Shown here: positions 1-64,000 of the stretch, piece by piece
Layout of the letters: the number at the start of each line of letters is the position of its first letter
How positions within the stretch are numbered: position 1 is the first letter of the stretch
Source: Winogradskyella sp.
GTDB taxonomy: Bacteria > Bacteroidota > Bacteroidia > Flavobacteriales > Flavobacteriaceae
Reading direction: 5' to 3'
Length of the DNA: 64,000 bases
Assembly: GCA_004211785.1 (NCBI GenBank)
Contig: SHBX01000002.1
Span: forward strand, 1 to 64,000
The notes under the pieces: model-generated
The model's database searches: none
Told to the model about the DNA's origin: nothing
The model's input: only the letters and a program-made list of their open reading frames with translations
Program-made: the position numbers and the translations under genes

Positions 1-63
1 AACCCTGAAGTCTTTGCATATCCTGTGACCGTAAGTCAGCGTGCAAAGCTTATAAAGCAATAA
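1..63 (+). CDS. C-terminal end of an unidentified protein (5' partial)
   Basis: The first 60 bases read open in frame 1 as 20 codons ending in TAA at 61-63; the last residues are VSQRAKLIKQ. The fragment is too short to assign to a family. It lies 81 bp upstream of the zinc peptidase gene on the same strand, so the two could be co-transcribed. The open frame could be chance, but no other frame at the edge looks better. Confidence 0.45.
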   Translation, partial: NPEVFAYPVTVSQRAKLIKQ

Positions 64-144
64 ACTGACAAAATTTCTTAACACGGATTTGGCGTGCTTT
101 TTGCTTTATATGTCATAACTTTATAATTCAAAAAAGAAAAGATT

Positions 145-840
145 ATGTTTGGATATTATATTTTAATTGGAGCCATAGCACTTGTAAGTTGGTTAGTTAG
201 TAACAAGTTGAAACAAAAGTTTGCTTTCTATTCTAAACGCCAATTACAAAATGGAATGTCAGGAAGAGAGATTGCAGAAAAAATGTTATCTGACAATGGT
301 ATATACGATGTTGAAGTGATTTCGGTAAGAGGTCAATTAACAGATCATTACAATCCTAAAAACAAAACGGTAAACTTAAGTGAAGCTGTGTACAATCAGC
401 GTAATGCAGCAGCAGCAGCTGTTGCTGCTCATGAGGTAGGTCATGCGGTACAGCATGCACAAGCGTATAGTGCTTTAGAAATGCGTTCAGCATTAGTGCC
501 AGTAGTAAGTGTAACTTCTGGGATGTCTCAATGGCTAGTTATTGGAGGTTTAATTATGGGTGCTGCTGCAGGTGTTGGTATGGGCTATTGGGTTGCTGTT
601 GCTGGATTAGTATTTATGGGAGCTGCTACGTTATTTAGCTTTATTACTTTACCAGTTGAATACGACGCGAGTAATCGTGCATTGGCATGGCTAAAGAATA
701 AAAATATGGTTTCTCAACAGGAATATGAAGGCGCCGAAGATGCACTTAAATGGGCGGCAAGGACATATTTGGTAGCTGCAATAGGAGCCTTAGCTTCTTT
801 ATTATATTGGGCGCTACAAGTTTTTGGCGGAAGAGATTAA
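145..840 (+). CDS. Membrane zinc metallopeptidase (YugP / Zn_peptidase_2 family)
   Basis: This 231-residue protein has the zinc-binding motif HEVGH at residues 96-100 inside a hydrophobic context, as in the YugP family of neutral zinc metallopeptidases (PF04298). Membrane segments are visible near residues 1-20, 128-175 and 208-226. The length is normal for the family. The ATG follows an A-rich stretch (AAAAAAGAAAAG) and no better upstream start exists. Substrates of the family are not well established; a role in membrane or envelope protein turnover is an inference. A strong hairpin terminator follows at 861, so the gene is probably transcribed separately from the downstream BI-1-like gene. 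Confidence 0.9.
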   Translation: MFGYYILIGAIALVSWLVSNKLKQKFAFYSKRQLQNGMSGREIAEKMLSDNGIYDVEVISVRGQLTDHYNPKNKTVNLSEAVYNQRNAAAAAVAAHEVGHAVQHAQAYSALEMRSALVPVVSVTSGMSQWLVIGGLIMGAAAGVGMGYWVAVAGLVFMGAATLFSFITLPVEYDASNRALAWLKNKNMVSQQEYEGAEDALKWAARTYLVAAIGALASLLYWALQVFGGRD

Positions 841-860
841 TATTTGATAATTAATAGCAT

Positions 861-887
861 AAGAGCTCTGAGAAATCAGAGCTTTTC
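861..887 (+). terminator. Rho-independent terminator after the zinc peptidase
   Basis: The arms GCTCTGA and TCAGAGC pair perfectly around a GAAA tetraloop and are followed by TTTTCTT. It lies 20 bp after the peptidase stop codon. Confidence 0.75.
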
Positions 888-937
888 TTGTTTCTGCTTG
901 AGAAAAAACCTACATTTATAAAAATTAATCAATTATT

Positions 938-1642
938 ATGGAAAATCACTTACCTCAAAAAACAATGCTTAACGATTTGTCTGAAATAGACCGTGTGGCA
1001 TTTTACAAAAAGACCTATTCTCATGTTGCTGGAGGCGTTTTAGTTTTTATTTTATTCGAATATTTATTGTTACAAAGTGATACAATTGTGGACTTCATGC
1101 TATCGATGACTGATGGCTATAAATGGTTACTACTACTTGGCGGATTTATGCTAGTTACAAATTATGCGGAAAGCACTGCTATGAAAACAGCTGATAAAAG
1201 CAAACAATACTTAGCTTATGGCGTTTATATTTTAGCACAAGCCTTAATATTTGTGCCGATGATTTATATTGCAATTGTTTATTTAGAGGATGGTACAGCT
1301 ATCTTAAATCAAGCAGCAATTGTAACGTTAGCCTTATTTACTGGGTTGTCGGCTGTTGTGTTTTTAACAAAAAAAGACTTTTCATTTTTAAAAACAGGGT
1401 TAACTATTGGCTTTTTTATAGCTATAGGACTTATTGTTGCTGGAATTCTTTTTGGCTTTGATCTTGGGCTTTGGTTTTCTGTTGGGATGTGTTTATTAGC
1501 TGGTGGAGCAATTTTATACCAAACATCTAACTTGGTGAATAAATACTCAACTGATGATTACATTCCTGCAGCGATAGGCTTATTCGCTTCATTAATGTTA
1601 TTATTCTGGTATATCTTAAGAATATTTATGTCGAGAGATTAA
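938..1642 (+). CDS. Bax inhibitor-1/YccA-like multispanning membrane protein
   Basis: The 234-residue product is almost entirely hydrophobic after a polar N-terminus, with about seven membrane segments and a short charged C-terminal tail. Layout and length match the BI-1/YccA (TMBIM) superfamily; bacterial members are reported as pH-sensitive calcium leak channels or as modulators of the FtsH protease, but nothing here identifies the substrate. A second BI-1-like gene occurs at 44976-45716. The family call rests on topology and overall pattern, so another polytopic family is possible. Confidence 0.6.
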   Translation: MENHLPQKTMLNDLSEIDRVAFYKKTYSHVAGGVLVFILFEYLLLQSDTIVDFMLSMTDGYKWLLLLGGFMLVTNYAESTAMKTADKSKQYLAYGVYILAQALIFVPMIYIAIVYLEDGTAILNQAAIVTLALFTGLSAVVFLTKKDFSFLKTGLTIGFFIAIGLIVAGILFGFDLGLWFSVGMCLLAGGAILYQTSNLVNKYSTDDYIPAAIGLFASLMLLFWYILRIFMSRD

Positions 1643-1663
1643 TTTTCAATATAACTATAGTAT

Positions 1664-1699
1664 AAAAAAAGCTCTGAAATTTTAGAGCTTTTTTTATAC
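1664..1699. terminator. Bidirectional terminator between convergent genes
   Basis: A7-GCTCT, a short A/T loop and AGAGC-T7 form a hairpin with A and T runs on the two sides. It can end transcription of the BI-1-like gene on the plus strand and of the Lrp-type regulator on the minus strand, whose stop codon lies 2 bp away. Confidence 0.8.
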
Positions 1700-1700
1700 T

Positions 1701-2171
1701 TTATATTTTTATTTGCCTATCTATCTGTTGCTGTAATGAGATAAAGGTTTCTGTTCGTGAAACACCTGTTATACTTTGTATTTGAGCATTCAATACATGC
1801 ATTAAATGCTCATTATCTCGAGATAATATTTTAATAAAAATACTCCAATGGCCTGTCGTATAATGACATTCTATAACCTCTGGAATACGTTTTAATTGTT
1901 TTACAGCTTCAGGATTACTCACCGCTTTATCTAGGTATACACCAACAAATGCCATAGTTGTGTAGCCCAAAACTTTAGGGTTAACAATAAACTTAGAGCC
2001 AGCTAAAAGACCTGACTTTTCAAGCTTACGAAGGCGTTGATGTATTGCGGCTCCAGAGATACCAACATTTCTAGCAATTTCTAGAATAGGAGTTCTTGCA
2101 TCTTCCATTAAGGCACGAAGTATCTTTTTGTCAATACCATCTATAAAAATGCCTTTATCGTTAACTTTCAT
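1701..2171 (-). CDS. Lrp/AsnC family transcriptional regulator
   Basis: The protein has 156 residues, the normal Lrp length. An AsnC-type winged HTH occupies about residues 12-60 (IDKKILRALMEDARTP... with recognition helix region ISGAAIHQRLRKLEKSG). A RAM/AsnC ligand domain follows at about 70-145, with the typical VYLDKA and HYTTGHWS segments. Such proteins respond to amino acids and control amino-acid metabolism. The saccharopine-dehydrogenase-like enzyme encoded nearby on the same strand is a plausible target, which is inference from proximity only. Confidence 0.93.
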   Translation of the reverse strand: MKVNDKGIFIDGIDKKILRALMEDARTPILEIARNVGISGAAIHQRLRKLEKSGLLAGSKFIVNPKVLGYTTMAFVGVYLDKAVSNPEAVKQLKRIPEVIECHYTTGHWSIFIKILSRDNEHLMHVLNAQIQSITGVSRTETFISLQQQIDRQIKI

Positions 2172-2250
2172 TTTAATTATGATTAAAAATTGAAAGGTAA
2201 AAATACTAAATCAATTTCAGAATGAAAGTTTTTATACGATTTGCTTTAAA

Positions 2251-2769
2251 TTAATCTTCAAACTCCAGTTCTACAAATGTACCAACCATTGTAGTTGTAG
2301 TTGGGTCATTAATAGGGTTTGCAGTAATCTCAAAATTACCAGATAGTAATCGTACTCCTGACTCGGTTGGATGAGCTCTATTACTTGTAATAGTTACATT
2401 GCCGATTGATGAATAATAACTTAATTGGGGATTGTTTTGTCTAATTAACACGTAGGTTACAAAGTTATTGGAGTCAAAGTCACCCATATTTTTGATTGTG
2501 CCAGAATCAAAGCCTCCAGAACTATTTAAAAATAGAGTTATTTGGTTGCCAGTAGTGTCGCCAGCATCTATACTAATGGTATTATTATTAGTCTCTTTTG
2601 TTACTTGGTAAACACTGTCTGAGAAGGCATAATTATTAAATGTACCACCATTTATAGTAGCGTTGATGCCCTGATTCTCAGAAACAGGTGCGTTATTATC
2701 ATCGTCGCTGCTACATGATAAAATAAGAAGTGTTAAGATTACGATTGGTAATAAGCGTAGGTTTTTCAT
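2251..2769 (-). CDS. Secreted lipoprotein, DUF6252-like
   Basis: This 172-residue protein begins with a lipoprotein signal (MKNLRLLPIVILTLLILSC) with Cys19 as the lipidation site, followed by an acidic SSDDDN linker typical of surface-exposed Bacteroidota lipoproteins. The mature part is Asn/Thr-rich and beta-strand-like. It starts with INATINGGTF, which resembles the DUF6252 lipoproteins of Flavobacteriaceae and the N-terminal half of the protein at 28441-29520. Function is unknown. It is flanked by genes on the same strand at 79 bp and 179 bp and is probably its own unit. Confidence 0.7.
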   Translation of the reverse strand: MKNLRLLPIVILTLLILSCSSDDDNNAPVSENQGINATINGGTFNNYAFSDSVYQVTKETNNNTISIDAGDTTGNQITLFLNSSGGFDSGTIKNMGDFDSNNFVTYVLIRQNNPQLSYYSSIGNVTITSNRAHPTESGVRLLSGNFEITANPINDPTTTTMVGTFVELEFED

Positions 2770-2948
2770 AAGTAGATAATTTTGAAAAAAACGACAACAA
2801 TAGTCATTATTTTTCAGGTTTTCAATTTGGGTTTTTTCAGCTTGATTTGGGATAAGCCGATATGTAATGTAGTAAATTCTAATTAAATCAAGACTTTTAC
2901 CTTATTGCTCCTACAATATTCAAAGAGTTAACGGATCTAACCTAAGAT

Positions 2949-4313
2949 TTAAAGATTAAGAGGATTGTAGCCTAAATAAGGTACTTCTTTTTCAGAAAAT
3001 GCAATACCATAGTCTTTTAACTCTTCAAGAATAGGTGTATAAACTTCTTTGGTGATTGGTATTTGTACACCAGGTGTTTTTATTTTCCCGTTAAGTATGG
3101 CTAATGTTGCAATAGCTACAGGTAGTCCAACAGTTTTTGCCATTGCTGTATAGGTTTGGTCTTCACCTATGGTTACCATTGTTGCATCAATTTGATGTTG
3201 TTCTCCATTATGTTCGTAACCAAACTTATGGTACATGACAATCATATCTTTATCGTCTTTATCTAAAGTCCAACTGTCCATTAAAACTTTTTGAAGAATT
3301 TGGGCTGGAGTAGCTTTTTTTAGCTTCACCATTTTTGAGCCATTAAAGATGTCTAATTCCAAAAATTTCTCCCAGACAATGTCATCTTGGTCAATCTTAA
3401 GCGCATGTCTGAATTTTAATTCAACAGAATCTGTAGGACTGTATGGTAAAAAGGCGTTAATAAAATCGCGATAACTCATGTTTTCACTGTCATCAATAGT
3501 GTAACTATCATCCGTCATTCCTAACTGTACAAAAACATTCCATGCGCGACTAAAACCAACACGGCGCATGGTGCCGCGATATAAGGTTTTTACATAGTCA
3601 AGTCCGTAAACATGCTGATATTTTAAAGAATCTCTGTTAGCATAAGCTTCAAAACGGCCATAATCATCAATCTCTAAGAACTCGGTACGTCTAAATAAAC
3701 GGTCATATGGGATGTACTTAAACTGGTTTTCTTGTAAAAATTTTGCAGCACCACCTTGTCCAGCAGTAACTACATTTCTTGGGTTCCAAGTAAACTTGTA
3801 ATTCCAAAGATTATTATCACTTTGTGGAGCAACAAGTCCGCCTGTAAAGGATTCAAACAAAATCATTTTACCGCCATTGTCTCTAATACGGTCAATAACC
3901 TGCATCGCACTCATGTGGTCAATACCTGGATCTACACCAATCTCGTTCATGAAGACCAAGTTATTAGCTTTAGCGTCTTCGTTTAGCGCTTGCATCTCTT
4001 TACTTACGTATGAGGCTGTTACCATATGCTTTTTATAGGCAATACAATCTTTAGCAGCTTCAATATGAAAACGTGCAGGAAGCATTGATACTACGATATC
4101 AGCATTTTTTATGGCTTCGGTTCGCGATTCAGCATTAAAAACATCTAAATGAATAACAGATACATTATCGTAATTACCAGCTAGTTTTTTTGCGTTCTCA
4201 ACATTAAGGTCTCCGATTGTAACATGAAGATTTTCAGTATTAGACTTATCTAATAAGTATTTAATGAGGTATGATGAAGACTTTCCTGCTCCGATAATTA
4301 AAATCTTTCGCAT
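2949..4313 (-). CDS. Saccharopine dehydrogenase family protein (lysine metabolism)
   Basis: The 454-residue protein opens with a Rossmann nucleotide-binding motif (GAGKSSSYLIKYLL, residues 8-21) and continues with the saccharopine dehydrogenase/homospermidine synthase fold (VVSMLPARFH at about 76-85, then GVDPGIDHMSAM at about 126-137). Family members oxidise saccharopine or reduce the aminoadipate semialdehyde-glutamate adduct in lysine metabolism. Length and pattern fit the saccharopine dehydrogenases common in Bacteroidota. The reaction direction and exact substrate cannot be read from the sequence; lysine 6-dehydrogenase and carboxynorspermidine-type enzymes are alternatives. It is divergent from the DUF423 gene. 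Confidence 0.8.
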   Translation of the reverse strand: MRKILIIGAGKSSSYLIKYLLDKSNTENLHVTIGDLNVENAKKLAGNYDNVSVIHLDVFNAESRTEAIKNADIVVSMLPARFHIEAAKDCIAYKKHMVTASYVSKEMQALNEDAKANNLVFMNEIGVDPGIDHMSAMQVIDRIRDNGGKMILFESFTGGLVAPQSDNNLWNYKFTWNPRNVVTAGQGGAAKFLQENQFKYIPYDRLFRRTEFLEIDDYGRFEAYANRDSLKYQHVYGLDYVKTLYRGTMRRVGFSRAWNVFVQLGMTDDSYTIDDSENMSYRDFINAFLPYSPTDSVELKFRHALKIDQDDIVWEKFLELDIFNGSKMVKLKKATPAQILQKVLMDSWTLDKDDKDMIVMYHKFGYEHNGEQHQIDATMVTIGEDQTYTAMAKTVGLPVAIATLAILNGKIKTPGVQIPITKEVYTPILEELKDYGIAFSEKEVPYLGYNPLNL

Positions 4314-4395
4314 AATGGCTTTATATGACTAATTTTGTTCACCACGAATGTAATAAAATAGATAAGAGATTTAACAGTATTAATTCAATTTAATT

Positions 4396-4782
4396 ATGAA
4401 CAAAAAATTATTAATTACGGGTTCTGTATTAGGAATTATAGCAATTACCCTTGGGGCATTTGCTGCTCATGGTCTAGAAAAACTAATTGATGAAAAAGCG
4501 ATACAATCTTTTGAAACAGGTGTACGCTACCAAATGTACCATGCGTTTTTTCTATTAATACTTGGAGTGACATCTTTTATTAAAGAAAAAGCAAAATATG
4601 ATATACTCATTTTGGTTAGTATTGGTGTTGTTTTCTTTTCATTTTCTATATATGCATTAGCAACTAATAGCCTTTCTACATTCGATTTTAAAACAATAGC
4701 TTTTATTACGCCAATTGGTGGACTATTACTTATTTTGGCTTGGGTATTATTGTTAATTAATATCTTAAAAACTAAAAACTGA
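4396..4782 (+). CDS. DUF423 small membrane protein
   Basis: The product has 128 residues with four predicted membrane helices. It carries the N-terminal DUF423 signature (GxxxGAxAAHGLE; here ITLGAFAAHGLEKL at about 17-30) and the following FETGVRYQMYHA segment. The family is widespread (YgdD/YwdK) and has no established function. The gene lies alone between the saccharopine-dehydrogenase-like gene and pckA, 69 bp upstream of pckA, and could be read through into it. Confidence 0.9.
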   Translation: MNKKLLITGSVLGIIAITLGAFAAHGLEKLIDEKAIQSFETGVRYQMYHAFFLLILGVTSFIKEKAKYDILILVSIGVVFFSFSIYALATNSLSTFDFKTIAFITPIGGLLLILAWVLLLINILKTKN

Positions 4783-4820
4783 TTAACAGTTTTACCACTT
4801 CATATTCTAAAATAAAGTTT

Positions 4821-4828
4821 TATTTTTG
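4821..4828 (+). promoter_or_regulatory. Candidate -7 box of the pckA promoter
   Basis: TATTTTTG matches the Bacteroidota -7 consensus TAnnTTTG and lies 24 bp before the pckA ATG. No good -33 TTTG is visible at the right distance. Confidence 0.5.
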
Positions 4829-4851
4829 CCGGATAACACAACACAAAAAAT

Positions 4852-6468
4852 ATGGTAAATTCAGACCAATCTACGAAAACGATTTCGTTAGAAAAGTATG
4901 GGATTAAAAACGCTAAAGTTAATTATCAATTATCTCCAGATCAGCTGCAGTCAAGAACCATTGAAAAAGGTCAAGGTTTAGAAACAGCTAATAGAACTTT
5001 GGCTGTAAATACAGGAGAATTTACTGGACGTTCTCCACAAGACCGTTATATTGTAAAAGACGATATTACCAAAGACCGCGTTTGGTGGGGTGATATCAAT
5101 ATTCCTTTTGATAGTGATAAGTTTCAGAAACTTTACGATAAAGTAGTGGATTACTTATCTGAAAATGAAGTTTACGTCAGAGATAGCTATGCATGTGCTG
5201 ATGAAGACTACAAATTAAACATTAGAGTTATTAATGAGTACCCTTGGAGTAATATGTTTGCTTATAACATGTTTTTACGTCCAACAGAAGACGAGTTAAG
5301 AGATTTCACACCAGAATGGACTGTTGTTAATGCTCCAGGCTTTATGGCGGACGCCGAAATTGATGGTACACGTCAACACAATTTTGCGATTCTAGATTTT
5401 ACAAGAAAGATTGCCCTAATTGGCGGGACAGGTTATACAGGTGAAATTAAAAAAGGAATTTTCTCTGCGTTGAACTTTATTTTACCAGTATTTAAAGATA
5501 CATTACCGATGCACTGTAGTGCTAATGTTGGTAAAGAAGGTGATACAGCAATTTTCTTTGGTTTATCAGGAACAGGAAAAACAACTTTGTCTACGGATGC
5601 TAATAGAAGTTTAATTGGAGATGATGAGCATGGTTGGACAAGTGAAAATTCAGTTTTTAATTTTGAAGGCGGTTGTTATGCAAAAGTGATTAATCTTTCT
5701 GCAGAACAAGAACCTGAAATTTTCGGTGCTATAAAAAAAGGAGCTATTCTTGAAAACGTTATCCTTAATGATGAAAATGTGGTAGATTTTGCAGATACAT
5801 CGATTACTCAAAATACCAGAGTAAGTTATCCAATCTATCATATTGAGAACATCAAGAAGCCTTCTTCTGGTAAAAACCCTAAGAATATCTTTTTCTTAAC
5901 TGCAGATGCTTTTGGAGTATTGCCTCCAATATCTAAATTAACACCAAGTCAAGCAGCCTATCATTTTATATCTGGGTATACAGCAAAAGTTGCAGGTACA
6001 GAAGCAGGAGTTGTAGAGCCACAACCATCTTTCTCAGCTTGTTTTGGAGCACCTTTTATGCCATTACACCCAACCAAATATGCAGAGATGCTTAGTAAAA
6101 AGATGAAAGATGCTGGTGTAAATGTGTGGTTGGTTAATACAGGATGGACTGGCGGACCTTACGGTGTTGGTACACGTATTAAATTAAAATATACACGTGC
6201 TATGATTAATGCAGTATTGGAAGGTCATTTAGGATTATATAATTATGAAAACTACCACATACATTCTGTTTTTGGAGTAGCACAGCCAAGAAGTTGTCCT
6301 GGAGTGCCAACAGAGGTTTTAAGTCCAAGAACAACATGGAATGATGACAAGGCCTACTATAAAATGGCATTTAAGCTTTCTAATGAATTTAGAAATAACT
6401 TTAAGCAATTTGAAAGCTACGCATCAGAAGAAATTAGACGAGGTGGCCCTCAACGTTATGCTTTTTAA
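4852..6468 (+). CDS. pckA: Phosphoenolpyruvate carboxykinase (ATP)
   Basis: The 538-residue protein has the length of ATP-dependent PEP carboxykinases. It carries the kinase-1a P-loop GLSGTGKTTLS near residues 238-248, followed by GDDEHGW (metal-binding kinase-2 region), and an N-terminal NTGEFTGRSPQDR signature at about 49-61. It converts oxaloacetate and ATP to PEP, CO2 and ADP, the first committed step of gluconeogenesis, and could run in reverse as an anaplerotic step. A -7 promoter element sits upstream and a perfect hairpin terminator follows, so it is monocistronic. Confidence 0.98.
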   Translation: MVNSDQSTKTISLEKYGIKNAKVNYQLSPDQLQSRTIEKGQGLETANRTLAVNTGEFTGRSPQDRYIVKDDITKDRVWWGDINIPFDSDKFQKLYDKVVDYLSENEVYVRDSYACADEDYKLNIRVINEYPWSNMFAYNMFLRPTEDELRDFTPEWTVVNAPGFMADAEIDGTRQHNFAILDFTRKIALIGGTGYTGEIKKGIFSALNFILPVFKDTLPMHCSANVGKEGDTAIFFGLSGTGKTTLSTDANRSLIGDDEHGWTSENSVFNFEGGCYAKVINLSAEQEPEIFGAIKKGAILENVILNDENVVDFADTSITQNTRVSYPIYHIENIKKPSSGKNPKNIFFLTADAFGVLPPISKLTPSQAAYHFISGYTAKVAGTEAGVVEPQPSFSACFGAPFMPLHPTKYAEMLSKKMKDAGVNVWLVNTGWTGGPYGVGTRIKLKYTRAMINAVLEGHLGLYNYENYHIHSVFGVAQPRSCPGVPTEVLSPRTTWNDDKAYYKMAFKLSNEFRNNFKQFESYASEEIRRGGPQRYAF

Positions 6469-6486
6469 GCATAATAGAAAACAATA

Positions 6487-6519
6487 AAAAAAGCGATTCA
6501 AATATTGAATCGCTTTTTT
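6487..6519. terminator. Strong bidirectional terminator (pckA / hemD)
   Basis: AAAAAAGCGATTCAA and TTGAATCGCTTTTTT are perfectly complementary with a three-base loop. It lies between the convergent pckA and hemD genes and can serve both strands. Confidence 0.9.
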
Positions 6520-6539
6520 GTTTTATATAAATGAGAAAA

Positions 6540-7289
6540 TTATTTCCCTTTATTCACGGCGTCAATATATTTTTTTAATGCCATAGTCATTGAAGGCGTT
6601 TCTGGAGTTGGTGCAGCAATATCTACACGAAGTCCTTTTGCTTCAACAGCTTTAATAGTTGTGTTTCCAAATACAGCAAGACGTGTTTCGTTTTGTTTAA
6701 AATCTGGAAAATTATGGAACAAAGATTCAATGCCTGATGGGCTAAAGAATACCAAGATATCATAAGTTACATTCTCTAAATCAGATAAATCGCTAATTAC
6801 AGTTTTGTAAAACGTAGCTTGTGTCCAGTTTACACCTAATTTATCTAAAATGTTAGGTATTACAGGCTTTACCTTATCAGTTGTAGGTAATAAAAACGTT
6901 TCGTCTTTATATTTTTTGATTAGCGGAGAAAGCTCTTCAAAAGTGCGTTTTCCAACATAAATTTTACGTTTTCTATAAACTACATATTTCTGCAAATAGT
7001 AAGCTACAGCTTCAGACTGGCAGAAGTACTTCATAGAATCTGGCACTTTGAAACGCATCTCTTCAGCAACCCTAAAAAAATGATCTACTGAGTTTCTACT
7101 AGTTAAGATAATAGCAGAAAATTTGGTAAGGTCAATCTTTTGTTGTCTAATGTCTTTGGCTTCCACTCCTTCAACATGTATAAACGGTCTAAAATCAACT
7201 TTTACTTTCTGACGATCTTGCAAATCGAAATAAGGTGAATTCTCAATTTTAGGTTCTGGTTGCGAAACCAATATCGTTTTTACTTTCAT
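6540..7289 (-). CDS. hemD: Uroporphyrinogen-III synthase
   Basis: This 249-residue protein has the diverged HemD fold: two alternating alpha/beta lobes, with IILTSRNSVDHFF at about 60-72 and a second-lobe segment ILVFFSPSGIESLF at about 178-191. HemD cyclises hydroxymethylbilane to uroporphyrinogen III in haem biosynthesis. HemD sequences are weakly conserved, but the TSRNSV and SPSGIESL elements and the length are typical of Bacteroidota members. It lies 15 bp downstream of the DUF4271 gene on the same strand, an arrangement I know from other Flavobacteriaceae. Confidence 0.85.
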   Translation of the reverse strand: MKVKTILVSQPEPKIENSPYFDLQDRQKVKVDFRPFIHVEGVEAKDIRQQKIDLTKFSAIILTSRNSVDHFFRVAEEMRFKVPDSMKYFCQSEAVAYYLQKYVVYRKRKIYVGKRTFEELSPLIKKYKDETFLLPTTDKVKPVIPNILDKLGVNWTQATFYKTVISDLSDLENVTYDILVFFSPSGIESLFHNFPDFKQNETRLAVFGNTTIKAVEAKGLRVDIAAPTPETPSMTMALKKYIDAVNKGK

Positions 7290-7304
7290 ATGCTAAACGC
7301 TTTT

Positions 7305-7958
7305 TTACCCGAAATAATCTTTAAATACCTTATACAAAATAACATAAGGTCCGATTTCGAGAGCGCAAAGATACAATAAAAAATAGAAAAAATTAGAAAT
7401 TATGGCTTTTTGATAGTGTCGCAAGAATCTTATAAATCCAATGATATTAATTAAAAAGAATAGTGTTAAACCTGAATAAATCACTAATTTTTTGTCTAAA
7501 TCACTGAATAATAATAGGATGTTAGCAAGAAGTAAAAGGAAACTAGAAATGTTTTTGTATGCGTTTTTTTGAAATATATATACTTTTATAAACTCTGAAA
7601 ACTCGAAGAAATGAGCAATAACACGCTCAACGGCAATCTTTAAAAGCGTAATTATAAATATCCCAGAAAATAAATAAGCTAATAACAAAATGTCATCTGA
7701 CAAGGACTCTTTTAAAGTAGAATACGCAAAATGTATAAAAACTCCAGAGGAAAGAACATAGCTTAAAAACAGTAGAATATTAAAAAAATCTAATTTTTTT
7801 CGTTCCCGAGAATAGAGTTTTATGTACCTGTCATTCCATATAACTTGTAAAAAATCGGCAAAACGGGTGCCAAACAACTGTCTAGTAGAGACAATAAGAA
7901 CTAAGCAAGCTAATATTAGCACGGTATATATATCTTGTGAAAAGTAGTCTCTTAACAT
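7305..7958 (-). CDS. DUF4271 membrane protein
   Basis: The 217-residue product has about six hydrophobic helices separated by short basic loops and ends in YVILYKVFKDYFG. Length, topology and position directly upstream of hemD fit the DUF4271 family of Bacteroidota. No catalytic motif is visible and the function is unknown. It is divergent from the glycosyltransferase at 8065 with a 106-bp A/T-rich gap that must hold both promoters. Confidence 0.75.
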   Translation of the reverse strand: MLRDYFSQDIYTVLILACLVLIVSTRQLFGTRFADFLQVIWNDRYIKLYSRERKKLDFFNILLFLSYVLSSGVFIHFAYSTLKESLSDDILLLAYLFSGIFIITLLKIAVERVIAHFFEFSEFIKVYIFQKNAYKNISSFLLLLANILLLFSDLDKKLVIYSGLTLFFLINIIGFIRFLRHYQKAIISNFFYFLLYLCALEIGPYVILYKVFKDYFG

Positions 7959-8064
7959 TGAGCTAATTTATAAAGAAAAGTTGAGCTAAGTATTACATTC
8001 AAAAAAGGAATTAAAAGCAGCTTAATTGCTTAAAAATTTTACATTTGCTAAAATTAAAAGATAT

Positions 8065-8790
8065 ATGAGTGATGCTATTGTCATCATACCAACTTATAAC
8101 GAAAAAGAAAACATCAAAGCCATTATTGAGGCTGTTTTTGCATTATCTAAAAGTTTTCATGTATTAGTTGTTGACGATAACTCACCAGATGGTACAGCGT
8201 CTATTGTAAGTAAATTACAATCTGTTTTTAACGAGAAGCTACATCTGCTTTCCAGAGCTAATAAAAATGGTTTAGGAACCGCCTATATTGATGGTTTTAA
8301 ATGGTGTTTACAAAGAGAATATGAGTATGTTTTTGAAATGGATGCCGACTTTTCGCATAATCCAAAAGATTTAGTAACCTTATACCAAGCAGCAAAGAAA
8401 AACGGAGCTGACCTAGTTGTAGGTTCTAGATATATCAAAGGTGTAAATGTTGTTAACTGGCCATTGGCTCGTATTCTTTTATCTTATGGTGCATCATTAT
8501 ATGTTAGGATTATTACGGGGATGCGTATAAAAGACCCAACAGCTGGTTTTGTTTGCTACAAACGAAAAGTACTAGAGGTAATTAATCTTGATGAAATAAA
8601 GTTTATCGGTTATGCGTTTCAAATTGAAATGAAGTTTAAAGCTTACAAAAAAGGCTTTAAACTTGTTGAGATTCCCATTATCTTTACAGACCGAATTAAG
8701 GGTAAATCAAAAATGTCTGGAGGTATTATTTCTGAGGCCATCTTCGGAGTGATTAGCCTTAAATGGAAGAGCCTATTCAAAAAAGATTAA
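8065..8790 (+). CDS. Polyprenol-phosphate mannosyltransferase (dolichol-phosphate mannose synthase-like, GT2)
   Basis: From the ATG at 8065 the protein has 241 residues. A longer frame starting at a TTG (8026) adds 13 residues before the family's conserved N-terminus (IVIIPTYNEKENI), so ATG is preferred. Visible GT2 motifs are VVDDNSPDGT (donor binding), EMDADFSHNP (DxD) and GSRY; the C-terminal DRIKGKSKMS is typical of DPM1-type enzymes. It probably transfers a sugar from GDP- or UDP-sugar to polyprenyl phosphate at the inner membrane. pyrC begins 3 bp after its stop, so the two genes are co-transcribed. Confidence 0.9.
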   Translation: MSDAIVIIPTYNEKENIKAIIEAVFALSKSFHVLVVDDNSPDGTASIVSKLQSVFNEKLHLLSRANKNGLGTAYIDGFKWCLQREYEYVFEMDADFSHNPKDLVTLYQAAKKNGADLVVGSRYIKGVNVVNWPLARILLSYGASLYVRIITGMRIKDPTAGFVCYKRKVLEVINLDEIKFIGYAFQIEMKFKAYKKGFKLVEIPIIFTDRIKGKSKMSGGIISEAIFGVISLKWKSLFKKD

Positions 8791-8793
8791 ACA

Positions 8794-10137
8794 ATGAATA
8801 ACCAAACACTTATAAAAAACGCCAAGATTGTAAATGAAGGTCAGATTATTGAAGGCGATATATTAATTGAAGGTAATTTAATTAAAGAAATAGATGAATC
8901 CATAAGTGCAAAGTCTGCATATGTTAAAGTAATTGATGCTGAAGGCAATTATGTGTTTCCTGGGATGATTGATGATCAAGTGCATTTTAGAGAACCAGGG
9001 TTAACGCATAAAGCAAATATAGAAACCGAATCTAGAGCTGCTATTGCTGGCGGTATTACGTCTTTTGTAGAAATGCCAAATACCAATCCGCAAACGACTA
9101 CCATAGAAAAGCTTGAAGAGAAATTTGATATAGCATCAAAATCTTCATATGCTAATTATTCTTTTATGTTTGGCGGCACAAATGATAACCTAGACGAAAT
9201 ATTAAAATTAGATCCAAAAGCTGTTGCTGGCTTAAAGTTGTTTTTAGGATCTTCAACAGGTAATATGTTAGTGGATAATCCAGAGGTGTTAGAAAAGATT
9301 TTTTCTAGTACAGATTTGGTTATTTCTGTGCATTGCGAGGATGAAGGAACTATAAGAGGAAATTTAGCAAAAGCAAAAGCTGAGTATGGTAATGATATTC
9401 CAATGGAATTACATCCAGTAATTCGAAGTGAAGATGCATGTTACATATCATCTTCTAAAGCTATTGAATTGGCTAAGAAAACAGGAGCGCGCTTACATGT
9501 GTTTCATTTGTCTACAGCAAAAGAAACTGACCTTTTCACAAATAAAATCCCATTAAAAGATAAAAAGATAACAGCTGAGGTTTGTATACACCATCTATGG
9601 TTTTCTGATGAAGATTATAAGACAAAAGGTAGTCGCATTAAATGGAACCCAGCTGTAAAGACTGCCAATGATAGAGAAGGATTGTGGAAAGCATTATTAG
9701 ACGACCGTATTGATGTTATTGCTACAGATCATGCACCACATACTATAGAGGAAAAAGACAATACGTATACAACTGCTCCATCTGGTGGGCCATTAGTTCA
9801 ACATGCGTTTGTAGCATTATTAGAAGCTCATCATAATCAAAAAATATCTTTAGAAACAATTGCTCAAAAAACAGCTCACAATCCTGCAATTTTATTTGAT
9901 GTTGAAAAAAGAGGTTATATAAAAGAAGGCTACTATGCAGATTTGATTATAGCAGATTTAAATAATCCTTGGACGGTTAATAAAGAGAACATACTCTACA
10001 AATGCAGTTGGTCTCCTTTTGAAGGTAATACATTTAAAAGTCGTATTACGCATACATTTGTTAATGGTCAATTGGCGTATAACAATTTTAAAGTGTTAGA
10101 TATTAGAGCAGGACAGAGATTAACTTTTAATAGATAA
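8794..10137 (+). CDS. pyrC: Dihydroorotase
   Basis: The 447-residue amidohydrolase has the metal-binding motif DDQVHFREPG (residues about 59-68), a metal-ligand His in SVHCEDEG and another in HVFHLST, and the catalytic ATDHAPH near 310. This is the class I dihydroorotase that interconverts carbamoyl aspartate and dihydroorotate in pyrimidine biosynthesis. All metal ligands appear intact, so an inactive homologue is unlikely. It sits between the glycosyltransferase and the DUF4296 gene; its TAA shares its last base with the next ATG (TAATG). Confidence 0.95.
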   Translation: MNNQTLIKNAKIVNEGQIIEGDILIEGNLIKEIDESISAKSAYVKVIDAEGNYVFPGMIDDQVHFREPGLTHKANIETESRAAIAGGITSFVEMPNTNPQTTTIEKLEEKFDIASKSSYANYSFMFGGTNDNLDEILKLDPKAVAGLKLFLGSSTGNMLVDNPEVLEKIFSSTDLVISVHCEDEGTIRGNLAKAKAEYGNDIPMELHPVIRSEDACYISSSKAIELAKKTGARLHVFHLSTAKETDLFTNKIPLKDKKITAEVCIHHLWFSDEDYKTKGSRIKWNPAVKTANDREGLWKALLDDRIDVIATDHAPHTIEEKDNTYTTAPSGGPLVQHAFVALLEAHHNQKISLETIAQKTAHNPAILFDVEKRGYIKEGYYADLIIADLNNPWTVNKENILYKCSWSPFEGNTFKSRITHTFVNGQLAYNNFKVLDIRAGQRLTFNR

Positions 10138-10595
10138 TGAAACAGGTTTTAGTCATATTATTAGTAGCAGGTCTTTTTTTAGGCTGCGAACCAAAATTAC
10201 AACCTAAAAAACCAGAAAATCTTATACCTAAAGATAAAATGACTAAGATTTTATCGGATATGTTTGTTGTAAGTTCGGCCAAAGGTGTTAGTAGAACTAA
10301 ACTAGAAGCAAAAGGAATAGATCCTGAAGCATTTATTCTAAAAAAATATAATATAGATAGCTTACAATTTGCCCAAAGTAATGATTATTATGCTCATGAT
10401 ATTGAAGCTTATAAAGAAATTATTGAAGATGTAAAGGCAAAATTAACTTCCGAAAAGCAAAAATATGAGGCTATAAACAAAAAAGAAGAAGCTATAAATA
10501 AAAAGAAAAAGGATTCTCTCCGCGAATTAAGACAGGTGCAAAGAGCTAATCCTAATCTAAATGAATCTTCGGGAGGTATTAAAACAAAAGACTAG
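10137..10595 (+). CDS. DUF4296 lipoprotein
   Basis: This 152-residue protein begins with a lipoprotein signal (VILLVAGLFLGC; Cys17). It contains the DUF4296 pattern LIPKDKMTKILSDM followed by a helical region and a charged coiled-coil-like tail (EKQKYEAINKKEEAINKKKKD). The family is restricted to Bacteroidota and commonly follows pyrC in Flavobacteriaceae; its function is unknown. Translation is coupled to pyrC through the overlapping stop and start. The stop overlaps that of the convergent epimerase gene by 4 bp. Confidence 0.88.
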   Translation: MKQVLVILLVAGLFLGCEPKLQPKKPENLIPKDKMTKILSDMFVVSSAKGVSRTKLEAKGIDPEAFILKKYNIDSLQFAQSNDYYAHDIEAYKEIIEDVKAKLTSEKQKYEAINKKEEAINKKKKDSLRELRQVQRANPNLNESSGGIKTKD

Positions 10596-11611
10596 TCTTT
10601 TAAATCCTTTAAAAAGAGCTCTGAGACTTTTTTTATAGATACCTCTAAAGGAGTAAATTTGTAGTCAAGAGCAGATTTTATTTTTGAGTTGTCATGTTTA
10701 GTTACTGATGTAATGGTTTTAGCCAATTGCTTCGATAGTCTTCGTCTTTTTCCAAACAACTTATGTTTTAACCAATCTAATCGCCATAAAACATTTAATT
10801 GCCATGGTTTTATTCGCTTTTGTTTCTTTGAAACACTTAATGCTTTAGCTGTTTTTGTATTAAAATCTTTAAATAATAGATTTTCGGCAATTAAAATATA
10901 GCCTTCATTTTTAATTTCGCTTTGCATTAAACGAATCATTATATCAACTACGTCATAAACATCAACATAGGCTGAGCCGCCTTCGGTATAAAAAGATAAC
11001 CCATTATATATCTGTTTAAATAAACTACCGCTGCCACCACCGCGCCAAAAACCAGGACCTAAAATTATTCCTGGGTTTACAACCACAACATCCAATCCTT
11101 CTTGTGACCCACGCCAAACCTCTAATTCGGCACCATATTTAGTAATAGCATAAACACTATTGTCTTCTTCTGGATTCCAAGATGAGGTTTCGTTAATTAA
11201 TTTTTCAGGATTATTAGTTTGTCCTATAGCAGCAATAGAACTTACGTAGCAGAGTTTTTCAATCTTAAACGAAATACATAGGTTAACAATATTGGCCGTG
11301 CCTTTAATATTAATTTTCCGAAGAGTTCTGTACTTGTCAGGTTCAAAAGAAATAAAAGCTGCACAATGGTATACATGCGTTATATCAATAAAAGCTTCTT
11401 GTAATCTAGGAATATTGGTAATATCTGCTTCAACCCATTCAATAGTATTATAAAGTGCTTCCCAATTTTCAGAATAATAAGAAAACACATGCTTTGCAGA
11501 TTCTAATTTGTGGGCACGCCTATAAATAGCTCTTACTTTTTTTCCTTCACTAGTTAGTTTATAAAGTAAATGTGAACCTACTAATCCTGTGCCGCCTGTA
11601 ACTAAAATCAT
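10592..11611 (-). CDS. NAD-dependent epimerase/dehydratase (extended SDR)
   Basis: The 339-residue protein starts with the NAD-binding motif [13 protein letters not shown] and has the catalytic pair YAITKYGAE (YxxxK, about residues 153-161), preceded by YVSSIAAIG, which gives the active-site Ser. It resembles the dihydroflavonol-4-reductase-like extended SDRs that are common in Flavobacteriaceae. The substrate, probably a nucleotide sugar, sterol-like or hydroxy-ketone compound, is unknown. It is divergent from tyrS. Confidence 0.85.
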
Positions 11612-11642
11612 AAAACGAATTTACGCTTTTTTGCATTTGTCT

Positions 11643-11672
11643 TTTGTCTTTTAAAGCGGAAACATATCTTTG
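11643..11672 (+). promoter_or_regulatory. tyrS promoter
   Basis: TTTG at 11643-11646 and TATCTTTG at 11665-11672 are separated by 18 bp, which fits the Bacteroidota sigma-A consensus. The predicted transcript starts roughly 20 bp before the tyrS ATG. Confidence 0.75.
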
Positions 11673-11701
11673 CCAAACAAATTATAGAATTTAAGTATCC
11701 A

Positions 11702-13000
11702 ATGGGAAAGAATTTTGTTGAAGAGTTGCAATGGAGAGGCATGTTACATGATAGTATGCCAGGCGTTGAAAATCACTTAAGCGAATCTATGCGAAGTGCT
11801 TATGTAGGTTTTGACCCAACAGCAGATTCACTCCATATAGGTAATTTGGTGCCAATTATGTTGTTGGCACATTATCAGCGTTGCGGGCATCAGCCAGTAG
11901 CATTGGTTGGAGGGGCAACTGGTATGATTGGTGATCCATCAGGAAAATCAAGTGAACGTAATCTTTTGGATGAAAAGACCTTGCGTCATAATCAAGAAGC
12001 TATTAAAGGACAGTTAGCTCACTTTCTAGATTTTGAAAGTGATGCACCTAATGCTGCAAAATTGGTAAATAACTACGATTGGATGAAAGAGTTTTCATTC
12101 CTAGAATTTATTCGTGATGTTGGTAAGCATATTACTGTAAACTATATGATGGCAAAAGATTCTGTAAAAAACAGAATTTCTGCAGAGTCTACTAATGACG
12201 GTATGAGTTTTACAGAGTTTACATATCAGCTAGTTCAGGGTTACGATTTTTTACACTTATATAAAGCGAATAATTGTACCATACAAATGGGAGGAAGCGA
12301 CCAATGGGGAAATATTACAACAGGCACAGAATTGATAAGACGCATTGGTAACGGTAAAGGATTTGCAATTACTTGTCCGTTAATAACAAAGAGTGATGGT
12401 TCAAAATTTGGTAAATCCGAAGGCGGAAATGTTTGGCTAGATGCTAAACGCACATCGCCATATAAGTTTTACCAATATTGGTTAAACTCAAGTGATGAAG
12501 ATGCTGAAAAGTATATTAAGATTTTCACATTTTTAGAACAAGACGAGATTAGAACAATAGTTGATGCTCATAAAGAAGCACCACATTTAAGAGGTTTGCA
12601 AAAACGATTAGCGCAAGAGATTACAAATATGGTACACTCTAAAGCAGATTTCGAAAATGCAGAACGTGCATCAAATGTGTTATTCAGCAAAACATTTAAA
12701 ACTGATATCGCAACTATTGACGAAGACACTTTTTTAGATGTTTTTGAAGGCGTACCTCAAGCAGAATTGCCTAAGGTAGAATTAGAAAATGGCCTGGATA
12801 TGATTGCGGCTTTAGCGGCTAAAACAGAGTTTTTAAAATCTAATGGAGAAGCAAGACGTGCTTTAAAAGAGAATTCTGTTTCTGTAAATAAAGAAAAAGT
12901 AAAAGAAGATTACACAATTACTTCTGAAGATTTAATTAATGGTAAATATATTATCCTAAATAAAGGAAAGCGTAATACTTATATTATTAAGGTGGTATAA
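11702..13000 (+). CDS. tyrS: Tyrosyl-tRNA synthetase
   Basis: The 432-residue class I synthetase has the HIGH-type motif ([11 protein letters not shown], about residues 38-48), the tyrosine-binding region ([29 protein letters not shown] at about 177-205) and the KMSKS-type motif KFGKSEGG near 233. An S4 RNA-binding domain lies at the C-terminus ([21 protein letters not shown]). It charges tRNA-Tyr. Length is normal for the TyrRS-1 class. Confidence 0.97.
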
Positions 13001-13001
13001 A

Positions 13002-13033
13002 AAAAGTGCCCAGAGAAGCCTCCGAGCACTTTC
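13002..13033 (-). terminator. Terminator of the YHS-domain gene
   Basis: Read on the minus strand, GTGC...GCAC with an inner GAG/CTC pairing forms a hairpin followed by seven T. On the plus strand the hairpin lacks a T run, so it mainly serves the minus-strand gene. Confidence 0.65.
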
Positions 13034-13086
13034 AACCAATCAATCAACTTTCAACTATTTATTAATCTTTCTTTTTCATAAAAAAA

Positions 13087-13527
13087 TTAATTTTTAATAG
13101 CCTCCCAATTTAAGTCGGCTTTTTTCTGTAAACCTTTCACATTTTCTTTTTTCCATAATTCTAAGGTATTTGTACCCCAAGAATTGTAGAATAGATAAAG
13201 CTTTCCATCACGTATTTCAAATGTTTCAGGGTCAATACTTACTTTTTTAGATTTTACGGCTACAGCATACGCGCAGTAACCTCCATATTGTGGAATATAA
13301 TTTTCAGGAGCTTTTAAAAAGGCGTCTAAGTTTTTCTGTGATGCAAATTTGTATTTCACATCATCATGAGTAGTAGTAAAGTTTTTATCGCCCTTAACAG
13401 CGTTGTTGTTAAAATATTCAACAACATCATAGCCTTCAGCTACATAGCCTTTTTTAAGATTGTAATCTATAGATTGTGCGTTTAAACCTGTGACACTAAT
13501 TAATAATGCTATTAGTATAAATCTCAT
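13087..13527 (-). CDS. Secreted YHS-domain protein
   Basis: The 146-residue product has a cleavable signal peptide (MRFILIALLISVTGLNAQ). A YHS-type domain follows: VAEGYDVVEYF, VKYKFASQKNLDAFLKAPENYIPQYGGYCAYAVA. The YHS domain resembles metal-binding domains of copper ATPases and TRASH-like proteins. This version carries one Cys (GGYCAYA) and is of the type annotated as 'YHS domain-containing (seleno)protein'; metal binding is an inference. It seems to be a monocistronic gene with its own terminator. Confidence 0.85.
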   Translation of the reverse strand: MRFILIALLISVTGLNAQSIDYNLKKGYVAEGYDVVEYFNNNAVKGDKNFTTTHDDVKYKFASQKNLDAFLKAPENYIPQYGGYCAYAVAVKSKKVSIDPETFEIRDGKLYLFYNSWGTNTLELWKKENVKGLQKKADLNWEAIKN

Positions 13528-13569
13528 AATATTTTGTTTTAATACTATGTCGAAAACTTAAAAGCTTGC

Positions 13570-14550
13570 TTACAGAACCATAAGATTGCAACCGCGAATA
13601 TCAGAATTGTCAAAACGCCCAATAACTTCAAAAGTATTATCACTATAGACCTTTCCAAGGTCTTGAGTAGCTATAAAAGAACAAGAATTAATATTAGCTA
13701 AGTCTATAACATTGATGCCTCCAGATTTATTTTTTTTCTGAATAGAGAGCGCATTTTCAGTATCACGCGTTAGGGTTTTCATCCATGGTGGACACTTAAA
13801 AATACCATTGCCTTTAGAATACGCTTGACTTAAAAGCTCTGTCATTCCATATTCACTATGAATTTCATTGACGCCAAAGCCTTTTTTTAAAGTGTCATGA
13901 AGTTCTGCTCTTATTAGTTCTTTTCGCCGGCCTTTCATACCACCAGTTTCCATTACAATGGTGTGCTCTAAGTCGAATGAAAATTGCTCTACTAAATCTA
14001 ATAAAGCAAAAGAAACACCTAATAAAAGTGTTTTTTGTTTTCTTTGCTCTAGTGCTTTTAAAGTGTTAGTTAGTTCTTGTAGGTTGTCTAAATAAAAATC
14101 ACTTTCAGAATGCTTGGAAGATGTTATCAAATTATCTGCCATATAAATTAAAGATGAGCCTTCACGTTCTAGATAAGAAGGCAAAAGTGCCAGTACTACG
14201 TAATCTTCTATATTACCATAGAAATGTTTGAAGCCTTTTCTAAAGCTTTGTTTGTAGATGTCCAAATTGGTCACATAGTGTTTACTAGTTATACTTCCAG
14301 TGGTTCCTGAGCTAGAAAAAGTCTTTTCAATCGTAGTTTTAGAACTTAAAACTTGATGAGATTTAAAAAACTGAATGGGCAAAAACGGAATATCTTCAAT
14401 GGCTTTAATATCTGAAGGATGCTTAAATAACAAATCACAAAATGAGCGGTAAACAGGATTGTTTTCAAACTGAAATTTAAAGACGTCTAGTGCCAAATCT
14501 TTAAATTCCTTTTCAGAAGATATATTGAAAATTCTGTCCGTTTCTATCAT
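13570..14550 (-). CDS. LuxE-like acyl-protein synthetase / acyltransferase
   Basis: The 326-residue protein has an AMP-binding-enzyme signature TFSSSGTTGSITSKHYV (about residues 84-100) and the LuxE-type C-terminal parts GVNEIHSEYGMTELLSQAYS and FIATQDLGKVY. LuxE activates fatty acids in luminous bacteria, but related stand-alone proteins are found in many Flavobacteriaceae and are not tied to light production. No lux genes occur nearby, so I infer an acyl- or carboxylate-activating step of unknown substrate. It lies 42 bp upstream of the YHS gene on the same strand and could be co-transcribed with it. Confidence 0.75.
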   Translation of the reverse strand: MIETDRIFNISSEKEFKDLALDVFKFQFENNPVYRSFCDLLFKHPSDIKAIEDIPFLPIQFFKSHQVLSSKTTIEKTFSSSGTTGSITSKHYVTNLDIYKQSFRKGFKHFYGNIEDYVVLALLPSYLEREGSSLIYMADNLITSSKHSESDFYLDNLQELTNTLKALEQRKQKTLLLGVSFALLDLVEQFSFDLEHTIVMETGGMKGRRKELIRAELHDTLKKGFGVNEIHSEYGMTELLSQAYSKGNGIFKCPPWMKTLTRDTENALSIQKKNKSGGINVIDLANINSCSFIATQDLGKVYSDNTFEVIGRFDNSDIRGCNLMVL

Positions 14551-14570
14551 GTGGTAAAATTAAGCAAAAC

Positions 14571-14600
14571 AAAAAGCGCTACCAATGGGTAGCGCTTTTT
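14571..14600. terminator. Terminator downstream of the lamin-tail protein gene
   Basis: AAAAAGCGCTACC and GGTAGCGCTTTTT form a perfect 13-bp stem around AATG. It lies 21 bp past the stop of the minus-strand secreted protein gene. Confidence 0.85.
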
Positions 14601-14621
14601 AGAATTAAAAATTCTTTATGA

Positions 14622-16547
14622 TTATCTAATCACTAATTTTTTAGTGCTTGTTGCACCATCTTGAGTGATTCTTAATAGATAGATTCCAGATTTTAAGTTA
14701 GAAACATCTAATTTATCGTTAGAAATCGTTTCGTTTTTAACTTGCTTACCTAATACATCAAATACAGTAATAACTATTGGTGAAGCATTTACTGAAGAAA
14801 TGTTTACCTCACCAGTATTTGTTGGGTTAGGGAAAATTGAAAATTGATTTCTATCAAAATTATCTGTTGATAAAGCAAATGCATTTGCTACGCCAGGAGT
14901 TCCTAAATCACCAGCTCCATATGTATTACCTGCAGGAACTAAGCCCCAATTTGCACCATTGTCATTATCTAAGTTGTTAAATCTTGCCAATAAGGTATTT
15001 GATAATTCCATTGCTATACCAGATGTAGCAGGAGGAAAAGTTCCATCCCAAATAACTTGGTCGATTATAGTACCTCCACATTCAATGACTATTCCGTCAG
15101 AACTTGAGCCGCTATTACTCAAAGATATATCTCCTTCGTAAGAATAAGCTCCTGTTGGGCCAATACCACCATTTACCATACTGTCTCCATTAATAACAAA
15201 AACAAAATATCCTCCAGCTGGCACAACAACCGATGTGGCAATAGTATGAGGGTCTTCAAAACTTGAATTAATATCTTCATCTCTTATTACCCAGCCTTGC
15301 ATATCTATATCACCACCAGTATTGTTATATACTTCAAAATACTCGCCATCTCCATCACCCACTGCACTAGGATTTCTCATGATTTCAGATATAAAAATAT
15401 CTCCTGGGTTTTCACAAGTTGTTGGGACACAAACTGCGCCATTAATATCTACTGAAAGAGCGCAACTGCTATTAGCGCTATCACCAGTAATATTAAATGT
15501 AAAATCTACATTTTCATCAATCATGGTAATTAGCATATAACCACTAGCGTCTACAGACGGGTTTCCATTAGACACATCTAGTGTGCCAATTCCACCAGTG
15601 TCTACTGTGTAATTTGAAGTTCCACCTCCAGTAAAATCTATCCTTGCGGTATATGTGTCAGGATTATTAGTGTTGGCATCACATGTAGTTATTGGAGTAT
15701 CTAATACTAAATCACAAGGAAATTCAACTGTAAAAGATATCATATCAGAATCAAGAAGCATATTTCCCATGTCTCTTAGTTCGACTGTAACATCGTAACT
15801 TGTACCATCTGTAGTAGCAATATCAAAAGGAGTTGCGGTTGTTGCAACACTACTTGGTGTACCCATATTCACAATTACATTAACAAATTCACCTCCTGAT
15901 AAATTGTTTGTAGTCCATTCCAAACTTGCAGGATTACTCCCTGAAGGTAATGTAGCACCATCTGATGGCGATGTGATAGAAATTGTTGGCATAGCAGCAC
16001 CAAAAGTTTGACCAGTATTTACTGAGCCATTGGTTTCAGCGACGTTAGCAGACCAAGTAAAATTTTCATAAGTAGTTCCTGAGCCTGTAAGTTGTAATGA
16101 TTCTCCAGCAGCTGTACCACCACCTTCTGATACTCCAATATCAGTTGAGGTAAGACCATCTGCAGGACCACCAGAGGCTGTTATTGTACCTTCATAGCTT
16201 AGAAACTGAATTACATTTCCCATATCATCTACCAGAGCAATTGCATCAGGTGAACCGTTTTGTAACGAGTTAGAACCAAAGAGAAATCCTAATGTACCAA
16301 ATCCATTGTCTTGGTTAGGTATAGTGCCAGATAAAGTTTCAGATCCATAAGATCCACTATTACTACCATTGTATTTTTCTATTGTCCAACCAGTTAAATC
16401 AGTACCAGCTGGGCCAGCTATCTCAAGGCCTTCAGCTACATCACTACCAGCATTATCATAGTGTAGTTCATTTATAAAAACTGTTGTTTGCCCAAAAGAG
16501 GCAGCAGTCATTAAAATTGTAAAAAGTAAAAAGTAAAGTTTTTTCAT
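14622..16547 (-). CDS. Secreted lamin-tail-domain protein with type IX sorting domain
   Basis: This 641-residue protein starts with a signal peptide (MKKLYFLLFTILMTAASFGQ). A lamin-tail-like domain follows (VFINELHYDN...WTIEKYNG), then a region resembling fibronectin or big-like beta domains. A second lamin-tail domain (DIFISEIMRNPSAVGDGDGEYFEVYNN...WVIRDED) lies at about 385-540. The C-terminus (FSIFPNPTN... VFDVLGKQV... LKSGIYLLRI... KKLVIR) is a classic type A T9SS sorting signal. It should be exported and attached to the cell surface; lamin-tail domains occur in extracellular nucleases and adhesins, but no catalytic domain is present here. Confidence 0.88.
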   Translation of the reverse strand: MKKLYFLLFTILMTAASFGQTTVFINELHYDNAGSDVAEGLEIAGPAGTDLTGWTIEKYNGSNSGSYGSETLSGTIPNQDNGFGTLGFLFGSNSLQNGSPDAIALVDDMGNVIQFLSYEGTITASGGPADGLTSTDIGVSEGGGTAAGESLQLTGSGTTYENFTWSANVAETNGSVNTGQTFGAAMPTISITSPSDGATLPSGSNPASLEWTTNNLSGGEFVNVIVNMGTPSSVATTATPFDIATTDGTSYDVTVELRDMGNMLLDSDMISFTVEFPCDLVLDTPITTCDANTNNPDTYTARIDFTGGGTSNYTVDTGGIGTLDVSNGNPSVDASGYMLITMIDENVDFTFNITGDSANSSCALSVDINGAVCVPTTCENPGDIFISEIMRNPSAVGDGDGEYFEVYNNTGGDIDMQGWVIRDEDINSSFEDPHTIATSVVVPAGGYFVFVINGDSMVNGGIGPTGAYSYEGDISLSNSGSSSDGIVIECGGTIIDQVIWDGTFPPATSGIAMELSNTLLARFNNLDNDNGANWGLVPAGNTYGAGDLGTPGVANAFALSTDNFDRNQFSIFPNPTNTGEVNISSVNASPIVITVFDVLGKQVKNETISNDKLDVSNLKSGIYLLRITQDGATSTKKLVIR

Positions 16548-16662
16548 AATCGATTAATTATAGTTTTAGAACTCCAAATATAAGAAGAATATTGACTTTA
16601 AGTAAATGACATTGAGCAATTAAGGGTTCATTTTACAATTATTTAAAATAAGCTTTCCTTAA

Positions 16663-16687
16663 TCGGATAAAGTGTAATATTATCCGA
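16663..16687. promoter_or_regulatory. Inverted repeat in the divergent gap before the response regulator
   Basis: TCGGATAA-N9-TTATCCGA is a perfect 8-bp inverted repeat between the lamin-tail gene (minus) and the response-regulator gene (plus). It lacks a T run, so an operator is more likely than a terminator. The binding protein is unknown. Confidence 0.45.
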
Positions 16688-16737
16688 CAAATGTTAGGGA
16701 ATTGTTACCAATTTGTAATCAGTAAATTTTATTTGGG

Positions 16738-16769
16738 AGTTATAATTATATTTACCGTAAGTTATAATT
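16738..16769 (+). promoter_or_regulatory. Direct repeat AGTTATAATT, two copies 22 bp apart
   Basis: AGTTATAATT occurs at 16738-16747 and 16760-16769, exactly two helical turns apart, immediately upstream of the OmpR/PhoB-type regulator gene. Regulators of this class bind direct repeats, so it may be an autoregulatory site. This is inference. Confidence 0.4.
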
Positions 16770-16779
16770 CTACTTTATT

Positions 16780-17466
16780 TTGAAAAAAAGAGACATTAAA
16801 ATTTTACTAGTTGACGATGAAGCCGATATTTTGGAAATAGTTGGTTACAATTTGTCATCAGAAGGCTATCAGGTTACTACAGCAAAGAATGGTATTGAAG
16901 CTATAGAAAAGGCTAAAAAGCATAAACCGCATCTTATAATATTAGACGTTATGATGCCAGAGATGGATGGTATAGAAGCGTGTGAGAAAATTAGAGAAAT
17001 TCCAGATTTAAGCAATACAGTGATTACATTTTTAACAGCTAGAGGTGAGGATTACTCTCAGGTTGCTGGTTTTGATGCAGGTGCAGATGATTATATTACC
17101 AAGCCTATAAAACCTAAAGTCTTAGTGAGTAAGGTTAAAGCGCTTTTAAGACGCCTCAAGGAATCTGAAAATCCATCAGATGCAATTATGAAAATTGGCG
17201 AGCTAGTTATTAATAGAGAAGAATATAAAATCACTAATAAGGGCAAAGAAATCATTTTGCCAAGAAAAGAGTTTGAATTACTATCTTTATTGGCAACCAA
17301 GCCGGGTAAAGTGTTTAAGCGCGAAGAGATTTTAGATAAAGTCTGGGGAAATGAAGTAGTCGTTGGCGGAAGAACCATAGATGTACATATTAGAAAACTC
17401 AGAGAAAAAATAGGCGATAAATCTTTTAAAACCGTTAAAGGCGTTGGTTACAAGTTTGTTGACTAA
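16780..17466 (+). CDS. OmpR/PhoB-family response regulator
   Basis: The 228-residue protein has a receiver domain with acidic pocket VDDEAD (about 11-16), phospho-acceptor Asp56 (IILDVMMPEMDG), a conserved Thr in FLTAR and Lys in YITKPIKP. A winged-helix DNA-binding domain of the OmpR type ends in TIDVHIRKLREKIGDKSFKTVKGVGYKF. The start is a TTG at 16780, because no ATG exists close enough to keep the receiver domain whole. The histidine kinase gene starts 1 bp before its stop ends, so both form one operon. The most similar known pair is PhoB/PhoR, but the signal is not shown. Confidence 0.92.
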   Translation: MKKRDIKILLVDDEADILEIVGYNLSSEGYQVTTAKNGIEAIEKAKKHKPHLIILDVMMPEMDGIEACEKIREIPDLSNTVITFLTARGEDYSQVAGFDAGADDYITKPIKPKVLVSKVKALLRRLKESENPSDAIMKIGELVINREEYKITNKGKEIILPRKEFELLSLLATKPGKVFKREEILDKVWGNEVVVGGRTIDVHIRKLREKIGDKSFKTVKGVGYKFVD

Positions 17467-18506
17467 TGCAGAAACCACTTAAAAAATCTTATAAGTTTAC
17501 ATCGAGAACAGCAGGTTATGTTACCATAATCGCTTCACTCCTAATGGCCTTATTTCTATATGTTTTTCACACCTTAGATTGGGAGTTTTTAATTTTTCCG
17601 TTTACATGTTACATTGTTTGCTTTATTATTATTCAGTATAGAATAGAGCATTTTATATACCGTCGTATAAAAAAAATATACGATGATTTAACACTTCTAG
17701 AGTCTACAGATTTAAGGCAGCAGCCAATTACTACAGATATGAGTACGCTTACCAAAGAGATTGATAAGTATGCCAGAGATAAAAAACTAGAAATAGAAAC
17801 ACTTAAAGTCAGAGAAGAATATAGAAAAGAATTTTTGGGTAATGTGTCTCACGAATTAAAAACACCATTATTTACCGTACAAGGTTATATTGAAACACTT
17901 TTGGATGGTGCTATGAATGACGAAAAAATCCGAAAGAAATACCTAAGTCGTGCAAGCAAAGGTGTTGAAAGATTAACGTATATCTTGAAAGATTTAGATA
18001 TGATAACCAAACTTGAGGTTGGAGATTTAAGTTTGAATATTGAGAGATTTGACATTGTAGAGTTAATTCAAAATATTTTTGATCTCTTTGAAATGAAAGC
18101 TTCAAAAAAGAAGATTACACTCATTTTTGATACAGATTATACAAAGCCTATTTATGTCAATGCAGATAAAGAAAGGATTCAACAAATACTGAGTAATCTT
18201 ATCGTAAACTCTATAAAATATGGCTCTGAGCACGGCACAACAGAGGTAAGTATAGAGAATTTAATTAAAAACAAAGTTATTGTTCGTGTAACAGATAACG
18301 GTGAAGGTATTGAGCAAGAGCATTTAAGTAGATTGTTTGAACGTTTTTACCGTGTTGATAAGAGTGGTTCTAGAAAAGAAGGTGGTTCTGGATTAGGACT
18401 TTCTATTGTAAAACATATTATTGAAGCTCATAACGAAAAAATATATGTTGAAAGTGAGCCTGATGTAGGCAGCGAATTTTCGTTTACTTTAGAAAAGGCT
18501 AAATAG
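17466..18506 (+). CDS. Sensor histidine kinase (PhoR-like)
   Basis: The 346-residue protein has two N-terminal membrane segments (about residues 17-33 and 40-57) with almost no periplasmic loop. The HisKA box FLGNVSHELKTPL gives phospho-acceptor His129, followed by the HATPase domain with N (VNSIKYGSE), G1 (VTDNGEGI), F (LFERFYRVDK) and G2 (GGSGLGLSIVKHI) boxes. It should phosphorylate the response regulator encoded immediately upstream. The small sensory region suggests it senses a membrane or cytoplasmic cue. Its last 18 bp overlap the 3' end of the convergent glycosyltransferase gene. Confidence 0.93.
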   Translation: MQKPLKKSYKFTSRTAGYVTIIASLLMALFLYVFHTLDWEFLIFPFTCYIVCFIIIQYRIEHFIYRRIKKIYDDLTLLESTDLRQQPITTDMSTLTKEIDKYARDKKLEIETLKVREEYRKEFLGNVSHELKTPLFTVQGYIETLLDGAMNDEKIRKKYLSRASKGVERLTYILKDLDMITKLEVGDLSLNIERFDIVELIQNIFDLFEMKASKKKITLIFDTDYTKPIYVNADKERIQQILSNLIVNSIKYGSEHGTTEVSIENLIKNKVIVRVTDNGEGIEQEHLSRLFERFYRVDKSGSRKEGGSGLGLSIVKHIIEAHNEKIYVESEPDVGSEFSFTLEKAK

Positions 18507-19532
18507 CTTTTTATAATTTATCTCAGAATCAAATTTTCTAAACCCTGAATATAAAGAGTCAATATTCAAATTATTCTTTGTTAACTTCTCTTGAGATATG
18601 GAAGGGATTATTAGGTTTTTAGCTAATATCTTAGCAAGATAAATTTGTTCAAATTGTCCTGGAGTAGGAATAAAAATGGCCTTTTTTTCCAACTTTGCCA
18701 AATCCATAACTGTAGTATAGCCAGAGCGAGAAACTATTAAATTACTAGAATTTATTGTCATTTCAAGTTCGTTGCTAGTCATATAGTTGTACAATTCTAT
18801 ATTCTCAATTTTTGTAATCTTTTGTTTGTTCTCAATGATGCCTCTAACAAAAATTATTTTCCCTTTTTTGTTTTTTAATGTAATCAATAATTTTTTTTCT
18901 AACTGTGAGCGTTGTGGCTCAGGTCCAGATAGAATTATAAGTATGTCAATTGTTTTTTCAGAATCTTGCTTTTTAAATCGGCTTAAAGGTCCAATATACT
19001 TTACATACTCAGGTTTTTGTTTTAAATGGCCAAGCTGACCACTAAGATTTGGCTCATGCTCAAAGTCTGGGACCCAACATTGGTCAAATTTTTTTACAAT
19101 TTTTTGATGCCATCTACTGCTAAACCATGTGGTCTTACCACTAAGAACATTAAGTTGATGTGTTATATAAACAGAAGGAATATTGTTGTGTCTAACACCA
19201 AAGCGATTGTCAGATATAATACCATCTATATTCTGGGTTTTTACCAATTCTTCAACGTATTTTCTTTCACGCTTTATAGTTTTTAAGATATGAGGAGAGG
19301 CTTTTAGAAACTTTAGTTTAAAAGCATTTTCTTTTTTTGAATAAGAAATATTATATGATGGTAATTCAAAAGCGGATAGTTTAGGAAATTCTTTTTTAAG
19401 TAATTCGAGTGCGCCACCATCAGAGGCAATAACTGGTTCAAATCCATGAGAAATTAGGGCATTAATAATAGGTATGCATCGTGTAGCATGACCTAAACCC
19501 CAATGTAATGGTGCGACTAAAATTCGTTTCAT
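18489..19532 (-). CDS. MurG-like (GT-B fold) glycosyltransferase
   Basis: From the ATG at 19532 the protein has 347 residues. A longer frame from a TTG (19574) adds 14 residues before the clear N-terminal strand-loop RILVAPLHWGLGHATRCIP, so ATG is preferred. The GLGHATR loop and the C-terminal SGYTTVMDLAKLEKKAIFIPTPGQFEQIYLA match the acceptor- and donor-binding segments of MurG-like/glycosyltransferase family 28 proteins. The sugar and acceptor are unknown, and it is not MurG itself. Confidence 0.8.
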   Translation of the reverse strand: MKRILVAPLHWGLGHATRCIPIINALISHGFEPVIASDGGALELLKKEFPKLSAFELPSYNISYSKKENAFKLKFLKASPHILKTIKRERKYVEELVKTQNIDGIISDNRFGVRHNNIPSVYITHQLNVLSGKTTWFSSRWHQKIVKKFDQCWVPDFEHEPNLSGQLGHLKQKPEYVKYIGPLSRFKKQDSEKTIDILIILSGPEPQRSQLEKKLLITLKNKKGKIIFVRGIIENKQKITKIENIELYNYMTSNELEMTINSSNLIVSRSGYTTVMDLAKLEKKAIFIPTPGQFEQIYLAKILAKNLIIPSISQEKLTKNNLNIDSLYSGFRKFDSEINYKKLFSLF

Positions 19533-19562
19533 CTTAACAAAGATAAACCTAAAATGTTTCCT

Positions 19563-19570
19563 TAATTTTG
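19563..19570 (+). promoter_or_regulatory. Candidate -7 box before trmB
   Basis: TAATTTTG fits TAnnTTTG and lies 19 bp before the GTG start of trmB. It is also within the 5' end region of the divergent glycosyltransferase gene. Confidence 0.45.
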
Positions 19571-19588
19571 CCAAAAGATTAAATAATT

Positions 19589-20263
19589 GTGGGAAGCAAA
19601 AACAAATTAAAGCGCTTTAAGGAAAACGAAAAATTCGAAAACGTTTTTCAGCCTAAACGAGAAGAACTTACAGATGGAAATTTCAAGAATAAAGGTAATT
19701 GGAATAAAGACGTCTTCAAAAACGACAATCCAATTGTTTTAGAATTGGGCTGTGGTAAAGGTGAGTATACTGTTGGTCTTGCCAAGCGTTACCCAAATAA
19801 AAACTTTGTTGGTATAGATATCAAAGGCGCGCGTTTTTGGAGAGGTGCAAAAACGGCACTAGAAGAAAATATCGCTAATGCAATGTTTATAAGAACCCAA
19901 ATAGAGCTTATTGATTATGCTTTTGCAGAAAACGAAGTTGATGAAATATGGATTACATTTCCTGATCCACAAATAAAATACAAGCGTACAAAACATAGAA
20001 TGACTAATCTACAGTTTATTGAGCGCTATAAAAAAGTACTAAAACCTAACGGCATTATGCATTTAAAAACAGATAGTGAGTTTATGCATGGTTATACTTT
20101 AGGTTTGCTACATGGTACTGGGCATCAAGTGCTTTATGCTAATCATAATGTTTATAAGCAAGAAGGTAGTCCTGAAGAAGTTACCGAAATACAAACCTTT
20201 TACGAGAGCCAATATTTAGAACAAGACAAACCAATTACGTATATTAGATTTCAAATCAACTAA
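19589..20263 (+). CDS. trmB: tRNA (guanine-46-N7)-methyltransferase
   Basis: This 224-residue class I methyltransferase has the SAM-binding motif ELGCGKGEYTVGLAKRYP (about residues 51-68), the acidic VGIDIKGARFWRGAKTA and the family signature WITFPDPQIKYKRTKHRM with the conserved PDP. It methylates N7 of G46 in the variable loop of tRNAs. The start is GTG at 19589. The LysE gene begins 3 bp after the stop, with co-transcription likely. Confidence 0.96.
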   Translation: MGSKNKLKRFKENEKFENVFQPKREELTDGNFKNKGNWNKDVFKNDNPIVLELGCGKGEYTVGLAKRYPNKNFVGIDIKGARFWRGAKTALEENIANAMFIRTQIELIDYAFAENEVDEIWITFPDPQIKYKRTKHRMTNLQFIERYKKVLKPNGIMHLKTDSEFMHGYTLGLLHGTGHQVLYANHNVYKQEGSPEEVTEIQTFYESQYLEQDKPITYIRFQIN

Positions 20264-20266
20264 ATC

Positions 20267-20905
20267 TTGAGTATAACAATCGTCTTTTTCCTTGGTCTTT
20301 TTGTGGCCCTAATTGGGGTAATTCCGCCTGGTTTGCTCAATATGACGGCAGCAAAAATAAGTCTTAAAGAGGGCGCGGGAAGAGGCATTATGTTTTCAAC
20401 AGGTGTTTGCCTAGTTGTTTTTATACAAACATATATTGCGGCTATTTTCTCAAGATACTTAAGCAATAGACCGGATGTGGTAGAGATTCTCCAACGTGTT
20501 GCTTTTGTGATTTTTGTGCTAATAACAATTTACTTTTTAGTATTAGCTTCCAAACAAAAAGATGAAACCAAAGAAATTGTAGAACCAGAAATCAGAAGTA
20601 AAAAAAGTCGTTTTTTTTATGGAATGTTACTCTCCGGTTTAAACGTTTTTCCTATTCCATACCAAGCCTATATGACCATTACATTGGCGTCTTTTGGGGT
20701 CATGGATTTAGAGCGCCTTAGCATTATTACTTATGTTACTGGTGCGGCAATGGGAACTTTTGTTATGTTATATGTTTATATCTTCTTTTTTGATCGGATA
20801 AAGGATAAGGCCTTTACATCTCAAAAAAACATGAACTATATCATAGGAAGCGTGACGGGTTTAGTGGCTTTAGTAACATTTATAAATATTCTTAGAGAGT
20901 TGTAG
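20267..20905 (+). CDS. LysE/RhtB-family membrane transporter
   Basis: The 212-residue product has about six hydrophobic helices and the LysE-like N-terminus with a conserved GxxPPGxxxxxxA pattern (GVIPPGLLNMTAAK at about 17-30). LysE/RhtB proteins export amino acids or their derivatives. Start is a TTG at 20267, since no ATG lies near and the first helix must be included. The stop at 20905 is directly followed by the ATG of the alkyltransferase-like gene, so trmB, this gene and the next form an operon. The exported compound is unknown. Confidence 0.8.
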   Translation: MSITIVFFLGLFVALIGVIPPGLLNMTAAKISLKEGAGRGIMFSTGVCLVVFIQTYIAAIFSRYLSNRPDVVEILQRVAFVIFVLITIYFLVLASKQKDETKEIVEPEIRSKKSRFFYGMLLSGLNVFPIPYQAYMTITLASFGVMDLERLSIITYVTGAAMGTFVMLYVYIFFFDRIKDKAFTSQKNMNYIIGSVTGLVALVTFINILREL

Positions 20906-21235
20906 ATGAAGCCAGAAACAGAATCTTTTTTTGAACGAGTATATGAAGTAGCACGATTAATTCCTTATGGGAGAGTAACTAGTTATGGTGCAATAGCAAA
21001 ATATTTAGGCGCAGCTAGGAGCGCCCGTATTGTTGGTTATGCAATGAATGGGTCTTCGGATAAAGATGTACCTGCACATCGTGTTGTAAATAGAAAAGGG
21101 TTATTGACTGGTAAACACCATTTTGAAGGCACTAATTTGATGCAACAACTTTTAGAGAACGAAGGCGTTGAAGTTGTAGATAATCAAATTCAAAATTTAG
21201 AATCTATTTATTGGGAGCCGTCTAAAGAATTATAG
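20906..21235 (+). CDS. Alkyltransferase-like (ATL) protein of the MGMT family
   Basis: The 109-residue protein is the C-terminal DNA-binding domain of O6-alkylguanine-DNA methyltransferase, without the N-terminal domain. The helix-turn-helix core (RVTSYGAIAKYLGA...ARIVGYAMNGS) is intact. The active-site motif PCHRV of true methyltransferases is replaced by PAHRV (residues 56-60), so the alkyl-accepting Cys is absent. ATL proteins bind alkylated guanine, flip it out and hand the lesion to nucleotide excision repair. The start directly abuts the LysE stop. Confidence 0.9.
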   Translation: MKPETESFFERVYEVARLIPYGRVTSYGAIAKYLGAARSARIVGYAMNGSSDKDVPAHRVVNRKGLLTGKHHFEGTNLMQQLLENEGVEVVDNQIQNLESIYWEPSKEL

Positions 21236-21306
21236 ACCTATTTATAAAGCTTATCCACACATTTTTCATTTCAATTTTATTAACGAAAAATCTAAACTTT
21301 TCGCTG

Positions 21307-21314
21307 TATCTTTG
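21307..21314 (+). promoter_or_regulatory. Candidate -7 box of the mrp-like gene
   Basis: TATCTTTG is a perfect TAnnTTTG match and is followed 26 bp later by the GTG start. It follows a 105-bp gap after the ATL gene, suggesting a fresh transcription start for the Fe-S gene run. Confidence 0.6.
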
Positions 21315-21340
21315 CATTTAGAATTAATCTAGATAAAAAG

Positions 21341-22486
21341 GTGAAGCTTAATAAACAAGATATATTAAATGCTCTTAAGGCCATTACGGTTCCAGGTGAA
21401 GGACAAAATATGGTTGATAGTGGCGCAGTTACAAATGTAGTGACGTTTGCCGATGAAGTAATTGTGGATTTGACGATAAAAAACCCGAGCCTTCAAGCAC
21501 GTAAAAAAGCAGAGGTAGAAATACTGCAAACCATTCATCGCGAGGTATACGAAAAGGCAAAAATAAAAGTCAATATAAAAGTTGAAGTACCTGCTCCAGC
21601 ACCAAAGCAAGCTAATGAAATAAAAGGAAAACCAATTCCAGGAATTTCTAATATTATTGCTGTAGCTTCAGGAAAAGGAGGAGTAGGTAAATCTACTGTA
21701 ACAGCCAATTTAGCAGTAACTTTAGCTAAAATGGGTTTTAAAGTGGGTGTGTTAGATGCTGATATTTATGGGCCTTCAATTCCTATTATGTTCGATGTCG
21801 CTTCAGAAAGACCATTATCTGTTAATATTGATGGTAAGTCCAAAATGAAGCCTATAGAAAATTACGGTGTTAAAGTCTTATCTATTGGGTTTTTTACCAA
21901 ACCAGACCAGGCTGTTATTTGGCGTGGACCTATGGCCAGTAAAGCTTTGAACCAAATGATTTTTGATGCGGCTTGGGGAGAGTTAGATTTCTTGCTATTG
22001 GATTTGCCTCCAGGAACAGGAGACATTCATTTAAGCATTATGCAAGCTTTACCAATAACTGGAGCGGTTGTTGTAAGTACACCACAGAATGTGGCTTTAG
22101 CAGATGCTAAAAAAGGCGTAGCAATGTTTCAGCAAGATAGTATTAACGTACCTGTTTTGGGTATTATAGAAAACATGGCGTATTTTACACCATCAGAATT
22201 GCCTGAAAACAAATATTATATCTTTGGTAAAGAAGGTGCAAAGCATTTGGCAGAAGATTTAGAGGTGCCATTTATTGGAGAAGTGCCTTTAGTACAAAGT
22301 ATAAGAGAAGCAGGAGATGTTGGACGCCCAGCAGCTTTACAAACCGCAACTCCTATAGAAGAAGCTTTCGAAGAGTTGACAAAAAGAGTTGTAGAGCAAG
22401 TGGTTTATAGAAACGAAGCTTTGCCTGAAACAGAAGCAATTAAAATTACAACAATGGCAGGTTGTTCTGCTGTAAAAAAGAAATAA
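21341..22486 (+). CDS. mrp: Mrp/NBP35-type P-loop Fe-S cluster carrier ATPase
   Basis: The 381-residue protein has an N-terminal MIP18/DUF59 domain (about residues 3-80), a Pro/Ala linker, and a deviant Walker A motif GKGGVGKSTV at 111-120 with LDLPPGTGD as Walker B/switch II. Such proteins assemble or deliver Fe-S clusters. The CxxC that normally follows GIIENM is absent here (AYFTPSELPEN), and the remaining Cys lies in the C-terminal tail (TMAGCSAVKKK). GTG is the start codon. The NifU-like gene begins directly after the stop. Confidence 0.93.
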   Translation: MKLNKQDILNALKAITVPGEGQNMVDSGAVTNVVTFADEVIVDLTIKNPSLQARKKAEVEILQTIHREVYEKAKIKVNIKVEVPAPAPKQANEIKGKPIPGISNIIAVASGKGGVGKSTVTANLAVTLAKMGFKVGVLDADIYGPSIPIMFDVASERPLSVNIDGKSKMKPIENYGVKVLSIGFFTKPDQAVIWRGPMASKALNQMIFDAAWGELDFLLLDLPPGTGDIHLSIMQALPITGAVVVSTPQNVALADAKKGVAMFQQDSINVPVLGIIENMAYFTPSELPENKYYIFGKEGAKHLAEDLEVPFIGEVPLVQSIREAGDVGRPAALQTATPIEEAFEELTKRVVEQVVYRNEALPETEAIKITTMAGCSAVKKK

Positions 22487-22726
22487 ATGAATTCAGAAGA
22501 ACTAAAACTAAATGTAGAGAAGGCACTAGACGAAATCCGTCCATTTCTTCAGAGTGATGGTGGCGATATTTCTTTACTATCCATAGAAGATGACAAGCTA
22601 GTTAAAGTGCAATTAGAAGGTGCGTGTATTGCTTGTAGTGTTAACCAAATGACACTTAAGTCTGGTGTAGAAATGACCATTAAAAAATATGCGCCTCAGA
22701 TTGAAAAAGTGATTAATGTCGAATAG
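22487..22726 (+). CDS. NifU C-terminal-domain (Nfu-type) Fe-S scaffold
   Basis: The 79-residue protein consists only of the NifU C-terminal domain, with LQSDGGDI at about 21-28 and the cluster-binding pair Cys47-x-x-Cys50 (GACIACSVNQMTLKSGVE). This small single-domain form binds a 4Fe-4S cluster as a dimer and passes it on. It starts one base after the mrp stop, with translational coupling and a shared pathway very likely. Confidence 0.95.
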   Translation: MNSEELKLNVEKALDEIRPFLQSDGGDISLLSIEDDKLVKVQLEGACIACSVNQMTLKSGVEMTIKKYAPQIEKVINVE

Positions 22727-22793
22727 CTAAAATGATTTTGTCACATTCTGAAAAGAAGCAAAGTCTTAGTTTTGCTTTTAATATTACTATTCA

Positions 22794-23849
22794 ATGATTA
22801 CAACAGATATAATAATTATAGGTGCTGGCCCAACTGGGCTTTTTGCCGTTTTTGAAGCTGGATTATTAAAATTAAAATGTCATTTAATAGACGCTTTGCC
22901 TCAACCGGGCGGACAATGTTCTGAGATATATCCTAAAAAACCAATTTATGATATTCCTGCTTATCCAGAAATTTTAGCGGGTGATTTAACCGACAAATTA
23001 TTGGAACAGTGTAAGCAGTTCGAACCTGGCTTTACACTTGGAGAACGTGCTGAAACTATAGATAAGCAAGATGATGGTTCTTTCATTGTAACAACAAACA
23101 AAGGAACACAACACAAAGCACCTGTTGTGGCTATAGCTAGTGGATTAGGAAGCTTTGAGCCTCGTAAGCCACTTATAGAAAATATCACCCAATTTGAAGA
23201 TAAAGGTGTAGAATATATTATTAAAGAACCGGAACTCTATCGCGATAAAGATGTAGTTATTGCTGGTGGTGGAGATTCCGCATTAGATTGGAGTATCTTT
23301 TTAGCGGATGTTGCTAAGAGTGTCACTTTAGTTCACAGACGTAATGAATTTAGAGGGCATTTGGATTCTGTTGAAAAAGTACAAGAATTAAAAAATTCAG
23401 AAAAAATAAGCCTAATTACACCTGCTGAAATCACCGGGATTATTGGTGATGAAAAAGTTGAAGCACTTGAAATTACCAAAAAAGATGAAGCACCATTTAC
23501 TTTAGGGACTGACCATTTTATTCCCCTTTTTGGCTTATCACCTAAACTAGGTCCAATAGCCAATTGGGGCTTAGAGATTGAAAAAAATGCGATTAAGGTT
23601 AATAATGCGTTAGATTACCAAACTAATATTCCAGGTATTTTTGCCATTGGTGATGGAAATATATATCCAGGAAAATTAAAACTGATTCTTTGTGGTTTTC
23701 ATGAAGCGACTTTGATGTGTCAGGCAGCTTATCAAATTATTAACCCTGGTAGACGTTATGTTTTGAAATATACTACGGTAGCAGGAGTAGATGGTTTTGA
23801 TGGTACGCGAAAAGAAGCACCAAAAGCTGTGGTGAAAACAATAAACTAA
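22794..23849 (+). CDS. Ferredoxin--NADP(+) reductase, thioredoxin-reductase-like (YumC type)
   Basis: This 351-residue flavoprotein has an FAD-binding GAGPTGLFA motif (about 9-17), the CSEIYPKKPIYDIPAYP segment, and an NADP-binding GGGDSALDW near 160. It lacks the CxxC redox pair of thioredoxin reductases, as expected for the YumC-type ferredoxin reductase. It carries electrons between NADPH and ferredoxin. The 2Fe-2S ferredoxin gene lies 55 bp downstream and is the obvious partner. Confidence 0.92.
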   Translation: MITTDIIIIGAGPTGLFAVFEAGLLKLKCHLIDALPQPGGQCSEIYPKKPIYDIPAYPEILAGDLTDKLLEQCKQFEPGFTLGERAETIDKQDDGSFIVTTNKGTQHKAPVVAIASGLGSFEPRKPLIENITQFEDKGVEYIIKEPELYRDKDVVIAGGGDSALDWSIFLADVAKSVTLVHRRNEFRGHLDSVEKVQELKNSEKISLITPAEITGIIGDEKVEALEITKKDEAPFTLGTDHFIPLFGLSPKLGPIANWGLEIEKNAIKVNNALDYQTNIPGIFAIGDGNIYPGKLKLILCGFHEATLMCQAAYQIINPGRRYVLKYTTVAGVDGFDGTRKEAPKAVVKTIN

Positions 23850-23862
23850 ATTTAAAATAAAA

Positions 23863-23894
23863 TGTCACCTTGAGCGCAGTCGAAAGGTCTCACC
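23863..23894 (+). repeat. Dispersed flavobacterial hairpin repeat (GAGCGCAGTCGA core)
   Basis: The sequence TGTCACCTTGAGCGCAGTC plus GAAAGGTCTCACC has short inverted ends (ACCTT...AAGGT) around GAGCGCAGTCGA. I know very similar short repeats from intergenic gaps of many Flavobacteriaceae genomes. It fills most of the gap between the reductase and ferredoxin genes. Confidence 0.6.
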
Positions 23895-23904
23895 ATATAA
23901 CAAC

Positions 23905-24237
23905 ATGAAACAAGATATCGACATAACAATCATTGACCGCGATGGAGTTACTCACAAAATAGAGGCTCCAACCGATATGGCTATGAATCTGATGGAAGTT
24001 GTAAGGTCTTTTGAGTTGGCACCAGAAGGTACCATAGGTGTTTGTGGCGGTATGGCTATGTGCGCATCTTGTCAGTGTTATGTGAATTCTGAGCACAATC
24101 TGCCAGAAATGCAAGATGATGAAGAAGCTATGCTTTCGGAGGCATTTTATGTAAAAGACAATAGCCGTTTAGGATGCCAAATACATATTTCACCAGAACT
24201 TGAAGGTTTAGAGGTAGAGTTGGCACCTGAGAGTTAA
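23905..24237 (+). CDS. 2Fe-2S ferredoxin (adrenodoxin-type)
   Basis: The 110-residue protein has the cluster ligands Cys47-x5-Cys53-x2-Cys56 (CGGMAMCASC) and a fourth Cys91 (RLGCQI), the adrenodoxin/ISC-type spacing. It should shuttle electrons from the neighbouring YumC-like reductase to Fe-S biogenesis or P450-like partners. It ends directly next to the stop of the convergent phosphoesterase gene. Confidence 0.93.
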   Translation: MKQDIDITIIDRDGVTHKIEAPTDMAMNLMEVVRSFELAPEGTIGVCGGMAMCASCQCYVNSEHNLPEMQDDEEAMLSEAFYVKDNSRLGCQIHISPELEGLEVELAPES

Positions 24238-25137
24238 TCATTCCGTCTTATAATCAATCAACTTAGTAGGTCCTTCTAAAAGTACGCGTACTATTTTCAG
24301 TGTGCCATCTTCAGCAGTCGCGATTTGCCATTTTATAAGTGAAATTTTTCCGTTTTCAATTTCAAGACCAGTAATACTTCTGGGATGTACACAACTCCCG
24401 TCATTAAAAAAAGCAATATCACCAGGTTCTGGAAAACGAGGTCTATGTGTATGTCCGGCAATGGTAATTAAATTATTGTTTTCTGTAATCCATTTTTTGG
24501 TACGCCGTTCAACTTTTATAAGTTCCTTATAGTTTTTAGCAGGACTTGTAGGGTCTGCAATACCCATGACGTTTAATGGTTTCCATAGAACGCGGACCAT
24601 AAACCGACTCCATTTCCAAAAGAGGTAGTTCCACCAATCTGCTTGATGTCCATGACATAAGAAGAGTTCTTGGTTTGTTTCAGAATGCTTAAGTACTAAT
24701 CCTTCATGATATTTTATATCACAAAATAAATCTTTGTTTTCGCCAGTCTTTGCATCAAAATACGTATTGAGGTGTTTTTTTACATAGTTTTCATTACGAT
24801 AAACCATATCATGGTTTCCCCAAATCATATGTAATCTGCCTTGGTCATGAAATTGCTTCATAAGCATATACACATTTTTGTGAGCGTGAAGAATAGATTC
24901 AAATGATAAATTTTCCCAGAGTTCATCACCATCTCCAAGTTCAGCATAATTAAAACCTTCGTTATAATAATGTTTTAATGCGTGAAAGTAAATATTACGA
25001 TTATTTGCAAAATCATCAGCAAAACTATTATCACCACGATGACAATCACTAAATAAAATAAACTTACTAGAGTCATTAAAAGGGATGACTTTAGCTTCGC
25101 TATAAGCTTTGTCTAATCGTTTTTTCGCTGAAAACAT
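24238..25137 (-). CDS. Calcineurin-like metallophosphoesterase
   Basis: The 299-residue protein has the metal-binding motifs FSDCHRGDN (DxH), GDGDE (GD), GNHDM (GNHD), LCHGH (GH) and IAGHTHRPR (GHxH), all in order. It should be a soluble phosphoesterase. The shortness and the missing membrane segments separate it from LpxH-like membrane-associated forms. Substrate unknown. A terminator downstream of the next minus-strand gene isolates it from the acyl-CoA dehydrogenase. Confidence 0.9.
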   Translation of the reverse strand: MFSAKKRLDKAYSEAKVIPFNDSSKFILFSDCHRGDNSFADDFANNRNIYFHALKHYYNEGFNYAELGDGDELWENLSFESILHAHKNVYMLMKQFHDQGRLHMIWGNHDMVYRNENYVKKHLNTYFDAKTGENKDLFCDIKYHEGLVLKHSETNQELFLCHGHQADWWNYLFWKWSRFMVRVLWKPLNVMGIADPTSPAKNYKELIKVERRTKKWITENNNLITIAGHTHRPRFPEPGDIAFFNDGSCVHPRSITGLEIENGKISLIKWQIATAEDGTLKIVRVLLEGPTKLIDYKTE

Positions 25138-25153
25138 ATAGTAAATGTAACTA

Positions 25154-25185
25154 AAAAATGCTTCACGATTAGGTGAAGCATTTTT
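25154..25185. terminator. Terminator downstream of the acyl-CoA dehydrogenase
   Basis: AAAAATGCTTCAC and GTGAAGCATTTTT form a perfect 13-bp stem around GATTAG. It ends the minus-strand dehydrogenase transcript 34 bp after its stop. Confidence 0.85.
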
Positions 25186-25218
25186 AATATTTATATTTTC
25201 CGAATACTGCTTAGCTAC

Positions 25219-26397
25219 TTACTTAAAAGCATTTAAGCCAGTGACGTCTAAACCAGTAATTAGTAAGTGAATGTCATGTGTACCTTCATAAGTAATAACG
25301 CTTTCAAGATTCATTGAATGACGCATAATTGAGTACTCACCAGAAATTCCCATACCGCCAAGCATTTGTCTAGCTTCTCTAGCAATATTAATAGCCATTT
25401 CTACATTATTACGTTTTGCCATTGAGATTTGTGCCGAGGTAGCAGTCCCGTTTTCGCGCATGACACCAAGTCGCCAAGCTAATAATTGTGCTTTGGTGAT
25501 TTCGGTAATCATTTCAGCTAACTTCTTTTGTTGTAGTTGAAACTGCCCAATAGGTTTCCCAAACTGAATACGTTCTTTACTATATCTTAAAGCAGTGTCG
25601 TAACAATCCATTGCAGCACCGATAGCGCCCCAGGCAATACCAAAACGAGCCGAATCTAAGCAGCCAAGAGGAGCGCCTAAACCAGATTTGTTAGGCAATA
25701 AATTTTCTTTTGGAACTTTGACATTATCAAAAATAAGCTCTCCAGTTGCAGAAGCTCTCAAAGACCATTTATTGTGCGTTTCTGGTGTTGAAAAACCTTC
25801 CATACCGCGCTCAACAATCAACCCATGAATACGACCTTCTTCATTTTTTGCCCAAACGACGGCTATGTTACAAAACGGTGAATTTGATATCCACATTTTT
25901 GCTCCATTTAAAAGATAATGGTCACCCATATCTTTAAAATTTGTTACCATGCCGCCAGGATTACTTCCGTGGTCTGGCTCAGTTAGTCCAAAACTGCCAA
26001 TCCATTCTCCAGAGGCTAATTTTGGCAAATATTTTTGACGCTGTGTTTCATTTCCGTATTTCCAGATTGGATACATCACTAAAGACGATTGTACAGAAGC
26101 CGTACTTCTTACACCAGAATCACCACGCTCAATTTCTTGCATGATTAAACCATAAGAAATTTGGTCTAATCCAGCACCGCCATATTCTTCAGGGATATAT
26201 GGTCCAAAGGCTCCGATTTCTGCCAATCCACCAACGATAGATTTTGGAAATTCTGCTTTTTGTGCAGCTTCTTCAATTATAGGAGAGACGTCACGCTTTA
26301 CCCATTCACGAGCTGCGTCACGTACTAATTTATGTTCTTCAGTAAGTAATTCGTCAAGATTATAATAATCAGGCGCTTCGAATAAATCTGGTTTCAT
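25219..26397 (-). CDS. Acyl-CoA dehydrogenase, glutaryl-CoA-dehydrogenase-like
   Basis: The 392-residue flavoprotein has the acyl-CoA dehydrogenase fold, with FGLTEPDHGSNPG (about 136-148), GMGISGEYSIMRH and the catalytic-base segment TYEGTHDIHLLITG near 370-383. The TYEGTHDIH arrangement is the glutaryl-CoA dehydrogenase version, giving oxidative decarboxylation of glutaryl-CoA to crotonyl-CoA in lysine/tryptophan degradation. Together with the saccharopine-dehydrogenase-like gene at 2949-4313 it could mark lysine catabolism. A short/branched-chain dehydrogenase is the main alternative. Confidence 0.88.
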   Translation of the reverse strand: MKPDLFEAPDYYNLDELLTEEHKLVRDAAREWVKRDVSPIIEEAAQKAEFPKSIVGGLAEIGAFGPYIPEEYGGAGLDQISYGLIMQEIERGDSGVRSTASVQSSLVMYPIWKYGNETQRQKYLPKLASGEWIGSFGLTEPDHGSNPGGMVTNFKDMGDHYLLNGAKMWISNSPFCNIAVVWAKNEEGRIHGLIVERGMEGFSTPETHNKWSLRASATGELIFDNVKVPKENLLPNKSGLGAPLGCLDSARFGIAWGAIGAAMDCYDTALRYSKERIQFGKPIGQFQLQQKKLAEMITEITKAQLLAWRLGVMRENGTATSAQISMAKRNNVEMAINIAREARQMLGGMGISGEYSIMRHSMNLESVITYEGTHDIHLLITGLDVTGLNAFK

Positions 26398-26458
26398 TAT
26401 AAGTCAAAATTTAATGAAACAAATGTAACGAAAACGTTTTCAGTGAACAACCAATATA

Positions 26459-27175
26459 TTACATTTTAAGATAGAAATCTTTAGTAAGACTAATGTAGTC
26501 TTCAGTATAGTTGTGTCTACCATTTTCAATAATTAATTCTGAAGTTTTTATAGTTTCATTTTGAAATGAAAGCTCTATTAAACTGCGTTTGGTTTCAGCT
26601 TCTGAATTTCCTTTAACGTGAAGAATACGATTTGGAAAGAGATTTACTTTTGTAGCCAAGTCAATAAATTTTTCTTCTTCTTTAAAAGGAATGATGACAG
26701 CTAATATGCCATTTTCAGATAATAGTTGGCTAGCTGCATATACTAAATGTTCAAATGGCATTGCATCAGTAAAACGTGCTAAATCTCTAGAGCTGTTTTC
26801 TGTTTTATAATCTTCGGAATAGAAAGGTGGGTTACAAATTATAATATCATATTTGTCATCAACTTCTTCTATGTATTCCAAAAGTGATGCATGGTAGCAG
26901 AATAGTCTATCACGCCAAACGGAGTTTTCAAAATTATCAGCGCATTGCTCATATGCTTCAGCATCTATTTCTATGGCTTCAATAAATTGCGCGTTACTTC
27001 GTTGTGCTAACATTAAGGATAAAATACCTGTGCCAGCACCAATATCTAAAATAGAAAACGGATTATTTTTAATAGAAGTCCACGCACCTAACAAAACACC
27101 GTCTGTTCCAATTTTCATGGCACATTGGTCTTGATTAATAGTGAATTGTTTGAATTTAAAAGGAGCAGAACTCAT
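26459..27175 (-). CDS. tRNA1(Val) adenine-37 N6-methyltransferase (YfiC/TrmN6-like)
   Basis: The 238-residue class I methyltransferase has the SAM motif ILDIGAGTGILSLMLAQR (about 42-59) and the N6-adenine methyltransferase motif NPPFY (about 115-119). The N-terminus FKFKQFTINQDQCAMKIGTDGVLLGAW is typical of the YfiC/TrmN6 family. It probably methylates A37 of tRNA-Val. It directly follows rimM; rimM's stop overlaps its ATG by one base. Confidence 0.9.
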   Translation of the reverse strand: MSSAPFKFKQFTINQDQCAMKIGTDGVLLGAWTSIKNNPFSILDIGAGTGILSLMLAQRSNAQFIEAIEIDAEAYEQCADNFENSVWRDRLFCYHASLLEYIEEVDDKYDIIICNPPFYSEDYKTENSSRDLARFTDAMPFEHLVYAASQLLSENGILAVIIPFKEEEKFIDLATKVNLFPNRILHVKGNSEAETKRSLIELSFQNETIKTSELIIENGRHNYTEDYISLTKDFYLKM

Positions 27176-27705
27176 TATTCTGAAAGGTATAAATCTATTA
27201 AGCCTTCAGGTGTATTTACAACTACTATTTTATTATCTCGGTCAACGTTGATAATAAATTTGTCATTCATAGGAATAAGAATTTCAATGCCGTTTCTGTC
27301 GACTTCGAATAGAGCTTGAGAAGTGCTGTCATTAATTCCTGTGATTGTTCCAACCTTACCAAAGTTTTCGTCTTTCATTATAAAACCAATGACTTCATGA
27401 AAATAAAATTTGTTGCCTTCAAGTTTTGGAAGTAAATCTAGAGGTAAATATAAATCGCATTTTAAAAGCGCATCAGCATCAGCCTCGGTATCGACGTCTT
27501 CAAAGTTTAATCTTAATAAATCTGATTTGTGAAGTTGGGAAGATTCAATAAAAAAAGGAACTAAATTGCCTCTTAAATCAATAAATAGGGCGTCAAGATT
27601 ATCATATAAGTCAGGTTCATCTGTGTCCAACTTTGCCAAGACCTCACCTTTAAAACTATATTTCTTAACTATTTTACCTAAATAAAAACAATCGTCTTTT
27701 TTCAT
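27175..27705 (-). CDS. rimM: 16S rRNA processing protein RimM
   Basis: From the ATG at 27705 the protein has 176 residues, typical for RimM. The N-terminal RimM domain begins CFYLGKIVKKYSFKGEVLAKLDTDEPD (about 5-31) and a PRC-barrel domain follows (YFHEVIGFIMKDENFGKVGTITGI, and the C-terminal EILIPMNDKFI). It helps assemble the head of the 30S subunit near S19. A longer frame from 27732 would run into the rpsP terminator, which supports the chosen start. It lies downstream of rpsP as in most bacteria. Confidence 0.93.
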   Translation of the reverse strand: MKKDDCFYLGKIVKKYSFKGEVLAKLDTDEPDLYDNLDALFIDLRGNLVPFFIESSQLHKSDLLRLNFEDVDTEADADALLKCDLYLPLDLLPKLEGNKFYFHEVIGFIMKDENFGKVGTITGINDSTSQALFEVDRNGIEILIPMNDKFIINVDRDNKIVVVNTPEGLIDLYLSE

Positions 27706-27720
27706 TTGAATGATAGAAAT

Positions 27721-27749
27721 AAAAAACCCCAACGTAAACCGTCGGGGTT
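27721..27749 (-). terminator. Terminator between rpsP and rimM
   Basis: On the minus strand AACCCCGACG...CGTTGGGGTT folds into a GC-rich hairpin followed by TTTTTT. It sits between the rpsP stop and the rimM ATG, so rpsP gets more transcript than rimM. Confidence 0.75.
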
Positions 27750-27770
27750 AAAAGTATAAAAATAAATTTT

Positions 27771-28271
27771 TTATTCTTCTTCGTTAGATGCTGTAGTGTC
27801 TTCAGCAACTTCTTCTTCGACTATAGGAGCAGCTGCAGCAATACGTGCATCGTTAACTGCTTTTTCAGCTTCTAATGCTTTAGCTCTTGCATCTGCATCT
27901 GCTTTAGATAAACCATCTGCTTTTGCTTGAACCTTAGCTGCTTTTTCTTCTAACCAAGCATCGAACTTAGCTTGTGCTTGTTCTTCAGTAAGTGCACCTT
28001 TTGCTACACCACCAGCTAAATGCTTTTTCAGCATAGCACCCTTATAAGATAAAATAGCTCTCGCTGTATCTGTTGGTTGTGCACCGTTGTCTAACCATTT
28101 AACAGCACCATCAATATCTAATTCGATAGTTGCTGGGTTGTTGTTTGGATTGTAAATTCCTAATTTCTCTAGGTATTTACCATCTCTTTTTGAGCGAGCA
28201 TCTGCCGCTACAATCCAATAAAAAGGTTTTCCTTTTTTACCGTGTCTTTGTAATCTGATTTTTACAGGCAT
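27771..28271 (-). CDS. rpsP: 30S ribosomal protein S16
   Basis: The first 80 residues are classic S16 (PVKIRLQRHGKKGKPFYWIVAADARSKRDGKYLEKLGIYNPN...LDIDGAVKWLDNGAQPTDTARAILSYKGAMLKKHL). The protein is 166 residues long, about twice the usual size. The extra C-terminal half is rich in Ala, Glu and Lys, predicted helical, and ends in acidic EEEVAEDTTASNEEE. Such extensions are common in Bacteroidota S16. It is the first gene of the rpsP-rimM-methyltransferase group. Confidence 0.97.
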   Translation of the reverse strand: MPVKIRLQRHGKKGKPFYWIVAADARSKRDGKYLEKLGIYNPNNNPATIELDIDGAVKWLDNGAQPTDTARAILSYKGAMLKKHLAGGVAKGALTEEQAQAKFDAWLEEKAAKVQAKADGLSKADADARAKALEAEKAVNDARIAAAAPIVEEEVAEDTTASNEEE

Positions 28272-28286
28272 AATAATTAATTAGTT

Positions 28287-28301
28287 GAGGTTCTCGACCT
28301 C
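28287..28301 (-). promoter_or_regulatory. Small hairpin in the rpsP leader
   Basis: GAGGT and ACCTC are separated by TCTCG, giving a 5-bp hairpin in the untranslated leader 15 bp upstream of the rpsP start codon. It may be incidental. Confidence 0.35.
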
Positions 28302-28318
28302 TGTTATTAATGAGGGCG

Positions 28319-28347
28319 CAAAGATAGTATATTTTTTTAATTTTCAA
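28319..28347 (-). promoter_or_regulatory. rpsP promoter
   Basis: On the minus strand TTG at 28347-28345 and TATCTTTG at 28326-28319 are 18 bp apart, matching the Bacteroidota sigma-A consensus. It reads into rpsP. Confidence 0.75.
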
Positions 28348-28440
28348 GACTTTATAATTTATAAAGAAATCTCAAAAAAATAATATACTTTTGACAGCAA
28401 TCAAACGTTGTAAACATAGATATTTTTAAAGTAATTAAAA

Positions 28441-29520
28441 ATGAATAAGAATTTACTTTTATTGTTATTAGTTTCTATATTTTTTGGCTGTGCTGATGAT
28501 GTAGAGTTTAATAATCCAGCTGTACAGGCAAATTTCGAAGGTCAATCGTGGGAAGCTGTTGCTCAAAGTGCTTCAACTAAAGATGGAGGATTAATTATTA
28601 GAGCGGTTAGAGGAACCGAAACATTACTCCTTTTTACGACACGTACAGATGCGGGAAACTACCCTTTAGGAGACAATAATCAAAGTGAAGCAAGGTATAG
28701 AGCAGCTGACGGAACAATATACTCTACATTAAATGCACCTGACCCATCAGTTCAGGTATTTCCTTCTGATGGATTGATAGAAATCTCGAATGTGGATTTG
28801 GTAAGTAATACTGCTACAGGAGAATTTTGGTTTAATGCATTTACAGCTGATGGTTTAAATTCAGTTAATTTTATTGACGGTGTATTTTTTCAAGTTCCAA
28901 TACTTCAAAACATCCAGGAAGATACAGGAGGTTCTACATGTGATTTAGCTATGGCGACAATTAATGATTTGCAGGCAGAAATTATGGCTTTTGAGCCATC
29001 TCCTGATGTAGACTTATGCTTGCAATATCAAGTTGCATTAGAGGTTCAGGTGTTATCCTGTGTGGATAGTGATGGAACTTTACAAATGATGTTAGATAAT
29101 GTAGATTGTAATGATGATGATGGTGATGGACTGCCAAACTCATTTGAAGATGTAAACATGGATGGAAACCTTGACAATGATGATGCTGATATGGATGGTA
29201 TTCCTAACTATTTAGATAATGATGATGATGGAGATGGTGTTCTTACAAACTTTGAAAACATGAGAGGTGATACAGATGAGGATGGCATACCAAATTATTT
29301 GGATATGGATGATGATAACGATGGAGTGCTTAGTATTTTTGAAGGTGCTAGCGCATCTCAAAACACAGATGGAGACTCTTTGGTTGACCATATAGACCCA
29401 GACGATGATGGAGATGGTATCTTAACAGCGAATGAAAACCCAGACCCTAATGGAGATGGTGACCCAGCAGATGCTTTAGATACTGATATGGATGGTACAC
29501 CAGATTACCTCCAGAATTAG
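28441..29520 (+). CDS. Lipoprotein with DUF6252-like domain and Asp-rich calcium-type repeats
   Basis: The 359-residue protein starts with a lipoprotein signal ([13 protein letters not shown]; Cys17). The N-terminal half ([15 protein letters not shown]...) resembles the lipoprotein at 2251-2769. A Cys-containing middle segment ([17 protein letters not shown]...) follows at about 166-210. The last 130 residues hold thrombospondin-type-3-like repeats: [52 protein letters not shown] and others, which should bind calcium and stiffen the protein. It has no T9SS tail. A strong terminator follows. Confidence 0.8.
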
Positions 29521-29536
29521 TAAATAATATTTAATC

Positions 29537-29565
29537 AAAAAGCCACGCATTGCGTGGCTTTTTTT
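29537..29565 (+). terminator. Terminator of the Asp-rich lipoprotein gene
   Basis: AAGCCACGCA and TGCGTGGCTT pair perfectly, flanked by A and T runs, 20 bp after the stop codon. Confidence 0.9.
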
Positions 29566-29651
29566 GTTTACAACTGTTTATAACTTCATTTTTTAAAAGT
29601 AGCATTATTACTTAATTTTAAAGTTCTTATTTTTTACTACAAAAGAACTTT

Positions 29652-32600
29652 ATGTATTTAATTTTTGATACCGAAACTACAGGTTTACCTAAGCGTTGGA
29701 ACGCGCCAATAACAGATACAGATAACTGGCCAAGAGCGATACAAATTGCATGGCAATTGCATGACGAAATGGGTAACTGTATCGAGCATCAAGATTATTT
29801 AATAAAGCCAGACGGGTTTAATATCCCTTATGATGCCGAAAAAATCCATGGTATCTCTACAGAATTGGCCCAAGAACAAGGTGTCGCTTTAGTTGAGGTT
29901 TTAGAGAAGTTCAATATTGCAATGTCCAAAACAAAGTTTATTGTTGGACAAAATGTTGGCTTTGATGTAAATATTATGGGCGCGGAATATGTTCGTGGAA
30001 ATGTTGCAAATCCATTACAGGAATTACCAGTTCTAGATACTTGTACTGAACATACAGCGACCTTATGTCAAATACCTGGAGGTCGTGGAGGAAAATACAA
30101 ACTTCCAACTTTAACAGAGTTACATCAGTTTTTGTTCAACACTCCTTTTGGAGAAGCACACAATGCAACTGCTGATGTAGAAGCAACTACACGTTGTTTT
30201 TTGGAGTTAGTAAGACGAAGAGAATATACAAAAGAGCAGCTTGATGTTCAGCCAGATTATTTTGAAGAATTTGGACAAGCAAATCCTTCTAGAATTGAAG
30301 GTATAAAGCTAAAGCATGTAAACCTCAAGCGCGAAAGCGCAAAGATTAATGAGCGTTTGCAAAAAGAACAGGTAGATATTGTTCCTGCAGAAACTAATAA
30401 AGAAGCTGCAGCTAAACTTGCTGATGCCGAGTTTGTGCATTTGCATAATCATTCTCAGTTCTCTATTCTTCAATCTACAATAAGTGTTAAGGATTTAGTA
30501 TCCGCAGCGGCCAATGAAAATATGCCAGCTGTGGCATTGACTGATCATGGAAACATGATGGGTGCTTTTCATTTTGTAAGTGCGGTTTCTAATCATAATA
30601 AAGCTATAAAGACACAGCATGCCGAAGCTAGCGACAATGGAGAAGAGAAGAAAGGACAAATCATTAAGCCAATCATTGGTTGCGAGTTTTTTGTTTGTGA
30701 AAATCATGAAGATAAAACTCGAAAGGATAACGGCTATCAAATAATCCTTTTAGCTAAAAATAAAACCGGTTATCACAACCTTGCAAAGTTGTCTTCTGCA
30801 GCATTTACTAATGGTTTTTATTATGTCCCAAGGATTGATAAAGCATTAATTGAAAAATATAAAGAAGATTTAATCTGCCTTACAGGAAACCTTTATGGCG
30901 AGGTGCCAAGCAAAGTGTTAAATATTGGCGAGAAACAAGCTGAAGAAGCTCTGGTGTGGTGGAAAAACATCTTTCAAGACGATTTGTATATCGAGTTGAT
31001 GCGCCACAATCAAGAAGATGAAAATCGTGTAAATCAGATCTTGATTCAGTTTGCACAAAAACATGATGTAAAACTTGTAGCCTCAAATAACACGTATTAT
31101 GTTGAGCAAGACAACGCCAATGCACATGACATTTTACTTTGTGTAAAAGATGGCGAAAAACAAGCTACTCCAATAGGTCGTGGTCGTGGTTACCGCTACG
31201 GATTACCAAATCAAGAGTACTACTTTAAGTCTTCTGAAGAAATGAAGGCATTGTTTAGGGATGTTCCAGAAGCTATTGTTAATATTCAGGAAGTTGTAGA
31301 TAAAGTCGAAGCTTATGAATTAGCACGTGATGTTTTGCTTCCAGCTTTTGATATTCCAGATGAATTTAAACACGAAGAAGATAATGCAGATGGAGGTAAA
31401 CGAGGTGAAAACGCCTATTTAAAACACCTTACTTATGAAGGCGCAAAAAAACGTTATGGCGATATTACTCCTGAGATAAAAGAGCGTCTCGATTTTGAGC
31501 TTTCTGTTATTGAGAATACAGGATATCCAGGGTATTTCTTAATTGTTGAAGATTTTATTCGCGAAGCTAGAAATATGGACGTGTCTGTAGGACCAGGTCG
31601 TGGCTCGGCAGCAGGTTCAGTAGTTGCCTATTGTCTTTGGATTACTAATATAGATCCTATTAAATACGACTTACTTTTTGAGCGTTTCTTAAATCCGGAC
31701 CGAGTAAGTATGCCAGATATTGATATCGATTTTGATGATGAAGGTCGTGGACGCGTTATGCAATACGTAATTGATAAATATGGTGCTAATCAAGTGGCAC
31801 AGATTATTACTTACGGAACCATGGCGGCAAAATCTTCGATTAGAGATACCGCTCGTGTTTTAGATTTACCTCTTAATGAAGCCGACCATATTGCCAAACT
31901 GATTCCAAATATGTCCAAGCTTGGAAAGATATTTGGTAAAAGTGAAAAAGAACTCGCAGGAAAATTCAGAGCTGAAGAATTAGATAAGGTTAACCAACTC
32001 CTTAATATTTCGGATGGAGAAGATTTACAAGCCGAAACTGTAAATCAAGCACGAGTGCTTGAAGGCTCGGTAAGAAATACGGGTATTCATGCTTGTGGTG
32101 TAATTATTACACCTGGAGATATCACTAATTATGTGCCAGTTTCTGTTGCAAAAGATTCCGATTTATATGTCACACAGTTTGATAACTCCGTTGTGGAGAG
32201 TGCAGGATTACTTAAGATGGATTTCTTAGGTTTAAAGACTTTGACGCTTATTAAAGACACAGTTAAGATTGTAAAAGCAAAACACGGTATTGAATTAGAT
32301 CCAGAGAATTTCCCACTAGATGATGAAGAAACTTATGCCTTGTTCCAACGTGGAGAAACCGTAGGGATTTTTCAATATGAATCCCCTGGAATGCAAAAAC
32401 ACATGAAGCATTTAAAACCAACAGTTTTTGATGATTTAATTGCCATGAATGCACTCTATCGTCCTGGACCAATGGAATACATCCCGAGTTTTATTAGGCG
32501 TAAACATGGGGAAGAAGATATTATTTACGATTTACCTGAAACCGAAGAATACCTTAAAGAAACCTACGGAATTACGGTTTACCAAGAGCAAGTGATGTTG

Positions 32601-34037
32601 CTCTCTCAGAAATTGGCAGATTTCACCAAAGGTGAAGCCGATGTACTTCGTAAAGCAATGGGCAAAAAGCAAAAGGCTGTACTTGATAAAATGAAACCTA
32701 AGTTTATTTCTCAAGCTGCTGCAAAAGGTATGGATGAGGAAAAGCTTGAAAAAATTTGGAAAGATTGGGAAGCTTTTGCAAGTTATGCCTTTAACAAGTC
32801 GCACTCTACATGTTACGCATGGATTGCATACCAAACGGCATATTTAAAAGCACATTACCCTGCAGAGTATATGGCGGCGGTATTGTCTAATAATATGAAT
32901 GATATTAAGTCCGTGACCTTCTTCATGGAAGAATGTAAACGTATGCGATTGCCGGTTTTAGGACCAAGTATTAATGAGAGTTATTATAAGTTTTCAGTAA
33001 ATAAAGATAATGCGGTAAGATTTGGAATGGGGGCGATAAAAGGCGTTGGTCATAGTGCTGTAAAAACGATTGTACAGAACAGGAAAGAAGATGGTAACTA
33101 CAAGTCTATTTTTGATTTAGCAAAGCGTATAGATTTACGAGCGGCAAACAAAAAATCATTTGAAGGTTTAGCTAATGCTGGTGGGTTTGATTGTTTTGAA
33201 GACACCCATCGTGCTCAATATTTTGCCCATGATGGCGATGGAATTACATTCTTAGAAAAAGCGATGAAGTATGGTGCAAAACATCAAGAAAACGAAAACT
33301 CAGCGCAAGTGAGTTTGTTTGGTGAGGCTAGTGGTGTTGAGATTGCAGAACCTCAAGTGCCGCCATGTGAAGATTGGGGAACAATGGAAAAATTAAGTCG
33401 TGAAAAAGAAGTCGTTGGGATATATATATCTGGACATCCTTTAGATGATTTTAAAATAGAAATGAAGTCTTTTTGCAATGGTGTTATTGCAGATTTCAAC
33501 GATTTAGAAGCAGCAGTAAACCAAAACTTAAAGTTTGGAGGCGTAGTTACAGATGTACAACACCGTATAAGTAAGCAAGGTAAAGGTTGGGCAATATTTA
33601 CGATTGAGGATTATACAGACAGCTTCGATTTTAGGATTTTTGGAGAAGATTATTTAAAGTTTAGACACTTCTTAGTTCAAAATTCGTTTGTTCATGTGCA
33701 AGCTTTTGTAAAAGAAGGTTGGATAAATAGAGATACTGGTAAAAAAGGAGACCCGCGTATTCAGTTTAATAATTTTCAGTTGTTACATGATGTTATGGAT
33801 GCTTACGCTAAAAAGCTATCTGTACAATTAGATATTAATGAATTAAAGGAAAACACAGTTCAGGATTTAGAGGAAATATTTAGGATTCATCAAGGCACAA
33901 ATTCATTGACTTTTATAGTATATGACAGCGAAGACAAAATAAAACTGAATATGCCTAGTCGAAAGCAGAAAGTTAAAATTTCTCAAGAATTATTGAATAC
34001 CTTAACTGAAAATGATATTAAGTATAAGTTGAATTGA
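29652..34037 (+). CDS. dnaE: DNA polymerase III alpha subunit with fused 3'-5' exonuclease domain
   Basis: The 1461-residue protein starts with a DEDDh exonuclease domain: FDTETTG with Asp6/Glu8, VGQNVGFDVNI at about 97-107, and HNATADVEAT at about 170-179. The PHP domain follows from about residue 262 (VHLHNHSQFS...ALTDHGNM), then the C-family polymerase with GPGRGSAAGS near 648 and catalytic PDIDIDFDDEGRGRV near 687-701, finger and (HhH)2 regions, and a C-terminal OB-fold near 1300 (FGGVVTDVQHRISKQGKGWAIFTIEDYTDSFDFRIFG). It replicates the chromosome. Proofreading is thus in cis rather than by a separate DnaQ. Confidence 0.96.
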   Translation: MYLIFDTETTGLPKRWNAPITDTDNWPRAIQIAWQLHDEMGNCIEHQDYLIKPDGFNIPYDAEKIHGISTELAQEQGVALVEVLEKFNIAMSKTKFIVGQNVGFDVNIMGAEYVRGNVANPLQELPVLDTCTEHTATLCQIPGGRGGKYKLPTLTELHQFLFNTPFGEAHNATADVEATTRCFLELVRRREYTKEQLDVQPDYFEEFGQANPSRIEGIKLKHVNLKRESAKINERLQKEQVDIVPAETNKEAAAKLADAEFVHLHNHSQFSILQSTISVKDLVSAAANENMPAVALTDHGNMMGAFHFVSAVSNHNKAIKTQHAEASDNGEEKKGQIIKPIIGCEFFVCENHEDKTRKDNGYQIILLAKNKTGYHNLAKLSSAAFTNGFYYVPRIDKALIEKYKEDLICLTGNLYGEVPSKVLNIGEKQAEEALVWWKNIFQDDLYIELMRHNQEDENRVNQILIQFAQKHDVKLVASNNTYYVEQDNANAHDILLCVKDGEKQATPIGRGRGYRYGLPNQEYYFKSSEEMKALFRDVPEAIVNIQEVVDKVEAYELARDVLLPAFDIPDEFKHEEDNADGGKRGENAYLKHLTYEGAKKRYGDITPEIKERLDFELSVIENTGYPGYFLIVEDFIREARNMDVSVGPGRGSAAGSVVAYCLWITNIDPIKYDLLFERFLNPDRVSMPDIDIDFDDEGRGRVMQYVIDKYGANQVAQIITYGTMAAKSSIRDTARVLDLPLNEADHIAKLIPNMSKLGKIFGKSEKELAGKFRAEELDKVNQLLNISDGEDLQAETVNQARVLEGSVRNTGIHACGVIITPGDITNYVPVSVAKDSDLYVTQFDNSVVESAGLLKMDFLGLKTLTLIKDTVKIVKAKHGIELDPENFPLDDEETYALFQRGETVGIFQYESPGMQKHMKHLKPTVFDDLIAMNALYRPGPMEYIPSFIRRKHGEEDIIYDLPETEEYLKETYGITVYQEQVMLLSQKLADFTKGEADVLRKAMGKKQKAVLDKMKPKFISQAAAKGMDEEKLEKIWKDWEAFASYAFNKSHSTCYAWIAYQTAYLKAHYPAEYMAAVLSNNMNDIKSVTFFMEECKRMRLPVLGPSINESYYKFSVNKDNAVRFGMGAIKGVGHSAVKTIVQNRKEDGNYKSIFDLAKRIDLRAANKKSFEGLANAGGFDCFEDTHRAQYFAHDGDGITFLEKAMKYGAKHQENENSAQVSLFGEASGVEIAEPQVPPCEDWGTMEKLSREKEVVGIYISGHPLDDFKIEMKSFCNGVIADFNDLEAAVNQNLKFGGVVTDVQHRISKQGKGWAIFTIEDYTDSFDFRIFGEDYLKFRHFLVQNSFVHVQAFVKEGWINRDTGKKGDPRIQFNNFQLLHDVMDAYAKKLSVQLDINELKENTVQDLEEIFRIHQGTNSLTFIVYDSEDKIKLNMPSRKQKVKISQELLNTLTENDIKYKLN

Positions 34038-34167
34038 TTCATCTAAAAACAATAAATCTAAGCAATAGAATCATAGTCAAATCAAATACTGCAACTGTAA
34101 GGTTTGGCAGAATTTTTGACTAATATTGCATATTAAACTGAAGTAGAATACAATTAAAATAAATATT

Positions 34168-34485
34168 ATGGCATTAGAAATAACAGATGCAACTTTTGAA
34201 GAGCAAGTATTAAATAGCGATAAGCCAGTAATGGTAGATTTTTGGGCTGCATGGTGCGGACCTTGTCGTATGGTTGGACCAATCATCGATGAGATTAGTA
34301 CTGAGTACGATGGTAAAGCTGTTGTAGGTAAAGTAGATGTAGATGCTAACCAAGAGTTTGCTGCTAAATACGGCGTAAGAAACATTCCAACTGTATTGGT
34401 ATTTCAAAACGGAGAGGTTGTTGGTCGCCAAGTTGGTGTAGCACCAAAAAATGCTTACGCTGAGGCACTAGACGCACTTTTATAA
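34168..34485 (+). CDS. trxA: Thioredoxin
   Basis: This 105-residue protein has the active site WCGPC with Cys30 and Cys33, the FWAAWCGPCRM context, cis-Pro in RNIPTVLVF and the usual GVAPKNAYAEAL end. No signal peptide is present, so it is a cytoplasmic thiol-disulfide reductant. It lies 130 bp after dnaE and has its own terminator. Confidence 0.97.
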   Translation: MALEITDATFEEQVLNSDKPVMVDFWAAWCGPCRMVGPIIDEISTEYDGKAVVGKVDVDANQEFAAKYGVRNIPTVLVFQNGEVVGRQVGVAPKNAYAEALDALL

Positions 34486-34508
34486 TAAAGACATCTAAAA
34501 GAAATGAT

Positions 34509-34539
34509 AAAAGGTTTGCCAATACGGCAAACCTTTTTT
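34509..34539 (+). terminator. Terminator after trxA
   Basis: AAAAGGTTTGCC and GGCAAACCTTTT pair perfectly around AATAC, followed by further T residues. Confidence 0.9.
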
Positions 34540-34553
34540 AGTTTCGGTAACTC

Positions 34554-35483
34554 ATGGATTTACAAAAAGAGCTTAATAAAGCTGGAGGCTTTAAAAATTT
34601 AGAATTGTTGGCTAAACAAGTTGTTGAAGGCTTTATTGCGGGCATGCATAAAAGTCCGTTTCATGGGTTTTCTGCAGAATTTGCTGAACATAAAATCTAT
34701 AATCAGGGAGAAAGCACGAAGCATATCGATTGGAAGCTATATGCCAAAACGGATAGATTGTACACTAAGCGATATGATGAAGAAACAAACCTACGTTGCC
34801 ATCTTATTGTAGATAATAGTGCATCTATGCATTACCCAGAGTTATCAGATAATTCAATAAGTCATCTCAACAAAATAGGATTCTCGTCTTTAGCTTCAGC
34901 AGCTTTGATGCATATTCTTAAGAAACAACGGGACGCAGTAGGATTAAGTATCTATAGTGATAATTACGATTTCTACTCACCAGAAAAAGGAAGTGAGCGC
35001 CATCATCATATGTTGCTAACAAAATTAAGCGAATCAGTTTCTGATAAAAAAGAATCAAAGACTACTGAAACTTTTAAATACCTACATCAAATTGCCGAAA
35101 AAATACATCGGCGTTCTTTAATTTTTGTGTTTACAGATATGTTTCAAACTTCAGAAGATGATGAAAAAATATTTGAAGCATTAAGACATCTAAAGCATAA
35201 TAAGCATGAAGTGGTTGTGTTTCATGTTTTCGATAAGTCCAAAGAGCTTACTTTCGATTTTGATAATAGACCCAAACGTTTTGTAGATGTAGAAACAGGA
35301 GAGACCATAGACTTGTATCCAGATACCATTAAAGAAAACTACGAAAATGCAGTTTCGGAGTATTTTAATAATTTAAAATTACGTTGTGGTCAATACAGAA
35401 TAAAATATGTAGAAGCAGATATCAATAAAGGTTTTGATAAGATACTAACTACGTATATGATAGAGCGTCAAAAATTTATATAA
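34554..35483 (+). CDS. DUF58 domain protein (vWA-like fold)
   Basis: The 309-residue protein contains the DUF58 signature (GESTKHIDWKLYAKTDRLYTKRYDEETNL at about 51-79) and a vWA-type MIDAS-like loop LIVDNSASMHYPE (about 84-96). DUF58 proteins usually pair with a MoxR AAA+ ATPase, but none lies nearby here; the partner may be elsewhere. Function is unknown beyond an inferred chaperone or metal/cofactor-maturation role. The gene begins 15 bp after the trxA terminator, leaving little room for its own promoter, so read-through is likely. Confidence 0.9.
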   Translation: MDLQKELNKAGGFKNLELLAKQVVEGFIAGMHKSPFHGFSAEFAEHKIYNQGESTKHIDWKLYAKTDRLYTKRYDEETNLRCHLIVDNSASMHYPELSDNSISHLNKIGFSSLASAALMHILKKQRDAVGLSIYSDNYDFYSPEKGSERHHHMLLTKLSESVSDKKESKTTETFKYLHQIAEKIHRRSLIFVFTDMFQTSEDDEKIFEALRHLKHNKHEVVVFHVFDKSKELTFDFDNRPKRFVDVETGETIDLYPDTIKENYENAVSEYFNNLKLRCGQYRIKYVEADINKGFDKILTTYMIERQKFI

Positions 35484-35509
35484 ATAAAGCAATATTTTTT
35501 TCTATTTTG

Positions 35510-35540
35510 TTTGCGGAATTAAAAATGCAGTGTATATTTG
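35510..35540 (+). promoter_or_regulatory. tRNA-Asp promoter
   Basis: TTTG at 35510-35513 and TATATTTG at 35533-35540 are 19 bp apart, an almost ideal Bacteroidota sigma-A promoter 18 bp before the mature tRNA. Confidence 0.8.
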
Positions 35541-35558
35541 CCCTCGCAATTAAGCAAC

Positions 35559-35632
35559 GGTCTGGTAGTTCAGTTGGTTAGAATACCTGCCTGTCACGCA
35601 GGGGGTCGCGGGTTCGAGTCCCGTCCAGACCG
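35559..35632 (+). tRNA. tRNA-Asp (anticodon GTC)
   Basis: The 74-nt cloverleaf has acceptor arms GGTCTGG and CCAGACC, the anticodon loop CTGTCAC with anticodon GTC, and a T arm with GTTCGAGTC. The discriminator base is G, as expected for tRNA-Asp. The 3' CCA is not encoded. Confidence 0.97.
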
Positions 35633-35638
35633 CAAAAA

Positions 35639-35676
35639 TTGCTAAGGCTCTAAGAAATTAGAGCTTTTTTTAGCAA
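35639..35676 (+). terminator. Terminator after tRNA-Asp, nested stem
   Basis: GCTCTAA and TTAGAGC enclose a GAAA tetraloop and are followed by seven T. An outer pair TTGCTAA/TTAGCAA extends the structure across the T run. Confidence 0.8.
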
Positions 35677-35689
35677 CCAAGATGTTGTG

Positions 35690-35802
35690 TTGTTCTAGGA
35701 GAAATCCTAGAGTAGTTGTAAAATTTCTAAGTAAATTAGGATTTTACCAATGAGAAGCTTTCCTTTTTTCTTTACGGAAAATAGGGATGCTTTTTTGTTT
35801 TA
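35690..35802 (+). ncRNA. Structured gap, possible small RNA (hypothetical)
   Basis: Three hairpins follow each other: TCTAGGA-GAAA-TCCTAGA (35694-35711, perfect), an A/T stem at about 35718-35746 (AAAATTTCTAA/TTAGGATTTTA), and AGCTTTCCT/AGGGATGCT near 35756-35792 followed by TTTTTTG. The last looks like a terminator. No gene is present between 35633 and 35887. A transcribed regulatory RNA is possible, but no promoter was found. Confidence 0.3.
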
Positions 35803-35887
35803 CTTCATGTTAAGGCTTAACAATTAAGTTCTATTTAACATCTTTTTTGTCTGTTTTCTTTACCTTCGGAATACCAGAAAAATTAAA

Positions 35888-37063
35888 ATGAAACAAGTCT
35901 TATTTCTCTTAATTGGAATCTATTGCCTTAATAGTAATGCGCAAGTATTTAAGGATGCATCTTCAACACATTTACCAGATATAACTAAAAAGGCTTATAA
36001 CTCTATGGATGCAAATGTGGCTGATATAGATGCAGATGGCGATTTAGATATTGTTATTGCTGTGGAGTTTCGTAAAAATATTATCCTGATTAACGATGGA
36101 ATGGGTAACTTTAGTAATGGTTCAAACTTATTACCTGATAAGGTCGCAAAAGCAGATTCAAAACCTTATCAGTATTATCCTTATCACGATTCAGAAGATG
36201 TCATGGTAGAAGATGTCAATAAAGACGGATTGTTAGATATTCTTTTTGTGACTGAAGATGATAAGACCAATGAACTATATATTCAGAAAAAAGACGGCAC
36301 TTTTATAGATTTATCTCATGAATTCCCAGTTGCTAACGTTTCAAACGCATTAATAAAAGGTGATTTTGATAATGACGGTTGGGTAGATTTTATTGTAGGT
36401 AATAATGGTCAAAATAATTATCTGAAAAATAATAAAGGTGTTTTGGTTGATGAAACTAATAAAAGATTGCCACAAATTTCTGATGTGACACAAGATATTG
36501 AAGTGGCTGATTATGATAACGACGGTGATTTGGATTTGCTTATTGGCAATGAAGATGATAATCGTTTACTACAAAATAATGGTAAAGGAGTCTTTACTGA
36601 TGTCACTAAAGATGTGTTTACTACAGGTATTTCTGAGGAAACTCGAGAAGCCGATTTTGCAGATATAGACAAAGATGGCGATTTGGATATCTATTTTGCA
36701 AATGTGATGATGTTTACAAAAAAGAACCCAATACAACGCTTACTTATTAATGAGAACGGAAAATATATTAATAAAGGCACTGAGCAATTAAAGTTTAATA
36801 CCATAAGCGGCTTGTTAGACGCCGATTTTTATGACATCGATAATGATGGAGACCAAGATTTATTACTTGGTAAATTAGACGGACTTTCAATAGGTATTAA
36901 TAACGGAAAAGGAATCTTTGAAGAACAAACTACCAAATTTGTTAAGTCATCTATTGGAGCAATTATTGTAGATATTGAAGTCGCCGATTTTAATAAAGAT
37001 GGTAAGTTAGACATATATTTAGCCTGTTTTCGAGGTCCAGATAGGTTATTATTGGGGCAATAA
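35888..37063 (+). CDS. Secreted FG-GAP/VCBS repeat protein
   Basis: The 391-residue protein has a signal peptide (MKQVLFLLIGIYCLNSNAQ). About six to seven FG-GAP/VCBS repeats follow, recognisable by the DxDxDGxxDI loops (DIDADGDLDIVIAVE, DVNKDGLLDILFVT, DFDNDGWVDFIVG, DYDNDGDLDLLIG, DIDKDGDLDIYFAN, DIDNDGDQDLLLG, DFNKDGKLDIYLA). This should form a calcium-loaded beta-propeller like integrin alpha domains. There is no T9SS tail, lipid anchor or catalytic domain. Function is unknown; carbohydrate or protein binding at the cell surface or periplasm is plausible. Confidence 0.85.
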   Translation: MKQVLFLLIGIYCLNSNAQVFKDASSTHLPDITKKAYNSMDANVADIDADGDLDIVIAVEFRKNIILINDGMGNFSNGSNLLPDKVAKADSKPYQYYPYHDSEDVMVEDVNKDGLLDILFVTEDDKTNELYIQKKDGTFIDLSHEFPVANVSNALIKGDFDNDGWVDFIVGNNGQNNYLKNNKGVLVDETNKRLPQISDVTQDIEVADYDNDGDLDLLIGNEDDNRLLQNNGKGVFTDVTKDVFTTGISEETREADFADIDKDGDLDIYFANVMMFTKKNPIQRLLINENGKYINKGTEQLKFNTISGLLDADFYDIDNDGDQDLLLGKLDGLSIGINNGKGIFEEQTTKFVKSSIGAIIVDIEVADFNKDGKLDIYLACFRGPDRLLLGQ

Positions 37064-37364
37064 TAGTTACGAATTTTTAAGCTATTTGCTTGTTTTTTAA
37101 TTAAAAATAAGCGTTTAATCGATAAAAATATGTCTTTCGTCGATTAAAAGAAGCTTAGCCACTAAGTTTTGTTTAGCTTGCAGGTTCTTAAGTAAGGCCC
37201 TTAATCACTCACTCAAGAAATTTTATTAATCCATTGAAAGTCTAGCAGTTCTGTTGGATGAATTCTTTTTAGTACGGTTGTTTGGAAAATAACCCAAACA
37301 TTACTGTGTCTTATAAGTTTAAGGCACCATTAAAATGACCAATATTAAACTAAAAAGAATACTT
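37064..37364 (+). other. 301-bp gap with inverted repeats upstream of a small secreted peptide
   Basis: No convincing gene is present. TTTAATCGA at 37114-37122 and TCGATTAAA at 37140-37148 form a 9-bp inverted repeat with a 17-bp spacer. GTTTGG at 37280-37285 and CCAAAC at 37294-37299 form another. The downstream end should hold the promoter and leader of the small peptide gene. No T run marks either repeat as a terminator. Confidence 0.5.
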
Positions 37365-37535
37365 ATGAAAGCTTTAAAAATTTCCCTATTATTAGTTGCT
37401 GTTGTCGTGCTAACTGTGTCTGTTATATCTAAAGATGCTGTTGTACAGGAAGAAACAAATACTTATAAAGAGTACACTCCTAAGAATCAAGTTGTAATAG
37501 AAAGAAAAAAAGGTAAAGTTATAACTGCAGGATAA
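37365..37535 (+). CDS. Small secreted or membrane-anchored peptide
   Basis: From the ATG at 37365 the product has 56 residues: a hydrophobic N-terminal segment (LKISLLLVAVVVLTVSVIS) followed by a short hydrophilic tail ending KKGKVITAG. A start at 37335 would add 10 basic residues. I do not recognise a family. It stands alone, 110 bp upstream of the TPR sensor kinase gene, and could be a signal or partner of that kinase, which is only a positional guess. Confidence 0.5.
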   Translation: MKALKISLLLVAVVVLTVSVISKDAVVQEETNTYKEYTPKNQVVIERKKGKVITAG

Positions 37536-37645
37536 AATTATAGCATATTTTTTTAATAGTCTTAGACTGTCAAGTTTAAGACTTTTGTTGTTTATTTAAA
37601 TTTCCTTATTTCTTTTTCTATATTTTTGATATAAACAACAAGTAA

Positions 37646-39670
37646 TTGAGAACACACTATTTTTTTGTTTTTATAGCGTTTATAGGTTTTAGTATTATAG
37701 AAGCGCAAAATCTTTCTAACTTAGATTCTATTAACAAATATTATCGGTTATTAAAAGATACTGATAGAAGTTATAAGGAAAGATTAAATTATACTAAAAA
37801 TGCAATATTCTACTCTGAAGAATTAGGCATAGATTCTATAAAGCTCAGAGTTGATAGACAAATTTCTTTAATATACTTTCATAATGAAATGTATAATGAA
37901 TATGTGACTCAAAACAGAAGAAATTTGAAATTAGCGGAAAAATTAACTGACACCTCTGCTATTACAACAGCAAGTTCAAATTTAGGGTCATACTATCATT
38001 TTATTGAACAAAATGATAGTTCATACTATTTTTATTCTAAAGCCCTAGAATTTTACGGACCAAAAACTATTTCCGAACAAAAAGTTGAAGCACTTTTAAA
38101 TTTAGCGGATATTCAACAAGTTGAAAAATCTTATTTAGGAGCAGAAGAGGATGCTGTAAAGGCAATTCAGATATTAAATAATCTACCAAAAACTGAAGAT
38201 AGACTTCATCAATATTGGAGTCTCTATAATTTGTTAGCTATCATTTCTAATGCTAATCAAGACAGGGATAAGACATTTGAATATTATGATAAATCTATTG
38301 ATTATTCTAACGAAATGAAAGATGGATTTGGATATAGAATTACTTCCATTAATAATAAGGCAAATGCTTATGAGAAGTTTGGAGATTATTCGAAAGCTCT
38401 TGAGCTATTTATTGAACTCAAAGAATTAAGACCAAAATATGATATAGATGAACCAGATTTATACCCAATAGTTTTAATTAACATAGGTAAAACTAAATTT
38501 GAGTCTGGTGTATATAAATTTACAGAAGTCGAAAACTATTTTAAAGAAGGTAGAAATAGAAGTTTAGAATTAGAAGATGAATATGTGCAAGTAGCTGCAT
38601 CTTTAGGTTTATCTAAACTGTATTTAAGGCATGATAAAAAAGAATTAGCTCGTAAGTTTGGAAATGAAACATTGAAAATATCAAATAAAATTTTCAATAA
38701 CGAATATAAAATGGAAGCCTTGTTAGTTCTATCAGATTTGTATGAAGGTGAGAAAGGAAAGAATTTTTTAAGAAGTCATATAAAATTGTCTGATAGTCTT
38801 GATATGAAAGAAAGTCTGGAAAGAAACAAATTTGCCAGAGTAAAATTTGACACAGACCAAATAGAAGCTGAGAACGAAAAAATATCTCGAGACAATTTTT
38901 ACCTACTGTTATTGTCAGCAGGACTTTTACTTACGGGGATTTTGGTATATGTGGTTATTTCGCAACGTGCAAAAAACAAAGAGCTAAAATTGGTGCAAGC
39001 ACAACAAGAGGCTAATGAAGAGATTTATAATCTTATGCTTAACCAGCAAGATAATGTAGAAGAGGCCAGAACACAAGAAAAGATTAGAGTATCTAAAGAG
39101 TTGCATGATGGTGTTTTGGGTAGATTGTTTGGCGCAAGATTAAGTTTAGACAGCCTTAACTTTTCAGAAGGGAAAGAGGCTATGATGAATCGTGCCAATT
39201 ACATTGGCCAGCTTAAAACCATTGAAGATGATATCCGTAAAATATCTCATGAGATGAATACCGATTTTGTTTCAGGTTCTGGGTTTATGGATATCGTTTC
39301 AGAATTGATAGACAACCAAACCAAAGCCTACGGATTTACCTATGATTTTAATTACACAGACGATTTTAGTTGGGAGTTTGTGCCCAATAAAACAAAAATA
39401 AATATTTATCGAATCATCCAAGAGTCCATGCAAAATACCTATAAACATGCTGAGGCTAAGCATGTTAAAATTGATATTTTAAGACAAAAAGATGAAATAA
39501 AGATCTATATTGTAGATGACGGTAAAGGTTTTGATACCACCAAATCCAAAAAAGGTATTGGCCTTAAAAATATGACCTCACGAGTTTCAGATATCGGAGG
39601 CAAAATTTCATTTTCTTCTGAGCTTGGAAATGGAACCACAGTAAAAGTAAAAATCCCCTACTCAATCTAA
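37646..39670 (+). CDS. TPR-containing sensor histidine kinase (NarL/HisKA_3 type)
   Basis: The 674-residue protein has a signal peptide (FFVFIAFIGFSIIEAQ), a periplasmic TPR array (about residues 40-400), one membrane helix (LLLLSAGLLLTGILVYVVI at about 417-435), a coiled coil, a HisKA_3 box KELHDGVLGRLFG with His487, and a C-terminal HATPase (IQESMQNTYKHAEAKH, VDDGKGFD, GIGLKNMTSR). TPR input with HisKA_3 output is common in Bacteroidota. The start is a TTG at 37646. The response regulator gene begins 19 bp downstream. Confidence 0.92.
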   Translation: MRTHYFFVFIAFIGFSIIEAQNLSNLDSINKYYRLLKDTDRSYKERLNYTKNAIFYSEELGIDSIKLRVDRQISLIYFHNEMYNEYVTQNRRNLKLAEKLTDTSAITTASSNLGSYYHFIEQNDSSYYFYSKALEFYGPKTISEQKVEALLNLADIQQVEKSYLGAEEDAVKAIQILNNLPKTEDRLHQYWSLYNLLAIISNANQDRDKTFEYYDKSIDYSNEMKDGFGYRITSINNKANAYEKFGDYSKALELFIELKELRPKYDIDEPDLYPIVLINIGKTKFESGVYKFTEVENYFKEGRNRSLELEDEYVQVAASLGLSKLYLRHDKKELARKFGNETLKISNKIFNNEYKMEALLVLSDLYEGEKGKNFLRSHIKLSDSLDMKESLERNKFARVKFDTDQIEAENEKISRDNFYLLLLSAGLLLTGILVYVVISQRAKNKELKLVQAQQEANEEIYNLMLNQQDNVEEARTQEKIRVSKELHDGVLGRLFGARLSLDSLNFSEGKEAMMNRANYIGQLKTIEDDIRKISHEMNTDFVSGSGFMDIVSELIDNQTKAYGFTYDFNYTDDFSWEFVPNKTKINIYRIIQESMQNTYKHAEAKHVKIDILRQKDEIKIYIVDDGKGFDTTKSKKGIGLKNMTSRVSDIGGKISFSSELGNGTTVKVKIPYSI

Positions 39671-39689
39671 TCAACCTACTAAACTAACG

Positions 39690-40358
39690 ATGCAAGAATT
39701 AAAAATCTTAATGGTAGACGATCATCCTATAATTATAGAAGGATACATGAACGTCTTAATGGCAACAAAAGCCGAGAATCAAACTCTAGAAATTGACACT
39801 GCCAATAATTGCGATATGGCAGAGATAATGATTAATAGAGCAGCAAAAGATGTGCATTATGACATCTGCTTTTTTGACATTAGTCTACCACCATCTCAAG
39901 ATGGCAGATACACGTCTGGAGAAGACTTGGCAAAATTGGCAAAAACCATGATGCCAGAAACAAAGGTTATTATCTTAACCATGTTTAATGAATCTTTTAG
40001 AATACACAATATTATTAGAGAGATTAATCCTGATGGCTTTTTAATTAAAAGTGATTTAACGTCTATGGAATTGGCTGATGCATTTCAGCACATTATAAAA
40101 TCGCCACCATATTACAGTAGCACAGTACATAACTATGTAAAACAGACACTCACAAGTGAGATTTACGTTGATGATATTAATAGAAAAATACTGTACTTAT
40201 TATCTCAAGGTATAAAAACTAAAAGCTTGCTAGATCACATTGCATTATCAATGAGTGCTATCGAAAAACGTAAAAAGCAACTCAAGTTATTATTCTCCGT
40301 TGAAGACGGAAAAGACGAAACTTTACTAGAAATGGCTAAGGAAAAAGGATTTATTTAA
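39690..40358 (+). CDS. Response regulator with divergent NarL-type output domain
   Basis: The 222-residue protein has a receiver domain with acidic residues Asp10/Asp11 (MVDDHPI), phospho-acceptor Asp63 (CFFDISLP) and conserved Thr in ILTMF and Lys in GFLIKSDL. The C-terminal region (DDINRKILYLLSQGIKTKSLLDHIALSMSAIEKRKKQLKLLF) is a weakened LuxR/NarL-type HTH. It is the obvious partner of the upstream TPR kinase. Two palindromes 60-96 bp after its stop could be a target. The unusual HTH sequence makes its DNA target hard to predict. Confidence 0.9.
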   Translation: MQELKILMVDDHPIIIEGYMNVLMATKAENQTLEIDTANNCDMAEIMINRAAKDVHYDICFFDISLPPSQDGRYTSGEDLAKLAKTMMPETKVIILTMFNESFRIHNIIREINPDGFLIKSDLTSMELADAFQHIIKSPPYYSSTVHNYVKQTLTSEIYVDDINRKILYLLSQGIKTKSLLDHIALSMSAIEKRKKQLKLLFSVEDGKDETLLEMAKEKGFI

Positions 40359-40417
40359 AAAAATCACACTTTTTTCCTACTCAAAAACCTCTCAAAACCA
40401 TTGTCATTATTAAAAAC

Positions 40418-40454
40418 TACGGTTTTTCCGCATCAAGTCTACGGTTTTTCCGTA
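40418..40454. promoter_or_regulatory. Two TACGG-T5-CCGTA palindromes 22 bp apart
   Basis: TACGGTTTTTCCGCA (40418-40432) and TACGGTTTTTCCGTA (40440-40454) share 14 of 15 bases; the second is a palindrome with 5-bp arms. The 22-bp spacing equals two helical turns. The second copy is centred about 34 bp upstream of the middle of a -7 box, where an activator would sit in place of the -33 element. Confidence 0.6.
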
Positions 40455-40476
40455 ACAAAAAGACAAAATGCTTCAG

Positions 40477-40484
40477 TAAATTTG
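40477..40484 (+). promoter_or_regulatory. -7 box (TAAATTTG) without -33 element
   Basis: TAAATTTG fits TAnnTTTG. No TTTG is present 18-19 bp upstream; instead the palindromes end 22 bp before it. This suggests activator-dependent transcription beginning near 40490. Confidence 0.55.
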
Positions 40485-40489
40485 TATGG

Positions 40490-40588
40490 TCAACAAGAAT
40501 TAATTAATCCCTCTTAAGCAATTGTTGAATTAATAGCTTAAAAACCTGATAGGAAATCGACCGATGATTCTTCTGTCAGGTTTTTTTA
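40490..40588 (+). ncRNA. Candidate small RNA of about 100 nt
   Basis: A 5' hairpin TTAAGC/GCTTAA (40514-40519 with 40536-40541) is followed by a terminator-like hairpin AAACCTGA/TCAGGTTT (40542-40549 with 40576-40583) with an inner ATCG-AC-CGAT and a run of seven T. A -7 box and paired palindromes lie upstream. No sensible ORF is present. The transcript would end just before the convergent DUF456 gene. Whether it is an independent RNA or only the 3' end of the response-regulator transcript is not known. Confidence 0.45.
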
Positions 40589-40594
40589 TTTGTA

Positions 40595-41092
40595 TTAAAT
40601 CCAGCTTCCTGAGTAGTTTATGACTTTTACAATAAAAAGCCCGAGGTAAACTACGGCAACAATAAATTTTAAGAAAGTAGAGGTTACAAAGCCTAAAAAA
40701 GAACCAAAAGCTGCTTTTGTTGCTCTATTGACGTCATTTTTGTGCATCAATTCTCCAATAAGAGCTCCAACAAATGGACCAATAATTACACCAAAAGGAA
40801 TTGGTGATAAAAGACCAATAATTAGCCCTAGAGTTGTGCCTATCATTCCAGATTTACTGCCTCCAAATCGTTTGGTGCCAACAGCAGGTATAATATAGTC
40901 GAGTATAAATATAATTAGAGCTACAATAAAGGTGATGATTAAAAATGTAGTGCTAATATTTATGCCGCTAGCATAACTTAGCACAAATAAACCAGCCCAA
41001 CTGGTTAATGGCCCAGGTAAAACAGGTAAAAAGCTTCCGGCCAATCCTAAAACCATTAATAGTAAACCGGCAATGATGATAATTATTTCCAT
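40595..41092 (-). CDS. DUF456 membrane protein
   Basis: The 165-residue protein has about five hydrophobic segments, and the DUF456 features GLAGSFLPVLPGPLTSWAG (about 17-35) and GMIGTTLGLIIGLLSPIPFGVIIGPFVGALIGEL (about 82-115) with the glycine-rich repeat. The function of the family is unknown. It is divergent from the BlaI-like gene; the intervening region contains the BlaI-type operators. Confidence 0.9.
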   Translation of the reverse strand: MEIIIIIAGLLLMVLGLAGSFLPVLPGPLTSWAGLFVLSYASGINISTTFLIITFIVALIIFILDYIIPAVGTKRFGGSKSGMIGTTLGLIIGLLSPIPFGVIIGPFVGALIGELMHKNDVNRATKAAFGSFLGFVTSTFLKFIVAVVYLGLFIVKVINYSGSWI

Positions 41093-41151
41093 ATATGTAT
41101 TTCAAAAATATATAGATATGACGTTTTGTTACGTTAAAAGTTACATTTTTA

Positions 41152-41219
41152 AACTAAAAAATTAGTTGAAACTAAAATTTTAGTTATATTAGCATAATAA
41201 TTCAACTAAAAGATTAGTT
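41152..41219. promoter_or_regulatory. Three AACTAA-N4-TTAGTT operators at the blaI-like promoter
   Basis: The 16-bp palindrome AACTAA-N4-TTAGTT occurs at 41152-41167, 41170-41185 and 41204-41219, the last ending 3 bp before the ATG. All half-sites match perfectly. A promoter (TTG at 41166-41168, -7-like TATATTAG at 41185-41192) is covered by copies 1 and 2. The arrangement is what BlaI/MecI autorepression would need. Confidence 0.75.
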
Positions 41220-41222
41220 AAC

Positions 41223-41582
41223 ATGAAACAACTCACTAAGGCAGAAGAAGAGATTATGCAAACCCTTTGGCAATTAAAAAAAGCCAATGTAAAATCTATT
41301 ATAGATGTTTTGCCAGACCCAAAACCAGCCTATAATACAGTCTCTACAATCGTAAGAATATTAGAGTCCAAAGGTTTTGTTGATTATGAAAAACAAGGTA
41401 AAGGCCACGTGTATTTTCCTGTTGTAGATAAAGAATTATATAGCAACCAATCAATCAACAAATTGGTAGACAACTACTTTCAAGGGTCATTTAAAAGTAT
41501 GGTGTCATTTTTTGTAAAAAAGAATGATGTTAATGTCCAAGACATAGAGGCTTTACTAAAAGAAATTAATAAAACGGAATAG
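41223..41582 (+). CDS. BlaI/MecI-family transcriptional repressor
   Basis: The 119-residue protein is a typical penicillinase repressor: winged HTH with LTKAEEEIMQTLWQLKKANVKSIIDVLP (about 3-30) and AYNTVSTIVRILESKGFVDYEKQGKGHVYFP (about 36-66), and a C-terminal dimerisation region. It represses its own operon until the partner M56 protein triggers its cleavage. Its stop is one base before the ATG of the M56 gene. No beta-lactamase gene lies in the window, so the regulated function is something else. Confidence 0.95.
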   Translation: MKQLTKAEEEIMQTLWQLKKANVKSIIDVLPDPKPAYNTVSTIVRILESKGFVDYEKQGKGHVYFPVVDKELYSNQSINKLVDNYFQGSFKSMVSFFVKKNDVNVQDIEALLKEINKTE

Positions 41583-41583
41583 T

Positions 41584-43197
41584 ATGTTGTATTATATGTT
41601 ACAAATAGTTGCGTTTCAGATTGTGTTTCTGTTGGTATATGATTTGTTTTTAAAGCGCGAAACATTTTTTAATTATAACAGAGTTTATCTCTTGGGAACT
41701 GCTGTTATATCTTGTATTCTCCCATTTATAAAACTAGATTCTATAAAAGCTGTTGCACCAAAAGATTTTGTTGTAGTGTTACCTGAGGTAATTATTGGGA
41801 ATCTGAATCCATCTACCGAATTAGATCGGCAAATAGCATTACAAGCAGGAATTGTTATGGAAGAACCAAGCATACCAGTTTGGCAAATTGTTTTATGGTC
41901 GGGTATGATTTTAACAGCTTTACTTTTTCTATACAAAATATTAAAAATCTATTGGTTAAAGTCTCAAAACCCAAAACGCTGGAAAGGCAATATTCTTATC
42001 GTTAAGCTGCTTCAGAGCAGTGCAGCATTTTCATTTTTCAATACTGTCTTTTTGGGCGAAAAAATTTCTGAAGAACAAAAACCAACGGTTCTTAAACATG
42101 AGCTAGTACATATAAAGCAATGGCATAGCATAGACTTATTACTGTTTGAGTTTATGCGAATCGCTTTCTGGTTTAATCCATTAGTGTATATGTATCAAAA
42201 TAGAATTAAAGCATTACATGAATATATCGCAGACGAAACTGCAGTAAAACAAAACGGAAAAAAGGACTATTATCGGCAATTGCTTAATCAAGTATTTGAA
42301 ACAAATAATCTGTCTTTTACAAATACATTTTATAAAAAATCATTAATTAAAAAAAGAATAAATATGTTACAAAAATCAAAATCAAAGCACATAGCACTTG
42401 TTAAGTACTTACTTTTAATTCCTGTAATTTTTTCAATGTTACTTTATGTATCATGTGAAAAAGGGGTCTCAGAAATTAATCCCGAGCAAACATTGGATTT
42501 AGAGCAATATAGTTATACAATGTCTTTAAAAAATGGTATGGATGCTGAAACAAAGAAAATTCATGATAATTATGAACATTTTCTTTATAGTAATAAAGAT
42601 TATGTGAGCTGGGCAGAAATAAACCATGAATCATATGAAATTAGTTATTCAGTACATCATAAAGATGAAAAATTATCAGAAGAATTTACTGAGACAGAAG
42701 TCAGTAATAAAGACGGTAATTCTTATAAAATGTATATGAATCTTAAAAGCCCTTTTGATTTTTTTGCCTCTCAAAAATCTAATAAGAGTGTTATGGAAAT
42801 TGAAGACATAGACCCAAGAGATTTTGACGGTAAAGGTGAAGTGCCTTATGCTGTGATAGACAAAGCGCCTACATATAATAAATGTTCAAATCTAAGTGAT
42901 GAAAAAGAGAAGAAAAAATGCACCTCACAAGAAATAGCTAAGTTTGTAAATAAGAATTTTAATATAGATTTATCAACTAAATTAGGGTTAGAAGGACGTC
43001 AACGTATATCAGTATTTTTTAAAATAAATCAGGAAGGAAATATTACAGAAGTGAAATCTAGAGCACCACATCCTGAGTTAGAGGAAGAAGCAAAGCGAGT
43101 TATTAATCTGTTACCAAAAATGGTTCCAGGAGAGCATGCTGGTAAAACAGTAACTGTTCCATATTCATTACCCATAGTTTTTCAAATTCAGTCTTAA
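41584..43197 (+). CDS. BlaR1-like M56 metallopeptidase with TonB-like C-terminal domain
   Basis: The 537-residue protein has about four membrane helices, with the zinc motif HELVH at residues 172-176 (KHELVHIKQWHS) followed by FNPLVYMYQNRIKALHEYIADE, and another helix near 275-292 (ALVKYLLLIPVIFSMLLYVSC). The C-terminal part has a TonB_C-like domain (PTYNKCSNLSDEKEKKKCTS...ISVFFKINQEGNITEVKSRAPHPELEEEAKRVI). It senses an envelope signal and probably cleaves the BlaI-like repressor. The combined peptidase and TonB_C layout is common in Bacteroidota. Confidence 0.92.
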   Translation: MLYYMLQIVAFQIVFLLVYDLFLKRETFFNYNRVYLLGTAVISCILPFIKLDSIKAVAPKDFVVVLPEVIIGNLNPSTELDRQIALQAGIVMEEPSIPVWQIVLWSGMILTALLFLYKILKIYWLKSQNPKRWKGNILIVKLLQSSAAFSFFNTVFLGEKISEEQKPTVLKHELVHIKQWHSIDLLLFEFMRIAFWFNPLVYMYQNRIKALHEYIADETAVKQNGKKDYYRQLLNQVFETNNLSFTNTFYKKSLIKKRINMLQKSKSKHIALVKYLLLIPVIFSMLLYVSCEKGVSEINPEQTLDLEQYSYTMSLKNGMDAETKKIHDNYEHFLYSNKDYVSWAEINHESYEISYSVHHKDEKLSEEFTETEVSNKDGNSYKMYMNLKSPFDFFASQKSNKSVMEIEDIDPRDFDGKGEVPYAVIDKAPTYNKCSNLSDEKEKKKCTSQEIAKFVNKNFNIDLSTKLGLEGRQRISVFFKINQEGNITEVKSRAPHPELEEEAKRVINLLPKMVPGEHAGKTVTVPYSLPIVFQIQS

Positions 43198-43211
43198 TAA
43201 AAATCATATAA

Positions 43212-44345
43212 ATGATTAAAAAACTCATAGTATTAATTTTATTAATACAATTCAATGCCGAGGCTCAGTCTTCGGCATTGGCCGTTGGAGACAGCTTGTA
43301 TGCCAATGGTAATTACTCTAAAGCCATAGATGCTTATACAAAACATAAAAATCAAGATGAAGTTTATAGTAAAATTGCTAAAGCATATATAGCTATTGGT
43401 AATTTTGGTAGTGCGCTTGAGAATTACAAAAAAGGCGCAGATGCAAATCCTAATAATGCATTAATAAAGTTTGATTATGCCAAGCTACTTTCACGTTCAA
43501 AGAAATATAAAGAAGCATCTAAGTTATTTGAAGAGCTCATCTATATTGATTATAAAAATCCAAATTATCATTATCAAAAAGGAGTTGTTTTAGAGAAACT
43601 CAACGACTCCACAGCGATGAATCGTTATATATCTGCTTATGATTTAGACAAAACACATCAAAAAGCCATCTTTAAAATCGCTAAGTTTCATTTAATAAAG
43701 CGTAATCATCAAATATCTCATAAGTATATAGACAAAGGATTAGAAAGCTACCCAGAAAATACTCAGCTCATAAGCCTCAAAGCACAAAATTATTACCATC
43801 AAGATTACAATGAAGAAGCTATAACATGGTTTAATAAACTATTAGACCTTGGCGAATCTTCAGAATTCATACATGAAAAATTGAGCTTGTGTTATGGTAA
43901 GAATTCAGATTATAAAGATGCTATTTTCCATCGCAAAAAAGTATTGAATTATAACCCGTATGATGCAACTTCTATGTATGTAATTGGCTCTTATTACGAA
44001 CGGCTTAACGATTTTAAAACAGCAGAAGAGTACATTAGCAAATCATTAAAGTTACAGGATGTATCTCTAAGTAAAGAGTATGTTAGTCTTGGGAAAGTAC
44101 TAAATAGACAAAAAAAGCATGAGGAAGCTATAAAAGCTTTTCAAAAAGCATTAAAAGAAGACCCAACAGATACGTTTTCTAAATTTCTTATTCTACGTAC
44201 AAAGGACGAATATTATGCAGATAGAAAAGCAGTAATTAAGCTTTATGAAGATTTTATTGCCAACCATAGCGAAGACCAACTTGCTAAATTTGCCGAATAC
44301 CGACTTAAAGAGTTAAAGGAAGATAGTTTTATGAAAAAAGATTAA
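43212..44345 (+). CDS. Secreted TPR protein
   Basis: The 377-residue protein has a signal peptide (MIKKLIVLILLIQFNAEAQ) and roughly eight TPR units (GNYSKAIDAYTKHKN, GNFGSALENYKKGADANPNN, KYKEASKLFEELIYIDYKNPN, HEEAIKAFQKALKEDPTD and others). TPRs mediate protein contacts in the periplasm. It follows the M56 gene after 14 bp and is probably in the BlaI-controlled operon. The partner is unknown. Confidence 0.9.
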   Translation: MIKKLIVLILLIQFNAEAQSSALAVGDSLYANGNYSKAIDAYTKHKNQDEVYSKIAKAYIAIGNFGSALENYKKGADANPNNALIKFDYAKLLSRSKKYKEASKLFEELIYIDYKNPNYHYQKGVVLEKLNDSTAMNRYISAYDLDKTHQKAIFKIAKFHLIKRNHQISHKYIDKGLESYPENTQLISLKAQNYYHQDYNEEAITWFNKLLDLGESSEFIHEKLSLCYGKNSDYKDAIFHRKKVLNYNPYDATSMYVIGSYYERLNDFKTAEEYISKSLKLQDVSLSKEYVSLGKVLNRQKKHEEAIKAFQKALKEDPTDTFSKFLILRTKDEYYADRKAVIKLYEDFIANHSEDQLAKFAEYRLKELKEDSFMKKD

Positions 44346-44421
44346 ACTTACATGCCTTAAACGAAAGCTGTTTAGCATCTTTTAAGTAAAAATTGTACTT
44401 TTCCGTTTCAGAATTTTGTTG

Positions 44422-44895
44422 ATGAAGCGATTACTTGTTCTTATTACCTTGTTATTCATGTCCTGTGATTATTTTGAAAAGAAAAAAGTCAACACTAAAG
44501 ATATTGTTACGCAAGAATTAGAGACCATAGATTGGAATGCTGTGGATGAGTACCCGAGCTTTTCGGTATGCGACTCAGTGTCAGAAAAATTGGCTAGAAA
44601 ACATTGTTTTGAAACTACAGTTTTAAATCATGTGAACGATTACCTTTCTAAGCAAAGCATTGTGGTTTCTGAAAATGTTGAAGACACCATCTCCATAAAA
44701 CTAAGGATTGACAAACTCGGAAGTATTTCAATTTTAGAGATCAAAACAAAACCCGAAACACGAGAAATCATTCCAGAAATTGATACACTTTTAAGAGGTA
44801 GTATATCCTCATTACCTAAAATATTTGCAGCTATTAAAAGAAGACAACACGTCAATACAGAGTTTGTGTTGCCTGTAGTAGTCTCCATAAAATAA
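44422..44895 (+). CDS. Lipoprotein with a diverged TonB C-terminal-like domain
   Basis: From the ATG at 44422 the protein has 157 residues, with a lipoprotein signal (LLVLITLLFMSC; Cys15). The mature part (DEYPSFSVCDSVSEKLARKHCF...ISIKLRIDKLGSISILEIKTKPETREIIPEIDTLLRGSISSLPKI...FVLPVVVSIK) follows the pattern of the TonB_C domain of the M56 protein two genes upstream, including the two Cys of the C-x8-10-C segment. It lacks a membrane-spanning TonB N-terminus. Two in-frame TTG codons precede the ATG, so a slightly longer form is possible. Confidence 0.75.
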   Translation: MKRLLVLITLLFMSCDYFEKKKVNTKDIVTQELETIDWNAVDEYPSFSVCDSVSEKLARKHCFETTVLNHVNDYLSKQSIVVSENVEDTISIKLRIDKLGSISILEIKTKPETREIIPEIDTLLRGSISSLPKIFAAIKRRQHVNTEFVLPVVVSIK

Positions 44896-44904
44896 CTATC
44901 TAGT

Positions 44905-44956
44905 GCGTCAGTTCGAGTGAAATTGCTTTTTAGCAATTTTGTATCGAGAATTTTTT
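44905..44956. repeat. Dispersed-type hairpin repeat between convergent genes
   Basis: The segment holds GCGTCAGTTCGAGTGA, a perfect hairpin AAATTGCT-TTTT-AGCAATTT (44920-44939) and TGTATCGAGAA. The order of these elements matches short repeats I know from other Flavobacteriaceae intergenic gaps. It fills the gap between the two convergent genes and may act as a terminator. Confidence 0.5.
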
Positions 44957-44975
44957 ATTAGTTAAGGTCTCAGAG

Positions 44976-45716
44976 TTATCGCCACTTTATCGCAAACTTC
45001 TGAAGTAATCGCAATGCTTCAACATACAGCCAAATTAGTGTGGCTAATAATCCCCAAGTAGCTAGCCATTCTTTCTGTTTAGGAGCACGATTTTTATAGC
45101 GTTCTATATAATCAAAGTCCAAAAGTAACGCAAAAGAAGCCACCAAAGCAGCAATGATATTAAAACCAATAGCCCACCATGACGTCCCCCAAATAAAAGT
45201 TCGAATTCCAAAAAAACCAAGAATCCAAGACACTATATAAACTACCATGATGCTAATAGTAGCCGTGATAATAACACTTCTCACTTTTTTAGTAACAATA
45301 ATTATTCGCGTTTGATAGAGTAATAGCATCACAAAAAAAGTGACAATGGTGACGCCGATAGCTTGGTAAGGTAATTCAGGAAAGTGTTTATGCGCATATG
45401 CAGAAAATCCTCCAAGAAAAAATCCTTTGGCTATGATATATAGCGGCACCAAGAATCCAGCCCATTGTGTGCGAAATGAAATAATTATACTAATTATTGC
45501 GGCGGCAAGCATACCTCCTAAAGTAAACCATCCAGTATCTACACCTTCAACACTCAACTTCCAGATATAAGAGGTAATAGCAGCAATAACTAAAATACCG
45601 AAAAAAGACTTTATAAAAATTCCAAAAACAGTCATTTTCTTTGAAGAATCTCGACCATCATCCCAAAAGTAGTCGTTAAAAATTGGGTTTGAAGTGCTAG
45701 AATTTCTTAAGCTCAT
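44976..45716 (-). CDS. Bax inhibitor-1/YccA family membrane protein
   Basis: From the ATG at 45716 the protein has 246 residues: a polar N-terminus (MSLRNSSTSNPIFNDYFWDD) and seven membrane segments ending with an acidic segment DFDYIERYKNRAPKQKEWLATWGLLATLIWLYVEALRLL. This matches the YBHL/DUF-like BI-1 proteins, in which the C-terminal Asp residues form a pH-sensing pore. A start at 45767 would overlap the upstream outer-membrane gene, so the internal ATG is preferred. The two genes lie 1 bp apart and are co-transcribed. Confidence 0.9.
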   Translation of the reverse strand: MSLRNSSTSNPIFNDYFWDDGRDSSKKMTVFGIFIKSFFGILVIAAITSYIWKLSVEGVDTGWFTLGGMLAAAIISIIISFRTQWAGFLVPLYIIAKGFFLGGFSAYAHKHFPELPYQAIGVTIVTFFVMLLLYQTRIIIVTKKVRSVIITATISIMVVYIVSWILGFFGIRTFIWGTSWWAIGFNIIAALVASFALLLDFDYIERYKNRAPKQKEWLATWGLLATLIWLYVEALRLLQKFAIKWR

Positions 45717-45717
45717 A

Positions 45718-46596
45718 TTATAAATTGAATTTATAGCCAACCATGAAATCTGTAGGGAAGCTATCATTATTATCTAAGCCAAAAGCATAAAAACGATCAT
45801 AAATAATAGAGATATAGCTATTGTCCGAAATTTTAATATCTGCACCAATTCCAAAAATAAAAGGCACATCAAATTCTGTTTCATTTTGGCGAATATCAAC
45901 ACTATTATTTGCAGGGTTAGTATCGACTATGTCCACCGAAAAACTATTTAAGGTAGCAAAACGGGTTTGCGCATAAATATTAAACCCATCTTTTCTTAAA
46001 AAACGAACACGATAACCTAATGAAAATTCAGTACTTTTATAATCTCCACTTGAGCCAAAAGTCTGTCGCGCTTGTAACATTCCAGAATGTATAGGGTTGT
46101 TTGTGTCTCCAAATAATTCTAATTCTGCTGCTAGTTGCAAAGAAGATTGGTCATCAATATTTTCAACTAAAGGATGGTTCGTTATACCACCAAAAAAAGC
46201 CAATCTGAAATTAACTTTAGTATTAGTGTTTCTTATATTATAATCAATATCTACGCTTTTATTGTACTTGTCTACAAAGCGTTTTAGGCTTCCTGTTGTG
46301 AGTTTTACTTTTTCAGCAGAAAGGTTACTTCCAGAAGTTAGATTATTTAATACAGAAACATATTCTTTGTTAAAAGCTCTTCCATCTCCTCTAGTGTTTT
46401 TAAGTTCGATTATTGTTCCGTCTTTAGTTCTTACAAAGTAGCGATATGTTCCGTTTGTTACTGTCCATAGTAAATCCAAATCACCTTCGACTTCGGTTTG
46501 TAGCTCTATGGTTTTACCTCCAATTGTATATGTTTTTTGAGCGTATCCAATGGCTATAAAAGTGAATAAAAAACAGAAAAGAATAATTTTTTTCAT
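45718..46596 (-). CDS. Outer-membrane beta-barrel-like hypothetical protein
   Basis: The 292-residue protein has a signal peptide (MKKIILFCFLFTFIAIGYAQ). The N-terminal part after it looks like a small beta domain (TYTIGGKTIELQTEVEGDLDLLWTVTNGTYRYFV), followed by alternating amphipathic strands ending in FMVGYKFNL, the aromatic C-terminus of an outer-membrane barrel. A start at 46632 would place 12 residues before the signal. No family recognised. It precedes the BI-1 gene. Confidence 0.6.
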   Translation of the reverse strand: MKKIILFCFLFTFIAIGYAQKTYTIGGKTIELQTEVEGDLDLLWTVTNGTYRYFVRTKDGTIIELKNTRGDGRAFNKEYVSVLNNLTSGSNLSAEKVKLTTGSLKRFVDKYNKSVDIDYNIRNTNTKVNFRLAFFGGITNHPLVENIDDQSSLQLAAELELFGDTNNPIHSGMLQARQTFGSSGDYKSTEFSLGYRVRFLRKDGFNIYAQTRFATLNSFSVDIVDTNPANNSVDIRQNETEFDVPFIFGIGADIKISDNSYISIIYDRFYAFGLDNNDSFPTDFMVGYKFNL

Positions 46597-46648
46597 GATG
46601 TTAGGTTTTGGGACTTTTGTTAAATCTACCAAAAATATCTGTAATTCT

Positions 46649-47785
46649 TTATTTTTTAAACGTTCTGCCTTTCCAATTGTAAGATGTAAATGGTGAGATT
46701 AGGACAATATAAACCGTAAGAAAGGGGTAAATAAGACTTACAAATACATAAGACAGTAAAACGGGTTCTTGTTTATAAAAACGTGCAGTTTTAAAAATAA
46801 ATAATAGGTCAATGCTAAACTTTACAAGAAATAAAAGAATAATCCTTTTTAAGGATAATATATCTAATAAATAAAACGGAATTAAACTTACCATAACCTG
46901 ATTGGTAAGTAAAACTAGTAAGCCAATTAGCTTCGGAAACCAAGATTTGTAATGACTCGATTTAGAAGCCCAACGAAGTCGTTGTTGAATATATGCCTGA
47001 AAGCTTTTGGAAACATTAGTTGTTACAATTGCTTTATCAGATTTTAAAAAATGGACTTTATTCTTATAATTCTTTAATAATTTTTGAAGTAAAAACACAT
47101 CATCTCCGCTAGCTATATTCGTATTCCCTTCAAATCCATTGACGTCTTTAAATGCAGCTTTAGAATATGCAAAATTAGCGCCATTGCACATAAAAGGTTT
47201 GTTAATGCCAAAGCTACCAATAGTTACGCCTTGCAAACTCAAAGTGTCTATAATTTGGAAACGATTAAAAAATGAAGATGGCCCAGTAAATCTTACAGGT
47301 CCAGCAATAGCAATTGCTTCGTTAGTTTGTATAAACTCATCATAACAATCTAACCAGTATTTGGGCAATACACAATCTGCATCAGTCGTTAAAATCCAAT
47401 CATGTTTTGTGATTTTTATAGCGGATGTAATGGCATCTTTCTTTGGAGAATTTGATGTTCTTATATTCTCAATTATTTTGATATTATATTGATTATAGTC
47501 GATGAGCGAAGTCGAAGCATCGAGAACTTTTACCGAATCATCATCAGAATCATCATTAACTAAAATGATTTCAAAATGAGAAAGCGGATAATTCAAATTT
47601 TGAATAGATTTCAATAATCTTGGAAGGTTTTCAGCCTCATTCCTAAAGGGAATAATAACTGAAAATTTTGTTTTTGACTTTAAATCCTGAAGCTTAAAGA
47701 CTTCAACTTTATTAAAACCATAATTCAACCAGCCAATTAAGATTAGATAAATCAGAATGATAATAAAGCAAGTAATCAATAGCAT
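46649..47785 (-). CDS. Membrane-bound family 2 glycosyltransferase
   Basis: The 378-residue protein has an N-terminal membrane helix (LITCFIIILIYLILIGWL), a GT2 domain with KFSVIIPFRNEAENLPRLL (about 40-58), LVNDDSDDDS, TDADCVLP (DxD) and QQRLRWASK (QxxRW), and C-terminal membrane helices. It is a processive-type polymerising or lipid-linked glycosyltransferase. The neighbour on the same strand is an LPG-synthase-like membrane protein, whose stop overlaps its ATG by one base. A GAGCGAAGTCGA repeat core lies inside the gene. Confidence 0.88.
   Translation of the reverse strand: MLLITCFIIILIYLILIGWLNYGFNKVEVFKLQDLKSKTKFSVIIPFRNEAENLPRLLKSIQNLNYPLSHFEIILVNDDSDDDSVKVLDASTSLIDYNQYNIKIIENIRTSNSPKKDAITSAIKITKHDWILTTDADCVLPKYWLDCYDEFIQTNEAIAIAGPVRFTGPSSFFNRFQIIDTLSLQGVTIGSFGINKPFMCNGANFAYSKAAFKDVNGFEGNTNIASGDDVFLLQKLLKNYKNKVHFLKSDKAIVTTNVSKSFQAYIQQRLRWASKSSHYKSWFPKLIGLLVLLTNQVMVSLIPFYLLDILSLKRIILLFLVKFSIDLLFIFKTARFYKQEPVLLSYVFVSLIYPFLTVYIVLISPFTSYNWKGRTFKK
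47504..47515 (+). repeat. Repeat core GAGCGAAGTCGA within the GT2 gene
   Basis: The 12-mer differs by one base from the core of the repeat at 23863-23894. It is in frame and encodes part of DASTSLIDYN. One chance match is possible. Confidence 0.3.
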
Positions 47786-48753
47786 TAATCAGAGGTTTTA
47801 GGAAGTCTAAAATTAAGCACAAAGTAGCTGCCAAAAATACTTGGAAGAACAAAGTTGAGTATCCACATTAATAGTGATATGCATAGGATGGTCAACTCAT
47901 CAACTCTTAAAAACCCAAATAAATAAACGGCAGCACTCGTTTTTATAAGTACATCGAATACTGCTAAAGATGGTATAATAGAACTTAATAAATACATACT
48001 GCTAATAACAATCATTGCTGTTTTGTAGTCAATATCTATTCCAAAAATTTGTAATAAGAAGTGAAACTGATACGAAAAAATGATATATCTAATTAAAGAA
48101 AAAATAAAGATTATTATATGAGTTTTTCTAGGTAGTCCTTTTACAAAATCAATAACACGCTCTATAGAAAATCCCTTGATTTTAAAGCGTGATTGTTGCA
48201 ATCCAAAAAGCGCAAAACCTCCAACCAACACTATAACAATTAAGAATCTTGAAACTTTACGAAAGTTCAGCTCTAAATCGTAAGTAAAATAAAAAAGTAT
48301 AAAGCCTATTACACCAACAATAGTTGTTATTGCCATCTGATTGACATTACTTATAAGATTGAGTAGAACAATTCGTTTTCTATGCACTTTATTAAAGTAA
48401 ACAGCTTTTGCTCCATAATCACCAATACGATTAGGTGTAATTAAAGACGCTGTTAGTCCGCCAAGACTTTGTTCTAGAGCTTCAAAAAAAGATATTTTTT
48501 TAATTATATTGACGAGTATCTTCCATTTGAAGATTTCAAAAAACCAATTAAAAATGGTTAAAAAAAGCAAGATAATGATGTTTTTTGTCGAAAAAACGTT
48601 GTTTTCGGACAAAAACGAGGTAAATTCAGAAAAATCAATTTCTGTATTATTGGCAAGTCGGTTATAGATATAATAAGACGCGCCAACTATTATACTTAGT
48701 TTAATTATTGCAATAAAGAATTGCTTAGTTTTGTATGGAAGGTGTCCTAGCAC
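47785..48753 (-). CDS. LPG-synthase-type flippase-like membrane protein
   Basis: The 322-residue protein has about eight membrane helices with a conserved GGLTASLITPNRIGDYGAKAVYF segment (about 92-114), which is the lysylphosphatidylglycerol synthetase TM region (UPF0104) motif. It does not have a synthetase domain, so it is probably a lipid or polyprenol-phosphate-sugar flippase. Gene order suggests it acts with the GT2 enzyme encoded next to it. The 5' end overlaps the upstream leader of the divergent outer-membrane protein. Confidence 0.85.
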   Translation of the reverse strand: MLGHLPYKTKQFFIAIIKLSIIVGASYYIYNRLANNTEIDFSEFTSFLSENNVFSTKNIIILLFLTIFNWFFEIFKWKILVNIIKKISFFEALEQSLGGLTASLITPNRIGDYGAKAVYFNKVHRKRIVLLNLISNVNQMAITTIVGVIGFILFYFTYDLELNFRKVSRFLIVIVLVGGFALFGLQQSRFKIKGFSIERVIDFVKGLPRKTHIIIFIFSLIRYIIFSYQFHFLLQIFGIDIDYKTAMIVISSMYLLSSIIPSLAVFDVLIKTSAAVYLFGFLRVDELTILCISLLMWILNFVLPSIFGSYFVLNFRLPKTSD

Positions 48754-48781
48754 ATTACAAATTAAACCAAATTATTACACT

Positions 48782-49420
48782 ATGCATTTTAAGTTTGTAA
48801 AAAACGGTCTGCTCATTTTATTTCTATTTAGTTCGTTAAGCATTATTGCTCAACGAAGAGATATTCCTACATGGTCAGCACAAATAGGATTGGGCTTAAA
48901 CTCGCCTTCAAAATCTGGATTTGTAGACAGCTACCCAGCGCAGTCTTTAAATTTCCCAACGGTAAATTTAGGGGTTCAGCGTATGTTTAGTAGAACATTA
49001 GGAGCCAGATTAGATTACGGTTTTAATCGTTTTAAGGGTGATGATGCTTCTCAAGAATTTAAAATTAATTATAGCCGCATAAACGCTCAGCTTGTTTATA
49101 ATCCTTCGGAGAATTTGAATTTTCTGCCTCAGAATTTACAGTTAATAGGTCATATTGGCCCAGGCTATTCTACTGCAAAGCCATTAAGTAATTTGGATTT
49201 TAATAAGCAATCTTTTATCAATATAAATGCTGGTATAGAATTACACTATTCTATAAACCGAAAAGTAAATCTATACACCGATATATCATACATCTACGGA
49301 CTAACAAATTTAGATGATTACAATCCAGAACTATTGGGCTTAGGCGCTTTTAATGGAAGTGTTTTTAACGTATCCTTTGGTGTTTCAATTGCCTTAAGTG
49401 GCTGTTATTATTGCGAATAA
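48782..49420 (+). CDS. Outer-membrane beta-barrel protein
   Basis: From the ATG at 48782 the protein has 212 residues with a signal peptide (MHFKFVKNGLLILFLFSSLSIIAQ) and alternating beta strands (ARLDYGFNRFKGDD, GHIGPGYSTAKPL, NINAGIELHYSINRKVNLYTDISYIYG). Length and pattern fit an 8-strand OmpX/OmpA-type barrel. Function is unknown. Any earlier start at 48731 would overlap the divergent gene. ruvC begins 3 bp after its stop. Confidence 0.7.
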   Translation: MHFKFVKNGLLILFLFSSLSIIAQRRDIPTWSAQIGLGLNSPSKSGFVDSYPAQSLNFPTVNLGVQRMFSRTLGARLDYGFNRFKGDDASQEFKINYSRINAQLVYNPSENLNFLPQNLQLIGHIGPGYSTAKPLSNLDFNKQSFININAGIELHYSINRKVNLYTDISYIYGLTNLDDYNPELLGLGAFNGSVFNVSFGVSIALSGCYYCE

Positions 49421-49423
49421 TTT

Positions 49424-49978
49424 ATGGCAACAGAAAAAATAATTTTAGGTATTGATCCAGGAACAACTATTATGGGATTTGGACTCATTAAAGTGGTTGA
49501 AAAAAAGATGGAATTCATGCAGTTGAATGAATTGCAACTCAAAAAATACGATGACCATTATCTAAAATTGAAACTCATTTTTGAGCGTACAGTTGAGCTT
49601 ATCGATACGCATCATCCAGATGAGATTGCTATTGAAGCACCATTTTTTGGGAAGAATGTTCAAAGTATGCTTAAACTAGGACGAGCACAAGGTGTTGCTA
49701 TGGCTGCAGGTTTATCTCGTGAAGTCCCAATAACGGAATATGCGCCAAAAAAAATAAAAATGGCAATTACTGGAAATGGGAATGCTAGCAAAGAGCAAGT
49801 TGCCAAAATGCTACAAGGCATGTTAGGTTTAAAAGAATTACCAAAAAACTTAGACTCTATGGATGGTTTGGCTGCTGCCGTTTGTCATTTTTATAATGCT
49901 GGTCGTGTGAAAGTTGGCAAAAGCTATTCTGGATGGGCGAGTTTTGTGAAGCAGAATGAAGGACGGATTAAGAAGTAG
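49424..49978 (+). CDS. ruvC: Holliday junction resolvase RuvC
   Basis: The 184-residue protein has the catalytic motif GIDPGTTIMGFG (Asp11), the second acidic IAIEAPF (Glu about 69), and the C-terminal DSMDGLAAAVCHF with further acidic ligands (about 141-153). It cuts Holliday junctions in the RuvABC pathway. The hemW ATG lies 2 bp after its stop. Confidence 0.96.
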   Translation: MATEKIILGIDPGTTIMGFGLIKVVEKKMEFMQLNELQLKKYDDHYLKLKLIFERTVELIDTHHPDEIAIEAPFFGKNVQSMLKLGRAQGVAMAAGLSREVPITEYAPKKIKMAITGNGNASKEQVAKMLQGMLGLKELPKNLDSMDGLAAAVCHFYNAGRVKVGKSYSGWASFVKQNEGRIKK

Positions 49979-49980
49979 CA

Positions 49981-51114
49981 ATGTCAGGCATCTACATCCA
50001 TATACCATTTTGTAAACAAGCTTGTCATTATTGTGACTTTCATTTCTCGACATCTCTAAAAAAGCGAGATGATATGGTTGAAGCTTTAGCCAAAGAGGTA
50101 GAATTAAGGAAAGAAGAATTTAAAAGCACAGTTGTAGAAACCATCTATTTTGGAGGAGGCACACCAAGTGTTTTATCTATTGAAGAAATTGAGTTATTAA
50201 TTAATACTGTTTACAGTAATTATCAAGTTTCAGATAATCCAGAAATCACATTAGAAGCAAATCCTGATGATTTATCTAAAGCCAAAATCATTGCCTTATC
50301 ACAAAGCCCTATTAATCGACTTTCCATCGGTATTCAGTCTTTTTTTGAAGACGATTTAAAACTCATGAATCGCGCACACAATGCCGAAGAAGCAAAAACT
50401 TGCTTAGAAGAAGCGACTAAACATTTTGACAATATATCGGTAGACTTGATTTATGGTATTCAGAATTCAACCAGTGAAAAATGGCTTCAAAATATAGAAA
50501 CAGCATTAAGCTATAATGTGCCACATATTTCGAGTTATGCCTTAACAGTAGAGCCAAAAACAGCTCTAGCATCATTTATAGAAAAAGGTATTATTGACGA
50601 TGTAGATGATGAGCTAGCGCATGAGCAATTCCTAATATTAAAAGAAAAATTAGAAGCTAAAGGTTTTGTGCATTACGAGCTATCTAATTTTGGCAAAGAA
50701 GGCTTTTTTAGCAGAAATAATACAGCGTATTGGCAAGGAAAATCCTATTTAGGTATAGGGCCATCTGCACATTCGTTTAATGGAAAGCAACGTGGTTGGA
50801 ATGTGCGTAATAATTCAAAATACATCAAAGCCATTCAGCAAAACTCATTGCCAATTGAAATTGAGAACTTAACCAAGATTGATCGTTATAACGAATATGT
50901 GATGACAGGTTTGCGGACTATGTTTGGTGTATCATTAGCAAAAATAGAAGCAGATTTTGGTAGTACATATAAAGATTATCTTTTAGAGCATGCTCAGGTT
51001 TTTATAAATCAACATTTGTTGTATATTGATGATGCGCATATTAGAGTGACTAAAGAGGGTCAGTTTTTGAGCGACGGAATTTCATCAGAATTATTTAAAC
51101 TGAATTTATCTTGA
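49981..51114 (+). CDS. hemW: Radical SAM haem chaperone HemW
   Basis: The 377-residue protein has the radical SAM cluster motif Cys11-x3-Cys15-x2-Cys18 (FCKQACHYCDF), the GGGTPS motif and the HemW-type lengths. It lacks the extra N-terminal Cys of true HemN, so it should be a haem chaperone rather than an oxygen-independent coproporphyrinogen oxidase. It ends by overlapping the TTG start of the next gene by 4 bp. Confidence 0.94.
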   Translation: MSGIYIHIPFCKQACHYCDFHFSTSLKKRDDMVEALAKEVELRKEEFKSTVVETIYFGGGTPSVLSIEEIELLINTVYSNYQVSDNPEITLEANPDDLSKAKIIALSQSPINRLSIGIQSFFEDDLKLMNRAHNAEEAKTCLEEATKHFDNISVDLIYGIQNSTSEKWLQNIETALSYNVPHISSYALTVEPKTALASFIEKGIIDDVDDELAHEQFLILKEKLEAKGFVHYELSNFGKEGFFSRNNTAYWQGKSYLGIGPSAHSFNGKQRGWNVRNNSKYIKAIQQNSLPIEIENLTKIDRYNEYVMTGLRTMFGVSLAKIEADFGSTYKDYLLEHAQVFINQHLLYIDDAHIRVTKEGQFLSDGISSELFKLNLS

Positions 51115-51860
51115 TTGCTACGATACAACTAAAATCCAGAAAACTAAAAATAGATTTATCACAACCGCTAGATATTTCCATTCCTATCCGTAACGGCGAA
51201 AAAAATGTTAATGCCTGGTATATTGGACCACCTAAGATTGAACCAGAACAATTTGATGGAGATATTGTTAGTGTTTCTGAAGGCGCGTCGGTAAATTTTA
51301 ATACCATTACGTTTAATCCACATTCGCACGGGACACATACCGAAACAGTAGGGCATATTCACGAGAAAGTGTATTCTATAAATAAGCAGCTAAAGCAGTT
51401 TTTTTTCTTTGCTGAGCTCGTTACAGTTGCACCAGAAAAAAAAGAAGACGATTATGTAATTTCAAAAAAGCAGTTGCAATTTGCCCTAGGAAATAAAAAA
51501 CGTGAAGCTATAGTTATAAGAACTTTGCCAAACACTAAAGACAAAAAGACAAGACAGTATTCTAATACTAATCCAACATATCTTTTAGAAGAGGCAATCG
51601 TTTACCTTCGTGAGAAAGGCGTAAAACACTTATTAATAGACTTACCTAGTGTAGATAGAGAGAAAGATAATGGGGAGCTTTTGGGACATCATGCGTTTTG
51701 GAATACTTCAGGGAAATTACGCTTAGATGCTACAATCACAGAGTTTATATATGTTTCTAATAAAATAGATGATGGTTGTTATATGCTTAATCTTCAGATT
51801 GCGCCGTTTGAAAATGATGCCTCACCTAGTAAACCTATATTGTATAAAGTTTTAGAGTAA
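51111..51860 (+). CDS. Cyclase family (kynurenine formamidase-like) hydrolase
   Basis: The 249-residue protein has the metal-binding motif of the cyclase/KynB family (HSHGTHTETVGHI, at about 72-84). The pattern DLSQPLDISIPI at the N-terminus also fits. Family members hydrolyse amides such as N-formylkynurenine. The start is a TTG overlapping the hemW stop, so the two are translationally coupled. The true substrate is unknown. Confidence 0.85.
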   Translation: MIATIQLKSRKLKIDLSQPLDISIPIRNGEKNVNAWYIGPPKIEPEQFDGDIVSVSEGASVNFNTITFNPHSHGTHTETVGHIHEKVYSINKQLKQFFFFAELVTVAPEKKEDDYVISKKQLQFALGNKKREAIVIRTLPNTKDKKTRQYSNTNPTYLLEEAIVYLREKGVKHLLIDLPSVDREKDNGELLGHHAFWNTSGKLRLDATITEFIYVSNKIDDGCYMLNLQIAPFENDASPSKPILYKVLE

Positions 51861-51870
51861 TAATATATAA

Positions 51871-52482
51871 ATGGAAACATTTTTTATAATCATAATTAGC
51901 ATATTGGTAACACTTGGAATAGTTACTATTTACAAGCAATGGATTACCAAAAAGAAAACTAATGAACAGTCAATTATATTGCTTGACAAAATTAAACGCG
52001 TCTGTAAATTTATTACTGTTGAAGGTGATTTTGCAGAGATTTATCATTACGAAGATGTAAAAGAGAAATTCCTAAAACTCATTTCAAGTAAAAAGAAAGC
52101 ACTTGTGGTTATCAATGCAAAAGCACATGTAGGTTTTGATTTAAGTAAACTTAAGATGAATGCTAATTCAACCACTAAGCGTGTTGTGTTAACGCATTTC
52201 CCTCAACCCGAAGTGCTGTCTATTGAAACCAACATCAATTACTACGATAAGCAAGATGGCATGTTTAATAAATTTGAAGCTTCAGACTTAACAGAATTGC
52301 ATACCAATGCCAAGGCTCACATAGAAGAAAAAATACCAGAAAGCGGTTTGTTTAATGTAGCTCGAGGAGAAGCATTAGAGGCTATTCAGCTTATAGAGTC
52401 TATTGTAGAAACTATTGGTTGGACGTTAGATTATTCGGCTTTAAAGATTGAAAATGTAGAGTTGAAAAAACTAGAAGAATGA
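51871..52482 (+). CDS. DUF4230 membrane-anchored protein
   Basis: The 203-residue protein has one N-terminal membrane helix (FFIIIISILVTLGIVTIY) and the DUF4230 pattern KIKRVCKFITVEGDFAEIYHY with a C-terminal part NVARGEALEAIQLIESIVETIGW. It is probably anchored in the membrane. The family's function is unknown. It overlaps the GNAT gene by 4 bp. Confidence 0.85.
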   Translation: METFFIIIISILVTLGIVTIYKQWITKKKTNEQSIILLDKIKRVCKFITVEGDFAEIYHYEDVKEKFLKLISSKKKALVVINAKAHVGFDLSKLKMNANSTTKRVVLTHFPQPEVLSIETNINYYDKQDGMFNKFEASDLTELHTNAKAHIEEKIPESGLFNVARGEALEAIQLIESIVETIGWTLDYSALKIENVELKKLEE

Positions 52483-52880
52483 TAGAGATATCTACTGATA
52501 AAAGTAAACTCCAAGTTGATGTCATTCATCAATTTTTAACAACAGCATATTGGTCAAAAGGGAGGACATTAGACGAAGTACAACTGTCTATAGATAATAG
52601 CCTTTGTTTTGGAGTATATCTAGATGACAAGCAAATTGGTTTTGCGAGAATTGCTACAGATTATGTGGTTTTTGTTTATTTAATGGATGTGTTTATGCTC
52701 CCAGAATATAGAGGTAATGGCTATTCAAAACAATTAATGGAGGAAGTAACTACATCTCCTCAACTTCAAAATTGTAGAATCTGGATGCTTAAAACATCTG
52801 ATGCTCATGGATTATATAAACAATTTGGTTTTACAGAGCTTAAAAGTCCTGAAAAACTAATGGAACGACTTGTATCATGA
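52479..52880 (+). CDS. GNAT family N-acetyltransferase
   Basis: The 133-residue protein has the acetyl-CoA-binding motif VFMLPEYRGNGYSKQLMEEV (about 74-93) after beta strands of the GNAT fold (CFGVYLDDKQIGFARIATD). The acetyl acceptor is not known. It overlaps the DUF4230 gene and the YjbR gene by 4 bp each. Confidence 0.9.
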   Translation: MIEISTDKSKLQVDVIHQFLTTAYWSKGRTLDEVQLSIDNSLCFGVYLDDKQIGFARIATDYVVFVYLMDVFMLPEYRGNGYSKQLMEEVTTSPQLQNCRIWMLKTSDAHGLYKQFGFTELKSPEKLMERLVS

Positions 52881-53236
52881 ACATAGAACAATTCAGAAAT
52901 TATTGTATGAATAAAAAGGAAGTGACTGAGCATTTTCCTTTTGATGAAGATACTTTGGTGTTTAAGGTTTGTAATAAGATGTTTGCTCTAGCGTCACTAT
53001 CTAAATGGGAACAAGGTTTAGGCGCCATAAATCTTAAATGTGACCCAGAATATGCACTAGAACTCAGAGCAGAATACGATAGTATTGTAGAAGGTTGGCA
53101 CATGAGTAAAAAACATTGGAATACTGTAAATGTGTATCAAGGTATCTCGCCCAAATTACTTTCAGAATTAATAGACCATTCATATGAGATGGTGATAAAA
53201 GGCTTGTCGAAAAAAGTTAGAGACTCTTTAAAGTAG
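52877..53236 (+). CDS. MmcQ/YjbR family protein
   Basis: The 119-residue protein matches MmcQ/YjbR: the N-terminus IEQFRNYCMNKKEVTEHFPFDEDTLVFKVCNKMFAL and the C-terminal HMSKKHWNTVNVYQGISPKLLSELIDHSYEMVIKGLSKKVR. The family has a CyaY-like fold and is sometimes reported as DNA binding. It is the last gene of the overlapping run from ruvC or hemW. Confidence 0.93.
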   Translation: MNIEQFRNYCMNKKEVTEHFPFDEDTLVFKVCNKMFALASLSKWEQGLGAINLKCDPEYALELRAEYDSIVEGWHMSKKHWNTVNVYQGISPKLLSELIDHSYEMVIKGLSKKVRDSLK

Positions 53237-54070
53237 TTTTCTAAAAGCTGTAGGTGTTATTTTTTTCTTAGCCTTAAACTGCCTATTGAAGTTGGCGAGG
53301 TTACCGTACCCTGAAGCAAAAGCTATTTCAGAAATAGACATATCTACATCTTCATTTAATAGTTTACAGGCATGCGCAATACGTAACTCATTTAAAAATT
53401 CAAAGTACGTTTTATTAGTACGTTTTTTAAAATACTTACAAAATGCACTTTTAGTCATATTTGTAATCCTAGAAATTTTCTCTAAATCAATATCTTCCTT
53501 AAAATGCGTCATCGTATAATCGTAAATGTTTTGTAAACGTTTACCATCGCCATGATTATAGGTCTTGTCATAAATAAATGACGACAACCTTTTAGACCGT
53601 TTTTTCGAAACTATTCGCATGATAGAAAGCAGTAAAATAAATCGGTCTAGTTTTTTGGCAATTTTTAGCTCTAAAAATAGATTCTGAATGTTTTTTGTTG
53701 GTCCCAAAATTTTAAATCCATGATTTGATTTCTTGAAAAACGGTTTGAGTTCTCTAAGCTCATTCAACTCAAAAAAAGCATCACCAAAAGACTGTTGTGT
53801 AAAAAATAGACTAAGCATTACAGATTTTTTAGTCGGATTATAATCACTTTTAAAAACATGCGGAATATGACTACCAATCACAATAACATCGCCTTTTTCA
53901 AACCTATTAATAGTATTGCCAACAATCAACGTACCGTTGCCTTCAACAATAGTTGTAAGCTGAATTTCTTCATGCTGATGTAGCTGGCTATAAAATAAAT
54001 CCTCTATATCTTCCTGAAAAATAAGTACATCATCTTTAGGTTTAGGGATTTTGAATGGTAATACTTTCAT
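53228..54070 (-). CDS. AraC-family transcriptional regulator of the hydroxyproline cluster
   Basis: The 280-residue protein has an N-terminal cupin-type sensor domain (QLHQHEEIQLTTIVEGNGTLIVG at about 31-53) and a C-terminal double HTH (LEKISRITNMTKSAFCKYFKKRTNKTYFEFLNELRIAHACKLL... SISEIAFASGYGNLANFNRQFKAKKKITPTAFR). It is divergent from the hydroxyproline catabolic genes and is very likely their regulator, sensing hydroxyproline or a metabolite. Its stop overlaps that of the convergent YjbR gene. Confidence 0.9.
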   Translation of the reverse strand: MKVLPFKIPKPKDDVLIFQEDIEDLFYSQLHQHEEIQLTTIVEGNGTLIVGNTINRFEKGDVIVIGSHIPHVFKSDYNPTKKSVMLSLFFTQQSFGDAFFELNELRELKPFFKKSNHGFKILGPTKNIQNLFLELKIAKKLDRFILLLSIMRIVSKKRSKRLSSFIYDKTYNHGDGKRLQNIYDYTMTHFKEDIDLEKISRITNMTKSAFCKYFKKRTNKTYFEFLNELRIAHACKLLNEDVDMSISEIAFASGYGNLANFNRQFKAKKKITPTAFRKLL

Positions 54071-54122
54071 GGTACTAAATTAATCAATATAATATAGTTA
54101 ATTATTTATTTAGGAAATATAG

Positions 54123-54177
54123 TATTAGTAATGGATAAGATATGAGCATTTACTAAGTACTAATATTGGTAATTTTG
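54123..54177. promoter_or_regulatory. Inverted repeat and -7 box in the divergent hydroxyproline promoter
   Basis: TATTAGTA at 54123-54130 and TACTAATA at 54158-54165 form an 8-bp inverted repeat with a 27-bp spacer. A -7 box TAATTTTG lies at 54170-54177. This is a plausible binding region for the AraC-type regulator; the sites' role is inferred. Confidence 0.45.
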
Positions 54178-54198
54178 AATAAACTAAAAATTAATGTA

Positions 54199-55155
54199 AT
54201 GAGTTTTAAATGGGATGGTGTAATGCCTGCAGTGTTTACATGGCTAAAAGAGTCAAAATCTGGCGCTCTTGAAATTGACTTTAATGCAACACAAAAACAG
54301 GCAGCAGGTGTTTTAAAAGCTCAAGGAAAAGGTGGTAGTAGAATGAGCGGACTTGTTGGTTCTGGTACTTTGGGTGAGAATAGCTACCTAAATACTAAAC
54401 AGCGTCTTTCTTTGCTTAAATCACTTTCTGAGGTTTCTAAAGATTACAATGTTCCTTTAATTAGTGGAGCTGCAGCAGAAACTAAAGAAAAACTTGCCAA
54501 AATCGTTGAAGGACTTGCAAAAGTTGGAGTTGATACAGTTATGGTCATGCCGCCAAGGACAAAGGCGATTCCTTCTGAAAAAGAAATGTATGAGTACTAT
54601 GCACTTTCAGAAGCAACTGCAAATGATGTAGGTATAACAATTATGCCTTATAACAATCCTGATGCCGCAGGATATCATCCGCTCTCAACTGAACTCCTTT
54701 TAAGGCTTTCCGTTCTTCCTAAAGTAACTGCTCTTAAAATATCGACTATAGATATTTCAATTATTGAAACTTTAATGTTAGAGAACAAAGATTTAAAAAT
54801 TTTGGCAGGAGTAGATACAGTTACGGTGTATGCAGGACTTGCTGGAGCTTGTGGTGGAATTACAGGTGTAGGAGTTATCTTCCCAAAAGCAAGTGTTACT
54901 ATGCAAGAGTATGTTTTAAAAGGAGAATGGGCTGAAGCAAATAAAGTTTCTCAGGCTTTAAATTCCTTATCTTATCTAGATGCTCAGCCACTTCTTATGG
55001 AATACCTTAAGCTTGCTATGGGAATACATCATAATGATGTCTCTGGAGGTCTACGTACCTTTGGTAAGAAATTAACTAAACAGCAAATTGATGATGTCCA
55101 TGCTAGATATATTCTGGCAAAAGAAAGACTTGAAGTTCTGGACTTAATAAGTTGA
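54199..55155 (+). CDS. Dihydrodipicolinate-synthase family: 1-pyrroline-4-hydroxy-2-carboxylate deaminase
   Basis: From the ATG at 54199 the protein has 318 residues. It is a TIM-barrel DapA-type enzyme with the Schiff-base Lys180 (VTALKISTIDIS) and LVGSGTLGENSYL at about 44-56 (the GTxGE loop). A dapA role is unlikely, because the neighbours are hydroxyproline genes; the expected reaction is deamination of 1-pyrroline-4-hydroxy-2-carboxylate to 2-oxoglutarate semialdehyde. It begins the operon. Confidence 0.85.
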   Translation: MSFKWDGVMPAVFTWLKESKSGALEIDFNATQKQAAGVLKAQGKGGSRMSGLVGSGTLGENSYLNTKQRLSLLKSLSEVSKDYNVPLISGAAAETKEKLAKIVEGLAKVGVDTVMVMPPRTKAIPSEKEMYEYYALSEATANDVGITIMPYNNPDAAGYHPLSTELLLRLSVLPKVTALKISTIDISIIETLMLENKDLKILAGVDTVTVYAGLAGACGGITGVGVIFPKASVTMQEYVLKGEWAEANKVSQALNSLSYLDAQPLLMEYLKLAMGIHHNDVSGGLRTFGKKLTKQQIDDVHARYILAKERLEVLDLIS

Positions 55156-55192
55156 TTTTTTCAATTATTCAAATATTAAAAAATAAGTAAAT

Positions 55193-56776
55193 ATGATAAC
55201 AGGGAAAAATTATATAGGAAATCAATTATCAGCCTCAGGGAGTAAAACATTTAAAACGTTTAACCCTTTATTGAATATAGAAAATCAATGGGAAATTACA
55301 GAAGCTTCAAAAGATGAGGTTCATCAAGCAGCAGAATTAGGAGCAGAGGCTTTTAAAATATATTCAAAAATTTCAGGCAAGAAAAAAGCCGAATTTCTTC
55401 GAGCAATAGCCTATGAAATTGAAGCTTTAGGTGATGACTTATTACAGGTGTATTCTTCTGAAAGTGGCTTGCCAAATGGAAGAGCCATGGGAGAACGCGG
55501 AAGAACGCTTGGGCAATTACGCGCATTTGCAAATCATATAGAAGAGGGTAATTGGGTTGAAGCATCAATTGATACGGCGCAACCAGATAGAACACCATTT
55601 CCTAAAGTAGATTTACGAAAAATGAACATGCCTTTAGGCCCAGTTGTGGTATTTGGAGCATCAAACTTTCCATTTGCTTTTTCAACTGCTGGCGGTGATA
55701 CTGCTGCTGCATTAGCTGCTGGGTGTCCAGTAATTGTAAAATCACATCCAATGCATGCAGCAACTGGAGAAATGGTGAGTAGCGCAGTTATTAAAGCTGC
55801 TGAAAAAACTGGAATGCCTAATGGGGTGTTTTCCAATCTTAACTCCAGCGGTATAGAAGTAGGGCAACAATTAGTAAAGCATCCTAAAGTAAAAGCTGTT
55901 GGTTTTACGGGTAGTATTCGAGGAGGTCGTGCCTTATATGATTTGGCTGCTAAGCGAGAAGAACCAATACCAGTTTTTGCGGAAATGGGAAGTGTCAATC
56001 CAGTGATTATTTTACCAGAAGCACTTAAAAATAGAGCAGCAGCAATTGCTAAAACATATTCAGGCTCAATAACTTTAGGAACAGGGCAATTTTGTACCAA
56101 TCCAGGTTTAATAATTGGGTTAAAATCTGAAGGATTAACTAATTTTGTAAATATCTTAGCAAAAGAAATTGTAACGGTAGAACCATCATGCATGTTGCAT
56201 CCTAATATCGTAAGAGCCTACGAAGCAAATAAAGAAAAAGCATTGTCTCAAAAAGGGCTAAAGGTTTTAGCCAATTATGATACTGAAGTACAAGCAAACT
56301 ATGCAAGGCAAGTTGTAACAACAGTGGAAGGCGATACGTTTCTAAATAACCTAACATTACATCACGAAGTATTTGGGCCATTTTCTATAGTCGTTCAATG
56401 TGATAATGAACAGCAACTAGAGACTATTGTTTCAAATTTAGAGGGACAACTAACGGGGACTGTGATTTCTGATAATAATGAAATAACGTCTTATTCTGGT
56501 ATTATAAATGCGCTACAAAATAGAGTTGGACGAATTATTTTTAATGGCGTGCCAACAGGCGTAGAGGTTTGTCCATCAATGCTACATGGAGGGCCTTATC
56601 CAGCATCAACAGATAGTCGTTTTACAGCAGTAGGAGTAGATGCTATTAAGCGATTTGTAAGACCATTTAGTTTCCAAGACTGGCCTAATGGACTTTTACC
56701 AGACGAATTAAAAAATGAAAATCCTTTAGGTATTTCTAGATTGGTAAATAATGAAAATACTAAAGCTGAGATATAA
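55193..56776 (+). CDS. 2-oxoglutarate semialdehyde dehydrogenase (NADP-dependent ALDH)
   Basis: The 527-residue protein has the aldehyde dehydrogenase fold: VVFGASNFPFAFSTAGGDTAAALAAGCPVIVKSHP, the glycine loop GFTGSIRGGR, the catalytic Glu in EMGSVNPVII and catalytic Cys301 (GTGQFCTNPG). It belongs to the subfamily of 2,5-dioxopentanoate (2-oxoglutarate semialdehyde) dehydrogenases, which oxidise the product of the deaminase. The next gene starts 3 bp later. Confidence 0.9.
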   Translation: MITGKNYIGNQLSASGSKTFKTFNPLLNIENQWEITEASKDEVHQAAELGAEAFKIYSKISGKKKAEFLRAIAYEIEALGDDLLQVYSSESGLPNGRAMGERGRTLGQLRAFANHIEEGNWVEASIDTAQPDRTPFPKVDLRKMNMPLGPVVVFGASNFPFAFSTAGGDTAAALAAGCPVIVKSHPMHAATGEMVSSAVIKAAEKTGMPNGVFSNLNSSGIEVGQQLVKHPKVKAVGFTGSIRGGRALYDLAAKREEPIPVFAEMGSVNPVIILPEALKNRAAAIAKTYSGSITLGTGQFCTNPGLIIGLKSEGLTNFVNILAKEIVTVEPSCMLHPNIVRAYEANKEKALSQKGLKVLANYDTEVQANYARQVVTTVEGDTFLNNLTLHHEVFGPFSIVVQCDNEQQLETIVSNLEGQLTGTVISDNNEITSYSGIINALQNRVGRIIFNGVPTGVEVCPSMLHGGPYPASTDSRFTAVGVDAIKRFVRPFSFQDWPNGLLPDELKNENPLGISRLVNNENTKAEI

Positions 56777-56779
56777 TAA

Positions 56780-57790
56780 ATGGCAAAAAGTACTTTTGTT
56801 TGTATAGATGCACACACGTGTGGCAACCCAGTAAGAGTCATTAAAAGTGGCGGCCCAGAGCTCATTGGCAAAAACATGAGCGAAAAGCGTCAGCACTTTT
56901 TAAAAGCATACGATTGGATACGCAAAGGCTTAATGTTTGAGCCCAGAGGTCATGATATGATGAGTGGTAGTATTCTATATCCGCCACACAATCCAGAAAA
57001 TGATTTTGCTATTCTTTTTATTGAAACTTCTGGTTGTTTACCAATGTGTGGTCATGGAACGATAGGTACAATCACAATTGCAATTGAAGAGGGTTTAGTG
57101 AAACCAAAAACACCAGGAAAAATAAGAATGGAAGCCCCAGCTGGATTAGTTGAGATTGACTATCAGATGAATGGCAGTAAAGTAGAATGGGTAAAGCTTA
57201 CCAATGTAAAAAGCTTTTTAGCAGCAGAAAATCTTCAAATTAATTCTCCTGAATTAGGCGAACTTGTTTTTGATGTTGCCTATGGCGGAAATTTTTATGC
57301 CATTGTTGACCCGCAACAAAATTTTAAAGGTGTACAAGATTATAAAGCCAGTGAGATTATTACATATTCTCAAACACTTCGAGAATTGATAAACAAAAAA
57401 TATCCAAATCAATTCATCCATCCAGAAAATGAAACCATCAGAAATGTATCTCATATGTTGTGGACAGGCACTCCTATAAACGAAACTTCACATGGAAGAA
57501 ATGCTGTGTTTTATGGTGACAAGGCCATTGATAGGAGTCCCTGTGGAACTGGTACATCAGCACGTTTAGCTCAATTATATGCTAAAGGGAAACTAAAAGT
57601 CGGAGAGCCTTTTGTACATGAGAGTTATATTGGTAGTACATTTATTGGTCGCGTTGAAGAAGAAACTACTTTAGATGGAAAACTAGCCACAATACCAAGC
57701 ATTCAAGGTTGGGCTAAGATTTATGGGTATAATACCATAATTATTGATGATAAGGACGATCCATATGCTCATGGATTTCAAGTAATTTAA
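56780..57790 (+). CDS. 4-hydroxyproline 2-epimerase (proline racemase family)
   Basis: The 336-residue protein has both catalytic Cys of the proline racemase family: Cys90 (LPMCGHGTIG) and Cys255 (RSPCGTGTSA). Having two Cys separates it from the trans-3-hydroxy-L-proline dehydratases, which have Thr at the second place. It should convert trans-4-hydroxy-L-proline to cis-4-hydroxy-D-proline. The next gene's ATG is 1 bp downstream. Confidence 0.92.
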   Translation: MAKSTFVCIDAHTCGNPVRVIKSGGPELIGKNMSEKRQHFLKAYDWIRKGLMFEPRGHDMMSGSILYPPHNPENDFAILFIETSGCLPMCGHGTIGTITIAIEEGLVKPKTPGKIRMEAPAGLVEIDYQMNGSKVEWVKLTNVKSFLAAENLQINSPELGELVFDVAYGGNFYAIVDPQQNFKGVQDYKASEIITYSQTLRELINKKYPNQFIHPENETIRNVSHMLWTGTPINETSHGRNAVFYGDKAIDRSPCGTGTSARLAQLYAKGKLKVGEPFVHESYIGSTFIGRVEEETTLDGKLATIPSIQGWAKIYGYNTIIIDDKDDPYAHGFQVI

Positions 57791-57791
57791 G

Positions 57792-59039
57792 ATGAGTAAA
57801 AGCGTAGTTATAATTGGAGGTGGAATCATAGGTTTGTGTACAGCTTATTACTTGCAAAAAGAAGGCTGTAAAGTTACAATTGTAGACAAATCTAATTTTT
57901 CCTCAGGAGCATCTTACGTAAATGCAGGCTATATTACACCAAGCCATTTCATGCCATTATCCCAGCCAGGAATTATTAATAAAGGATTGAAATGGATGTT
58001 AGATTCAGCAAGTCCATTTTACGTTAAACCGCGATTAAATTTAGATTTTTTAAAATGGGCACTAGCATTTAAAAAATCAGCAAGCACATCAAAAGTTGAA
58101 AAAGCCATTCCTTTACTAGTAGATTTTAATGTATTAAGTAGAGAGCTGTATAAAGAGATGAAAATGTCTAATGATTTTAATTTTCATTACGAGAAGAAAG
58201 GCTTATTGATGTATTATAAATCCGACAAAGTAGGCGAAGAAGAATGGGAAATTGGTAAACGCGGTATTAAAGAAGGGCTAAAGGTAGAACATCTTTCAGC
58301 TTCAGATGTTAGCAGAATTGAGCCTAATGTCAATTTAGATATAAAAGGTGCTGTGTATTTTCATTCAGACGGACATATGACACCATCTGTTTTTATGAAA
58401 AATATGATTCACTTTTTGAAATCAAAAGGTGTTACCTTTTTTGCAAAAGAAGAAGTTGTTGATATTGAAGTTTCAAACCATTCAATTTCAAAAGTAGTAA
58501 CGAACAAACAAGAACTTAAGGGTGATGAAGTTGTTATGGCAGCTGGAAGTTGGAGCCAGAAATTATCCAAAAAATTAGGAATTAAGATTCCATTACAAGC
58601 AGGAAAAGGGTATTCAATCAATGTTGAAAGGCCAACAGGAATAACAATACCGTCAATATTATCTGAGGCAAAAGTTGCAGTGACACCAATGGAAGGCTTT
58701 ACAAGATTTGCGGGAACAATGGAAATTGCAGGGATTAATCATAATATTAATCCCGTTCGGGTAAATGCTATTGCTAAGGCGGTGAAACAGTATTATCCCG
58801 ATTTAGATATTGCTAAAACTGAAACCGATAATGCTAAATCTGGTTTAAGGCCATGTTCTCCAGATGGATTGCCTTATATTGGTAAACCCTCGAAATGTAA
58901 AAATTTGACAATTGCTACTGGTCATGCTATGATGGGTTGGAGTTTAGCACCAGCAACAGGAAAAATGGTATCCGAAATTATTCAAGATAAAAAGACATTG
59001 ATGAAGATAGATGTTTTTCATCCTGATAGAAGATTTTAA
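57792..59039 (+). CDS. FAD-dependent D-amino-acid (cis-4-hydroxy-D-proline) dehydrogenase
   Basis: The 415-residue flavoprotein of the DadA type has the FAD motif IGGGIIGLCTAYYLQKEG (about 7-24) and the C-terminal SGLRPCSPDGLPYIGKP and GHAMMGWSLAPATGKMVSE. In this operon it should oxidise cis-4-hydroxy-D-proline to 1-pyrroline-4-hydroxy-2-carboxylate, feeding the deaminase. It is a single-polypeptide type. The last gene of the catabolic operon. Confidence 0.92.
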   Translation: MSKSVVIIGGGIIGLCTAYYLQKEGCKVTIVDKSNFSSGASYVNAGYITPSHFMPLSQPGIINKGLKWMLDSASPFYVKPRLNLDFLKWALAFKKSASTSKVEKAIPLLVDFNVLSRELYKEMKMSNDFNFHYEKKGLLMYYKSDKVGEEEWEIGKRGIKEGLKVEHLSASDVSRIEPNVNLDIKGAVYFHSDGHMTPSVFMKNMIHFLKSKGVTFFAKEEVVDIEVSNHSISKVVTNKQELKGDEVVMAAGSWSQKLSKKLGIKIPLQAGKGYSINVERPTGITIPSILSEAKVAVTPMEGFTRFAGTMEIAGINHNINPVRVNAIAKAVKQYYPDLDIAKTETDNAKSGLRPCSPDGLPYIGKPSKCKNLTIATGHAMMGWSLAPATGKMVSEIIQDKKTLMKIDVFHPDRRF

Positions 59040-59088
59040 TTTATACTATTTGTTTAATAAAATTACCTTTGATTTTTCAATATCAATT

Positions 59089-59652
59089 ATGACTTCAGAA
59101 AAAGAATTAAAAAAGCGTAGCAATAATCAATGCGAATTATGTAGTGCTTCGGAAAATCTATCCGTTTATGATGTGCCAAACGCAAGAGACACAGCAATTT
59201 ATGCTTGTAATAGTTGTGTTGAACAATTAGAAGATTCTGAAAAGATTGAAGCTAATCATTGGCGCTGCTTAAATGATAGCATGTGGAGTGAGCATGATGC
59301 TGTGAAAATTATGGCTTGGCGTATGCTTAATCGTGTTAACCAACCTTGGGCAGAAGATATGTTGGGGATGATGTATATGGAAGATGATATTTTAGAACTG
59401 GCAAAAGCAGCTGGTGATGGTGAAGCCGATGAGAATCAAATCATTCATCGCGATGTTAATGGTGTAGTTTTAGACAATGGTGATTCGGTAGTGTTAATCA
59501 AAGACCTCAAAGTTAAAGGCTCGAGTATGGTTGCTAAACAAGGAACGGCCATAAGAAATATTAGATTAGATAGGAATAATTCAGAATATATTGAAGGTAA
59601 AGTAGGGCCAACATTGACGGTTATTATTACTAAATATGTAAAGAAAATATAA
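59089..59652 (+). CDS. PhnA-family zinc-ribbon protein
   Basis: From the ATG at 59089 the protein has 187 residues. The N-terminal zinc ribbon (CELCSASENL, with CNSC after it) and the C-terminal KOW-like PhnA domain (RDVNGVVLDNGDSVVLIKDLKVKGSSMVAKQGTAIRNIRL...HEGKVGPTLTVIITKYVKK-like) fit the PhnA/YjdM family. Despite the name it has no shown role in phosphonate breakdown and is not a phosphonoacetate hydrolase. A longer frame from 59011 would overlap the preceding gene, so ATG is preferred. Confidence 0.9.
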   Translation: MTSEKELKKRSNNQCELCSASENLSVYDVPNARDTAIYACNSCVEQLEDSEKIEANHWRCLNDSMWSEHDAVKIMAWRMLNRVNQPWAEDMLGMMYMEDDILELAKAAGDGEADENQIIHRDVNGVVLDNGDSVVLIKDLKVKGSSMVAKQGTAIRNIRLDRNNSEYIEGKVGPTLTVIITKYVKKI

Positions 59653-59912
59653 TGTTACAAATAAGACCAACCTGCGAAAATTGTAATAAATCACTACCCT
59701 TTGATGCAGAAGATGCTATGATTTGTACTTTCGAATGTACATTTTGTACTGATTGTGTAGAAAAGCTAAAACATGTTTGTCCTAACTGTGGCGGCGATTT
59801 TGAGAAACGACCAATAAGACCAAAAAATCTACTTGAAAAATATCCTGTTTCAAAAGAAGTGGTTCATAAACCAGTGGATTTTGAAGCACACTACAAAGTT
59901 TATAATTTATGA
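59652..59912 (+). CDS. DUF1272 small zinc-ribbon protein
   Basis: The 86-residue protein has several Cys pairs (CENC, CTFECTFCTDCVEKLKHVCPNCGGDF) typical of DUF1272, which probably binds zinc. The function is unknown. Its ATG overlaps the PhnA stop by one base, and the next gene overlaps it by 4 bp. Confidence 0.9.
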   Translation: MLQIRPTCENCNKSLPFDAEDAMICTFECTFCTDCVEKLKHVCPNCGGDFEKRPIRPKNLLEKYPVSKEVVHKPVDFEAHYKVYNL

Positions 59913-60355
59913 CAAAAATATTATACAAATCAGAATTGGTTCACCCAATATTTGTGGCATTTATTTTTGCAGGTATCGTTGGAATAGTTTCTACAAAGGA
60001 TTTTAGCTTGCTGAAATTTTGGGAAAAAGATATAAGTGAATTATTACCTGAGATTATTACAGTCTTTGTAAGTTATTTTACATGGAATGCTTTAAATATT
60101 TCAAAAGTGGTTATGATTAATAATCAACATATCACTAAAGGTATTTATTGTAAACCTTTTGGATTCATAAAAGTATATAATAAAATGAACGTCAAGGATA
60201 TTAAAGAAATTCGTTTAAAACAAAATGAAAAACTATATTATGAGGTTACGGTTGAATCATTAAATAATGAATTATTGGTAGTAAAATCAATAGCAAATAA
60301 ATTCCCTGCTCAAGATGAATTAAAAGCTATAGAAGAAGAAATTAGAAGTTATTAG
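59909..60355 (+). CDS. Small membrane protein of unknown function
   Basis: The 148-residue protein has two membrane helices (VAFIFAGIVGIVST and IITVFVSYFTWNAL) followed by a cytoplasmic-type beta-rich domain (INNQHITKGIYCKPFGFIKVYNKMNVKDIKEIRLKQNEKLYYEVTVE), which looks like a PH-like fold (bPH type). I recognise no family. It overlaps the DUF1272 gene and ends 6 bp before the stop of a convergent gene. Confidence 0.7.
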   Translation: MTKILYKSELVHPIFVAFIFAGIVGIVSTKDFSLLKFWEKDISELLPEIITVFVSYFTWNALNISKVVMINNQHITKGIYCKPFGFIKVYNKMNVKDIKEIRLKQNEKLYYEVTVESLNNELLVVKSIANKFPAQDELKAIEEEIRSY

Positions 60356-60361
60356 CGATAG

Positions 60362-60832
60362 TTAACATGACATATCCGCAATAATTTTCCATTCGCCATT
60401 AATACGCTTGAATATGATGATAAACACACCATCGGCATCACCAACGTCTCGTTTTAAATGATATTCGCCCATAACCCAGAAATTATTATTCTCAATTCTT
60501 GAAATATCATTAATCACAAAATTTAGAGTACCAGTTTGAGCTTTTGTTGGGTATCCTCGTTTATAATTATTTAAAGTATTTTGCCAACCTTTAGTTAAGC
60601 CATTACTGCCATAAAACTTAAGAGAATCGCTTTTCCAGTAACCTTGCATAAAACCTTCCAAGTCGCCATTGTTCCATGCAACTTCTTGGTCTTTCATAAC
60701 GTTTAGTATTGCTGTTTTGGCACTCTCGTAATCTGTAGATTCTACAACAGTTACATCACCAACATCTGCTCTAACACTAATACAGGCATAAGTAATTATA
60801 GCAAATCCAAAAACTAGGATATATTTTTTCAT
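60362..60832 (-). CDS. SnoaL/NTF2-like lipoprotein
   Basis: From the ATG at 60832 the protein has 156 residues with a lipoprotein-type N-terminus (KKYILVFGFAIITYAC). The rest is an NTF2-like cone fold with the DUF4440/SnoaL pattern (ILNVMKDQEVAWNNGDLEGFMQGYWKSDSLKFYGSNGLTKGWQNTLNNYKRGYP... FWVMGEYHL... GVFIIIFKRINGEWKIIADMS). Such proteins bind small ligands or have isomerase-like activity. The function is unknown. Confidence 0.85.
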   Translation of the reverse strand: MKKYILVFGFAIITYACISVRADVGDVTVVESTDYESAKTAILNVMKDQEVAWNNGDLEGFMQGYWKSDSLKFYGSNGLTKGWQNTLNNYKRGYPTKAQTGTLNFVINDISRIENNNFWVMGEYHLKRDVGDADGVFIIIFKRINGEWKIIADMSC

Positions 60833-60874
60833 TTTCAAGTTGAATTTAATTCAACCTAAAATTACAATTTAAAT

Positions 60875-61975
60875 CTAAAGTGCGCCTTTTTGATTCTTAA
60901 AAAAAGCATCTGCTTGTAATTGCATCAATTCGCGCGCTTTTTTGTGTTTGTAGTTAATTACTTCTTCTTCATCAGCAATGTCGTTGTAGACTTTGTTGTT
61001 GACATCATTATCCGTTTTTAATAATAGTTTACGCTCATTAACCTTTTGCATTGTCCAAGTCTTAACCGTTGTTTCCTGGTCTTGCAAACGGAAATCAAAC
61101 TCACCTTTTGGAGATAATAATTTTGCAAAAATTGGAGATGTTTCAATGGCTAGAAATAATAAGAAGATAAAAAAGGATGGAAGCCAAGGTAACTCACTTA
61201 ATGCGTTAACACGAGCCATCAAGCCATCAAAGTTGTCGATAACAGGTTGAGAGCTGGCAACATTTGCTTTTTGAGTCGTTTGAAGCTCAGCAATCTCAGA
61301 TTCAATTGTTGTAATTTTTGCTTTATTATCTGTTTTAAGTTGTTGCAATTCTGCTAATGCAGCATCATGCTTTTCACGCTTTTCTTTATACACAGGACCT
61401 TTGCCCAAAAGTTGAGTTCCTGCAGTGCCTTCAGCTTCAGAAATATATGTGTCATAAAGTGTATTAACTTCAGCTTCTTTAGAATCTATTTCAGATTGAA
61501 GCACAACGATATCATTTTCTAATCCTGTAATTTTAGGTGTAAATTGCTGGGCTATCTGATTCTGGTTGGCAAGTGTTAAGTCGTTTTTCTGCTCCAACAG
61601 AACTTGGTTAATTTCCTTTTCAAAAATCTTAAGTTCTAAAGGTTTAGAAATTACTATAGCTATAATTACAGCCAATAAAATCCTCGGAGATGCTTGAATA
61701 ATTTCATCAATAACATTATCTCGCTTTTTTATTGTTGAAACTATATAGCGGTCAAGATTAAAAATAAGCAAGCCCCAAATCAATCCAAAAAAGATGGCAG
61801 AATATAGTGTGTCAAATACTGTATATAGTGCATAACTAGCTGCTATAGTTGCCATAACGGCGGTAAAAAACACAGTAGCGCCAATACCCGCATATTTATT
61901 TTGTTCGCCTATTGAACATTTTTTGAGTATATCGGTATCTGCTCCTGAGCAGATAATAAAAAATTGCTTTAGCAT
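60875..61975 (-). CDS. DUF4407 membrane protein with a long coiled coil
   Basis: The 366-residue protein has the DUF4407 layout: helices 30-55, 59-75 and 95-110, a long coiled coil of about 100 residues (positions 125-240: KEAEVNTLYDTY..., EKHDAALAELQQLKTDNKAKITTIESEIAELQ), one further membrane helix (FFIFLLFLAIETSPIFAKLL at 257-276) and a charged C-terminal tail. The function of the family is unknown. Confidence 0.9.
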   Translation of the reverse strand: MLKQFFIICSGADTDILKKCSIGEQNKYAGIGATVFFTAVMATIAASYALYTVFDTLYSAIFFGLIWGLLIFNLDRYIVSTIKKRDNVIDEIIQASPRILLAVIIAIVISKPLELKIFEKEINQVLLEQKNDLTLANQNQIAQQFTPKITGLENDIVVLQSEIDSKEAEVNTLYDTYISEAEGTAGTQLLGKGPVYKEKREKHDAALAELQQLKTDNKAKITTIESEIAELQTTQKANVASSQPVIDNFDGLMARVNALSELPWLPSFFIFLLFLAIETSPIFAKLLSPKGEFDFRLQDQETTVKTWTMQKVNERKLLLKTDNDVNNKVYNDIADEEEVINYKHKKARELMQLQADAFFKNQKGAL

Positions 61976-62050
61976 AATGATTTGTTTTTGATTGTGATGG
62001 TTGTTGGACTATTAGAACGCTAAATGTTTGGTTTTGTTACAGTTTTAAAG

Positions 62051-62080
62051 AAAAAAACCTCCAAATGGAGGCTCTTTTTT
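62051..62080 (-). terminator. Terminator of the proline-rich modular gene
   Basis: On the minus strand GCCTCCA and TGGAGG pair around two T, followed by TTTTTTT. It is 16 bp after the stop codon. Confidence 0.85.
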
Positions 62081-62096
62081 GATTAAATACTTAATC

Positions 62097-64000
62097 TTAA
62101 TTATGCTTTTTTGTTGGCGGTGGTGGCGGTGGAGGTAAAGTCGCTCTTTCTTCTTCAGTAAGCTCATTAGATTTTTTATAATAGCTTTTACCGTTTAAAG
62201 TAATTTTTATGTAAGGTCTTATAGGCGCAATTGGTCTATCAACCATTTTTTTATTTTTCTTAGAAAGTCTAAAATACATACTTCCTAACTCAGAAAATAA
62301 AGCTTCCATTTTTTCCTTCTCGCTGTCTGTCTTATATATGTAATGGGGTGGAATATCTAATAATTTTTTATAAGCTATATACTTTTCCTTATATTCTTTA
62401 ACTGGGTTATTATCTGTTTTACTATAAAGCAAAATATTTTTATTTTTTTTAGAATAGGTTTTAAACAAATTAGAGTAAATAGATTGAAGATCTTGAGTGC
62501 TCATTTTAGCACCTTTCTTATCTGAAAAACTCAACACATTGTTTTTGCCTTCTTCAAAAGTAACATTTGCTTCTTGGTGTGTTTCCAAATATTTTTCAAT
62601 TTCAGAAGAGTTACTACTAGTATTGTTTAGCTTATAAGTAACAGATTTAGTTTGGCTTTTACTGACCTTTAAAATGAGTTGTCTAGTTTGATAATCTATT
62701 GAACCAGATTTTATTTTAGTTTCAGGAGCCTTGTCAGTAAATACTAATTTTATATCATCAGCATTTGGTCCACCTTTACTTTTTGATTTTTTTGGAGCTG
62801 GCGGAGGAGGCGGTGGTGGAGGCAAGACATTACCTTTATCGTCCGTGATATAACCATCTTTGTTGTAATAGGTTTTTTTTCCTTTGTAAACGATATAATA
62901 ATGAGATTCTCCGTTGTCTAAAACTTCGTAACCAGATTTAGCGCCTTTACGAGTGTTTTTTATAATCTCATTTAAGGTTTTCTTTTTACCGTTTTTGTAC
63001 TGTTTTACTTTTGTTGGCGGAGGAGGTGGCGGAGGTGGAATATTTGGAAACACTTCTGCATTAGTCTTTTGTTTCTCCGTCATTCGGCTATAAATAGACT
63101 TGTACTTTTCTATATCTTTCTGCTTAATTATAGGATAGTCTGCATTTTTATTAGATTTTGCTTTGCTAATTTGATTACTCAGCTTTTTAGCCCAAGCATT
63201 GTATTCAGCAACTTCTTTTGCTGTAGGTGTTTTTTGTTGATCAGTAATTTTATTAACTACAACCGCAGTTGGCATAGGCCACTCAGTTACTAAAACAGCT
63301 TCAGGCAAAGATTCGGTATTTTCTTTTTGAGCTTTTGACATCCTATCATATATAGAATTGTGATACCTAAAGATTTCATCGTTAATCATGTGAGGATATC
63401 CTTCAACTTTTTCAGATTCTGGCATTTTTAAAAACTTCGCCTTCATCTTTTTTGCCCAAGTATTATATTCAGCAATTTCTTTTGCCGTTGCTGGGTTTTG
63501 TTGTTTTTGATTGTTTGCATTATCCGCGAAAGGTGTATTCCCCTTACTTCGTATGACTTCCTGATTTTTAGTAACTAAACGATGAAAGCCATAATCTAAA
63601 AGCGAATTATATATAAACCATACTTCCTCGTTAGACTCCTTACCTGTAAACGTTAAATGAATATTGATAATCTTATTACGTATTTCAGATGAAATGTCTT
63701 GATGCAATTGATTAACTGTCGAGACAAATGATTTTTTATTAGTCTTAATCCCATCTACTTCATAGTTACCATCATTAAAGACTTTTATACTAATGCTTCT
63801 AGCAGTATTTGAACTCTTTTTAGCAGGAATTGGCGAAGCTGTTTTTATATTATTAGCTTTTATTTCATTAGAAGAAAATGTTTTGTAAATTTCATCTGCT
63901 TTGGTTTTTAAGATAATTAGTTCAGAATTATCGGTTTGCGAACCTTTTAAATAATCTTTAATTGCATTAGAATATTTCTTAGTTGCTTTATTGTATCGTT
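62097..64000 (-). CDS. Large proline-rich modular protein (5' end outside the window)
   Basis: The frame stays open from the stop at 62097 to the window edge, with no start codon upstream of 63707, so at least 634 residues are present. From N to C: a helical region (RYNKATKKYSNAIKDYL), a beta-rich domain resembling the periplasmic part of ExbD/TolR (IKVFNDGNYEVDGIKTNKK...ALLDYGFHRL-like), two 60- to 70-residue modules (TAKEIAEYNTWAKK...; TAKEVAEYNAWAKK...IYSRMTEKQKTNAEVFP), then three proline runs of seven or eight, each after a module. I know similar C-termini in Flavobacteriaceae M56 peptidases, so an M56 domain may lie outside the window. This is an inference. Confidence 0.6.
   Translation of the reverse strand, partial: RYNKATKKYSNAIKDYLKGSQTDNSELIILKTKADEIYKTFSSNEIKANNIKTASPIPAKKSSNTARSISIKVFNDGNYEVDGIKTNKKSFVSTVNQLHQDISSEIRNKIINIHLTFTGKESNEEVWFIYNSLLDYGFHRLVTKNQEVIRSKGNTPFADNANNQKQQNPATAKEIAEYNTWAKKMKAKFLKMPESEKVEGYPHMINDEIFRYHNSIYDRMSKAQKENTESLPEAVLVTEWPMPTAVVVNKITDQQKTPTAKEVAEYNAWAKKLSNQISKAKSNKNADYPIIKQKDIEKYKSIYSRMTEKQKTNAEVFPNIPPPPPPPPTKVKQYKNGKKKTLNEIIKNTRKGAKSGYEVLDNGESHYYIVYKGKKTYYNKDGYITDDKGNVLPPPPPPPPAPKKSKSKGGPNADDIKLVFTDKAPETKIKSGSIDYQTRQLILKVSKSQTKSVTYKLNNTSSNSSEIEKYLETHQEANVTFEEGKNNVLSFSDKKGAKMSTQDLQSIYSNLFKTYSKKNKNILLYSKTDNNPVKEYKEKYIAYKKLLDIPPHYIYKTDSEKEKMEALFSELGSMYFRLSKKNKKMVDRPIAPIRPYIKITLNGKSYYKKSNELTEEERATLPPPPPPPTKKHN

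Follow-up and report, generated by a model that had tools for sequence, protein, structure and literature searches.

Does the short segment that follows a response regulator (RR) gene in the genome of this marine Winogradskyella merely close an operon, or does it carry a gene of its own? The segment occupies positions 40418–40588 of the window, by which we mean the whole 64,000-nucleotide stretch of DNA analysed here. A sequence-only reading had proposed that it holds an activator-type promoter and a terminator, and that an activator, with the adjacent regulator as first candidate, switches on a small RNA. Our comparisons support that proposal, because promoter, RNA and terminator are conserved together, the RNA is found only next to an orthologue of the RR, and the spacing is rigid. 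We consider it quite probable that 40418–40588 is a self-contained small-RNA unit, most likely driven by the adjacent RR, with an RNA that acts in trans. The predicted RNA gene, its promoter layout and its linkage to the RR are established by comparison of genomes; a 5′ hairpin of the RNA, P1, is less strongly supported than these three.

Layout of the locus

The features of the locus are collected in Table 1. The palindromes, the -7 box without a -33 element and the hairpin with seven T all lie where the sequence-only reading had put them. The palindromes start 22 bp apart, or about two helical turns; the spacing to the box and the lack of a -33 element recur in aligned relatives; and 55 bp separate the end of the box from the terminator stem at 40540. 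That reading had also placed the segment correctly between the RR gene of a TPR kinase pair and a convergent gene, which proves to encode a DUF456 protein.

Table 1. Features of the small-RNA locus and its neighbours, in window coordinates
Feature	Position	Strand	Remarks
TPR-repeat sensor histidine kinase	37646..39670	+	Pfam TPR_12 + HATPase_c; start codon uncertain
Response regulator (RR), NarL/FixJ (RcsB-like) type, 222 aa, inferred activator	39690..40358	+	Pfam Response_reg
Distal palindrome TACGGTTTTTCCGCA	40418..40432	+	one mismatch to perfect; centre ~ -64
Proximal palindrome TACGGTTTTTCCGTA	40440..40454	+	centre ~ -42
-7 promoter element TAAATTTG	40477..40484	+	exactly 22 bp past proximal palindrome
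Predicted small RNA, ~100 nt	40489..40588	+	+1 placed at 40489 by published -7 numbering; fold; matches of RNA model R1
P1 5′ arm UCAACAA (DNA TCAACAA)	40490..40496	+	consensus fold; arm-swap test
Conserved loop UCCCUC	40508..40513	+	UCCCUY in most Winogradskyella
P1 3′ arm UUGUUGA (DNA TTGTTGA)	40522..40528	+	consensus fold; GTTGA counts
Conserved unpaired tail UUAAUAGC	40530..40537	+	TAATAGC counts across three locus sets
Intrinsic terminator hairpin	40540..40587	+	ends in seven T, 40581–40587
DUF456 membrane protein gene, convergent	40595..41092	-	Pfam DUF456; conserved neighbour

In NCBIfam, the kinase resembles MctS/UhpB/LiaS/NarX-type kinases, with every match below the cut-off. The RR is similar to RcsB chains over residues 2–206, its best match among solved structures; its resemblance to MctR is below the cut-off, and Pfam recognises only the receiver domain. 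Just 5′ of the kinase gene, the window has a 66-aa open reading frame with a hydrophobic N-terminus and no match in Pfam (37335–37535). Beside DUF456 lie genes for a BlaI/MecI-type repressor (Penicillinase_R) and then a BlaR-like protein (41223–43197), a pair that often adjoins the RNA locus in other genera too.

Conservation in the genus and across the family

Used as a query, 40359–40594 matches its own genome and 24 of 24 further Winogradskyella genomes (E ≤ 6.3e-12), and none of 15 genomes from other families of the order (best E 0.017). Conservation in the alignment is focused on the palindromes, the -7 box and the RNA core, with much of the spacer and the terminator variable. The RR lies directly 5′ of the RNA at all 25 genus loci, which were found by DNA similarity, and DUF456 follows in 24 of them (L004 lacks it). 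A model of the RNA core, R1, was built from 53 sequences (alignment A2). It finds a single copy in 59 of 60 Winogradskyella genomes, among them 34 of the 35 that were not used in building it; the genome without a match, G427, is 79% complete.

Over the family, 121 of 199 sampled genomes have an RR match at ≤1e-40, and 57 (56 of 198 genera) have R1 matches at E 0.01, 59 in total, three of which are in G148. In all 57, the RNA is on the RR strand, 90–297 bp beyond the RR match, and R1 finds nothing elsewhere in these genomes apart from the tandem copies of G148. One caveat to this count is that 29 of the 57 genomes contributed to the training of R1, 27 of them via loci chosen by RR position, so linkage at those 27 loci is not independent evidence; that of the other 28 genomes and of the 25 genus loci is. 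The G148 copies (contig C13; L064 104–900, the same as L044) are three tandem RNA genes, each equipped with a pair of palindromes, its own -7 box and a hairpin at the end. AUCCCUC is retained in the first and third copies; the middle copy lacks the CCCUC loop but has GUUGAAUUAAUAGC.

Twenty RR homologues without an R1 match were also inspected. Eight have DUF456 and a diverged version of the same layout (judged by eye); only 2 of the 20 show the exact palindrome-22-box pattern. One (L122) has a similar RNA tail and no DUF456 within 1 kb. In the remaining 11, DUF456 and a recognisable RNA are both missing within 1 kb, and these look like paralogues.

Beyond this sample, R1 gave four matches over 196 genomes drawn across the order with no count by family, all in the same family and none in its large genus g143. 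A pattern scan of named genomes returned at least 119 stretches; a palindrome lies within 130 bp upstream in 104 of these 119, at the exact spacing in 100. Among the matches listed are Winogradskyella, Psychroserpens, Algibacter, Gelidibacter, Formosa, Tamlana, Hyunsoonleella, Bizionia, Seonamhaeicola and relatives, together with eight clear outsiders (Gottfriedia, Liquorilactobacillus, Lachnospiraceae and others), all without the palindrome; no Flavobacterium is among the matches listed, which cover 80 of the 119 stretches. Besides the eight outsiders, the 15 stretches without a palindrome comprise two from Flaviramulus and five others.

The promoter

The pattern TRYGGN5CCRYA occurs in the window at these two places only, where 0.25 are expected from shuffled sequence and two or more arise in 3 of 100 shuffles. 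Its exact form TACGGN5CCGTA has three places in the whole 2.9-Mb genome. Comparison indicates that the locus has its own promoter: the spacing palindrome-22 bp-TAnnTTT is kept in 69 of 73 loci (the exceptions are L020, L048, L051 and L056). In 59 aligned promoters, pairwise identity is 0.82 for the half-sites, 0.41 for the 22-bp spacer and 0.82 for the -7 box, and a search of the spacer columns for a recurring -33 element found TTTG at most once and TTG at most four times per column. A distance this rigid across poorly conserved letters suggests a protein that touches polymerase from a fixed place. Upstream sites centred near -42 and -64 are classical activator positions. The centres of the two palindromes would fall at about these positions, and transcription would start near 40489, if the -7 numbering in PMC6847099 applies, which gives the flavobacterial consensus as TANNTTTG with the element spanning T-12 to G-5.

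The distal palindrome is the less constant of the two. All ten half-site letters are present in 21 of 24 genus loci and in 20 of 25 loci from other genera selected by RR, and in 1 of the 18 loci L095–L112, where this palindrome has often shrunk towards one half-site or is missing. Among the most diverged loci, L116 and L120 have TACGG half-sites around a 6-nt centre (by eye).

The RNA

The predicted 99-nt RNA has a folding energy of -25.7 kcal/mol (z = -4.4), a value that none of 200 shuffles equals and to which the terminator contributes much. The consensus fold consists of P1 (UCARCAA/UUGUUGA), a weaker inner UUAA/UUAA helix and the terminator; the inner helix, with 73.7% of alignment cells paired, is uncertain. 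A different 5′ hairpin, TTAAGC/GCTTAA, had been proposed from the single sequence. Its letters exist (40514–40519 and 40536–40541) but are not conserved, GCTTAA being found in 3 of 25 genus sequences, GCAAG in 21 and GCTTTA in one, and we have dropped it.

The hairpin with its T7 and the compensatory changes in its stem point to an intrinsic terminator. In alignment A1, 8 of 23 predicted pairs are kept with both sides changed, and all eight are in the terminator stem. The covariation that the sequence-only reading had suggested looking for in relatives is thus present in the terminator, and for P1 it is weak on A2: four pairs have both sides changed (66 of 500 shuffles reach this), and 17 of 500 shuffles reach the score and 13 of 500 the number of paired cells. 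The weakness follows from the P1 letters being so conserved. A simple terminator scan does not include the 40540..40587 hairpin in its + strand list.

P1 was also assessed by swapping arms among 76 loci. The own-arm score is 15.47, against a mean of 14.27 and a maximum of 15.02 over 300 swaps; three loci were not extracted, and the script misplaced some diverged arms. When only the 14 most diverged loci are considered, 31 of 2000 swaps reach the score of the real pairs. At L118, the arms are replaced by AACAAACCA/UGGUUUGUU.

The sequences in A2 were chosen by a script that sought ATCCCT and TAGC and left out L051 and the middle copy of L044. Invariance of these motifs within A2 therefore proves nothing, and they were recounted on loci chosen otherwise. 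ATCCCT is present in 25/25 genus loci, 28/28 RR-selected loci from other genera and 17/18 R1-selected loci; the letter after it is C in 13/25 and 28/28 of the first two sets. TAATAGC is found in 25/25, 24/28 and 18/18, respectively, and GTTGA, from the 3′ arm of P1, in 69/71 loci of the three sets together. The RNA core is conserved while the letters of the terminator differ between loci.

The RNA is without a coding frame: 24 of 25 genus RNAs have no start-to-stop frame of at least 8 codons, and L007 has one of 8, in a count that leaves out frames extending beyond the terminator. Rfam 15 (4227 models) has no match at the gathering cut-off to 40200–40800 of the window (best E 1.2) or to seven relatives.

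Other sites and the candidate regulator

A profile of palindrome, spacer and box (R2, trained on 22 genus promoters) was searched against 60 genus genomes. The RNA promoter is the top match in 58 of 60, and in 33 of the 35 genomes new to that search; the exceptions are G429, where a site before a peptidase-like gene ranks higher, and the incomplete G427. The genome search for sites ahead of TAnnTTTG that the sequence-only reading had advised thus singles out the RNA promoter, and it also shows that similar sites precede a few other genes.

Of the weaker R2 sites, 37 were inspected, and the counts are lower bounds. In at least nine genomes, a site with the same 22-bp layout lies 5′ of the gene for a HEIGH (M57) lipoprotein peptidase (one tested with Pfam, E 1e-66; the rest by eye). 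In at least ten, a site precedes an oligopeptide-type ABC ATPase gene (one tested), with 20-bp spacing and TTG. At least nine genomes, our own included, have a site before an operon of a 47-aa and a 184-aa gene, without a box at 22 bp, and at least three have one before CarboxypepD_reg-type proteins (one tested, two by eye). The two further exact palindromes of our own genome belong to this picture: the second precedes a Peptidase_M57 protein (E 7e-6), 22 bp before TAATTTTA, and the third precedes the 47-aa operon. We conclude that the RNA is the constant target of the site-plus-box promoter, but not its sole target. At L360–L367, L378 and L379, the TACGGTTTTACCACA-type site is just 5′ of a TTG/TACATTTA promoter, and the start of the ABC ATPase is almost leaderless. 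The palindrome of the 47-aa operon (L062 1791–2550; C23:26990 of our genome) lies about 100 bp 5′ of the 47-aa frame, which looks secreted, and the 184-aa gene.

What reads these sites? Fourteen genomes lack an RR match at 1e-40; in 13 of them, the top R2 match has an E of 0.011–0.38. The linkage of RNA and RR, together with these weak scores, favours the RR as the binder. The fourteenth, G090, has an R2 site at E 2.3e-5, and the 5 kb around it hold no homologue of the RR or of DUF456. This strong site (L380 near 2473; G090:C70:5172) is in a region that holds TTTAATAGCAG and AAATCCCTC in a different order. The 14 kb of our genome that hold two RR paralogues (L063) contain no TRYGG-N5-CCRYA. 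We infer that the RR binds the palindromes, that it activates rather than represses, and that transcription starts at the predicted site.

Proposed mechanism and alternative explanations

In our reading, the locus is a two-component system that has the predicted small RNA as its constant output. The TPR histidine kinase would pass a signal to the adjacent NarL/FixJ-type RR, and the phosphorylated RR dimer would most likely bind both palindromes and compensate for the lack of a -33 element. Polymerase carrying the housekeeping sigma factor of flavobacteria would then start at about 40489. The resulting noncoding transcript of about 100 nt may display its UCCCUY loop on the 5′ hairpin, followed by the single strand UUAAUAGC and the terminator. 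Its action would most likely be post-transcriptional and in trans: the C-rich loop or the tail might base-pair, or the RNA might hold an RNA-binding protein.

Two alternatives had been raised in the sequence-only reading, a distant regulator and a mere operon terminator. In the former case, the RNA gene is real, but a different transcription factor recognises the palindromes and the RR just happens to be adjacent. Binding by the RR is indeed a prediction, its own genome encodes paralogous RRs (C31, 43% and 39% identical), G090 has a good site and no RR match at the threshold, and the distal site decays in lineages that retain the RR. Nevertheless, the RNA is beside the RR in 57 of 57 R1-positive family genomes, 28 of which the model had not drawn on, the site is missing from the 14 kb that hold both paralogues, and a strong site is absent from 13 of the 14 RR-negative genomes; we regard another factor as unlikely. 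Alternatively, the segment could be only the 3′ end of the kinase–RR operon, serving as its terminator or yielding an RNA by cleavage of the 3′ UTR. Between the RR stop and the palindromes, the window offers no convincing terminator (-2.7 kcal/mol for the best candidate), and the same holds for most of the seven relatives examined, with L034 as an exception at -6.6; read-through could contribute. Yet a mere terminator has no need of the fixed palindrome/-7 architecture, tandem copies carry promoters of their own, and the core is kept where terminator letters vary, which makes this explanation very unlikely.

It is also conceivable that the palindromes are a repressor operator, through which the regulator turns the RNA off, since sequence alone does not give the direction of control. 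Repressor sites more often overlap the region from -33 to +1, which counts against this reading, and the positions predicted here, -42 and -64 ahead of a -33-less promoter, fit activation; we think repression quite improbable. As for chance palindromes beside an unrelated hairpin, with no gene at all, such palindromes do arise at random at the rate given above, but fixed spacing and conservation across dozens of genera refute the idea, and its probability is close to nil. Activation by the adjacent RR remains the reading that we prefer.

Relation to known systems

GacA is a regulator of NarL/FixJ type with a palindromic upstream site. In its wiring, our candidate would work like GacA and RsmY/RsmZ, with a NarL/FixJ-type RR gene and palindromic sites upstream of the RNA. 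CsrB/RsmY-type RNAs are defined by repeated unpaired GGA motifs for CsrA/RsmA. We looked for such repeats and found that the conserved loop is UCCCUY and that the one conserved GGA seen is confined to a single group of loci, in the loop of the terminator. The likeness to GacS/GacA-RsmY/RsmZ thus lies in an RR that drives small RNAs as its main output, and not in serial GGA loops or in an Rfam family; moreover, the RNA gene here adjoins its RR, the phylum differs, and in some species other genes also carry sites. Response regulators also activate small RNA genes in RcsB-RprA and LuxO-Qrr, and RcsB is the best sequence match of this RR in the structural database. These RNAs are unrelated to the Winogradskyella RNA. 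In enterics and vibrios, pairing is Hfq-dependent, and LuxO is sigma-54 dependent.

GacA of P. aeruginosa is said in PMC4866733 to act exclusively through RsmY and RsmZ, and the duplicated Rsm RNA genes of P. brassicacearum (PMC7911923) resemble the triplication in G148. Closer to hand, Rfp18 of Flavobacterium psychrophilum, the one studied flavobacterial small RNA that our literature searches brought up, is conserved and contains stem-loops, and two metalloproteases depend on it for normal mRNA levels (PMC9723704). Compared by description, the likeness is this tie to metalloproteases, since in some Winogradskyella M57 metalloprotease genes share the promoter site. Small RNAs of Bacteroides thetaiotaomicron act on gene expression, according to PMC7366714; they share the phylum with our RNA, and comparison through Rfam gave no match. 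Literature searches found the palindrome string in no paper, nothing that matches the RNA locus, and no regulator of a flavobacterial small RNA. The present locus gives both halves: a predicted operator and start site, and a predicted RNA, found by profile in 56 genera. Because they are predicted together, the wiring is testable in one knockout.

Possible targets and function

A first physiological guess, the scavenging of protein and peptides, comes from the additional sites ahead of M57 peptidase and oligopeptide-ABC genes. Tentatively, and with rather less than even confidence, we picture a Bacteroidota counterpart of Gac/Rsm: a TPR-kinase/RR pair with a small-RNA hub as its constant output across dozens of genera, which might titrate an RNA-binding protein via the UCCCUY loop or pair with many mRNAs, and which in some species might share its control with proteolysis outside the cell and the uptake of peptides (M57 peptidases and an oligopeptide-type ABC ATPase). 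Members of the phylum are without Shine-Dalgarno sequences and yet retain the anti-Shine-Dalgarno sequence, as described in PMC6847099, so a C-rich loop need not act here as it does in other bacteria.

The loop complement GAGGGATTAAT occurs 102 times across 41 genus genomes; 19 of these occurrences are the RNA gene itself. Among 40 of the 83 others that were inspected, 38 lie within open frames, and only three pairs are common to two genomes (L323/L325, L327/L348 and L336/L346), none of them right at a start codon. No target emerges from these sites. In our own genome, the leader of the C23 palindrome operon has TTAATTAATTAAATCCCTT just before the start codon; its resemblance to the RNA loop suggested that shared leaders might act as decoys. 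This idea is unsupported: in the 60-nt stretches that precede 253 intergenic starts (464 kb of our genome), ATCCCT occurs once, against 1.65 expected. The leader of this 47-aa operon, TTAATTAATTAAATCCCTTGAATT-ATG, resembles the loop.

Finally, the terminator loop shows a sequence feature of its own. In 16 of 46 RR- and R1-selected loci (L095, L097, L099 and 13 others), the loop reads GGAGGUGAGAGACC without change while the stem beneath it varies. Part of this loop, GGAGGUGA, would match the anti-Shine-Dalgarno sequence of 16S rRNA. Each of 5 carriers searched has a single occurrence of this 14-mer, at the RNA gene, and neither of 2 non-carriers has it.
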